A stretch of 43,446 nucleotides of DNA from Alcanivoracaceae bacterium (lineage in GTDB: Bacteria; Pseudomonadota; Gammaproteobacteria; Xanthomonadales; Marinicellaceae). The stretch is from NCBI GenBank assembly GCA_016763695.1, contig JAESTH010000164.1:1-43446 (forward strand). The letters are read 5' to 3'. Numbering within the stretch: position 1 is the first letter of the stretch; the number at the start of each line of letters is the position of its first letter. Made by a program: the position numbers and the translations under genes. The notes under the pieces are model-generated. The model made no database searches and was not told where the DNA came from. It saw only the letters and a program-made list of their open reading frames with translations. Shown one piece after another: positions 1 to 43,446 of the stretch.

Positions 1-1
1 A

Positions 2-1507
2 AAATGCAAAACTAAAAATTTTACTGCCACACCATTAATACCCGGCTATAAGGGACAGTCAGTTGCCAAGGATGTTTATTCGCCAGCACAGTTGGACTTT
101 CTGGTTGGGCATTGCATTGATGCTAAAGAACAAGATGTGCAATTGGCTTTAAGTAATGCACAATCAGTATTCAATCAATGGAATGAAACCCCAGTTGCTA
201 AACGAGCTATGCTCATAAATAAAGTGGCTGATTTAATGGAAAAAAATCAAACCACTCTTTTGTATTTACTGCGCCATGAAGCAGGTAAGAGTTTAGCTGA
301 CAGCATTTCTGAAATAAAAGAAGCAATAGATTTTTGTCGGTATTATGCCCATCATGCCAACGCTAAAATGGCAGATGCGATAAAAATGCCTGGTCCCACA
401 GGTGAAAGTAACTTTCTGACCTTGCAGGGCAAAGGTGTTTTTGTCTGTATTAGTCCATGGAATTTCCCAGTGGCGATATATGTTGGACAAATTGTGGCGG
501 CATTGGTCACAGGTAATTGCGTTATCGCAAAGCCTGCGGAACAAACCTCGATTATTGGTTATTATCTGGCTTGTTTAATTCACCAGGCAGGTGTTCCGCA
601 AACTGTATTTCAATTTGTACCAGGCTTAGGCAGGGAAATTGGCAATGTGCTATGCCAATCCAATAAAACCACCGGTGTGGTCTTTACGGGCTCCACCCAA
701 ACCGCTCAAATCATCAATAAAAATTTAGCCAACCGAGAAAATGTCGCTATAGCCACTTTGGTGGCAGAAACTGGTGGGCAAAATTGCATGATAGCGGATT
801 CATCAGCCTTGCCAGAACAATTGGTCAAAGATGTGATCGCATCGGCCTTTGTCAGTGCCGGCCAAAGGTGTTCGGCATTGCGTATATTATATATTCAGGA
901 AGATATTGCTGATAATGTCCTGAAAATGCTCTCAGGTGCCATGGATGAAATGAACATCAGTCACCCACAAAACTATTCATCCGATGTGGGTCCCTTGATT
1001 GATGGTGTCTCATTGAATAAGCTCAATGCCCATGTTAAATACATGCAGGACAAAGGTAAGCTGATTAAAGCGTTAAATGTTCCAGCAGAATTAAATGGCC
1101 ATTATTTCGCACCACATGCCTTTGAGATTGATTCTATTGAGTTGTTGTCACAAGAGGTCTTCGGCCCATTTTTGCATGTAATTAGATATAAAGCCAAACA
1201 ATTGGATGCTGTAATAGATGCAATTAATAACACAGGTTATGGCCTTACCTTCGGTATCCATTCCCGTATTAATAACAGCATAGAATATGTAGTTTCAAGA
1301 ATCCGTGTTGGTAACTGTTATATCAATCGCAGCACCATTGGTGCAGTGGTAGGCGTACACCCTTTTGGTGGCATGGGCTTATCTGGTACAGGTCCAAAAG
1401 CAGGTGGCCCCAATTATCTGGAAAGCTTTATCACCGAAAAAACCATCACCAACAATATCGCTGCAGTTGGTGGCAATGCCGATTTATTGGAGATTAGTGA
1501 GGATTGA
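2..1507 (+). CDS. putA: Proline dehydrogenase/L-glutamate gamma-semialdehyde dehydrogenase (PutA), C-terminal P5C dehydrogenase part; 5' end outside window
   Basis: Frame is open to the window edge upstream of the listed TTG start (KCKTKNFTATPLIPGYKGQSVAKDVYSPAQ...). Motifs VCISPWNFPVAIYVGQIVAALVTGNCVIAKPAEQT, VAETGGQNCMIADSSALPEQ and SAGQRCSALR are typical of the PutA aldehyde dehydrogenase domain. Confidence 0.9.
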   Translation, partial: KCKTKNFTATPLIPGYKGQSVAKDVYSPAQLDFLVGHCIDAKEQDVQLALSNAQSVFNQWNETPVAKRAMLINKVADLMEKNQTTLLYLLRHEAGKSLADSISEIKEAIDFCRYYAHHANAKMADAIKMPGPTGESNFLTLQGKGVFVCISPWNFPVAIYVGQIVAALVTGNCVIAKPAEQTSIIGYYLACLIHQAGVPQTVFQFVPGLGREIGNVLCQSNKTTGVVFTGSTQTAQIINKNLANRENVAIATLVAETGGQNCMIADSSALPEQLVKDVIASAFVSAGQRCSALRILYIQEDIADNVLKMLSGAMDEMNISHPQNYSSDVGPLIDGVSLNKLNAHVKYMQDKGKLIKALNVPAELNGHYFAPHAFEIDSIELLSQEVFGPFLHVIRYKAKQLDAVIDAINNTGYGLTFGIHSRINNSIEYVVSRIRVGNCYINRSTIGAVVGVHPFGGMGLSGTGPKAGGPNYLESFITEKTITNNIAAVGGNADLLEISED

Positions 1508-1535
1508 TTAAAATCCTTTGCATTGGCAGTACGGT

Positions 1536-1559
1536 AGAGACAAGACATGTCTTGTCTCT
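1536..1559. repeat. Perfect 24-bp palindrome (REP-like; likely bidirectional terminator)
   Basis: AGAGACAAGACATGTCTTGTCTCT is its own reverse complement, is followed by a T-run, and lies between convergent genes. Related copies at 13194 and 34405. Confidence 0.8.
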
Positions 1560-1577
1560 TTTTATTCTTTATTCTCT

Positions 1578-4286
1578 TTATCCTTTTTTCCCATTAAGAT
1601 CACCCAACATATCTTCAGCATAGGGCATCCCAAGCACCTGTAACGTATGGCTCATATGTATTCTGCGATCGTTAAAGTCATCATAAAGATAATACAGCCC
1701 TGTTATATTTTCATAATATGCCTTACCCATGGTATGAATACTGATGCTTTTTTTTAAGTGCTTTCTGGCGGCTTTCTTATACCAAAATTTCTCCTTGTAC
1801 CCATCCTCTAAACTCCCAACATCTTTAATAACTTTATGGGTTAAATAGGCACAAAGCCCTGATTCCATATGAGTAAAATGAAAGGGTGAGTCATATAAAC
1901 TATTATAATAAAATAAAGTTGATGATAAGTCTTTCAGGCGCGTGCTTCGTTTCAATCTGAGGGAATCAGAAGATTCTATTTCAAAATCTTTCTTAACCAT
2001 ATAAGTACTATAGATTAAAACAGACAATCCTCGTAACCTGTTTAAAATGGGAAAACGCATAAAGAGTAAATGATTCTCCAATTTTTTTTGTATATATTTT
2101 TTCATCTCAAAGGTGTTAACTTGGAGAATATTCGTTATTTTTTTATGTACTGTTTTCTGAACACTTTCTTTGCTAATTAATGTTTTTAAGCTTTGATCAA
2201 AGAATTTTTTGATCCCTTCTTCCAGTTCTTTTTTTGGTAAATTATTAGTGAGATTATCAAATTCAGCTTGTATACTTGAATAAAAGCTTCCATTTGAGGA
2301 ACGGCAAATTAAGTCTGTAATTTTCATTTCAAATAATTCAGATATTTTCTTATCATACATCACTTTAAAATGGCCATTTAACCATTTATTAAGTGCTTTA
2401 TTAATTTCTCCATTTTTGAGATTTTTCTGATGTTCTCCTTCATTTACTAGGCGAATTATTTCATTGAAACTTTCATCTAATGTGAGTATTTCACCCATCT
2501 CAAATTTAACAGAGATCTTTTCTTTTAAATTTCCCCCAATTAGTTCTTCAAGTCTCTTTATTAATAATAAAAAATCTTTTATTTGTGTTTGGTTTTCATT
2601 TGTCAGTTTCTTGCTCGCATTATTTTTTTGCAAAACATCCTCAAGTACTTCATGCAGCTTTTTATCAAGTAAAACCTTGACTAATAAATCCTCGACTAAA
2701 TTTCCAACCTTTTTAACAACGATTGACTCTAAACATTCTTGACTGAAAACTTTATTGACTTTATCTTCTAGATTGTCGTCTTTTTCAAGCATCGATAAAT
2801 TCTTCAAAATTTCATTAAAATACTTTTGCTTGACTTCTTTATTTAATTCAATTAAGGAAAAGTCTTCTTTCCTATGGGTTCCCCATTTGAGTAAAAGCTT
2901 GCTTATACGAGTACATTGTTTGTAAGCTTTTTTTTCCAAACAGAGTAAATAAAGTGAGTAAGCTAATGTAATAAACTCAGGATAAAGAACTTTTTTGTGT
3001 GATTCATTAACATGTGGAGCTAAAACATGTGGAGCCAATCTGCCGAGTTTATTATCAAAGACTACTGCTTCAGCACTTTTTAAACAGGAGATTGAAAATT
3101 TCAATAAATAGTCAATATAGGCATTAAATATGGGCTCTTCAGATTTGGGTTTGCGATCCTCACTGGCACTGGTTTCTTTAGAGACAGTTATCCACCATAT
3201 TGATGTAGAAATTAAAGTTGCCAATTCTAAATATTCTTTTGAGGCAGATTCATAGTAACCTCCATCTTCAAGATATCGTATTCCCGCCCATGATAAATGT
3301 ATGCCTATAAAAAGCCTTTGTGCGTCAACATTATTGTTGTATTCCTCCAGTACATCTGGATAGCTTATATTTTCATTACCATCTACATCAAATGGCTCTG
3401 ACCTATATCTATTATCATTAAGCTTCCATTTTCCTAACCAATCACTCAAAACTCCACAATCAACACACCAATTGCCTTTAATTCTAAATATTAAATTATC
3501 ATTGCCTTTATTGCATTCTATTGATGACAAACCCATCCATTCATCAATAATTTTATAAAAATCTTGAGGATTATTTATTATTTTACCCTCACTAGCACTG
3601 CAACAAGTGTCATCACTTGCATTGGTATTTTTGATATTAACACTATCTTCAATGATATCTAATTTAAATATATTCATTTTAGCTAATGTTGAGTCACCAA
3701 TATCCATCAAGTTTGAAGAAAGGGCCAATATAAGATAATCGGGTTTATTCAAAATAGAAAGGCATTCAGTATCTTCTCTAGTAGAATTAAGTTTACGGTC
3801 AGAAGTGTTAATCCGATGATAAAGAAACCTTCTTAGTTCATGTAATGCCACCGAATAGTGGTAAGTAGCACGTAATAAGTAACCATGTATAAGTTCCCGT
3901 TTACCATTTTCATGTTTTACAGTTTCTTGGTTGCCTTTAAAAAAAGCCAGATCTCCTGTTTTATTATGTAATTGAGAAGCAATAAGTGAAAAATTTGAAT
4001 GGCCGTACGTAGAGGGGGATATTGTTTTACAATCATGCATATCTTTAATAAATGGCAGGATTGTTCGTAACTTACCAATGCCTTTTTCTAATATAACCAA
4101 ACTCGCATCCAAACTGCCAGACATTTTTTCTATCAGCCAGGCTTCAGCAAATAAGGGCTGATAAAGTATTTTGAAATATTTAAGCACGTTATGGCGTTTA
4201 ATTTTATCACTCTGATTTTCAATCGATCGCTCTGAAAAATATTGGAGTATTTTCATTGAGATATGTTTATTTTCCATTTTTTTCAC
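1578..4286 (-). CDS. Large helical protein of unknown function, partner of the membrane NTPase
   Basis: 902-aa ORF overlapping the upstream NTPase gene by 20 nt in another frame; starts GTG (4286) or ATG (4277). No family recognised; helical/TPR-like segments. Confidence 0.85.
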   Translation of the reverse strand: MKKMENKHISMKILQYFSERSIENQSDKIKRHNVLKYFKILYQPLFAEAWLIEKMSGSLDASLVILEKGIGKLRTILPFIKDMHDCKTISPSTYGHSNFSLIASQLHNKTGDLAFFKGNQETVKHENGKRELIHGYLLRATYHYSVALHELRRFLYHRINTSDRKLNSTREDTECLSILNKPDYLILALSSNLMDIGDSTLAKMNIFKLDIIEDSVNIKNTNASDDTCCSASEGKIINNPQDFYKIIDEWMGLSSIECNKGNDNLIFRIKGNWCVDCGVLSDWLGKWKLNDNRYRSEPFDVDGNENISYPDVLEEYNNNVDAQRLFIGIHLSWAGIRYLEDGGYYESASKEYLELATLISTSIWWITVSKETSASEDRKPKSEEPIFNAYIDYLLKFSISCLKSAEAVVFDNKLGRLAPHVLAPHVNESHKKVLYPEFITLAYSLYLLCLEKKAYKQCTRISKLLLKWGTHRKEDFSLIELNKEVKQKYFNEILKNLSMLEKDDNLEDKVNKVFSQECLESIVVKKVGNLVEDLLVKVLLDKKLHEVLEDVLQKNNASKKLTNENQTQIKDFLLLIKRLEELIGGNLKEKISVKFEMGEILTLDESFNEIIRLVNEGEHQKNLKNGEINKALNKWLNGHFKVMYDKKISELFEMKITDLICRSSNGSFYSSIQAEFDNLTNNLPKKELEEGIKKFFDQSLKTLISKESVQKTVHKKITNILQVNTFEMKKYIQKKLENHLLFMRFPILNRLRGLSVLIYSTYMVKKDFEIESSDSLRLKRSTRLKDLSSTLFYYNSLYDSPFHFTHMESGLCAYLTHKVIKDVGSLEDGYKEKFWYKKAARKHLKKSISIHTMGKAYYENITGLYYLYDDFNDRRIHMSHTLQVLGMPYAEDMLGDLNGKKG

Positions 4287-7200
4287 TGGGGGAATTAATC
4301 TTATTAATTCCTAAAAAAGTCCTTATAAGTTTGTTTGCTAAGCTTTTAGCATCGCGATAATGCGAAAGGGCTACTAAAGGCCGGTTATCTTTTTCATATG
4401 TCTGACCTAACATCAACATCAATGTTAATCTTTCATTGCCCCAATTAATATTGGCCTTTAAACCATTAGAACCATCTGAAAGTATTTCTCCGATTGGGAA
4501 ATTACCCTGTTGAGAATGACGTATATTATAATTTTTATCTAATATATCAATGGCCTTGATATATTCACTTCTGGCCGCATCAAACTCTTTATCCAGATCG
4601 TATAATTCGCCTAATCCAGTAATTAAATCCAGGTTGTTTGAATCATATTCCTTTAACTTCCTTTTATAAATTTTCTTCAAATCACCAGATTCATCTAAAG
4701 TAAAATTATAGGCCGCACTGTCATTGTCTGATACTTTTGATAAATAGGCTAATTCCTTACTTAAATCGCTTCTAAATTTGAATACAAATATACCATTGAG
4801 AACCCTATGTAAGTAAAGCCCTGAAAACTGCTCTACAATGGATTCAAAAACCCTTTGCAGTTCTGGTAAGCGGTGAATATGGGCTAATTCATCAAGGCGA
4901 TACAAGTGACGCCAGGAGAAAGCATGGCCATGAAATTTCATGATAAAGTCCGATAAATAAAATATCGCCGTTGCCATTTTATCATCTGCCTGAGCAATAT
5001 AATTCCCTACTTTAAGATTTATATTATAAAATACATCTGCTAAAAACTGAATACGGATAATTTCATTGTCTCCAAATTCCAGAACATCTAAACACTCAAT
5101 GTTGTTTTTTTTGTCCCTTACTATTGCAGGGTTAATGAACTCCAAAAACAGTCGTTTTAACTGTTTTGGGTTGCCTTGAGATCTATATGTAAGAAATTGA
5201 ATGAAATTTAAAATAAACTTTTCCTGGTCGACTATTGACATCTCATCAAATTGGTTGAATTTAATATAAACAGAATCACTTTCTGTTATGTCTTTATGCC
5301 CTTGAAAAAGTTTTAGGTTGCTATAAAGAGCGCGAAATTCAGAATTTTCTTTTCCTTCATTCATTAGTGAAAAAGTTTCTGCTAACTGGTTTTGATCTTT
5401 GCTAGATAATATGTTGCTATTAATTAATTTATATTGAAGCTCAAAAGAGCTTTTTCCAGATAGATCCTTGCTATAAGGACGGGCTCTTTCATACTGCAAA
5501 TTAACATATTCAATAATATTGGTTTTAATATCAGTTAAATCTCCCTCATTATCTGTCAATAAAGAGGGGATAAACAGTTCAATGTCAAAGATGCTGGTTA
5601 GAAAGGCTTCTCTGGAGTTTGAATCTGCCAACCATTGATCATGTAGATCTCTACCTGCCACAAAGATAAATTTAGCTTTTGCGGTGGTGATAAAATTCTT
5701 CATATCTGATAACAAAATGTTTATTTGATGTGTTCTAGCCGCCTCATTTTCGGTATAACTTTTTTGTTTATCATGAATCTCCACATGCTCAACCATACCA
5801 CCATGATTATGCAATTTATCCAGCTCATCAAAAACAAAAATAATTGAAGGGGCTGCCAGCGTAAATATTTTTCCGTGTGATAAAAACCAGCCTTTTTGAT
5901 CTTTACTGATATCTTCAATCAGTTTGATCATTCTGATTTCTGCAATTCTTGGGTTAATGGGTTCACTTTGAGTAGATTTTTCATTATTCCATAAGACTGA
6001 ACCAGCAATATTATGTAAAGAACCGATGACTCCTTTTTGCGTGCGAGTCACTCGTGAAGAAAAATCTCTTAACAGGCGGTCTATTTTTGCAATATTCCTT
6101 CTTTGATAACTTATAGGTTTAAATAAAATTGCTAAATACAGAATAAAGAATATTAATAGCATCCCAATCAGGTCAATTAAAGTATATTTAAAATAAATCC
6201 ATCCATCTTTTGGTTCTCCTACAGTATTCAATAAATATGTAGTAAGTAATATTGTTTCATCTATTTGTCCTTCAAGAATAGGCCTCTTTAGAAAGTCATT
6301 CAGCTTGTATTCTGAACTTGAAGAGTATGATTTCTGATATTTGGTAGAAACAGAGCTATTTTCGTTATTTGTCACCTGCTTATTTATAACCATCTCATAA
6401 TCAACCTGATTATCAAAACTATTAAATGTACTCGATAATGGCTTCCATAATATTAAACTTAAAAACATCAATATTATTGGAATAATTTTATTATAGGCAT
6501 AATTACCGCCTAAAAATATACTACTGTATTTGCTTTTGAGTTCGATTAACATGGCATGAATTATATTTGAATGATTTAAATCCTTAAAACCCAGATTAAT
6601 GGGAATATAAATTGAAGGAACCTTATGGTGTAATATAATCCAGGGGAATGACCATTGTGATAAAAAAATGGCATATCGCCTTTGTTTTTTTGCAAAATCT
6701 GAGTTGGTGCTTTTTGCTAATATTTTTTTAATTATGCTATCTTCTATGAAGTAACCAAAAGCCATATACGCTACTGATAAAAAGATAAGTGCCTTACTAA
6801 TGCAACTCAATAATAATGGTTGTTGTATTAACAAAAATAATAATAGAATATTCAAGATCACAATTAAGATCACACAAATAATAAAACTAAAATGAGCTGG
6901 TTTTTTAGAAACTAATGTGATTATCCATAACATTAGATGATTAATTATTGCAAAGAAGAGCCCCGCACTTAGAGTGTCTATAATTAATGATTGTTTCTCT
7001 TCTTCATTAGCCAAAAAATATCCTCTTATAATAATTATTAATACAGGAACCAGCAGGAATGTATATGACTTTATTTTTAGCCAATTTACAAGCTTAAATA
7101 TTTGCATGGAAACTTTGTCATCGCGATCCTTTATACTACTATGATATTGTGATTTAATACTTTTCAGAGCTTTACGAAGCATCCAACCATACAAAAATAT

Positions 7201-7635
7201 AACCAGTGTAGGAAATATTCCAAAAAGCCCAAATAAAATTTTTGTAAAGCTATTATCTACCTCTATTCCCTTTATAGATATTAGAACTAAACTAGAATCA
7301 AAGATGAAAGCTAGAAAAAAAGAAATGACCGAAATAAAAAGATAATCGCCAATTTTTGAAGTATTGTTGTTTTGAATTATTCTGGGATTGATTTCTAAAT
7401 TATGCTCTGCAACGCAATGATTAACAAAACTGGTTTTTCCACTGCCTCTTGTGCCAGTGACTAACAAGCAACCGTTTTTCTTGGGTTCTAGTAACCACCT
7501 AATAAAGAACTTCCTTTGTTTCTTGCGACCAACCATGGTTTCGTTGTATGGTGATTTTAACAAGCCGCCCTGAATAATGCGACCGAATGGAATAACTAAC
7601 TTTTGATTGACAAAATCATTGAAAATACTTTTCAT
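4267..7635 (-). CDS. Multi-pass membrane P-loop NTPase, KAP-like topology
   Basis: 1122-aa ORF. Walker A LLVTGTRGSGKTSF near the N-terminus, many hydrophobic segments (about aa 95-540), Walker B-like SIIFVFDELDKL, sensor-like AKFIFVAGRD, then SQGNPKQLKRLF, resembling the KAP/STAND lid region. C-terminus contains TPR-like helices. Confidence 0.8.
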   Translation of the reverse strand: MKSIFNDFVNQKLVIPFGRIIQGGLLKSPYNETMVGRKKQRKFFIRWLLEPKKNGCLLVTGTRGSGKTSFVNHCVAEHNLEINPRIIQNNNTSKIGDYLFISVISFFLAFIFDSSLVLISIKGIEVDNSFTKILFGLFGIFPTLVIFLYGWMLRKALKSIKSQYHSSIKDRDDKVSMQIFKLVNWLKIKSYTFLLVPVLIIIIRGYFLANEEEKQSLIIDTLSAGLFFAIINHLMLWIITLVSKKPAHFSFIICVILIVILNILLLFLLIQQPLLLSCISKALIFLSVAYMAFGYFIEDSIIKKILAKSTNSDFAKKQRRYAIFLSQWSFPWIILHHKVPSIYIPINLGFKDLNHSNIIHAMLIELKSKYSSIFLGGNYAYNKIIPIILMFLSLILWKPLSSTFNSFDNQVDYEMVINKQVTNNENSSVSTKYQKSYSSSSEYKLNDFLKRPILEGQIDETILLTTYLLNTVGEPKDGWIYFKYTLIDLIGMLLIFFILYLAILFKPISYQRRNIAKIDRLLRDFSSRVTRTQKGVIGSLHNIAGSVLWNNEKSTQSEPINPRIAEIRMIKLIEDISKDQKGWFLSHGKIFTLAAPSIIFVFDELDKLHNHGGMVEHVEIHDKQKSYTENEAARTHQINILLSDMKNFITTAKAKFIFVAGRDLHDQWLADSNSREAFLTSIFDIELFIPSLLTDNEGDLTDIKTNIIEYVNLQYERARPYSKDLSGKSSFELQYKLINSNILSSKDQNQLAETFSLMNEGKENSEFRALYSNLKLFQGHKDITESDSVYIKFNQFDEMSIVDQEKFILNFIQFLTYRSQGNPKQLKRLFLEFINPAIVRDKKNNIECLDVLEFGDNEIIRIQFLADVFYNINLKVGNYIAQADDKMATAIFYLSDFIMKFHGHAFSWRHLYRLDELAHIHRLPELQRVFESIVEQFSGLYLHRVLNGIFVFKFRSDLSKELAYLSKVSDNDSAAYNFTLDESGDLKKIYKRKLKEYDSNNLDLITGLGELYDLDKEFDAARSEYIKAIDILDKNYNIRHSQQGNFPIGEILSDGSNGLKANINWGNERLTLMLMLGQTYEKDNRPLVALSHYRDAKSLANKLIRTFLGINKINSPSEKNGK

Positions 7636-7772
7636 GTCCTTCTCCCCCTTCCAATAATACAGTTTAATAAATCGTATAAAAGACAGAGGATAAAATCCTT
7701 TTAGTGGTTTATTTAACTGCGAACAGAAATAAATATACTATTTAGTATAGCGTACAGATAAGAAATTGTAAA

Positions 7773-7800
7773 CAGCCTTATTCAATATTGAATGAGCCTG
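7773..7800. promoter_or_regulatory. 28-bp near-perfect palindrome upstream of the NTPase operon
   Basis: CAGCCTTATTCAATATTGAATGAGCCTG; 12 of 14 positions per arm are symmetric, with a perfect 14-bp core ATTCAATATTGAAT. Confidence 0.5.
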
Positions 7801-7886
7801 AAATAAAAGCCACTTCTAACATGAAAGGAGTCTAAAAATTGCATAAAGAATAAATGTAGTTCATTTTTTGTCAAATGAGAACGATC

Positions 7887-8048
7887 ATGAAATTTGAAAA
7901 ATTAAAATCAATCGAACAACTTCTACAATTTATTATTGGAACAAAAAAAGTAATATTCCAAATCAAGTAAAGTAAAACGGAGAAGTATGAATGGATTACT
8001 AAAGAATTAGTGAGATTTAAGTGTTCATGTCTTTGTAAAAAAGAAAAA
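7887..8048 (+). pseudogene. Remnant N-terminus of a DDE integrase/transposase-like protein, with internal stop
   Basis: Reads MKFEKLKSIEQLLQFIIGTKKVIFQIK*SKTEKYEWITKELVRFKCSCLCKKEKG, resembling the N-terminus of a common 'integrase catalytic domain' transposase (IEQL..FL.GT..V.F...SK.ERY.WI...LVRF.Y..L.K.DKG), recalled from memory. Runs directly into putA-derived sequence. Confidence 0.5.
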
Positions 8049-8648
8049 GGTGGGCAGAATTGCATGATAGCAGATTCATTAGCCTTGCCAGAGCAATTGG
8101 TTAAAGATGTTCGGCAGTACGTTACTGTTTATTCAGGAATACATTGCTGATAATGTCCTGAACATGCTCAATACTCATGTTAAATACATGCAGGACAAAG
8201 GTAAACTGATTAAGGCGTTAAATGTTCCAGCAGAATTAAATGGCCATTATTTCGTATCACATGCCTTTGAACTTGACTCTAGTAAATTATTAGCACAAGA
8301 AGTCTTCGGCACATTTTGCACGTAATCAGATATAAGGCCAAACATTTGGATGCTGTAATAGATGCGATTAATAATACAGGCTATGGCCTAACCTTCAGCA
8401 TTCATTCCCGTATTAATAGCACCATAGAATATGTTGTTTCAAGAAATCGTGTTGGTCACTGTTATATTATCGCAGCACCATTAGCAGTGGTTGACGTACA
8501 TCCCTTTGGAGGCCTAGGTTTATCTGGTACAGGCCCCAATGCTGGTGGCTCCAATTACCTGGAAAGTTTTATCACCGAAAAAACTATCACTAACAACATT
8601 GTAGCTGTCGGCAGTAATGCCGATTTATTAGAGAGTATCGATGGTTGA
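8049..8648 (+). pseudogene. Degenerate partial duplicate of the putA 3' end
   Basis: Aligns by eye to 773-1507 with a 37-bp deletion, a 93-bp deletion and small indels (loss of one T at the GGCACATTTT tract; further small indels near 8465). Explains track ORFs 8107-8325 and 8316-8648. Confidence 0.9.
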
Positions 8649-8653
8649 TTTGA

Positions 8654-8678
8654 AAAACTATTGCTTAACAATAGTTTT
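8654..8678 (+). terminator. Hairpin downstream of the putA fragment
   Basis: AAAACTATTG-cttaa-CAATAGTTTT, 10-bp perfect stem, immediately after the fragment's stop codon. Confidence 0.45.
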
Positions 8679-8830
8679 AATGTAGGTGAAAATGTGAAGA
8701 TAAGCTATGTTTTTTAAGGCTTATTTCATATTGGACAAGGCTAAATATTGTGAATATGTAGATAATGCATTACTATCTTTAGATAAATTGCATCTACATA
8801 ATACTCATATATTAATACAATAATTAATTA

Positions 8831-8870
8831 TAAATTAATATTCTGCGCAACTAATATGAATATTAATTTA
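8831..8870. promoter_or_regulatory. 13-bp perfect inverted repeat upstream of the STAND gene
   Basis: TAAATTAATATTC (8831-8843), 14-nt spacer, GAATATTAATTTA (8858-8870); 34 bp before the ATG at 8905. Confidence 0.45.
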
Positions 8871-8904
8871 AAAATGATTTCCACACTAAAAAAGGTTAAA
8901 TATA

Positions 8905-11900
8905 ATGTCAAGAAATGTAAAGGAAGGCTTGATTAGAGAAGGCCGCAATGTACTTAAAGTTTTTCTTTCATATCCACAATCTGGACGAAAAATGGCGATG
9001 AAAGCCATCGAAGTATGTCGTCAAGAAATTAACCATGGTAAGTGGCGTAAAGATTTTGTACTGGATGTTTGTATGTGGGACAAAGATGAACGTATGGTTG
9101 TGCTGGATGCTTTAATAGAACCCAATGATGTGATATATGCTCAAAATTTCCATCCCAGTGAAGCCGATTTTTTTGTTGTGTTTTTAACCAATAGAATTGG
9201 CGATGGAACCATAAAAGAGATCCATGATCGAAAGAATAAGCTACACCAAAGTATTAAAGATTGTACCTATATTTTTCTAAAAGATGAGCCGCCAAAGAAA
9301 ATCAAAGGTGCGACCCCTCGACAAGTAGCTGATTATGAAGAGTTATCTGAATGGTTTGCCCGCCCATTTATTCGTGAAGATTCTAAGAAAAAAGTATTCT
9401 CGAATAGTAAAATTGAACCTGTATTGATAGAAGATAATGAAAATTTTTTATCAGTATTTAAAAGTGTTTTAACAGAGTACTTGTTAGAAAAATATGATGA
9501 AATCATTGGTGAAAAAGCTGTTGTTAATTTTAATCCCTATCCTGGTCTTAAGCCTTTAAGTGAAGAACACGCCCATTGTATATTTGGAAGGAAAAAAGAC
9601 ATAGATAGAATTAATAAAAAACGGAAACAAGGGTGCCGATTTTTCATGATTTATGGTTCTTCTGGTGTTGGTAAATCATCCTTAATACTTGCAGGCGTGC
9701 TAGGGAGGTTGCCAGGAACTTGCAAGAAGTATACCTTCAATCCTCAAGGTGAACCATCGAATCAATTGGCTGAGATACTGGAAGGGTTGTTACCAGATAC
9801 TACAACTCTAGCAATTATTAATAAACCCAAAAAGGCACTTAAAGGTTTAAAAAAAGCCTTAGATGGAAATGATGGTTTGGTTATTTTTATTGATCAATTT
9901 GAGCGTATTTATTCTGTCAGTAGTGAGGAAATGACAAGTTTTACTCGCATACTTATGGCATTAGAACCAATTAAAAAATGTACAGTCATTATTGCACAGC
10001 GAGCTGATCAGATGCAAGAGTGGTCCAGTCGTCCTGATTTAAATAATTCAGATATATGGCATCTCCAACCCATCAGTCATGTACGCAGTACATATCTAAA
10101 AGATGTGATAACCAAACCAGCGATTAGGGCGAATGTGCCAAAACCAGAAGACCAACTAGTCTACCAGCTAATTGAGGACTTCGATGATAGGGAAAATTCA
10201 ACACCATTATTGGCACTGACACTACATGAATTATATGTACAAAGTGGAAATGGTGAACGTTCCATGACACTCACTGATTATGTATCTATGGGAGGTTTGA
10301 AAGGGCTGATTGATAAACGAACCATAAAATTAATTGACGAGTTAAATGACCTTGGGTTTGGTAAGCGACATCTGCATAAGTTGTTCTCACTTGTTGTAGA
10401 TGTGAATGAATATGGTAAACCAATTTCAAAAGTGGTCAAGAGAAAGAAGATAGAAAAGCTTTTCAATACAAAAACTGTTGAGATGTTAATTAAATCATTT
10501 TATCTTCGTACGGAGTCAGATGAAGGTGAACAAGGATCTACCTTAACGCTAGCACATGAAGTCTATTTTGATGAATGGCCATTATTGAGGTCTTGGGTAG
10601 ATGACAATAGAGTAGAACTCAGAGAAATCAGAGATTTAGAGCGAGAAGCCTTGAGGTGGGATGAACATGGAAGATCTCCCGCCTACTTGTTGCCAGCAGA
10701 AAGAGTCGAAACAGTTTCAGATTTTATTAAAAATTCAAATCATCGTATTAAGCCAAAATATAGCAAAGTAGTAAAAAGTTTCATCAATGTATCCACTATG
10801 AAAATGAAACAGCAAATGTTAAAAGAAAATATTTTGAAAGGTGTAATCAAGAAAATTGATGAGTTACTCAAGGAAGGAATAAAAGTGGAAAAACCCCTTT
10901 TTGATGATTCTTTCGCAGTATTTTATGATGTATTTTGGGGCGAAAAGGAGACTATTGTCACAAAACAACGCAACGGAATGAAGTCGCAAGATCATAGTGC
11001 AATTAATGATAAATCAGTGTATCAAATGACTACTAATGGCCTTACGCTTCTCCATTTGGCAGCAATCTCTGGCAGATTGGATAAAATAAAATATTTATTT
11101 TCTAGCTATGGTATGGATATAAACAGCAAAAGTATTTCACATGCCACTCCATTATCTTGTGCAAGCTATTGTGGCAATGTTGATGTGGTTAAGTTGCTTC
11201 TCCATTTGGATGCAAATATAGAGATAAAAAATAGTGAAAATGGTTTAAAGGCAATAGATTGGGCGGTAATGAATGGTCATTCAGAGATAGTAGGGCTACT
11301 TATGAGTAAAGTCAAAGGACAGAACGAGCATATGCCGATAGAGTTGTCTCATGGCCTCATTGTTTCAGCAGCTGCAGGAAGTCATGTAACTCAGTTAATC
11401 AAATATCTCAGTGAAGTAGAAAATGATAAAAATCGCATAAAAATAATCCAAGAAGCTTTATATTATTCATCCAATGCATCGAGTGAATGCGTTAAAATTT
11501 TAATAGAAGCGGGGGCTAACCCTCTTTTCGTGTACAAGAATGATCACATTTTCTTTCATTGGCTGGCAGCTGAAGGAAAATATAAAATAATAAAATTAAT
11601 ACTAAACACGATTAAAGGGTTTGATGTTAATAAGCAAAATTCGAAAAAAATTACTCCTTTAAACATGGTGCTTAACTATGCAAGTGTGAATGTGGAACCT
11701 TGTATAAAAATTTTATTAAAATATGGTGCAGACCCTTCAATCACTGATGATAATGACAGCAATGTGTTGCATATCATTGCAAGAAGAGAGCAGGATTTTC
11801 TGCTTAGATACTTTATTAAAGATAAGAGATTAAACTTAGAGAAGAGAGATAAGTCACGACTAACTGTTTTAGCGATAGTTGCCATAAATGGCAATATGAA

Positions 11901-13074
11901 ATTATTTAAAGCATTACTAAATGCTGGAGCCAACCCAGAATCAACTGACGACGAAGGTAATACTGTGCTTATGATGGTTATTAGAAGTAGTCATGAAAAT
12001 TTATTACAATTATTGCTGGAAAAGAGTAACAGCTTAAATGTGCAAGCAACCAATAGAATGGGAATGAATGCACTTATGTTTGCATCATTTCAAGGCGACT
12101 ATCCAGCGATTAAAATACTACTTAAATTTTTCAAGGGTTCGGCTATTAATGCTGTTGATAAGTCAGGTATGACCGCTTTGAACTATGCAAGTGAGAAGGG
12201 GCATAGTTTAGTGTTAGATTTATTAATTGATAATGGTGCTATTATACCTCTTTGGAGTCAAATATCGACATCAAAAGACAAAGAAACTAAATCACTTACG
12301 AGCCTTAAAAATAAAGCTTTGGGTTTATTAATTACCAAGGATTTAATGACATCACCTTCAGATCTCTGGAATATCCCTCCTCTTATTGGTAAGCCTGGTC
12401 AGTGGAAAACAATTAATAAGAATACGGCTGTTAAATTGCTAGGCCACCTTGCTAATACGCTCAATGATGATGGGTATTGGATAAATACCAGTTCGGTAAT
12501 ACGTGTCCGGACATTATCATTAGAATGCTACCCTGATATGTTGTTGTGTGAAGCAGAAGTGAAATTATTCGATGGTGAAAATGGTCTGATTACATTTATG
12601 TATATGGATAAAAAGTGCATATTGCTTAATGGTACATCGGATAACTTTCATAAGCTTAACGAAAATAAAAAAATTGATCTTACTGATCCGAAATTTGTGG
12701 TTGAATATTTGACTCTTTTCTGTGCTGGTGTTCAAAGTGATACAAATTGCCCTTTTACTATTGTTTCAAATGAAATAGATATTGTTTTTATTAATAAAGT
12801 TAATAAGAAAGCAGCGTATTGGCTAAAACATGGAATTAAACCTCATAGCAAGCCAGAATTTGATGAAAAAGAAGAAGCGTGGAAAATATCCGCAACAATA
12901 ATATATTTAGGGACGATATTTGAAGCTGATTTTAGTTTAACAAAGGTGGGGATAGTTGAAATGATTGATGACCAACCTAGCGATACACTTATTGATCTTC
13001 CAGTTAAAACCTGGGGCTTTTGGGGGAATATTCGTAGAGATTTGACGCAGCTATTACAGTCAGAAAAATTATAA
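8905..13074 (+). CDS. STAND NTPase with DUF4062/TIR-like N-terminus, ankyrin repeats and unassigned C-terminal region; putative defence/signal-transduction protein
   Basis: 1389 aa. N-term LKVFLSYPQSGRKMAMKA...SEADFFVVFLTNRIGDGTIKEI; nSTAND1-type NPYPGLKPLSEEHAHCIFGRKKDI, Walker A FFMIYGSSGVGKSSL, Walker B VIFIDQFERI, EALRWDEHGRSPAYLLPAERVE; ankyrin units such as NGLTLLHLAAISGRLDKIKYL and ATPLSCASYCGNVDVVKLLLHLDANIE. Confidence 0.85.
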   Translation: MSRNVKEGLIREGRNVLKVFLSYPQSGRKMAMKAIEVCRQEINHGKWRKDFVLDVCMWDKDERMVVLDALIEPNDVIYAQNFHPSEADFFVVFLTNRIGDGTIKEIHDRKNKLHQSIKDCTYIFLKDEPPKKIKGATPRQVADYEELSEWFARPFIREDSKKKVFSNSKIEPVLIEDNENFLSVFKSVLTEYLLEKYDEIIGEKAVVNFNPYPGLKPLSEEHAHCIFGRKKDIDRINKKRKQGCRFFMIYGSSGVGKSSLILAGVLGRLPGTCKKYTFNPQGEPSNQLAEILEGLLPDTTTLAIINKPKKALKGLKKALDGNDGLVIFIDQFERIYSVSSEEMTSFTRILMALEPIKKCTVIIAQRADQMQEWSSRPDLNNSDIWHLQPISHVRSTYLKDVITKPAIRANVPKPEDQLVYQLIEDFDDRENSTPLLALTLHELYVQSGNGERSMTLTDYVSMGGLKGLIDKRTIKLIDELNDLGFGKRHLHKLFSLVVDVNEYGKPISKVVKRKKIEKLFNTKTVEMLIKSFYLRTESDEGEQGSTLTLAHEVYFDEWPLLRSWVDDNRVELREIRDLEREALRWDEHGRSPAYLLPAERVETVSDFIKNSNHRIKPKYSKVVKSFINVSTMKMKQQMLKENILKGVIKKIDELLKEGIKVEKPLFDDSFAVFYDVFWGEKETIVTKQRNGMKSQDHSAINDKSVYQMTTNGLTLLHLAAISGRLDKIKYLFSSYGMDINSKSISHATPLSCASYCGNVDVVKLLLHLDANIEIKNSENGLKAIDWAVMNGHSEIVGLLMSKVKGQNEHMPIELSHGLIVSAAAGSHVTQLIKYLSEVENDKNRIKIIQEALYYSSNASSECVKILIEAGANPLFVYKNDHIFFHWLAAEGKYKIIKLILNTIKGFDVNKQNSKKITPLNMVLNYASVNVEPCIKILLKYGADPSITDDNDSNVLHIIARREQDFLLRYFIKDKRLNLEKRDKSRLTVLAIVAINGNMKLFKALLNAGANPESTDDEGNTVLMMVIRSSHENLLQLLLEKSNSLNVQATNRMGMNALMFASFQGDYPAIKILLKFFKGSAINAVDKSGMTALNYASEKGHSLVLDLLIDNGAIIPLWSQISTSKDKETKSLTSLKNKALGLLITKDLMTSPSDLWNIPPLIGKPGQWKTINKNTAVKLLGHLANTLNDDGYWINTSSVIRVRTLSLECYPDMLLCEAEVKLFDGENGLITFMYMDKKCILLNGTSDNFHKLNENKKIDLTDPKFVVEYLTLFCAGVQSDTNCPFTIVSNEIDIVFINKVNKKAAYWLKHGIKPHSKPEFDEKEEAWKISATIIYLGTIFEADFSLTKVGIVEMIDDQPSDTLIDLPVKTWGFWGNIRRDLTQLLQSEKL

Positions 13075-13193
13075 TAATTAACCTTGGTTTCAACAACGAA
13101 GTGCAACACATTAATTAACCAGCTAATTGACTAAATACTAGTATAAATAAGTTTTTATCACAAGAATTATATGGAGATATTTCACGTCACTGT

Positions 13194-13217
13194 GGAGGCA
13201 AGATATGTCCTGTCTCT
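13194..13217. repeat. Degenerate copy of the REP-like palindrome
   Basis: GGAGGCAAGATATGTCCTGTCTCT resembles the perfect copy at 1536-1559; also between convergent genes. Confidence 0.55.
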
Positions 13218-13234
13218 GGTATGGTTGGCGATTA

Positions 13235-14551
13235 TCAAAAAACATAACCCATAGAGAATAACCAAATACTACCATCACCTCTCAGGATAGTTTCTAGCCC
13301 CGCATCTTCAGTGCTTTCATAATTTAAACTCAAAATCCAGGAATTTGTGGGCTGTAACCTTAGACCGATAGTATATCTCTTTTCCCAATTATCGGCTTGA
13401 GATATATCAAAGAAATTTTCTATATTAACTTGATCATATTGTGTGACTAGGCTCAGTTTGGCGTGAGAAAAATCTTCACTCAACCAATTGTCTGAGAATA
13501 AATTTTCTAATGAGAAAATGCTTCTGATGTAATATCCATCCATAACAGCAGAACCGTTGATTTCTCTATCGATATTCATTTTGGTGTATTCGGCGACTAA
13601 CTCCAGCCAGTTCCACTGGTAATCAATATCAAAATTATATCCAGTAATATCTTTTCTGCCCTCATCATCCCAAGCGCCATTATATAAGCTAAATCCTAAT
13701 GTTAGGCCTGAAGTATTCTGTAAGCTTATTTTGGCAGCTATGGCCTTATTGTTGTTATTGTCGACGCCAAAGCCCTGTCTGGTTGCTCGCAGTCCAGTTG
13801 TAGACAAACCGCTGTCAAGACCTGCGATAACATAAGCTTGATAGTCGGCAAGCCAGTTTTCGGAAACATTGAATCGCCCATTGACGCCGAAACCATTGTC
13901 AGTCCAGTCAGAAGGTGCCAGTGCGAAGCTGGTATATGGTTTGGATATGACATCACGTAAAGGAGCAAAGTGGTCTCTTTCAATATTGCCAAAAGGCACC
14001 AATAAAATGCCGCCTCTAAAATTCATCCATGAGTTGATTTTGAAATCAGTATAGGCTTGCTCCAGCAATACTTCTCCGCCGCGAGAACCACCTACTGTTG
14101 CGGCTCTTTCAAACTCTAATTCAGCAAAATAACTGAGTCTCTTGTGTGGTTGTCCGCTTAAAATCAGTTCAAAAGATTGTCCATCGATGATGGTATTTTC
14201 GTTGGTGGCTTTGCCTGCGGTAATTGTGCCGTAGATGCCTAGGTTAGGCTGATTTTCCTGTACTTTGGAAATACGAGTTACTTCGCTACTGTTTTCTTCA
14301 ACCTGTTCCTGAACATCAGTTAAGACATCGTGCAATTGCACTGCATAAGCCTCTAAGCTGGCAATTCTTTGCGAGTTTGTAGTCGATACATCATTTCCAA
14401 TATCTTGTTTTAACTGGTTGATTTGTCGTTGTAAATTGGCAAAATTATCTTCCAGTTCCTGTATTTTGTTTTGTAAGCTTTTTTGAGCTGAACTTGTGCT
14501 GACGAATAATAAAAGCGTAAGTAGAAAGTGTGTTGAATAGATTCTTCTCAT
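13235..14551 (-). CDS. Outer-membrane porin (OprO/OprP-like) with N-terminal coiled coil
   Basis: Signal peptide, coiled coil KSLQNKIQELEDNFANLQRQINQLKQDI, beta-barrel-like repeats, terminal phenylalanine (SMGYVF). Confidence 0.7.
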   Translation of the reverse strand: MRRIYSTHFLLTLLLFVSTSSAQKSLQNKIQELEDNFANLQRQINQLKQDIGNDVSTTNSQRIASLEAYAVQLHDVLTDVQEQVEENSSEVTRISKVQENQPNLGIYGTITAGKATNENTIIDGQSFELILSGQPHKRLSYFAELEFERAATVGGSRGGEVLLEQAYTDFKINSWMNFRGGILLVPFGNIERDHFAPLRDVISKPYTSFALAPSDWTDNGFGVNGRFNVSENWLADYQAYVIAGLDSGLSTTGLRATRQGFGVDNNNNKAIAAKISLQNTSGLTLGFSLYNGAWDDEGRKDITGYNFDIDYQWNWLELVAEYTKMNIDREINGSAVMDGYYIRSIFSLENLFSDNWLSEDFSHAKLSLVTQYDQVNIENFFDISQADNWEKRYTIGLRLQPTNSWILSLNYESTEDAGLETILRGDGSIWLFSMGYVF

Positions 14552-16305
14552 AAGGTGACTTCCAGAATAATTGGGATGGATTTTTTACCATGATAAATGG
14601 CAAATAAAGAGCAATCTCCCAGCGTTGTATTGGGTTCTGCATAAATCATGAGTTGTATATGTTTGTTGTCAAGTATTTGTATGTTGCGGACTTTCACTTG
14701 ATTAAATTCCGAGCGGCCACGAAAAATTTTAAACTCATCCAGCTTGATTCCATCGGGTATTTCTATTTTTATTTTTTTGGTTTTTCCGCGAGAAACTTCA
14801 GTATTCGACAATGCATGAATTTTTATTTTTTTGGATTTATGGTTGAACTTTGGTAATGTGAACACAGGTGTTTCTATCTTATTTTTACCTCTGTTCTTAA
14901 TGGTATTATTATCTGTACTACTATCTGTGATTGTATGGTCATTAAGTGGCGGTGTAAGGATTGTTGGTTTATCCGTAGTCTTATCATTCCTAGTGATTTC
15001 GTCAGTAGAATCGGGTTGTTTCTCTTCTTGTTTTGTTTGTACAATCTTGGTAGCTGGTTTTTTAGTTTGTATAGTGGTTACTTTAGGCTTTACAGATTCA
15101 TTATTTTCAGGTTCTACAATTTCTTGTATACTGTTATCTGTGAGTGTTATATCTTCATTTGTTGCAGATTTTTGGTTTTCACCTTTCTTAATGCTTTCTT
15201 TTTGCGGTTCTATTGGTGGAGTGTCATCTAGTGATATTTGTAATTGTTTATTAGCAGACTTGTCAATTGGTTTAGTAACTATAGGTTTAATAACTGGCTG
15301 TTGGTTTTCACTGATTTCCCCAGCTGTTTTAATGGTGTTTGTGTAAGTAAATACTGCAATAGCGGTAAACAACAGTAGTGTTGTAGTGGCCATTAATCTC
15401 TTTTTGCTTTTATTGGTTTTTTCGGTAAAGATTAATGTGGCTGCATCTGAGTTCGATGGATCTGGGTTTTTGTTGGGTATAATTTTTTTATTTAATTGTG
15501 CAGGAGCAGTCAATTGCTGCAATGTATTTTTGAGTAAATCTGGAGTGCTGGGTCGGTTATCTGGGTTTTTTTCTAAGTATTTATCAATGACTTGAGATAG
15601 TTTTTCGGGTATTTTGGGGTTTAACTCATGTAATAAAGCGGGTTTAAGTGTGAGTTGTTTGGTCATTGCGGCTTCAAATGTCGCAGCAGAAAAAGGATTG
15701 TTGCCACTTAGCATGGTATAGGCAAGTAATCCAAGAGAATAACAGTCGGAAGATTGGGTGTGAATGGTGTTTTGTAAAATTTCAGGAGCCAGATATTTGG
15801 GCGTGCCAATAAAAAAGCCAGAAGCGGTTAAACCAGTGTCTTGTGATCGTGCAATGCCAAAATCTAATAATTTAGCTTGTCCAGTCGGTAATATTTGTAT
15901 GTTGCCTGGTTTTAAATCACGGTGTAATATATGCTTGTCATGGGCAAACTGTAATGCATGACATAGATCAATCAATATGCTTTTGTGTTCGCTCAATTTA
16001 TGGGCTTGATCTATCCATTGTTCCAGTGATTCACCAGCAAGGTGTTCCATAACCAGAAATGGTTTTTTATTGTCGATCCCATATTCTAGCAGCATAACAA
16101 TATTGGGGTGCGAAATTTCGCCTATGGTTCGTGCCTCATTTTTAAATCTTTCCAGCGCAGATTCATCGCCGTTTGAGTGCAGTACTTTTATGGCAACCAG
16201 TCTGCCAATATCAGGATCTTTGGCCGAATAGACTACTCCCATACCACCGACACCCAGTGTGTCAATGATGGGAAACCTGCCGATAAATTCTGGAAATTCA
16301 CTCAT
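14548..16305 (-). CDS. Membrane-anchored Ser/Thr protein kinase (PknB/Hanks type)
   Basis: GVGGMGVVYSAKD, VAIKVL, HRDLKPGNI, LLDFGIA, GTPKYLAPE; TM helix followed by an extracytoplasmic region. Confidence 0.92.
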   Translation of the reverse strand: MSEFPEFIGRFPIIDTLGVGGMGVVYSAKDPDIGRLVAIKVLHSNGDESALERFKNEARTIGEISHPNIVMLLEYGIDNKKPFLVMEHLAGESLEQWIDQAHKLSEHKSILIDLCHALQFAHDKHILHRDLKPGNIQILPTGQAKLLDFGIARSQDTGLTASGFFIGTPKYLAPEILQNTIHTQSSDCYSLGLLAYTMLSGNNPFSAATFEAAMTKQLTLKPALLHELNPKIPEKLSQVIDKYLEKNPDNRPSTPDLLKNTLQQLTAPAQLNKKIIPNKNPDPSNSDAATLIFTEKTNKSKKRLMATTTLLLFTAIAVFTYTNTIKTAGEISENQQPVIKPIVTKPIDKSANKQLQISLDDTPPIEPQKESIKKGENQKSATNEDITLTDNSIQEIVEPENNESVKPKVTTIQTKKPATKIVQTKQEEKQPDSTDEITRNDKTTDKPTILTPPLNDHTITDSSTDNNTIKNRGKNKIETPVFTLPKFNHKSKKIKIHALSNTEVSRGKTKKIKIEIPDGIKLDEFKIFRGRSEFNQVKVRNIQILDNKHIQLMIYAEPNTTLGDCSLFAIYHGKKSIPIILEVTL

Positions 16306-16473
16306 GCTTACGAATAAAATTTTTATTATATTAGAATAATTTCATATAATAGCTTTTTAACTCATGCTATTCAAGGAGGAGATTATAAGTTTATTGGTTT
16401 AAATAACTTAATTGATTGTCCTATGAATTTAACTCTTATATTGTGAATGATACAGTCAACACACAATGTTGTA

Positions 16474-16758
16474 TCAATCTTTGGCCTTTTTAAACTGAGC
16501 CAGCTTCTCTTCACTCACAGGTGTTTGGTATTTGTCTTTCCAATCAGAGTAGGGCATTTTATAAACGATTTCTCTGGCATCCTCTTTATTTAACTCCACA
16601 TCAAGCTGCTGTGCTGCGTCAACCATCCAGTTGGATAGGCAGTTCCTACAAAAATTAGCCAGTATCATTAAGTCGATATTTTGTACGTCTTTGCGTTCAT
16701 CTAAGTGATTGATTAAACGGTCAAAGGCCATTGCTTTAATTTCTATTTCTTTTTTCAT
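16474..16758 (-). CDS. DUF1244 family protein
   Basis: [49 protein letters not shown]. Start placed at internal ATG 16758, since the longer ORF overlaps folD. Confidence 0.75.
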
Positions 16759-16837
16759 GGTTACCAAAGTTATGCAAACTGCACTTCTAATGTTAAAATG
16801 CCATGATAACATCAACTTATTTATAGTGATATTAAAA

Positions 16838-17686
16838 ATGATGACAGCGCAAATATTAAATGGCAAATTAGTTGCCAATCAATTGATTGAAAACATTGCA
16901 AAAAAAATAGCAAAACGTGTTGCTAAGGGTCATAAAGCACCAGGCATAGCTGTGGTGTTAGTGGGCGATAACCCTGCTTCAGAAATTTATGTGCGTAACA
17001 AAGAAAAAGCTTGTGAGAAAGCGGGTATACAATCGGTGTCACACCGTTTGCCAAGAAATACTTCAGCAGCAGAGCTGTATCATTTGATTGATGAGTTGAA
17101 TGAAGATGATGATATTGACGGTATTTTAGTACAGTTGCCACTGCCTCAGCATATTGATGAAACCGAAGTAACCAATAGAATTAACCCCAATAAAGATGTG
17201 GATGGCTTTCATGCCGAAAATGTAGGGCGTTTAGCCTTGCGTCAACCTGGTTTGAGACCCTGTACGCCCAGAGGTATAATGACCCTGTTACACCATTATG
17301 ACATCATTCCTAGAGGCCGGCATTGTGTTATTATTGGTGCATCAAATATTGTAGGACGACCATTAATGCTAGAAATGCTCTATGCTGGTGCGACTGTAAC
17401 TGTTTGTCATCGATTTACTAAAAATCTTGCCGTGCATGTTAAAAAGGCAGAGATACTTTGTGTTGCAGTTGGAAAGGCAGGTATAGTAGATTCTAACTGG
17501 ATTCCCGATGGCTGTATTGTTGTTGATATTGCCATTAATAGGCAGGAAAATGGTAAATTATGTGGCGATGTGGATTTTGATATGGTTAAGGATAGAGTGA
17601 GTTGGATTTCACCCGTGCCAGGAGGGGTAGGTCCCATGACTGTTGCCACATTGATGCAAAATACTTATGAAGCTTCTTTGTTGTAA
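16838..17686 (+). CDS. folD: Bifunctional methylenetetrahydrofolate dehydrogenase/cyclohydrolase
   Basis: [81 protein letters not shown]. Start chosen at 16838 or 16841. Confidence 0.95.
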
Positions 17687-17763
17687 TTGGTAAGTTTGAG
17701 CTCAAAGAATCTCCGGTGGCTTATATAAGCAATTGCTAATTAGTCTTTTTATTTTATTTTTGT

Positions 17764-17769
17764 TATAAT
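17764..17769 (+). promoter_or_regulatory. Candidate -10 element for prpB
   Basis: TATAAT followed by ACGCGCGC, in an AT-rich intergenic region upstream of prpB. Confidence 0.35.
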
Positions 17770-17815
17770 ACGCGCGCTAAATTCTTGGCTCAAAATAAGA
17801 TGAAAAGGTTATAAA

Positions 17816-18700
17816 ATGACTAACAAAATACAATCTGCAGGGGCTCTGTTCAGAGCGGCTGTACAAGACAATAAACCACTATCAGTAGTGGGAACAATTA
17901 CCGCGTTAACAGCTTTAATGGCGGAAAAAATCGGACATAAAGCCATATATTTATCAGGTGGCGGAGTAGCAGCCAATTCATTAGGCATGCCTGATTTGGG
18001 TATCAGTTCATTGGAAGACGTCTTAATTGATACACGCAGAATCACCGATGTGTGTAAATTACCCTTATTAATTGATGTTGATACCTGTTGGGGTGGTGCA
18101 TTTAATATTGCAAGAACCACTCGCAGCGTTATTAAAGCGGGTGCTGCAGCCATGCACATGGAAGATCAAGTGGCAGAAAAGCGTTGTGGGCATCGCCCCA
18201 ATAAAGAAGTGGTCAGTAAAGGTGAAATGGCTGATCGTATAAAAGCAGCTGTGGATGCAAGAACAGATGATGAATTTGTCATTATGGCACGTACTGATTC
18301 GTTGGCAATTGAAGGTTTGGATTCCGCTATTGAGCGCATGGTTGCTTACGTTGAGGCTGGTGCGGATATGATCTTCCCAGAAGCGGTACAGACTCTAGAG
18401 CAATATAAACAAATCAAGGCGGCTGTTAAGGTGCCCATTTTGGCAAATATTACCGAATTCGGAAAAACAGAATTGTATTCACAACAGGAGCTGGCAGCAC
18501 ACAATGTTGATATGGTGTTGTATTGCTGTGGTGCTTATCGTGCCATGAATAAGGGCGCACAAAATGTTTATGAAGCTTTGTTAAATGATGGTCATCAAAG
18601 AAATGTTATAGATATAATGCAACCCAGAGAAGACATGTATGAGTTTTTGGGTTATCACAAATATGAGCAAAAGCTTGATCAATTATTTGCTAAAAAATAA
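17816..18700 (+). CDS. prpB: Methylisocitrate lyase
   Basis: [78 protein letters not shown]. Confidence 0.95.
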
Positions 18701-18740
18701 CCAGCCATTATCCTTTGAAATGTGGTTATAAAAAATACAA

Positions 18741-18772
18741 CGTCATTCCTGCGAAGGTGAGAATCACGTGAC
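18741..18772. repeat. Dispersed-repeat-like palindromic element between prpB and prpC
   Basis: CGTCATTCCTGCGAAGGTGAGAATCACGTGAC resembles the widespread GTCATTCCCGCGaagGCGGGAATC-type repeat; single copy noticed here. Confidence 0.5.
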
Positions 18773-18799
18773 TTAAATCTAAATTAAAGAGAAAAACTA

Positions 18800-19933
18800 A
18801 TGTCAGAAAGTAAAAAGAAAGTAGGCGGAGCTGGCTTAAGAGGCCAGTCTGCTGGGGAAACCAAACTATGTACCGTTGGTAAAACGGGTTCAGGCTTAAC
18901 TTATAATGGTTATGATATCGCTGACTTGGCTGAAAATACCAGTTTTTATGAGACAGCTTATCTTGTTTTCCATGGCGAACTGCCAAATCAGGAGCAATTG
19001 GATGAATACAGCGCCAAGATAATGGCTAATCGCGGTTTGCCAGATGCCCTAAAAAAGACTTTGGAAATGATTCCAAAAGATACTCACCCAATGGATGTAA
19101 TGCGTACAGGTGCCTCAATGTTAGGTAATCTGGAGCCTGAGATGGACTTCTCAGAACAGCAGGATGCAGCGGATAGATTGTTGGGAGCTTTCCCATCCAT
19201 TATCTGTTATTGGTATAAATTCTCGCATGAAGGTGTACGTATAGAAACAGCATTGGATGATGATTCAATCGGTGGACATTTCTTACACATGTTGCGTGGT
19301 GAAAAGCCAAACGCATTACACGCCAGAGTGATGGATGTATCTTTAATCTTATATGCAGAACATGAGTTTAATGCTTCTACTTTCACTGGTCGTGTAGTTG
19401 CCTCAACCTTATCTGATATGTATTCCTGTGTCACAGCCGCTGTTGGCGCATTGCGCGGCCCTTTGCATGGTGGAGCAAACGAAGCAGCTATGGCAATGTT
19501 ATCACAATGGAAATCAGTGGATGAAGCCATCGCAGGTATTGATAATATGTTAGCAACCAAACAATTAATCATGGGCTTTGGGCATGCCGTTTATACCACC
19601 TCTGATCCACGTAATGCTTTAATCAAACGTTGGTCAAAAGAGTTGTCCGATGATGTCAATGATGAATGCCTATATGATGTCAGTTGTGCTGTTGAGAAAA
19701 AATTATGGGATGAAAAGAAAATCTTCCCCAATGCAGACTTTTTTCATGCTTCAGCTTATTACTTTATGGATATTCCGACTAAGTTGTTCACACCTATTTT
19801 TGTTATGTCTCGTATAACTGGCTGGGCAGCCCATGTTATGGAACAACGCGCCAATAATAGAATTATTCGTCCAAATGCTGATTATGTTGGTGTTGGGCCA
19901 AGAGAAGTTAATGATATAAAAGACAGAGCCTAA
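18800..19933 (+). CDS. prpC: 2-methylcitrate synthase
   Basis: GGAGLRGQSAGETKLCTVGKTGSGLTYNGYDI, LHGGANEAAM, MGFGHAVYTTSDPRNALIK. Confidence 0.95.
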   Translation: MSESKKKVGGAGLRGQSAGETKLCTVGKTGSGLTYNGYDIADLAENTSFYETAYLVFHGELPNQEQLDEYSAKIMANRGLPDALKKTLEMIPKDTHPMDVMRTGASMLGNLEPEMDFSEQQDAADRLLGAFPSIICYWYKFSHEGVRIETALDDDSIGGHFLHMLRGEKPNALHARVMDVSLILYAEHEFNASTFTGRVVASTLSDMYSCVTAAVGALRGPLHGGANEAAMAMLSQWKSVDEAIAGIDNMLATKQLIMGFGHAVYTTSDPRNALIKRWSKELSDDVNDECLYDVSCAVEKKLWDEKKIFPNADFFHASAYYFMDIPTKLFTPIFVMSRITGWAAHVMEQRANNRIIRPNADYVGVGPREVNDIKDRA

Positions 19934-19947
19934 AAAATACTTGTGCC

Positions 19948-20082
19948 GTAGGTTGGGCTGAGCTTGCGAAGCCCAACATTACTTTGTTTAATTTGGAGTG
20001 ATAATGTAATTAATTTGTTCTAACGGGTAATGAGGTAAACGGAGATTCAGTCGTTGGGCTTCGCAAGCTTAGCCTTACCTAC
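19948..20082. repeat. Pair of inverted 30-bp repeats (BIME/MITE-like)
   Basis: GTAGGTTGGGCTGAGCTTGCGAAGCCCAAC (19948-19977) versus reverse complement of 20053-20082 (GTAGGTAAGGCTAAGCTTGCGAAGCCCAAC): 27/30 identical. Confidence 0.7.
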
Positions 20083-20141
20083 CTGCTTGTAATTCATAAG
20101 ATTGGAATAAATAGATATGATATTTTATTTATAGTTCAGGA

Positions 20142-20564
20142 TTATATTTCATTTGCTAGTTTATTAAGTGACTTTATTTCTCTAGTATATTCTTTACTAC
20201 TTGCCTTTTCTGATATGACCCCTCCACACCACCAAGTATTTAAATGATCCTCCTCCTCAAATGCATAAATGATGTAATTCTGGTTTTCTTTAAACCAATA
20301 GCCGTAGCAAGATGTTCTGTTATAGACCGTAAGCAATTCATTTTGATTTGATGCTCCTTTCCATAGCTTAATAGTTTTAAATTTGACCTTAATGTATTGA
20401 TCGCCCCAAGAGTCATATAAATCATAATAGATGATTTCAGAAACTTTACCTTCAAAAATACTAATATGGTTATCATACTTTTCTTTTACACCTCCGATGG
20501 AACAGCTACAAGCCCAAGCTTCTACTGAAATCCCTAATGTTATAATCAAAATAAATCTCATCAT
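20142..20564 (-). CDS. Secreted protein with TIMP/NTR-like features
   Basis: Signal peptide ending at CSCS, then IFEGKVSEI, KTIKLWKG, TSCYGYWFKENQNYIIYAFEE, pattern similar to bacterial CxC TIMP-like proteins. Confidence 0.6.
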   Translation of the reverse strand: MMRFILIITLGISVEAWACSCSIGGVKEKYDNHISIFEGKVSEIIYYDLYDSWGDQYIKVKFKTIKLWKGASNQNELLTVYNRTSCYGYWFKENQNYIIYAFEEEDHLNTWWCGGVISEKASSKEYTREIKSLNKLANEI

Positions 20565-20678
20565 ATTCTTAACAGGTACTAGAGTACATTTTCTTAAAAA
20601 TTATTAGTGGTAAATAGTGCTATGAATATCTTTTTATCCATTGATATTGCTTATTTATATCAAAAAGATAGTATATAT

Positions 20679-21857
20679 TCACAAAACATCACCAGGAATA
20701 TAAACCTTACCTTCCATCAATACTCTGGCGCTCCTGCTCATCATCACTTTCTGGGCTGTCCATTCGTTACCATCTTGGCTAACTTCTGCTCCGACTTTTA
20801 AGGTGCCAGAAGGGTGGCCGAATCTCAGAGAATCTCTTTGTCCTCCGCCAGCAGCCAGATTGACCAAGGTTCCTGGGATGGCTGATGCAGTGGCTATTGC
20901 AACAGCTGCGGTACCCATCATGGCATGATGCAATAGACCCATGGATAAAGCACGCACATTTAAGTCGATATCATCAGCACTAATAGCTTTGCCACTTGAG
21001 GATGTGTAATCTTCGGGTTGGGCGACAAAGGCAACTTTTGGTGTGTGTTGACGACTGACGGCTTCATCTATGGTTTTAATTAGCCCCATTTTTACCGCTC
21101 CATGGGCGCGAATGGTTTCAAACATTTTTAAGGCTTGCTCATCACTATTGATATCATTTTGCAATTCAGTGCCGGTGTAACCAATATCACGGGCATTGAG
21201 GAAAATAGTTGGGATACCAGCATTAATCATGGTCGCTTTAAATGTGCCAATATCAGGCACATGCAGATCATCAATCAGATGACCAGTGGGGAACATAGCA
21301 GCATCACCTGCAGCAGGATCAATAAATTCAACTTTTACTTCGGCAGCAGGAAAAGTTACACCATCAAGTTCAAAGTCACCAGTTTCTTGTACCTCACTAT
21401 TAGTTATGGGCACATGGGCGATGATGGTTTTTTTAATGTTGGCTTGCCAGATGCGTACTATGGCTATGCCATTTTCAGGAATCCTTGATGCATTGACCAA
21501 GCCATTGCTGATGGCAAAAGACCCTACCGCTGCGGTCAAGTTTCCACAATTACCACTCCAGTCTACAAAGGGTTTATTAATGGCAACTTGCCCGAATAAA
21601 TAATCCACATCATGATTAGGCTGATTGCTTTTTGACAAAATCACGCTCTTACTGGTGCTAGATGTGGCCCCACCCATGCCATCGGTTTGTTTGCCATAAG
21701 GGTCTGGACTGCCAATGATGCGTAGTAATAATTGATCGCGTACTTCACCTGCAACTTGCGCAGCCTTAGGTAAGTCGCTTAACTTAAAGAACACTCCTTT
21801 TGATGTGCCGCCACGCATATAGGTGGCGGGGATTTTTATTTGTGGTTTGAATTTCAT
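20679..21857 (-). CDS. prpF: 2-methylaconitate cis-trans isomerase
   Basis: IPATYMRGGTSKGVFFKLSDLP, IGSPDPYGKQTDGMGGATSSTSKSVILSKS, DWSGNCGNLTAAVGSFAI. Confidence 0.93.
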   Translation of the reverse strand: MKFKPQIKIPATYMRGGTSKGVFFKLSDLPKAAQVAGEVRDQLLLRIIGSPDPYGKQTDGMGGATSSTSKSVILSKSNQPNHDVDYLFGQVAINKPFVDWSGNCGNLTAAVGSFAISNGLVNASRIPENGIAIVRIWQANIKKTIIAHVPITNSEVQETGDFELDGVTFPAAEVKVEFIDPAAGDAAMFPTGHLIDDLHVPDIGTFKATMINAGIPTIFLNARDIGYTGTELQNDINSDEQALKMFETIRAHGAVKMGLIKTIDEAVSRQHTPKVAFVAQPEDYTSSSGKAISADDIDLNVRALSMGLLHHAMMGTAAVAIATASAIPGTLVNLAAGGGQRDSLRFGHPSGTLKVGAEVSQDGNEWTAQKVMMSRSARVLMEGKVYIPGDVL

Positions 21858-21922
21858 AATATATTACCCTATATGGCGATATTGAAAGATTGATGTTATT
21901 TAAGTACGCAATTCAGGAAAAA

Positions 21923-24097
21923 TTACAATTTCCTCACAAACTCGAAATCAATTTTTCGTTGGTCAATAGATACCGCAGCCACTTTAATCTTGAGTTTATC
22001 TGCGAGTTGAAACTTGTGTCCAGAACGTTCACCAATCAACTTGTGCTGGATGGCTTCATGATGGTAATAATCATTGGGTAGGGAGGTCACATGAATCAAA
22101 CCATCAACCATGATATTATCCAAGGTCACAAATACACCGAAGTGGGTGACTCCTGAGATTATGCCTGTCATTTCTTCTCCAATAAACTGTTCCATAAACA
22201 TGCATTTCAAGCGGGCATCAACATCACGGGATGCGTTTTCGGCACGGCGCTCATTGAGGGAGCATTGAATATTCATTTCTACGGCTTTTTGTGGAGAATA
22301 GAGGTATTTTTTTGGTTTTTTGGTTTTGACGATGTGGTCAATGGCTCTGTGTATCATTAAATCAGGGTAACGTCTGATTGGAGAGGTGAAATGTGCATAA
22401 TATTCCAGCGCCAGGCCAAAATGCCCACCATTTTCAGCTTCATAAGCTGCGAGGCTTTGTGAACGTAATAACACGCTTTCAATCAATGCCACATCATCAC
22501 GTCCCTGAATGTGGTCAATGATTTTTTCGAAATCTTTGGGCGCAACTGGATCGCTAAAATTAGGCTTAATACCCAGAGACTGTAAAAAGGCTTTTAAGTC
22601 GCTGAGTTTACGTAGCGGTGGTGTGTCATGTACCCGATAAGCAGCTGGGACTTTGTGTTTTTCTACAAATTTGGCAGCACTGATATTGGCAGCAATCATA
22701 AAGGCTTCAATTAATTTATGCGCATCATTACGATCATAAGGAGTGATGCTCGCCACCTGACCTTCAGCATCAATGGTAATGTGTACATCGGTTGAATTAA
22801 ATGTGATAGCTCCACGTTGTGCCTTTTCAACTGTCATGGCTTTATATAAGTCATTCATGGTATCCAGAGTATCAGTAACCTTAGTATTCCATTTATCCTG
22901 TATAAGCTGTTTATCCAGATAGTTCCAGCATTGTTTGTAGGTGATTCTGGCGTGTGAATACATAACTCCGCGGTAAAATTTGTGAGAGTTTATCTGACCA
23001 GCAGAATTAATTTGCATGTCACAAACCATACACATTCGGTCTACATGAGGGTTGAGTGAACAGATGCCATTGGACAATTCCAAGGGTAACATGGGGATAA
23101 CCATCCCAGGAAAATACACTGATGTTCCACGTTTATAAGCTTCTTTATCAATTTCTGAATTTGGACTGACATATTTAGAGACATCGGCAATAGCAACGAT
23201 TAAACGCCAGCCTTTGGCATTTTTTTCAGCATAAACAGCATCATCAAAATCTTTTGCATCCTCGCCATCAATAGTAACCAGTGGTAACTTGCGAATATCT
23301 ACAACATCATCAGTGAGATCATCCTCAGTTACGCTGGAAGGAATATATTTAATGGCATCTTCAAAAGTTTCAGGCCAGTCATGCGGCAGGTTCTGTGCTG
23401 CCATGGTCAACTCCATGGCTAGTCGCGAGTTCAGTTTTTGTCCCAAAACGGCAATGACCTCTGCAAACGCAGGGCGATGACGATTTGGGTATTCTTTGAT
23501 CATGATGGTGACATAATCACCATCGTTGGCATTGGCTTCGCTACCTGAGGGTATGATGATATCATCAATGGTTTTGTTGTCTGGTTCAACCATGCCCTGG
23601 CTATTTTTATGGAAAAACTTGCCCGCCAATGTTTTGTGCGCGTGCTCTAGGATTTCGACTATAAATGCTTCTTCCTTATTTTTTCTTCTGCCCGGTTGGA
23701 TACTGACAAGTACGGTATCACCATCCATTACCTTGCGCATTTCACCAGGCAAGATAAAAGCATCTTTATCCAGTTCAGGAGAAACCAGAAAGCCAAAACC
23801 ATCAGCATGTGCCTGCACCACGCCTTTAATCAAGTCCGTTTTGTCCCTGACACCATAGCCACGTTTACGATTGATAAATAAAGAACCATCATTTATCATG
23901 GCATTCAGTCGCCTGCGCAAAGCTTCGTGTTGCTCATCATTTTTAACACCAATTTTGGTGGCTATTTTATCCAGAGATAATATTTTTTTCTCTGTGGTCA
24001 AAAAATCCAGTAAAGCTGTACGACTGGGTATTGGGTTTGGATATTTTTTTAGCTGCTCTGCAAATTCTGGATCTGGTATTTTGAAAGGATTTTTCAT
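21923..24097 (-). CDS. rnr: Ribonuclease R
   Basis: LVTIDGEDAKDFDDAVYAEK (RNB active site), YRVHDTPP, HFGLALEYYAHFTSPIRRYPDLMIHR, C-terminal S1 domain GIISGVTHFGVFVTLDN. Confidence 0.95.
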   Translation of the reverse strand: MKNPFKIPDPEFAEQLKKYPNPIPSRTALLDFLTTEKKILSLDKIATKIGVKNDEQHEALRRRLNAMINDGSLFINRKRGYGVRDKTDLIKGVVQAHADGFGFLVSPELDKDAFILPGEMRKVMDGDTVLVSIQPGRRKNKEEAFIVEILEHAHKTLAGKFFHKNSQGMVEPDNKTIDDIIIPSGSEANANDGDYVTIMIKEYPNRHRPAFAEVIAVLGQKLNSRLAMELTMAAQNLPHDWPETFEDAIKYIPSSVTEDDLTDDVVDIRKLPLVTIDGEDAKDFDDAVYAEKNAKGWRLIVAIADVSKYVSPNSEIDKEAYKRGTSVYFPGMVIPMLPLELSNGICSLNPHVDRMCMVCDMQINSAGQINSHKFYRGVMYSHARITYKQCWNYLDKQLIQDKWNTKVTDTLDTMNDLYKAMTVEKAQRGAITFNSTDVHITIDAEGQVASITPYDRNDAHKLIEAFMIAANISAAKFVEKHKVPAAYRVHDTPPLRKLSDLKAFLQSLGIKPNFSDPVAPKDFEKIIDHIQGRDDVALIESVLLRSQSLAAYEAENGGHFGLALEYYAHFTSPIRRYPDLMIHRAIDHIVKTKKPKKYLYSPQKAVEMNIQCSLNERRAENASRDVDARLKCMFMEQFIGEEMTGIISGVTHFGVFVTLDNIMVDGLIHVTSLPNDYYHHEAIQHKLIGERSGHKFQLADKLKIKVAAVSIDQRKIDFEFVRKL

Positions 24098-24216
24098 ATT
24101 TACTATTGTATAATTATGGTTTTAGGGATTATATCATAACTTAAAATAATTTAACCATCAACCAAATTAATTAGCTGTTGACAACAGATAAAACCTGTAG
24201 ACGAAAATTAATAGAC

Positions 24217-24251
24217 TTATACACAGAAGCTGTGGATAAGTCTGTGAATAA
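24217..24251. promoter_or_regulatory. Cluster of three DnaA-box-like 9-mers
   Basis: TTATACACA (24217-24225), TGTGGATAA = TTATCCACA reversed (24231-24239), TGTGAATAA = TTATTCACA reversed (24243-24251). Confidence 0.6.
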
Positions 24252-24377
24252 CCCATCTTTATCATTCTTAAAGTAAAGCGTGCTATAGCTTTTCATCATT
24301 TTGGTTAAAAATTAACCGCTTGTAAAGAAGGGTTATAAAAACGTCCATGTTAAGATGAAATAGGATATTGGGACAAG

Positions 24378-24983
24378 CTAGCTCAATAAGCCTTCGGCTT
24401 TTAAGGCTTTTTGCACGGCATTTCGTTTAGAAATCTTCTCCACAAATGAGGTTACATGTACCCATTTGGATAAATCAATACCCGTTAATTTAGTCCAGCC
24501 AGAAATAACAAACAAATAAGCATCAGCCACTGAAAAATCGTTACCCAATAGATAGGGCTTTTCTGCAAGCACGGAATCTATGTAACTGAATTTATTATTA
24601 AGGTTTTCTTTGGCTTTTTGTTTACTGGTATCACTGACATCGGAAAATAAGGGGGCAAATCCCTTGTGTAATTCTGAAGTGAGATAATTTAATTTCTCAT
24701 ATAATTTAGCGCGTTTAAATGTGCCATTTTCAGGGACGAGATTTGCTTGTGGACTGAGGTCGGCTAAATACTGCATTATGGCCACACCTTCGGTTAACAC
24801 ATCGCCATTGTCTAGTTGTAAAGCGGGGACGTAGCCGTGTGGATTTATTTTGGTGAAATCTTCACCGTGTTCGGTCATCTTACTAGCAAAGTCAACTTTA
24901 ATTAAATCAAAATCTGTATTTGTTTCTTGTAAAATAATATGTGGTGCAAGCGAGCAAGCACCAGGGCTGTAATATAATTTCAT
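24378..24983 (-). CDS. Glutathione S-transferase
   Basis: MKLYYSPGACSLAPHIILQE, NPHGYVPALQLDNGDVLTEGVAIMQYLADL, DFSVADAYLFVI. Confidence 0.92.
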   Translation of the reverse strand: MKLYYSPGACSLAPHIILQETNTDFDLIKVDFASKMTEHGEDFTKINPHGYVPALQLDNGDVLTEGVAIMQYLADLSPQANLVPENGTFKRAKLYEKLNYLTSELHKGFAPLFSDVSDTSKQKAKENLNNKFSYIDSVLAEKPYLLGNDFSVADAYLFVISGWTKLTGIDLSKWVHVTSFVEKISKRNAVQKALKAEGLLS

Positions 24984-25077
24984 GGAATCTCCAATTATTG
25001 TTATTTATGTATGTTGGTATTTATATTCTCAATGTTTATTTTATGTGTAAACATCCAGAAGCTCTACAATAATGACT

Positions 25078-25160
25078 AAGGTTACATAAAGCAACCATGT
25101 TACCTTAATTAACTTGATAATGAAGTTTCCAATTGGTAACTAATAGTCACATATGGTAAC
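25078..25160. promoter_or_regulatory. Array of four GGTTAC/GGTAAC sites upstream of the HxlR gene
   Basis: AAGGTTACAT 25078-25087, ATGTTACCTT 25097-25106, GGTAAC 25135-25140, GGTAAC 25155-25160. Confidence 0.45.
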
Positions 25161-25188
25161 CTAGTGTCACTCAATAAAAATCACTGTC

Positions 25189-25542
25189 ATGCCGTTAAAA
25201 GTACGTAAAAATCAGAGCCCAGTTCCCAGTTGCCCATTGTCACAATGTATGTCAATAATTGGTGGAGCCTGGACTGCAAATATTATTTGGCATCTCGGTG
25301 CTGGTCCCAGACGATTTAATGAATTGCGTTATGATTTAACGGGTATTTCTGCCAAAGTGCTGACTACCCGATTAAGAGAGCTCACTTCAAGAGGTGTTAT
25401 TCATCGCGAAGTTAAACCAACCTCTCCGCCATCGGTTGAATACTCGTTAACAGAAGAAGGCAAGGATTTGATGCCTGCCATCGAAGCCATAGCCAGAGTA
25501 GGTGAAAAATTAAAGAAAACGGGTTCATGTTCAAGCAATTAG
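25189..25542 (+). CDS. HxlR-family transcriptional regulator
   Basis: CPLSQCMSIIGGAWTANIIWHLGAGPRRFNELRYDLTGISAKVLTTRLRELTSRGVIHREV. Confidence 0.92.
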   Translation: MPLKVRKNQSPVPSCPLSQCMSIIGGAWTANIIWHLGAGPRRFNELRYDLTGISAKVLTTRLRELTSRGVIHREVKPTSPPSVEYSLTEEGKDLMPAIEAIARVGEKLKKTGSCSSN

Positions 25543-25573
25543 GGCAAGACTACCTCAATAGGATAACAATAAG

Positions 25574-26080
25574 ATGAAAAAGTACGCATTATTACTTGGT
25601 ACATCAAGATATAGCGGTAATACCAGTTCGTTAATAAATGTGGTTGCCAAAGAAATTGAAATAACTCAGTTTCACCTTAAAGACTATCAAATATCAGCTT
25701 TTGATTATGAACATAAAAATATTGATGATGATTTTATTTCACTGGTATTAGAGTTGTTAGATTATGAGCACATTATTTTTGCCTCACCGGTATATTGGTA
25801 TAGCATGTCAGCTGAGATGAAGGTGTTTTTTGATCGCTTGTCAGATTTACTACATGTAAAAAAGGAACTAGGTAGAAAATTAAGGACGAAAAGCTGTTCT
25901 ATAATCAGCACTGGTGCTTCAGCACTTCCCGAGCGCAGTTTTGAAGAGGTATTTATCAATAGTTTTAAATATTTGGGCATGGATTACATGGGCATGTTAT
26001 ATAGTTTCTGTGATGGTGATTTTACTGTCAAAGGTAATGAAGAAAATATCAAGACATATATCGGGGCATTACAATCATGA
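25574..26080 (+). CDS. NAD(P)H-dependent oxidoreductase/flavodoxin-like FMN reductase
   Basis: [48 protein letters not shown]. Confidence 0.85.
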
Positions 26081-26442
26081 GTCATAAACCTATAAATTTC
26101 GAAAAAAAGTTCGCAAAATTTAACGATCACTGGTCACCCAGAGTGATAGCAGAGATGAACGACTATCAATTCAAGTTGGTGAAGGTCAAGGGAGAGTTTG
26201 TCTGGCACAATCATCCTGATACAGATGAGGTTTTTATTGTTATGGAAGGCAGTTTAGAGATAGAGTTTAAGGATAATAAAGTGATGTTGGAGAAAGGGGA
26301 GATGTTTGTTGTGCCCAAAGGTGTTGAACATAAACCTGTAGCGAATAAGGAGTGCCAAATTCTGGTGATAGAACCCAAAGGGGTTGTCAATACAGGTGGT
26401 GCTAAAAGTGATTTAACTGCCCACAATGATGTGTGGATATAG
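26077..26442 (+). CDS. Cupin-domain protein
   Basis: [36 protein letters not shown]; start overlaps the preceding gene by 4 nt. Confidence 0.9.
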
Positions 26443-26573
26443 GTTTAATTGTAGCTAGTACTATTTAATCCTTGTACGGGTTACAATCCTATAAACTGTA
26501 AATCTGACATTGCCTGGATTTTGTCAATGAAACATATACAGTTTAAGGTGCAAAATGACAAGGTGTGAGCGGG

Positions 26574-27431
26574 TTAGAATGACTCAAATCCCGCTTTAAA
26601 AATCGTATCAAAACGGCCGAGAAAATAGCCGTCAAATGCGTTTTGTACTAAAAATCCATAGCCCTCAGGGCTCAAGTGAAAACAGTCTCTGATACCAAAG
26701 CCAAAATCACGCATGGCCTCCAATGGAGATGGTCTGCTGATATCTCCAGGAGGCATAATATCCCCTGGTAAAATGCCTTCAGCAGGAAAGCCAAAGAAAC
26801 TTTGCATTAAACCAAAATGTGAAACATGATAAACACGTGGGTTATTGGTGGCAATTTGGGTATAGGCTAACTCAAAAGCACGGCTAGCGGTGTTGAGCTC
26901 TACCACCGATGGTTGCGCCATGTCAGTAAACAAGTTGTTACAAAAAATGCCTGCTACACCACTGATGGTATCGACAAAATTAGGGTAGTCATAGAAGCTG
27001 AGTATGACCTCAATATTGCTATCTTGTGCCAGGATAAAGTCAACGATGGTAGTTAAGTTTACCAGTATTTGTTGTTGGAGGGCATCCTGTTCCATCATTG
27101 TCATGTTAGCATCCCAGGCATTTAAAAAATCATTGCCTCCAAGCGTGACTTGTACTGTATCGATATCTGGGTTTGCTGCTATGGCATTGGCAATGATTTG
27201 CAATTGATCCGGCATGGCCCAATCAGCAGCTTCTTTGCCATTATCAGAGGTGCTGTCACTAACAGGATCAATACCAATGTTGGCAAAACCATTATCACTA
27301 AATACCTGCATGTGAGTATTATTGTCAATTTGTAGTTGCGCCCATGAGTCTCCGACGATTAATACTCGATTTTGTGCGAATGCAGTAAACGAGCCCAGTA
27401 AAAAGAGTAAGGTTAATATTGCTTTAATCAT
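26574..27431 (-). CDS. Secreted SGNH/GDSL-type hydrolase
   Basis: Signal peptide, RVLIVGDSWAQL (block I), VTLGGNDFL (block III), DCFHLSPEGY (block V). Start at internal ATG gives an ATGA overlap with the upstream gene. Confidence 0.8.
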   Translation of the reverse strand: MIKAILTLLFLLGSFTAFAQNRVLIVGDSWAQLQIDNNTHMQVFSDNGFANIGIDPVSDSTSDNGKEAADWAMPDQLQIIANAIAANPDIDTVQVTLGGNDFLNAWDANMTMMEQDALQQQILVNLTTIVDFILAQDSNIEVILSFYDYPNFVDTISGVAGIFCNNLFTDMAQPSVVELNTASRAFELAYTQIATNNPRVYHVSHFGLMQSFFGFPAEGILPGDIMPPGDISRPSPLEAMRDFGFGIRDCFHLSPEGYGFLVQNAFDGYFLGRFDTIFKAGFESF

Positions 27432-27910
27432 TTTCTTGATAATAACCAATAAAAAGTCCCAACCGCGACCACTTCATTAGATGAGTCCTTAATGGTTGTC
27501 TGTACTTCATAATCAAGATTGTCTATCACATCAGGAATTTCACAAATACATTCGGCAGTTAAATCACCTTTGGCTTTTTTGATATATTCCATCTCCAATT
27601 TTGTCAAAATCCCGCGAATCTGGGTAGACATGCCTGCCAATACGGCCAGACCACTGGTGGCTTCACCGAGATTGATAAGGGCAATGGCATGAATACTTCT
27701 AAGGTGATTTTTGTTTGACTTGCGTTCTTTCAAAAAAGCCTGACAATGTCCTGGTTTTAAGTCAGTGATTAAGGCTTTGATACTTCCTGTATAAGGTGCT
27801 ATTTTACCAACACCTCTTGAAAATAATCTTTTTCCAAATGGCTTGTCTTTAAGTTTTTTCCAGGAGGCAAGTATCTTTTCACCTGGTGATTCATTGCTGT
27901 TTGTCTGCAT
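27428..27910 (-). CDS. DUF4442/hotdog-fold thioesterase-like protein
   Basis: GKIAPYTGSIKALITDLKPGHCQAFLKERKSNKNHLRSIHAIALINLGEATSGLAVL. Confidence 0.75.
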   Translation of the reverse strand: MQTNSNESPGEKILASWKKLKDKPFGKRLFSRGVGKIAPYTGSIKALITDLKPGHCQAFLKERKSNKNHLRSIHAIALINLGEATSGLAVLAGMSTQIRGILTKLEMEYIKKAKGDLTAECICEIPDVIDNLDYEVQTTIKDSSNEVVAVGTFYWLLSRK

Positions 27911-27946
27911 AATGATATAATAATTCTTTTAATTTGAGTAATGTAA

Positions 27947-29236
27947 ATGTATAGCAATCATTATAAATATGTTTCGGAAATAATCAACCAGGGATTAGAA
28001 AAGGCAGAACTTGATGGTGTTCTCATCTATTCTGGTCATGCTCACAATTATTTTCTGGATGATATGCCCTATGCATTTGCCTGTAATCCGCACTTTAAAT
28101 GGATGGTACCTGTTACAGAGACTCCGCATTGTATTATTCATTACAGATTAAATGCTAAGCCAGTGTTATATATGTTTCAACCTCAGGATTATTGGCATTC
28201 ATTACCGAAAATGGTCGAGGGAGACTGGACTGCATTTTTTGAGATAATTGCTATTGGTTGTAAAGAGGATGTGCCAGATTTTAGCAACTTAAAAAACCAT
28301 TGCTGGGTTGGTCAGGCTGACTCCTGTGAATATGATAATTTACAACATAATCCAAAAGTTTATATGGACTATGTACACTTTCATCGTGCCTGTAAAACTG
28401 ATTATGAGATTGAAAACATAAGACAGGCCAATGTATTGGCATTAAAAGGCCACAATGCTGCATTACAATGCTTCCAAAAAGGCTATTCTGAATTTGAAAC
28501 ACATATGGCTTATATGCTGGCAACTCAACACAATGAGCATCAATTACCTTATGGAAACATTATTGCTCAAAATGAAAATGGCGCGGTATTACATTATCAG
28601 CACATGCAAAGAAACCGTTTGTCCAAAGATGACTTAAAGTCATTCCTGATTGATGCTGGCTGTAGTGTTAATGGTTATGCCTCAGATATTACCCGTACAT
28701 ACAGTTTGGTGGACAATGAATTTTCTGAGATGATAAAAGCGGTTGAAAAAATGCAAATTGCCATTGGCAAACGGGCTGTTGTTGGAGTCAGTTATATTGA
28801 TTTACACAAGCAGGCACATCATATGTTAGCAGACATCCTTAAAGACTTTGATGTGATAACCTGTGATGCCCAAACAGCTCATGATTCAGGTTTGAGTAAT
28901 GTCTTTTTCCCACATGGACTGGGTCATTATCTGGGTTTGCAGGTTCATGATTGTGGAGGCCATCAAAATGATGAAAACGGCACAATCCTCTCGCCTCCAG
29001 AGCTGCATCCTTTTTTAAGATTGACCAGGACATTGCAGGAAAATAACGTTTTAACTATTGAGCCAGGCATCTACTTTATTGATATGTTGCTAAATAAGGC
29101 GAAGGCCAATTCCAGAGATATGGGTAAATATATTAATTGGTCAAGAGTCAATGACTTTAAACCTTACGGTGGTATAAGAATTGAAGATAATATTGTGGTT
29201 AAGGCAGAGAATCCCGTTAATTTAACCAGAATTTAA
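27947..29236 (+). CDS. pepQ: Xaa-Pro dipeptidase
   Basis: LIDAGCSVNGYASDITRTYSL, FFPHGLGHYLGLQVHDCGG, NVLTIEPGIYFID. Confidence 0.93.
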   Translation: MYSNHYKYVSEIINQGLEKAELDGVLIYSGHAHNYFLDDMPYAFACNPHFKWMVPVTETPHCIIHYRLNAKPVLYMFQPQDYWHSLPKMVEGDWTAFFEIIAIGCKEDVPDFSNLKNHCWVGQADSCEYDNLQHNPKVYMDYVHFHRACKTDYEIENIRQANVLALKGHNAALQCFQKGYSEFETHMAYMLATQHNEHQLPYGNIIAQNENGAVLHYQHMQRNRLSKDDLKSFLIDAGCSVNGYASDITRTYSLVDNEFSEMIKAVEKMQIAIGKRAVVGVSYIDLHKQAHHMLADILKDFDVITCDAQTAHDSGLSNVFFPHGLGHYLGLQVHDCGGHQNDENGTILSPPELHPFLRLTRTLQENNVLTIEPGIYFIDMLLNKAKANSRDMGKYINWSRVNDFKPYGGIRIEDNIVVKAENPVNLTRI

Positions 29237-29237
29237 T

Positions 29238-30656
29238 ATGAAAAAATATCCACTATTACAGAGAGCTTATCATTTTACAGAGTTTAAGGAAAGTGGCAAG
29301 CAGCTCATTGATCAGCTTACTGAGTATTTATGTAAACAACAGTTAGCAGATACAAAAGCCAACAATTGGCAAACCCCAGATAAAGAACTGGATTTCTGGG
29401 AGAATTATCAATTCAGCGATTTAAATAATTTCGTTGCTGATTTGTTCGACCATTCCATTCATTTGCATAATCCAAAGTATATGGGACATCAGGTCTCTGT
29501 ACCTGCGCCACTCTCGGTACTGACCAATCTCATCAGTGGTCTGCTTAACAATGGTATGGCTGTGTATGAAATGGGCAAAGCAGCTACAGCCATAGAAAAA
29601 TGTGTGGTTGATCTTTTTTGTGAAAAAATCGGCTATGATAACAAAGCCAATGGCATCCTGACTTCAGGCGGAACCCTAGCCAATTTAACTGCTTTATTGG
29701 CTGCCAGACAGGCATTGCATGACAGTGATATTTGGCAGGATGGCTGTAGAGAGAAATTGGCGGTACTGGTTTCTTCTCAAGCACATTATTCTATTGATAG
29801 AGCCGCGCGAGTGATGGGCTTGGGTAATGGTGGTGTGGTACTGGTACCTGTTGATACTGGATTTGCCATGGATCAACAGGCATTGGAAACATGTTATAGT
29901 AAAACAACTCAGGCTGGTTTAAAGGTGATAGCTATTGTGGGTAGTGCCTGTTCTACAGCCACAGGTGTTTATGATAATCTACAGTTTATTGGTGACTTTT
30001 GCCGACGAAATAGTGTCTGGTTTCATGTAGATGGTGCCCATGGTGGTGCAGCGGTGTTTTCAGATAAATATAAGCGACTATTAAAGGGTATAGAAATGGC
30101 TGATTCAGTTATCATTGATACCCATAAAATGATGATGACACCCGCCTTATCGACCGTCGTTTTATTTAAAGATAAGAAACAGGGTAGCCAAACATTCCAC
30201 CAAAAAGCCCAATATCTATTTGAGGATGCAAATTTAGATGAACAGTGGTTTAATAGTGGTTTAAGGACATTTGAATGTACTAAACTAATGATGTGTTTAA
30301 AATTTTACGTGTTATGGAAAACTTACGGTATAAAAGTATTTGAAGAAAATATCGATTGTCTGTATGGACTGGGTAAAACTTTTGCAGAAATGGTTTCGCA
30401 ACACTCATCTTTCGAATTGGCACTAAAACCACAAACGAACATTGTCTGTTTTCGCTACATAAAACAAGAAATGTCAGAACAACAAATAAATGAGTTAAAC
30501 AAATCCATACGTCAAAGTCTGCTTGAAGACAGTGAGTTTTATATTGTGCAGGCTGTATTAAATGATATGATTTATTTGCGAGTTACTCTGATGAATCCTT
30601 TGACGAATGAAATACATTTACAACAATTATTAGAAAAGATTATATCAGTAGTCTAA
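29238..30656 (+). CDS. PLP-dependent group II decarboxylase (aspartate/glutamate/diaminobutyrate decarboxylase-like)
   Basis: NPKYMGHQVSVPAPLSVLTNLISGLLNNGMAVYEMG, NGILTSGGTLANLTALLAARQ, WFHVDGAHGGAAVFS, IDTHKMMMTP. Confidence 0.88.
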   Translation: MKKYPLLQRAYHFTEFKESGKQLIDQLTEYLCKQQLADTKANNWQTPDKELDFWENYQFSDLNNFVADLFDHSIHLHNPKYMGHQVSVPAPLSVLTNLISGLLNNGMAVYEMGKAATAIEKCVVDLFCEKIGYDNKANGILTSGGTLANLTALLAARQALHDSDIWQDGCREKLAVLVSSQAHYSIDRAARVMGLGNGGVVLVPVDTGFAMDQQALETCYSKTTQAGLKVIAIVGSACSTATGVYDNLQFIGDFCRRNSVWFHVDGAHGGAAVFSDKYKRLLKGIEMADSVIIDTHKMMMTPALSTVVLFKDKKQGSQTFHQKAQYLFEDANLDEQWFNSGLRTFECTKLMMCLKFYVLWKTYGIKVFEENIDCLYGLGKTFAEMVSQHSSFELALKPQTNIVCFRYIKQEMSEQQINELNKSIRQSLLEDSEFYIVQAVLNDMIYLRVTLMNPLTNEIHLQQLLEKIISVV

Positions 30657-30864
30657 TCGATATAATATATTCTATATATCCACGTCGTATTAATACTGCT
30701 ATCAGATATAATGTTATCAATTCAATTTTGTATTGTAGAGAAGTAATAAAACGCATGTCAGTAAAACATGGAGGAACAGAAGGCATTATAGTGAATTAGA
30801 GCTAACTTTGTTCGACCAGACTTTATTGACCACAGATGCTCAGTTTCAATAATAAATCATTGAA

Positions 30865-30906
30865 AGTTCACATATTATGAACTATAGTACACATATTGTG
30901 AACTAT
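30865..30906. promoter_or_regulatory. Tandem 21-bp repeat, each unit palindromic; candidate operator
   Basis: AGTTCACATATTATGAACTAT then AGTACACATATTGTGAACTAT, 15 bp upstream of the ATG at 30921. Confidence 0.6.
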
Positions 30907-30920
30907 GCCGAATATGTTAT

Positions 30921-31493
30921 ATGAGCTTACTCAGTGACTCATTATTTACTACAACGCAACAAAAAGTGTTGGGTGTTTTGTATGGGCAGCCAGAAAGAAG
31001 CTTTTATATCAAAGAAATTATAAGAATTACTAAAATGGGTGTTGCTACCATTAAACGGGAGTTGGACAGAATGCTGTCATCAGGTCTGCTAACAATGATA
31101 AAGATTGGTAATCAGCACCATTATCAAGCAAATCCCAATTGCCCAATTTATAATGAAATATTAGCGATTGTGAAAAAGACTTTTGGTCTTGCAGATGTTA
31201 TTAAAGAGGCACTGATTCCATTGATGGATGAAATTCTGTGGGTGTTTATATTTGGTTCGGTAGCCAGCGGTAAGGAAACCTCAAACAGTGATATTGATTT
31301 GATGATTATTGGAAATGTATCTTTTTCTGATGTGGTGCAGAAATTATTTTCCATTCAGGAAACATTAGGGCGTGAAATCAACCCCAAAATATACACAGAA
31401 AATGAGTGGCGACAATTGCAAAGTTATCATGATGCTTTTATCAAAGAGGTCTTATCAAGCCCTAAAATTCATATAGTGGGTAAACCATTGTGA
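30921..31493 (+). CDS. HTH plus minimal nucleotidyltransferase (MNT) domain protein, MntA-like antitoxin
   Basis: N-terminal winged helix FYIKEIIRITKMGVATIKRELDRMLSSGLL; C-terminal NTase motif IFGSVASGKETSNSDIDLMIIG. Confidence 0.85.
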   Translation: MSLLSDSLFTTTQQKVLGVLYGQPERSFYIKEIIRITKMGVATIKRELDRMLSSGLLTMIKIGNQHHYQANPNCPIYNEILAIVKKTFGLADVIKEALIPLMDEILWVFIFGSVASGKETSNSDIDLMIIGNVSFSDVVQKLFSIQETLGREINPKIYTENEWRQLQSYHDAFIKEVLSSPKIHIVGKPL

Positions 31494-31930
31494 GCTTGGA
31501 AAACCTGGTTGGTATTTCATTACAGAAAATTAATCCTGATATTTCAATGATTCAAAGGTTGTTAACAGCAGCAAGGAGAAATGTTAATGATGCTCATGTC
31601 AATGAAATAAGTTCAGAAAATCGTTTTGATGCAGCTTATTAAGCCATTATGCAACTAGCCAATCTTGCACTTCAGGCAAATGGTTATAGAACATTAACCA
31701 GTAAGCCCGGACACCACATGACAATGATTCAATCATTAACTCAGACTCTTGGCATAGAAAAAAATACAGTAATAGTATTGGATGCCTTAAGAAAACAGAG
31801 AAATGTAGCTGACTACTCGGGTGATATTGTGCCAAATAGTGCTGTCAATGAATGCATTGGTCAAGCAGAGGAATTATTACTTTGTATTAATGATTGGCTC
31901 AAAAACAATAAACCTGAATTATTAAAGTAG
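31490..31930 (+). pseudogene. HEPN-domain protein (toxin partner of MNT) interrupted by in-frame TAA at 31640-31642
   Basis: One continuous frame: MSLENLVGISLQKINPDISMIQRLLTAARRNVNDAHVNEISSENRFDAAY*AIMQLANLALQANGYRTLTSKPGHHMTMIQSLTQTLGIEKNTVIVLDALRKQRNVADYSGD... GTG start overlaps the MNT stop (GTGA). Confidence 0.8.
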
Positions 31931-32006
31931 TGTGCTTCATGATAAATTACAGTTTCTTATTTGTTATAAAAGGTTTAGCTTTGTGTGAGGATAAAGGTTG
32001 TTACAA

Positions 32007-32753
32007 ATGAATAAAGTCACATTAATCACTGGGTCGAGTCGAGGTATAGGTGCTGCAACAGCTTTGCGTTTGGCGAAAGATGGATTTGATGTATGTGTTA
32101 ATTACATAAAAGATAAGAAAGCGGCAAATAAAGTGGCGGCACAAATTAATTCACTTGGGTGTAAAGCCATTGCAGTCCAGGCAGATGTTTCAAAAGAAGA
32201 AGATGTCATACGCCTTTTTAAAACCATTGATGAAAAGCTGGGAACATTACACACACTGGTTAATAATGCAGGAATCCTCTTTAAACAAATGCGAGTTGAA
32301 GACATGACGGCAGAAAGAATCAATAAAATATTGACCACAAATATTACGGGCTACTTTCTGTGTAGTAAAGAAGCCATAAAACGAATGTCTGTTAAATATG
32401 GTGGTAATGGCGGAACTATCATCAATGTGTCATCGGCTGCATCGAGGTTGGGAGCTGCTGGTGAATACGTGGATTATGCGGCATCAAAAGGTGCGATTGA
32501 TACCTTAACCATTGGATTGGCCTCTGAGGTGGCCGCAGAAGGCATAAGAGTCAATTGTGTTCGCCCAGCCTTTATCTACACACAAATGCACAGTGATGGT
32601 GGAGAGCCGGGTCGAGTTGATAGAATCAAAGCAAATATTCCACTACAACGTGGCGGGCAGGTAGAAGAGGTGGCTGCTGCAATAGCCTGGTTAGCATCCG
32701 ATGAGTCAAGTTATTCTACAGGCGCTTTTATTGATGTTTCTGGAGGTAAATGA
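32007..32753 (+). CDS. SDR-family oxidoreductase
   Basis: VTLITGSSRGIGAATALRLAKDGFDV, LVNNAG, NVSSAASRLGAAGEYVDYAASKGAID; ATG preferred to upstream TTG at 31998. Confidence 0.92.
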   Translation: MNKVTLITGSSRGIGAATALRLAKDGFDVCVNYIKDKKAANKVAAQINSLGCKAIAVQADVSKEEDVIRLFKTIDEKLGTLHTLVNNAGILFKQMRVEDMTAERINKILTTNITGYFLCSKEAIKRMSVKYGGNGGTIINVSSAASRLGAAGEYVDYAASKGAIDTLTIGLASEVAAEGIRVNCVRPAFIYTQMHSDGGEPGRVDRIKANIPLQRGGQVEEVAAAIAWLASDESSYSTGAFIDVSGGK

Positions 32754-32769
32754 TGCATTTGTGAGAGTT

Positions 32770-34314
32770 TCAATTTCTCAATTCTTTTTTCAAAATTTTA
32801 CCCGTAGCACTCATGGGTAAAGCCTCAATAAACTCAATAATACGTGGGTACTTATAGCTGGCTATGCGTTCTTTTGTCCAGGCACGCAAGTCATCAGCAG
32901 TAACTGATTGTCCGTCATTCAAGACCACAAAGGCTTTGATTTCTTCACCCATTTGATCATCTGGCACCCCAATAACCGCTACCAGTGAAACTGCAGGGTG
33001 GTTAATCATGACTTCTTCTACCTGACGGGGATAGACATTAAGGCCACCGCGAATAATCATATCCTTGGTTCTATCAACAATAAAATAAAAGCCATCCTCA
33101 TCTTTGATAGCAATATCGCCAGAGTGCAACCAGCCATTGGTAATGGTTTTATCATTGGCCTCAGGCCGATTGTAATAGCCTTTCATGACATTGTGACCTT
33201 TGTATAAAAGTTCGCCTTTTTCACCGGTGGCGACTTCTTGTCCTTGATCATCAATCAACTTCACTTGCACACCCCAAATAGGCGTACCAATTGAGCCTGA
33301 TTTAGTACCAATATCTGGTTGGTTGAAGGTGACTACAGGTGAGCCTTCAGACATGCCATAGCCTTCTATAATATCCAGCTTAAATTTTTGTTTAAAATCA
33401 TTGAGTACGGCAAGAGGTAATGCGGCGCCACCAGATACAGTAATACGTAGATTTTCAGTAATTTTGGAGATATCGGATGTTTTATCAATATTATTAATTA
33501 AACCCCAATACATGGTTGGCACACCAGCAAAAACCGAGACCTTGTGTTTCACCATCAATGCATAGGCATCATTGGCATCAAAACGAGGTAATAAGATACT
33601 GTGGCAACCTTGATAAATACCAATGTTCATTTGTACAGTCATGGCAAAAATATGAGATAAGGGCAAAACCACCAGTTGTGTATCATCTGCTCGTATGTGA
33701 ATGAATTCCTGGCAGACCATTGCATTCATGACAAGGTTACAATGGGTTAATTCAGCACCTTTGGGTTGCCCTGTGGTTCCTGATGTATAAACAATAATTG
33801 CGGTATCTTCTGCGGATGTTGATAAGGTATCAAAGTTAGCTGACATGCCATTCATCAAAGCACCTAATGTTTTTACCCCTGCAAATGGTGACGGGTCAGT
33901 TGGCTTACCCATAATATGGAAAAAATGTGTACATCTTGTTGCTTTATTGAAAGCAGCAAAGCCCATTTGCCCCATTGGTAAATCTGCGTTACCTTCAAAA
34001 CAAAAATAGGCTGTAGCATGACTGTTTTCTAGATGAAATTGAATTTCATCTTGCTTCAACAACACACTTAAAGGCACAACCACCGCACCCATTTTTAAAA
34101 TGCCAAAATAAATGATAGGAAAATAGGGTAAATTCAAACAACTTAAAGCCACTTTGTCGCCTTTTTTAATGCCCTGAGCAATTAAACCATTGGCAACTTG
34201 ATTAGCTGCTGCATGGACTTGTGCAAAGGTTAAAGTTGTGTCCATAAAAGTAAATGCAGGCTTATTGGCATACTTATAGGCACTGTTGTCCAGAAATGAT
34301 GTTAAATTCAGCAT
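32770..34314 (-). CDS. Long-chain fatty acid--CoA ligase / AMP-binding enzyme
   Basis: IIVYTSGTTGQPKGAELTH, EGYGMSEGSPVVTFN, GWLHSGDIAIKDEDGFYFIVDRTKDMIIRGGLNVYPRQVEEV. Confidence 0.93.
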   Translation of the reverse strand: MLNLTSFLDNSAYKYANKPAFTFMDTTLTFAQVHAAANQVANGLIAQGIKKGDKVALSCLNLPYFPIIYFGILKMGAVVVPLSVLLKQDEIQFHLENSHATAYFCFEGNADLPMGQMGFAAFNKATRCTHFFHIMGKPTDPSPFAGVKTLGALMNGMSANFDTLSTSAEDTAIIVYTSGTTGQPKGAELTHCNLVMNAMVCQEFIHIRADDTQLVVLPLSHIFAMTVQMNIGIYQGCHSILLPRFDANDAYALMVKHKVSVFAGVPTMYWGLINNIDKTSDISKITENLRITVSGGAALPLAVLNDFKQKFKLDIIEGYGMSEGSPVVTFNQPDIGTKSGSIGTPIWGVQVKLIDDQGQEVATGEKGELLYKGHNVMKGYYNRPEANDKTITNGWLHSGDIAIKDEDGFYFIVDRTKDMIIRGGLNVYPRQVEEVMINHPAVSLVAVIGVPDDQMGEEIKAFVVLNDGQSVTADDLRAWTKERIASYKYPRIIEFIEALPMSATGKILKKELRN

Positions 34315-34404
34315 ATATTTTTCCTATTGATTTAAAACTATAATAAAGCAAAGAAGGGTAGATATAAATGATTTTTTATTGTTTATTATTTTAAAACACA
34401 CACC

Positions 34405-34432
34405 GTAGAGACAAGGCATGCCTTGTCTCTAC
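34405..34432. repeat. Perfect 28-bp palindrome (REP-like)
   Basis: GTAGAGACAAGGCATGCCTTGTCTCTAC is its own reverse complement; same family as 1536-1559. Confidence 0.85.
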
Positions 34433-34438
34433 CCCAAA

Positions 34439-35533
34439 TTAAATAATTTCTTCAATATTTTTATCTTCAGCAACCACAATATCAGCAACAGCCTGATGGG
34501 TAATAGGGGTAGACAAAGACAAGCCAAATTCTTCCTGCAAATCAAAAGCCGCTCGATTGATGCAAAATTGGACAGACTTTAGGCGGTAGATATTTTCCAA
34601 ATGATAATGTATGCGCCAGAGGATGGCGTGGTCGCCTGCTTCAATTAGGGATATTTTGGGTTTTTTATCAATATCCAGAGCATTATCTTTGGCACAGGCC
34701 TGTTGCCAGACTTTTTCGAAGAATTTTTCTACCTGCTTTGATGTTGTGCCGTAACCAATTTTATATTCTATGTAATCATTCCAGCTGGTGCTGCCCGAAC
34801 GATTAAGGATTTCTATTTTGGTGGTGCGCAATTTTGAGTTGGGAATGACGATTTTGTGTTTTTGAACCAAATCTCGAAAGGTGGTTTGAGTCAGGGAAAT
34901 TTTGCGTATAACTGCTAATATATTGTACTCGGGAATACGGCAAATGACACCCGGCTCCAGATCGTGATTGTAGAGCAATATCAGACCATGGGCGCTATCA
35001 ACAGCCCAGGCATCTTTGGTGGCAAATAGAATAACTAATAATCCACCAAGCACACCAGTGGCCTGTAGCCAGTTGGTGACGTGCCAGATGTTGACCAGTA
35101 GTAACAGTGCAGCAATGATGGTAATGCCGATTATTATCAGGTGCATCATTTCAGATTTATAGGTGCGGGAACTGATATCTTCACCGTCTATGGTTTTTTC
35201 CTTGCCATAATGTTGCAGTGCCCAGGCATGAGAAAACTGGATAAATAAATAGGAAATAAGTAGAACAAGTCCAGTTTGAGAAACCTGTAACAGCCATTTG
35301 TTACTGTTCTGATGACCATTGATTAAACCATCTATAACATAAATAATTAATAACAACAGGTTTAAATAACGCAACCAGCGTATGCGTCTTTTGTTTGCGG
35401 TTTCATCATCAGTTGGTATAACAATATAACGAAAGATGACACCAGCTAAGAAGAAAAACAGCAGGTTAAGAATAATGGCAACCTGGCCAAAAGTTGAAAG
35501 GTGTTGAAAATACTTTATCAGTTCATCTATCAT
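34439..35533 (-). CDS. MscS-family mechanosensitive channel-like membrane protein
   Basis: Several TM helices, then ILAVIRKISLTQTTFRDLVQKHKIVIPNSKLRTTKIEILNRSG, a typical MscS beta-domain pattern. Confidence 0.75.
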   Translation of the reverse strand: MIDELIKYFQHLSTFGQVAIILNLLFFFLAGVIFRYIVIPTDDETANKRRIRWLRYLNLLLLIIYVIDGLINGHQNSNKWLLQVSQTGLVLLISYLFIQFSHAWALQHYGKEKTIDGEDISSRTYKSEMMHLIIIGITIIAALLLLVNIWHVTNWLQATGVLGGLLVILFATKDAWAVDSAHGLILLYNHDLEPGVICRIPEYNILAVIRKISLTQTTFRDLVQKHKIVIPNSKLRTTKIEILNRSGSTSWNDYIEYKIGYGTTSKQVEKFFEKVWQQACAKDNALDIDKKPKISLIEAGDHAILWRIHYHLENIYRLKSVQFCINRAAFDLQEEFGLSLSTPITHQAVADIVVAEDKNIEEII

Positions 35534-37455
35534 GGTTGTATGCCTAAAAATATCTGCTGCTCAATTGTTTTTGCGCTCATGTGATTATTATTATAAATAA
35601 CATCCATAAAATCATCCTGGGCGGTTTCATCTTTACGACTTTTCCAAAAGGTTAACCCCCATCTTTGTGCAATTTTATGTTTACTAACATAACCCGAGTA
35701 AACGGCTTCGGTTGATGCTGCTATTTTCAATGGTTCTTTCCACAAATGCAATGCTAACAGTGTATCACCAATTTTTTTGGAAAATATAATAGACTCAATT
35801 CTACCATCATTTGTGGTTGGGATTATGGCAATATCCACACTTTTTTCATCGCTGCGTAATGCTTGCCAAACATCAGTCCAGGCCTGTGGTTTTCTGCTAT
35901 TGTAGCCGTGTTTTTGTAGGTGGGAGCCGAAACTTTCGATATTTCCATGAAAATGTATTTTAAAAGCCTGTTTTGAGCGATTGAGCCAATCCTGTCGCTC
36001 CTTAAGCGGAGTGGCTAACCACTGTTTTTCGGTTATTTCTGCGACTTCAATTATTTTTTCTTTTTGTATTTGTTGCGAGAAAAAAATTAAAACAAGTAAA
36101 ATCATCACGCCTTGAGTGCTAAAAAACAGGCTGGAAACAGGCCAGCCAAGCAACTGTTTTCTGACCCGCATTCTAAAGGCGATAGCAACCACCGTAGATA
36201 GAAATATGGCAGCAAATACCGAAATCAAGACCACTCCCAGGCTCATTTGCATAAAAAACAACTGAGTAAAAGCAACCATGGAGATAAGAACGGTTGCCAA
36301 GGTATAAGGCCAGGAGCGCATTTTGTGAGGTAATGTTCCTGAGATAAATGCAGCCCAGTATGAAATAACCGCAACAAACCAGGAAAGGTGATGAAAGCCA
36401 AACCATGCATGGCTTTGTTTTGCTGAAAAATAGTGTATAAACACGGATAGAATATAACCGATTACAACAATAAATATCCAGTGCCAAGCGGCCACTTTTC
36501 TTTTGCGTCGAATCAGCCATAAAAGCACAATAATGGCAGGTATGAGTATGGTTAAATCGTGAGTTAATGCCAGTACAAAGAGCATCGCAGGTTTGGTCCA
36601 GTCGGTGTGAAAAGCCAGCATAAATTCATTGATTTGCAGCGACCAGTTGTTGATTGTCTGACTATTTAAAATAACAAATAGAGAGGCGATGCTTAAGGCA
36701 ATAATAAAGGTTGCCATAAAGGCCAGAGAGCCTTTCTCTGGTTTGCGAGGGTCTATTAAACCAGCGGTTATTTTGCCTAAAGTTGGGTGTTCTTGTGACC
36801 AAATTAATGCTCTGCTGAGCAGCCTGTGCGCTCTGGGTAACAAAAATCCATAAAGTATCTGAATGAGCCAATAAAAGAAGGCAATAGTGAGGATTAATAT
36901 GAATAACAGTATTGCCAATTTTCCAGCAACTTTCGCCATTGAGCCCATGGCACTCCCGAATAACATCCCAGGTAATAAATAAAAAGGTGACCACAGGATA
37001 CTTGCCACTGTACTGATGATGAGATATTTTTTTATGGGCATTTTCATCATACCTGCAATAGCAGGAATAATGGGCCGCACTAAACCAACAAATCGGCCAA
37101 CAAAGACGCTGAGTGTTCCCCATTTGCTAAAGAATGTTTGTCCTTGTGCAATAAGTTTTGGAAATTTATAAATAGGCCATATTTTCAGTAGCCTTTGTTT
37201 ATAGTGATAGCCAATCCAGAAGCTAATACCATCACCAGTAAGGGCGCCAAGTGATGCTGAAATCCATGCCACTTTTAAATCAAGTACTCCCAGGCCTATG
37301 AGTGTGCCTAAGCCAACAAGAATTGCAGCTCCAGGTAATAAAATGCCCACCAGTAATAGTGATTCTCCCAGTGCCACCATAAATATCATCAGGCCTGTGG
37401 TTTGTGGGTGAAGTTGTACCCAGTCTAGTATGGTTTGTAACCAGGAGGATTCCAT
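35530..37455 (-). CDS. DedA-family membrane protein fused to PAP2-like TM region and LssY-type C-terminal domain
   Basis: ESLLLVGILLPGAAILVGLGTLIGLG, GDGISFWIGYHY, FVGRFVGLVRPIIPAIAGMMKMP; C-terminal soluble domain; ATGA overlap with the mscS-like gene. Confidence 0.8.
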   Translation of the reverse strand: MESSWLQTILDWVQLHPQTTGLMIFMVALGESLLLVGILLPGAAILVGLGTLIGLGVLDLKVAWISASLGALTGDGISFWIGYHYKQRLLKIWPIYKFPKLIAQGQTFFSKWGTLSVFVGRFVGLVRPIIPAIAGMMKMPIKKYLIISTVASILWSPFYLLPGMLFGSAMGSMAKVAGKLAILLFILILTIAFFYWLIQILYGFLLPRAHRLLSRALIWSQEHPTLGKITAGLIDPRKPEKGSLAFMATFIIALSIASLFVILNSQTINNWSLQINEFMLAFHTDWTKPAMLFVLALTHDLTILIPAIIVLLWLIRRKRKVAAWHWIFIVVIGYILSVFIHYFSAKQSHAWFGFHHLSWFVAVISYWAAFISGTLPHKMRSWPYTLATVLISMVAFTQLFFMQMSLGVVLISVFAAIFLSTVVAIAFRMRVRKQLLGWPVSSLFFSTQGVMILLVLIFFSQQIQKEKIIEVAEITEKQWLATPLKERQDWLNRSKQAFKIHFHGNIESFGSHLQKHGYNSRKPQAWTDVWQALRSDEKSVDIAIIPTTNDGRIESIIFSKKIGDTLLALHLWKEPLKIAASTEAVYSGYVSKHKIAQRWGLTFWKSRKDETAQDDFMDVIYNNNHMSAKTIEQQIFLGIQP

Positions 37456-37460
37456 AAAAC

Positions 37461-38744
37461 TTACATACTCAACTCGGAAAAGGCAATAGCTGCTGCTTTT
37501 AAGGTCTTGCTGAGCGTCACTTCATCATGGGTAGAGGAGACAAATCCTGCTTCAAAAGCAGAAGGAGCAAGATAAACCCCATGGTCTAACATGCTGTGGA
37601 AGAATTTTTTAAAATACTCTTCGTTACAGGCTGATAGGTCATCAAAGTTATTGATATTTTCCTGAGCAGTAAAAAACATACCAAACATGCCGCCTACATT
37701 GACGGTGTGAAATGGAATATTGTTGGCTGCTGCAACTTCATTAAGCCCCGTGACTAGGCTGGCTGTTTTGGCACCTAACTCGGTATAAAAGCCTTCTTTT
37801 GCAACAATGTCTAACATGACGGAGCCTGCCGTCATTGCCACAGGATTGCCAGATAATGTCCCTGCTTGATAAACAGGACCTAAAGGTGCAATATATGACA
37901 TGATGTCTTTTCTGCCACCAAAAGCACCAACGGGTAAGCCGCCACCTATTACTTTTCCGAAGGTTGATAAATCGGGAGTGATTCCGTACAATTGCTGTGC
38001 GCCACCCAAAGCCACTCTAAAGCCAGTCATGACCTCATCAAAGATGAGTATGGAGCCATATTTGTCACACAAATCACGCATGCCCTGCAAGTAACCGTTT
38101 ACAGGTAAGATCATATTCATATTACCAGCAATTGGTTCTACAATAATAGCTGCGACATCATCACCATGTTGTTGCATGACTTGATCCAGTGCTTCTAAAT
38201 CATTATATGGAACGGTTAGGGTGAGATCGGCGACTGCTGCCGGTACACCAGGTGAACCAGGGATGCCTAAAGTTAATACGCCACTGCCAGCTTTAACTAA
38301 AAAGGAGTCTGCATGGCCATGATAACAGCCTTCAAATTTTATAATTTTATTGCGGTTGGTAAATCCTCGTGCCAGGCGTATGGCACTCATGGTTGCTTCG
38401 GTACCAGAATTGACCATCCTGACCAGATCCATTGAGGGAATAAGAGTGCACATTTTTTCGGCAACTGTGACCTCCTGTTCTACAGGTGTGCCAAAACTCA
38501 TGCCGTTATCTACGGCTTTATGTACAGCTTTTAATACTTTTTTATTACAGTGTCCTGCAATCATTGGTCCCCAAGAGCCAATATAATCTATGTACTCTTT
38601 ATCATCGACATCATATATATACGGGCCAGAGGCCTTTTTGATAAATAAAGGTTCGCCACCAACGCCTTTAAAGGCGCGAACTGGAGAATTGACTCCACCT
38701 GGAATGAATTTTTGTGCTTTATCAAATAAGTCGTGATTATTCAT
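37461..38744 (-). CDS. hemL: Glutamate-1-semialdehyde 2,1-aminomutase
   Basis: [79 protein letters not shown]. Start at 38744 (MNNHDLF) or 38756. Confidence 0.95.
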
Positions 38745-38918
38745 ATAGATTTTCATGTTTAAGAATAGTGATATTATAAATGTAATTGCTGAGTTTAGTA
38801 AAAATATAAACATTTATATTAAATAATAATCGTAATTTAACTTACAAGCGACATTGCTATGAAATACATGAGTCAGCAACTATAATGCTTGATTATTGTT
38901 TATGCAACGATCATTAAA

Positions 38919-39779
38919 ATGGGAAATACTAAAATCAAGAAAACACAAAATACAGTGCGTATATTGATAGATTGTGAAGATGCCAAAGGTCTGATTTATA
39001 AGGTTTCGAAAATATTTTTTGAAAGAGATCTGAATATTGACAGTAATCAGGAGTTTGTGGAAAAGGACTGTGGTCGGTTTTTTATGCGCACTGTGGTCAG
39101 TGGTGATTTTAGTGGAGATGAGTTAGAGCAGTCTTTGTTGGCGGTTATTCCCGCTACCGCTCATCTACAGGTGATTATTGCAAAAAAGAGAAAAATTGTG
39201 TTGCTGGTAACCAAGGAATCACATGCATTGGGGGATATTTTGATTCGCCATGCTGCTGGTGAGTTTGATGCAGATATTCAGGCAGTTATAGGTAATCATA
39301 AAAATTTACAGCAATTGGTTGAGCGTTTCGACATTCCTTTTCATCATGTCTCAGCACAGAACCTAACGCGCCAAAAGCACGAAAAAAAAGTGATGAAGGT
39401 CATCAATGAGTATCAATTTGATTATATTGTTTTGGCGAAGTATATGCGTATACTTACTGCTGATTTTGTTGATAGTTACCCTCAGCAAATTATTAATATT
39501 CACCATTCATTTCTGCCTGCTTTTATTGGAGCCAATCCTTACAAACAGGCCTTTGATCGTGGTGTGAAAATCATTGGTGCTACTGCACACTTTGTCACCA
39601 GCGATTTGGATGAAGGGCCGATCATAGCACAAAACATTATTCCTGTTAATCATCGTTTCGATTGGCGGGACATGCAAAAAGCAGGCAGAGATGTAGAAAA
39701 GTCAGTGTTATCTCGTGCCCTGGCTTTAGTGCTAAACGACAGAGTCTTTATTCACGGTAATAAGACCATCGTTTTTTAA
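38919..39779 (+). CDS. purU: Formyltetrahydrofolate deformylase
   Basis: ACT-domain N-terminus (LIDCEDAKGLIYKVSKIFFERDLNI) and formyltransferase core INIHHSFLPAFIGANPYKQAFDRGVKIIGATAHFVTSDLDEGPIIAQ. Confidence 0.93.
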   Translation: MGNTKIKKTQNTVRILIDCEDAKGLIYKVSKIFFERDLNIDSNQEFVEKDCGRFFMRTVVSGDFSGDELEQSLLAVIPATAHLQVIIAKKRKIVLLVTKESHALGDILIRHAAGEFDADIQAVIGNHKNLQQLVERFDIPFHHVSAQNLTRQKHEKKVMKVINEYQFDYIVLAKYMRILTADFVDSYPQQIINIHHSFLPAFIGANPYKQAFDRGVKIIGATAHFVTSDLDEGPIIAQNIIPVNHRFDWRDMQKAGRDVEKSVLSRALALVLNDRVFIHGNKTIVF

Positions 39780-39801
39780 TTAGTACTTAATTGAGCACTA
39801 A

Positions 39802-41766
39802 TTATATTTTATTCTTTAAACTCGACGCCAGTCTATCGGTAAACTGCATCACGGCATCAGAGGCCTGATCGGTGGCATTGAGTGAAGTGTAATTTATTTT
39901 CGTTCCAAAACCGTTGCCTATGCTGTCACCAGTTTTGATGTCATAAGTGTCAACATCCAGTTGTGCGCTGATGAGTTCACTATATCGTCCTGCATATTGC
40001 AACTCTTGAGAACCAATGTAATTAACATTGGCAATAACCATGACTTGACCGCCATTTTTTTCAATTAACCGCTTTAGTTCGGCCAGATCTAGGCCATTAT
40101 TCATGAGTTGGCGCATACCTGGGATAAACTGTTCGTTCATGACTTTTATGCCCTGTTGTTTTAATTCGCCTTCAATAATTTTTTCAACAGGGTTGGCAAT
40201 GGCTGGGTCGCCAAAGGCAATAACCACCACACCTTTATTTAATGCGACAGGTGGAGGTATAACTATTAGAGGTTCTTTTTTGATGCTTTGAGCGATAATT
40301 TGGCTTGACCCAGTTGCAATAGTTGGCAGCTGGTTTTTACTCTCAGCGATATGTGTGTTTTCTATAACCGTATTATCGGCAATGGTATTTTGATCAGCCT
40401 GTTCTGGGAGCTCAATGTTGCTAGATGAAGTGGAAGGGATGCCTGTAGCTGTTTGCTCTGGCTGCATTTGACCCGTTTCTGTAGAATCGGCGGTAGATTT
40501 GCTTGTGCCTGTATTTGTGTCATTGTTGTCTAAAGACGCTAACAATTCATCTGGCTTTTCTGTTTTACTGTTTTTTTCATTTGCTATTAAACTAGGTTCA
40601 TCGGCATTTGTGTCATTGTTTTGTTCTTTAGTTTCAATAAGGGTAGAATCACCGACACCACCAGCCTGCATAGCATTACCATCTGCAATGGTGCTGATTT
40701 GTTTGTCTCCACCACTTTTTGGAATTGGCAAATAGCCATTATAATATCCAAAAGCTGCGGCTCCTATAACCGCGAATAGGGTGGCTGCAACCAGCCATTT
40801 TTTATCCCCTTTCGGTTTTTGTTGTACCATTAAATTATTTGCAGTAACAGCAGCGGCACTGGGTAAGGTAATTTGTTCGGAAATTTTGGGTTGAACGACT
40901 GTGACTTTAACCGTTTTGGCATTGTCCTTGATTGTTGCTATGTTTTCATTTTCTACCACACTACCCAAATCTTTGATGATATCATTGCATGTCTGATATC
41001 TTTCATCAGGTGATTTCGCAATCATTTTGTTTAAAATATAGGATGTTTTTTTATCAACTTTTTTGTTAAGTTCACGAATATCAGGTATTTTTGACTGCAC
41101 CACTTCCAGCATTAGGCCTAAGGGGCTATCATTTTCGAAAGGAACTTTACCTGCAAGCATTTCATAAAAGACGATGCCTAGTGAAAAAATATCGGAACGC
41201 TGATCGACTTCTTTACCGATACAGACTTCAGGTGAGAGGTAGCCAGGAGTGCCAACAAACTCTCCTGTATTGGTTAGTTTGTCGCCATATTCTCTGGTTC
41301 TGGCAATCCCAAAATCAACTATTTTCAAGGTGCCATCGGTACTTAACATGATGTTTGCAGGTTTAATATCCCTATGCACCAAATCAATTTTATGAGCAGC
41401 AGCTAAACCCAAACAGGCTTGTTTGAGAATATTTTTTGCGTGTTTGACAGACAGTGAGTTGCCACCTTTGAGGATATCATCCAGTGATTGTCCTTCTATA
41501 TATTCCATAGCGAAGAAGGGTTGCCCCTGTTCTTTACCAATATAATAGATCTGGATAACATTTGGATCGTTGAGTGCTGCGGTTGCTTTGGCTTCCCGGG
41601 TAAAGCGCTCGACCAGATCTTCGTCATTCAATAAATGTTCACCCAGTGCTTTAATGGCAACTTTTCGGTTTAAAGAAGGTTCCCAACCTTGGTAGACCAC
41701 TCCCATACCACCGCGTCCCAGTTCTGCTGTGACTTCATAATGTCCAAATTTTTTCATAATACTCAC
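39802..41766 (-). CDS. Membrane-anchored Ser/Thr protein kinase (PknB/Hanks type)
   Basis: LGRGGMGVVYQGWEP, VAIKAL, LVHRDIKPANIML, KIVDFGIA, GTPGYLSPE, TM helix WLVAATLFAVIGAAAFGYY, extracytoplasmic domain. Confidence 0.92.
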   Translation of the reverse strand: MSIMKKFGHYEVTAELGRGGMGVVYQGWEPSLNRKVAIKALGEHLLNDEDLVERFTREAKATAALNDPNVIQIYYIGKEQGQPFFAMEYIEGQSLDDILKGGNSLSVKHAKNILKQACLGLAAAHKIDLVHRDIKPANIMLSTDGTLKIVDFGIARTREYGDKLTNTGEFVGTPGYLSPEVCIGKEVDQRSDIFSLGIVFYEMLAGKVPFENDSPLGLMLEVVQSKIPDIRELNKKVDKKTSYILNKMIAKSPDERYQTCNDIIKDLGSVVENENIATIKDNAKTVKVTVVQPKISEQITLPSAAAVTANNLMVQQKPKGDKKWLVAATLFAVIGAAAFGYYNGYLPIPKSGGDKQISTIADGNAMQAGGVGDSTLIETKEQNNDTNADEPSLIANEKNSKTEKPDELLASLDNNDTNTGTSKSTADSTETGQMQPEQTATGIPSTSSSNIELPEQADQNTIADNTVIENTHIAESKNQLPTIATGSSQIIAQSIKKEPLIVIPPPVALNKGVVVIAFGDPAIANPVEKIIEGELKQQGIKVMNEQFIPGMRQLMNNGLDLAELKRLIEKNGGQVMVIANVNYIGSQELQYAGRYSELISAQLDVDTYDIKTGDSIGNGFGTKINYTSLNATDQASDAVMQFTDRLASSLKNKI

Positions 41767-41776
41767 CTTAATTAAT

Positions 41777-41803
41777 GCTGTTTAAAAAATCATGTTAAAC
41801 AGC
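41777..41803. promoter_or_regulatory. Perfect 9-bp stem hairpin upstream of the kinase gene
   Basis: GCTGTTTAA-aaaatcatg-TTAAACAGC. Confidence 0.4.
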
Positions 41804-42054
41804 AACACCTTTTTTATACAATTTCGAGCGTTCATCATAACCAATAACTTTTGAACCTTAACTTAATAAAGTTATTTTTAAAATGTGAAATGTATCACGT
41901 TTACCATTTTACCACGGTTAAAAGCCATTTTTTCTAATAAAACGACAAATTGTGGGTTGATTTATAAATATTTGTTTTTTTATCTTTTATAATGTAGGCT
42001 TGAGGTCAATAGTAATGACCATATATTTGTATATATTTCTCAGGAATTACACCT

Positions 42055-42978
42055 TTGTTAGATAAAACACGTCAAAATTTCTGCACTCTTCCAGATGTTG
42101 CTGCAGATGTAAAAGCTAAAGTTGCAGGTACCTTACAATGGGTTGGTATGTCAGAAATCGAAATGCCTTTGTGTATTAATGCTGATACTGACATGCCGCC
42201 AACAATTGCCAGAGTTCGGGCTGAAGTCAGTTTAGATGATAAAAGTTTACGTGGTATTCATATGTCCAGATTATATTTGGCATGTGATGAGGTATTCAGT
42301 CATGAATCGATTGATTTTACCACTCTGTCACGTTTGACCCAGGCTTTTCTGGATAGTCACAAAGGCATAAGCAATAATGCCTTGATAGAGGTGGATTTCG
42401 ATGCCTTGATCAGGCGAAAGGCACTGGTTAGTGATAATTCTGGCTGGCGCAGTTATCCTGTGACCTTGCTAATGGTAAGAGAAGCGGATCAAATCAAGCA
42501 CATTGAGTTGGACTTTAGTGTTACATATTCTAGCACTTGTCCCTGTTCTGCAGCGTTAGCCAGAAGTTTAATACAACAAAATTTCAAGCAATCTTTTTCA
42601 GAGGATGATTTGGATTTTGACAAAATAATGGAATGGATTGGTAGTGAGCAAGGTATCAATGCAACGCCGCATGCGCAACGTTCTACAGCGCATATTCGGA
42701 CCATTCTGAAAACAGATTGTACTCAGGTGCCTTTAATCAAGTATATTGATATTGTTGAGAAAACTTTACAAACGGTGGTGCAAACTGCCGTTAAACGAGA
42801 GGATGAGCGTGAGTTTGCCAGATTAAATGGTCAGAATTTGTTGTTTTGTGAAGATGCAGCCAGAAGGATCAAACATGTGCTTGAACAACAAGATAACATT
42901 GACGGGTTTTGGTTAAGGGTTCACCACCACGAAAGCCTGCATCCTCATGATGCAACAGCAGAAGCAAGTAGTGACTGA
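42055..42978 (+). CDS. folE2: GTP cyclohydrolase I type 2 (FolE2)
   Basis: LPDVAADVKAKVAGTLQWVGMSEIEMPL, DFSVTYSSTCPCSAALAR, NATPHAQRSTAHI. TTG start with AGGA upstream. Confidence 0.92.
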   Translation: MLDKTRQNFCTLPDVAADVKAKVAGTLQWVGMSEIEMPLCINADTDMPPTIARVRAEVSLDDKSLRGIHMSRLYLACDEVFSHESIDFTTLSRLTQAFLDSHKGISNNALIEVDFDALIRRKALVSDNSGWRSYPVTLLMVREADQIKHIELDFSVTYSSTCPCSAALARSLIQQNFKQSFSEDDLDFDKIMEWIGSEQGINATPHAQRSTAHIRTILKTDCTQVPLIKYIDIVEKTLQTVVQTAVKREDEREFARLNGQNLLFCEDAARRIKHVLEQQDNIDGFWLRVHHHESLHPHDATAEASSD

Positions 42979-43446
42979 AATATTAATTGAACAAGTAATT
43001 TTGGAAGTGGTGATTGATACCAGGCATCAAGTATTGCGTGCGGGTCAACCACGTTCCAGTTGTTATTATCCTGAGGATGCCTATAAACACACGGTGCATT
43101 TTGCTGTAAAATTTAATAATCAGGTTATAGGTTGTGCTTCCGTCTATAAAGAGTCACATCCTGATTTTTGCTTAAGGCAGTCCTGGAGAGTTCGGGGTAT
43201 GGCTGTGTTGAGTGTTTTTCAGGGACAAAATATTGGTTCGCAATTATTGGATACTTGTATTAATCATGCCATAAAAAATAAGGGTGATATTATTTGGTGT
43301 AATGCACGACTAAATGCCGTTAAGTTTTATAAACGGGCGGGTTTTAAAATAATAGGTGATGAGTTTGATATCCCTGATATAGGCCCGCACTTTTTATTGG
43401 CCAAAAATTTGGGTATTCATCATTCGCAATTTAAACTATTGAAAAT
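42950..43446 (+). CDS. GNAT-family N-acetyltransferase, 3' end outside window
   Basis: Frame open to the window edge, absent from the ORF track: ...SWRVRGMAVLSVFQGQNIGSQLLDTCINHAIKNKGDIIWCNARLNAVKFYKRAGFKIIGDEFDIPDIGPHFLLAKNL. Confidence 0.85.
   Translation, partial: MQQQKQVVTEILIEQVILEVVIDTRHQVLRAGQPRSSCYYPEDAYKHTVHFAVKFNNQVIGCASVYKESHPDFCLRQSWRVRGMAVLSVFQGQNIGSQLLDTCINHAIKNKGDIIWCNARLNAVKFYKRAGFKIIGDEFDIPDIGPHFLLAKNLGIHHSQFKLLK

Follow-up and report, generated by a model that had tools for sequence, protein, structure and literature searches.

The two overlapping open reading frames (ORFs) at positions 1578-7635 of the window (the whole stretch of 43,446 nucleotides analyzed here, which is the complete contig of a draft genome) are best explained as the halves of one KAP-like P-loop NTPase of ~2000 aa. 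On this explanation, to which we assign a probability of roughly 55%, the protein has a multi-helix membrane block and a TPR-like arm ending in DDFND, is patchily distributed as single-gene cargo and, by inference, would serve as an immune-type switch. The first part of this explanation is carried by the fusion of both halves in relatives, by the protein family to which they belong, by its predicted membrane anatomy and by its mobility, whereas a membrane-anchored switch of immune (KAP/STAND-like) type is suggested by analogy. The features of the two ORFs are as follows.

4267-7635, minus strand: N-terminal ORF, 1122 aa, ATG start; KAP-like P-loop NTPase interrupted by two membrane inserts, followed by the first TPRs
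7429-7455, minus strand: Walker A, GTRGSGKTS, residues 61-69 of the 1122-aa ORF
6715-7353, minus strand: membrane block 1 (residues 95-307), made up of six TM helices that follow the Walker A helix and precede the INLG strand (hydropathy and AlphaFold)
6058-6501, minus strand: membrane block 2, a pair of TM helices at residues about 384-402 and 486-504 (hydropathy and AlphaFold)
5812-5841, minus strand: Walker B, (I)FVFDELDKL, residues 599-608 of the 1122-aa ORF
5164-5175, minus strand: GNPK motif, residues 821-824, counterpart of KAP NPRxIKR in the profile alignment
4269-4313, minus strand: junction linker, open in both frames, with a C5 run (4292-4288) and an A7 run (4283-4277)
1578-4286, minus strand: C-terminal ORF, 902 aa, GTG start; helical TPR-like arm with the family signature at its end
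2088-2942, minus strand: extra helical stretch of ~285 aa, residues 449-733 of the 902-aa ORF; low-confidence fold, nearly absent from the same-genus relative
1656-1694, minus strand: C-terminal family signature YYLYDDFNDRRIH, residues 865-877 of the 902-aa ORF

Several features read from the DNA in an earlier note were recovered. Walker A lies near the N-terminus of the 1122-aa ORF and Walker B much later (residues 61-69 and 600-608), and the TPR-like C-terminus corresponds to residues 980-1108, which are helical in a TPR-like manner and are matched weakly by single TPR models. The AlphaFold model of this protein (pLDDT 71.7, pTM 0.73) consists of a mixed alpha/beta core interrupted by helices and then TPR-like helical pairs. 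The 902-aa protein, which had been described as helical and overlapping, indeed shares 20 bp with the first ORF and is predicted to be almost all-helical, with moderate to low confidence (pLDDT 64.8); no hydrophobic segments were found in it. Its reading frame is far beyond chance, with 903 open codons at 31% GC compared with at most 157 in 500 shuffles. Neither ORF had a Pfam, PADLOC or NCBIfam match at cut-off or with a meaningful E-value, and a DUF445 match of the 902-aa protein (E 0.058) was dismissed. When both models were searched against the PDB with Foldseek, no solved structure was found at E <= 0.001, the matches being weak and of TPR or helical type.

The proposal of a two-gene system with a dedicated partner did not hold, as the two parts form one polypeptide in nearly all relatives. 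They occupy a single 1810-aa ORF in a same-genus genome and a single 1641-aa ORF in a same-family genome. The 1122-aa ORF aligns to about residues 2-1187 of the 1810-aa protein, and the 902-aa ORF aligns, in order, to residues 1203-1613 and 1647-1809. Among the matches listed, nearly all relatives are single genes of 1300-2500 aa. Within the taxonomic family, relatives of the second ORF occur only inside larger ORFs that also carry the first part, with the exception of the window and one short relic. The junction falls in a linker at which the frames of the two window ORFs are one base apart. The split in the window may reflect a sequencing or assembly error, a recent frameshift or slippage, and may mean that this copy is inactive.

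Two other readings of the junction have to be weighed. We consider it quite unlikely that this is a true two-gene system, in which a membrane NTPase and a dedicated helical partner are made by stop-start coupled translation and assemble into a complex. The 20-bp overlap would suit such a system, and split forms can be real: in a KSB1 genome the gene is split at nearly the same position with GAGG, a plausible ribosome-binding site, ahead of the ATG, so a working split form is possible. However, no Shine-Dalgarno sequence precedes the GTG start of the 902-aa ORF, the one-base difference in frame spans homopolymer runs, and the single-gene relatives include the two closest ones. A decaying pseudogene, that is, a window copy that has become nonfunctional through loss of frame, irrespective of the role of the family, is considerably easier to defend, but we still place it clearly below an even chance. 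The frame break itself speaks for it, as does a 40-aa relic of the C-terminal signature (L027:317-436, 53% identical) from a second copy on contig 53 of the window's own genome, which indicates that such genes decay in this genome. On the other hand, neither half is interrupted anywhere else (the second runs for 903 open codons) and the invariant motifs are intact, so any break would be very recent, and a sequencing or assembly error is equally possible.

When the single window protein was used to scan genome contigs, no match was obtained, and a profile search was therefore needed. With a profile built from seven members, at least 51 relatives were retrieved. Among the matches listed, these come from Gammaproteobacteria, Rhodobacteraceae, Magnetococcales, Myxococcota, Nitrospirota, Nitrospinota, Bacteroidota, KSB1 and others, and have GyRGxGKTS and FVFDELDK in common. 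A C-terminal YxxDDFNDxxxH signature is found across phyla in 32 of the 46 long relatives listed. The window has all of these (GyRGxGKTS, FVFDELDK and DDFND), spread over both ORFs. In the 47 relatives compared among the matches listed, the G, G, G and K of Walker A and D603, E604, D606 and K607 of Walker B are invariant; so is G821 of the GNPK motif, and K824 is nearly so. Signature residues L867, D869, D870 and D873 are invariant in 26 of the listed matches. Pfam assigned generic P-loop models to the members (AAA_16 in 38/38 and KAP_NTPase in 15/38 of those listed), NCBIfam gave weak P-loop matches and nothing else, and no fitting model for the family was found in Pfam, NCBIfam or PADLOC. The window protein had no direct similarity to the plasmids, phages and E. 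coli genomes searched, and no paper describing this giant KAP-like NTPase family was found in the open-licence literature. A distant 555-aa relative lacking TM segments (L012:7092-10401) adjoins a Ser/Thr kinase whose end may be FHA-like, and a KSB1 member (L077) ends in kinase-like sequence; these two are possibly a signaling branch of the family.

Hydropathy analysis placed eight TM segments between Walker A and Walker B of the window protein (starting at residues 101, 130, 191, 224, 252, 274, 384 and 486). The AlphaFold model shows the same arrangement: six long helices lie at residues 95-307 and two more at 379-423 and 486-505. Thus, the earlier estimate of 7-9 segments was right in number, but the insert is not one piece: it consists of two blocks, of six and two helices, parted by the conserved INLG strand. 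Because both counts are even, the NTPase parts on either side could all lie in the cytosol. Across the members listed, 0 to 11 TM segments separate the Walker motifs. The expanded membrane insert that had been suggested for the window characterizes one fully supported clade of the tree, whose 10 members (the window, its two family relatives, Algicola, Plesiocystis of the Myxococcota, a Magnetococcales genome and four Rhodobacteraceae-type genomes) each have 7-11 TM segments. Outside this clade, L054 is the sole member among the matches listed to reach eight. The extra helices of the clade lie directly behind the Walker A helix, and the second TM pair of its members occupies the same place as the pair in short relatives.

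Membrane segments inside the NTPase are a trait of the KAP family, according to the title of Aravind 2004 as cited in PMC11846954, and the eight segments between Walker A and Walker B give the window protein this trait. We gathered ten KAP proteins from related genomes (PADLOC matches QatA, PifA or PDC-S20) and aligned their profile with that of the family. In this pairwise comparison, which is not a database search, hhalign gave 94% and E 1.3e-7, in line with the earlier suggestion of a divergent KAP-like NTPase. The family and the KAP NTPases (PF07693; PifA, QatA) are colinear over Walker A, Walker B, the strand after Walker B and an NPR-type motif, in which NPRxIKR of the KAPs corresponds to GNPKxLKRL. 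Against the Pfam KAP_NTPase model (PF07693), the window protein gave no match at E <= 1 and did not reach the curated cut-off; the best of the 15/38 matching members listed had E 7.8e-6, and L046 scored 16.7 bits against a cut-off of 20. The marks of the ten KAPs sampled, Walker A GxWGxGK[ST] and Walker B [DE][LI]DR, are absent from the family, which instead has GyRGxGKTS and DE[LIM]DK and so lacks both the Walker A tryptophan and the Walker B DR. In addition, the distance from Walker A to Walker B is 157-1007 residues among the family members listed compared with roughly 130-175 in the KAPs sampled, and, unlike KAP NTPases, the family has a very long TPR-like tail. The family is thus taken to work in the manner of KAP NTPases and is probably related to them by descent; as it lacks their sequence marks, it is not filed as KAP.

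The system that comes closest in concept is Tmn (PMC11846954), a two-TM member of the KAP NTPases that stops phages including T2 and P1, although how it does so is unknown. Like the family, Tmn is a single-protein KAP-type NTPase with transmembrane segments (PMC11846954); compared by description, it has two of these, against 7-11 in the window clade, whose proteins also carry a giant helical tail. PADLOC returned no match named Tmn on the 38 members listed, although its library may lack a Tmn model. STAND NTPases (NACHT, nSTAND1, Avs-type) resemble the family in that an NTPase is followed by a superhelical repeat arm. Unlike them, the family has a membrane block inside the NTPase, a DELDK Walker B and no N-terminal effector domain. 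Weak nSTAND1 and NACHT matches were present in many of the members listed (mostly 1e-3 to 1e-4 at best), the AAA_16 and KAP models outscored the STAND models, and the cut-offs of the NACHT, NB-ARC and nSTAND models were not reached, the only match of the window protein being a weak one to nSTAND3 (0.03).

The split gene lies in an AT-rich island whose parts are listed below.

1508-13234, no strand: inserted AT-rich island, ~11.7 kb, about 30-36% GC; flanking sequence mostly 36-42%
2-1507, plus strand: putA, 3' half with the aldehyde dehydrogenase domain; left island edge, colinear with intact putA of same-genus genomes
8042-8650, plus strand: decayed second putA 3' end inside the island; 85% identical to 766-1509, with deletions
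8905-13074, plus strand: second cargo gene, nSTAND1 and ankyrin-repeat protein, 1389 aa (Pfam nSTAND1 5.7e-62, Ank_2 9.6e-67)

The earlier view that the gene is carried as cargo was borne out by empty sites at two places. In two same-genus genomes, putA is followed by a homologue of 13235-14551 at or near the position of the island, with two small genes in between in one of them. The same-genus copy of the gene is located elsewhere and stands alone between a nuoF-like gene and fdhD, which are divergent neighbors 48-65 bp apart in five other genomes of the genus. This copy is inserted after AATTATACAGGATTA, and nothing convincing was found around it in the way of terminal or target-site repeats. 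The same-family copy occupies a third site; the gene is present in 3 of the 33 genomes of the taxonomic family, at three different sites. No integrase was recognized in the island of the window. The putA direct repeats flank the split gene, the decayed copy lying 6.5 kb from the intact one, which hints at a recombination-driven gain. The first 212 residues of the nSTAND1-ankyrin protein, to which Pfam assigned no family at E <= 0.001, may form an effector domain. It should also be noted that a palindromic sequence, AGAGACAAG(A/G)CATG(T/C)CTTGTCTCT, occurs at window positions 1536-1559 and 34402-34433 and is probably a short dispersed repeat or a terminator.

In the neighborhood survey, no neighbor gene is conserved among the loci listed, and most of the 109 neighboring proteins scanned, from at least 51 loci, are metabolic or housekeeping. 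Defense-type neighbors were seen at about three of the loci listed, a raw count with no background rate. They comprise an AbiE pair (identified by sequence) beside L069, a Schlafen-type helicase, probably at L074, and a methyltransferase cluster at L044, the placements at L069 and L074 being our own reading. At one locus (L018:11689-14217), a gene for a patatin-like phospholipase with hydrophobic segments lies 50 bp upstream of the same-family homologue; it was rejected as a partner, since it adjoins the gene in this genome and at no other locus listed. Several members from Bacteroidota and Nitrospirota (L037, L046, L048, L052, L058 and L071) have small membrane or coiled-coil genes at a distance of up to about 30 bp; these were likewise rejected, as they belong to no known family and form no common cluster.

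Since there is no constant partner, sensing and effect are suggested to reside within one protein, and the effector should be built in because no separate effector gene or neighbor is conserved. In the mechanism that we consider the likeliest, judged from the architecture and from KAP precedents, the helical arm would act as a sensor whose ligand is probably part of an invader. The NTPase would then be altered by exchange or hydrolysis of its nucleotide, and the linked membrane helices, as the effector within the same protein, would disturb the inner membrane. The sensor and effector assignments are proposals, given that both structure models have weak regions and that Foldseek found no structure at the threshold used.

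An anti-phage role is plausible by analogy, favored by the KAP precedents and the patchy distribution, whereas the predominance of metabolic and housekeeping neighbors and the lack of a fitting PADLOC model count against it. The same two facts would fit an accessory membrane ATPase outside defense, for example a stress sensor or a remodeler of membrane proteins, spread by chance transfer, and TPRs are generic binding modules. We regard such an ATPase as a serious contender but on balance doubtful, because patchy presence in close relatives and precise gain of a single gene suit conflict genes better, and because the nearest kin, PifA, QatA and Tmn, are anti-phage. In its boldest form, the immune-type reading would define a family of giant membrane immune receptors, widespread but unnamed, that act as single proteins, join a TPR-like sensor, a KAP-like switch and an effector block of up to 11 helices in one polypeptide and travel as single-gene cargo outside defense islands; we hold this tentatively, at somewhat less than an even chance.

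Two features stand out: the lack of a model for the family in the libraries searched and the clean single-gene insertion. If the immune reading is true, the family would be a class of receptors that searches of defense islands would miss, since the gene moves by itself and inserts next to housekeeping genes. The steps from 0-2 to 11 inserted helices on the same NTPase core provide a natural series on the role of a membrane block inside a P-loop NTPase, a question that is also open for Tmn. Even without a defense role, a cross-phylum family whose listed members reach 2500 aa, and for which Pfam, NCBIfam and PADLOC offer no model, merits a name.
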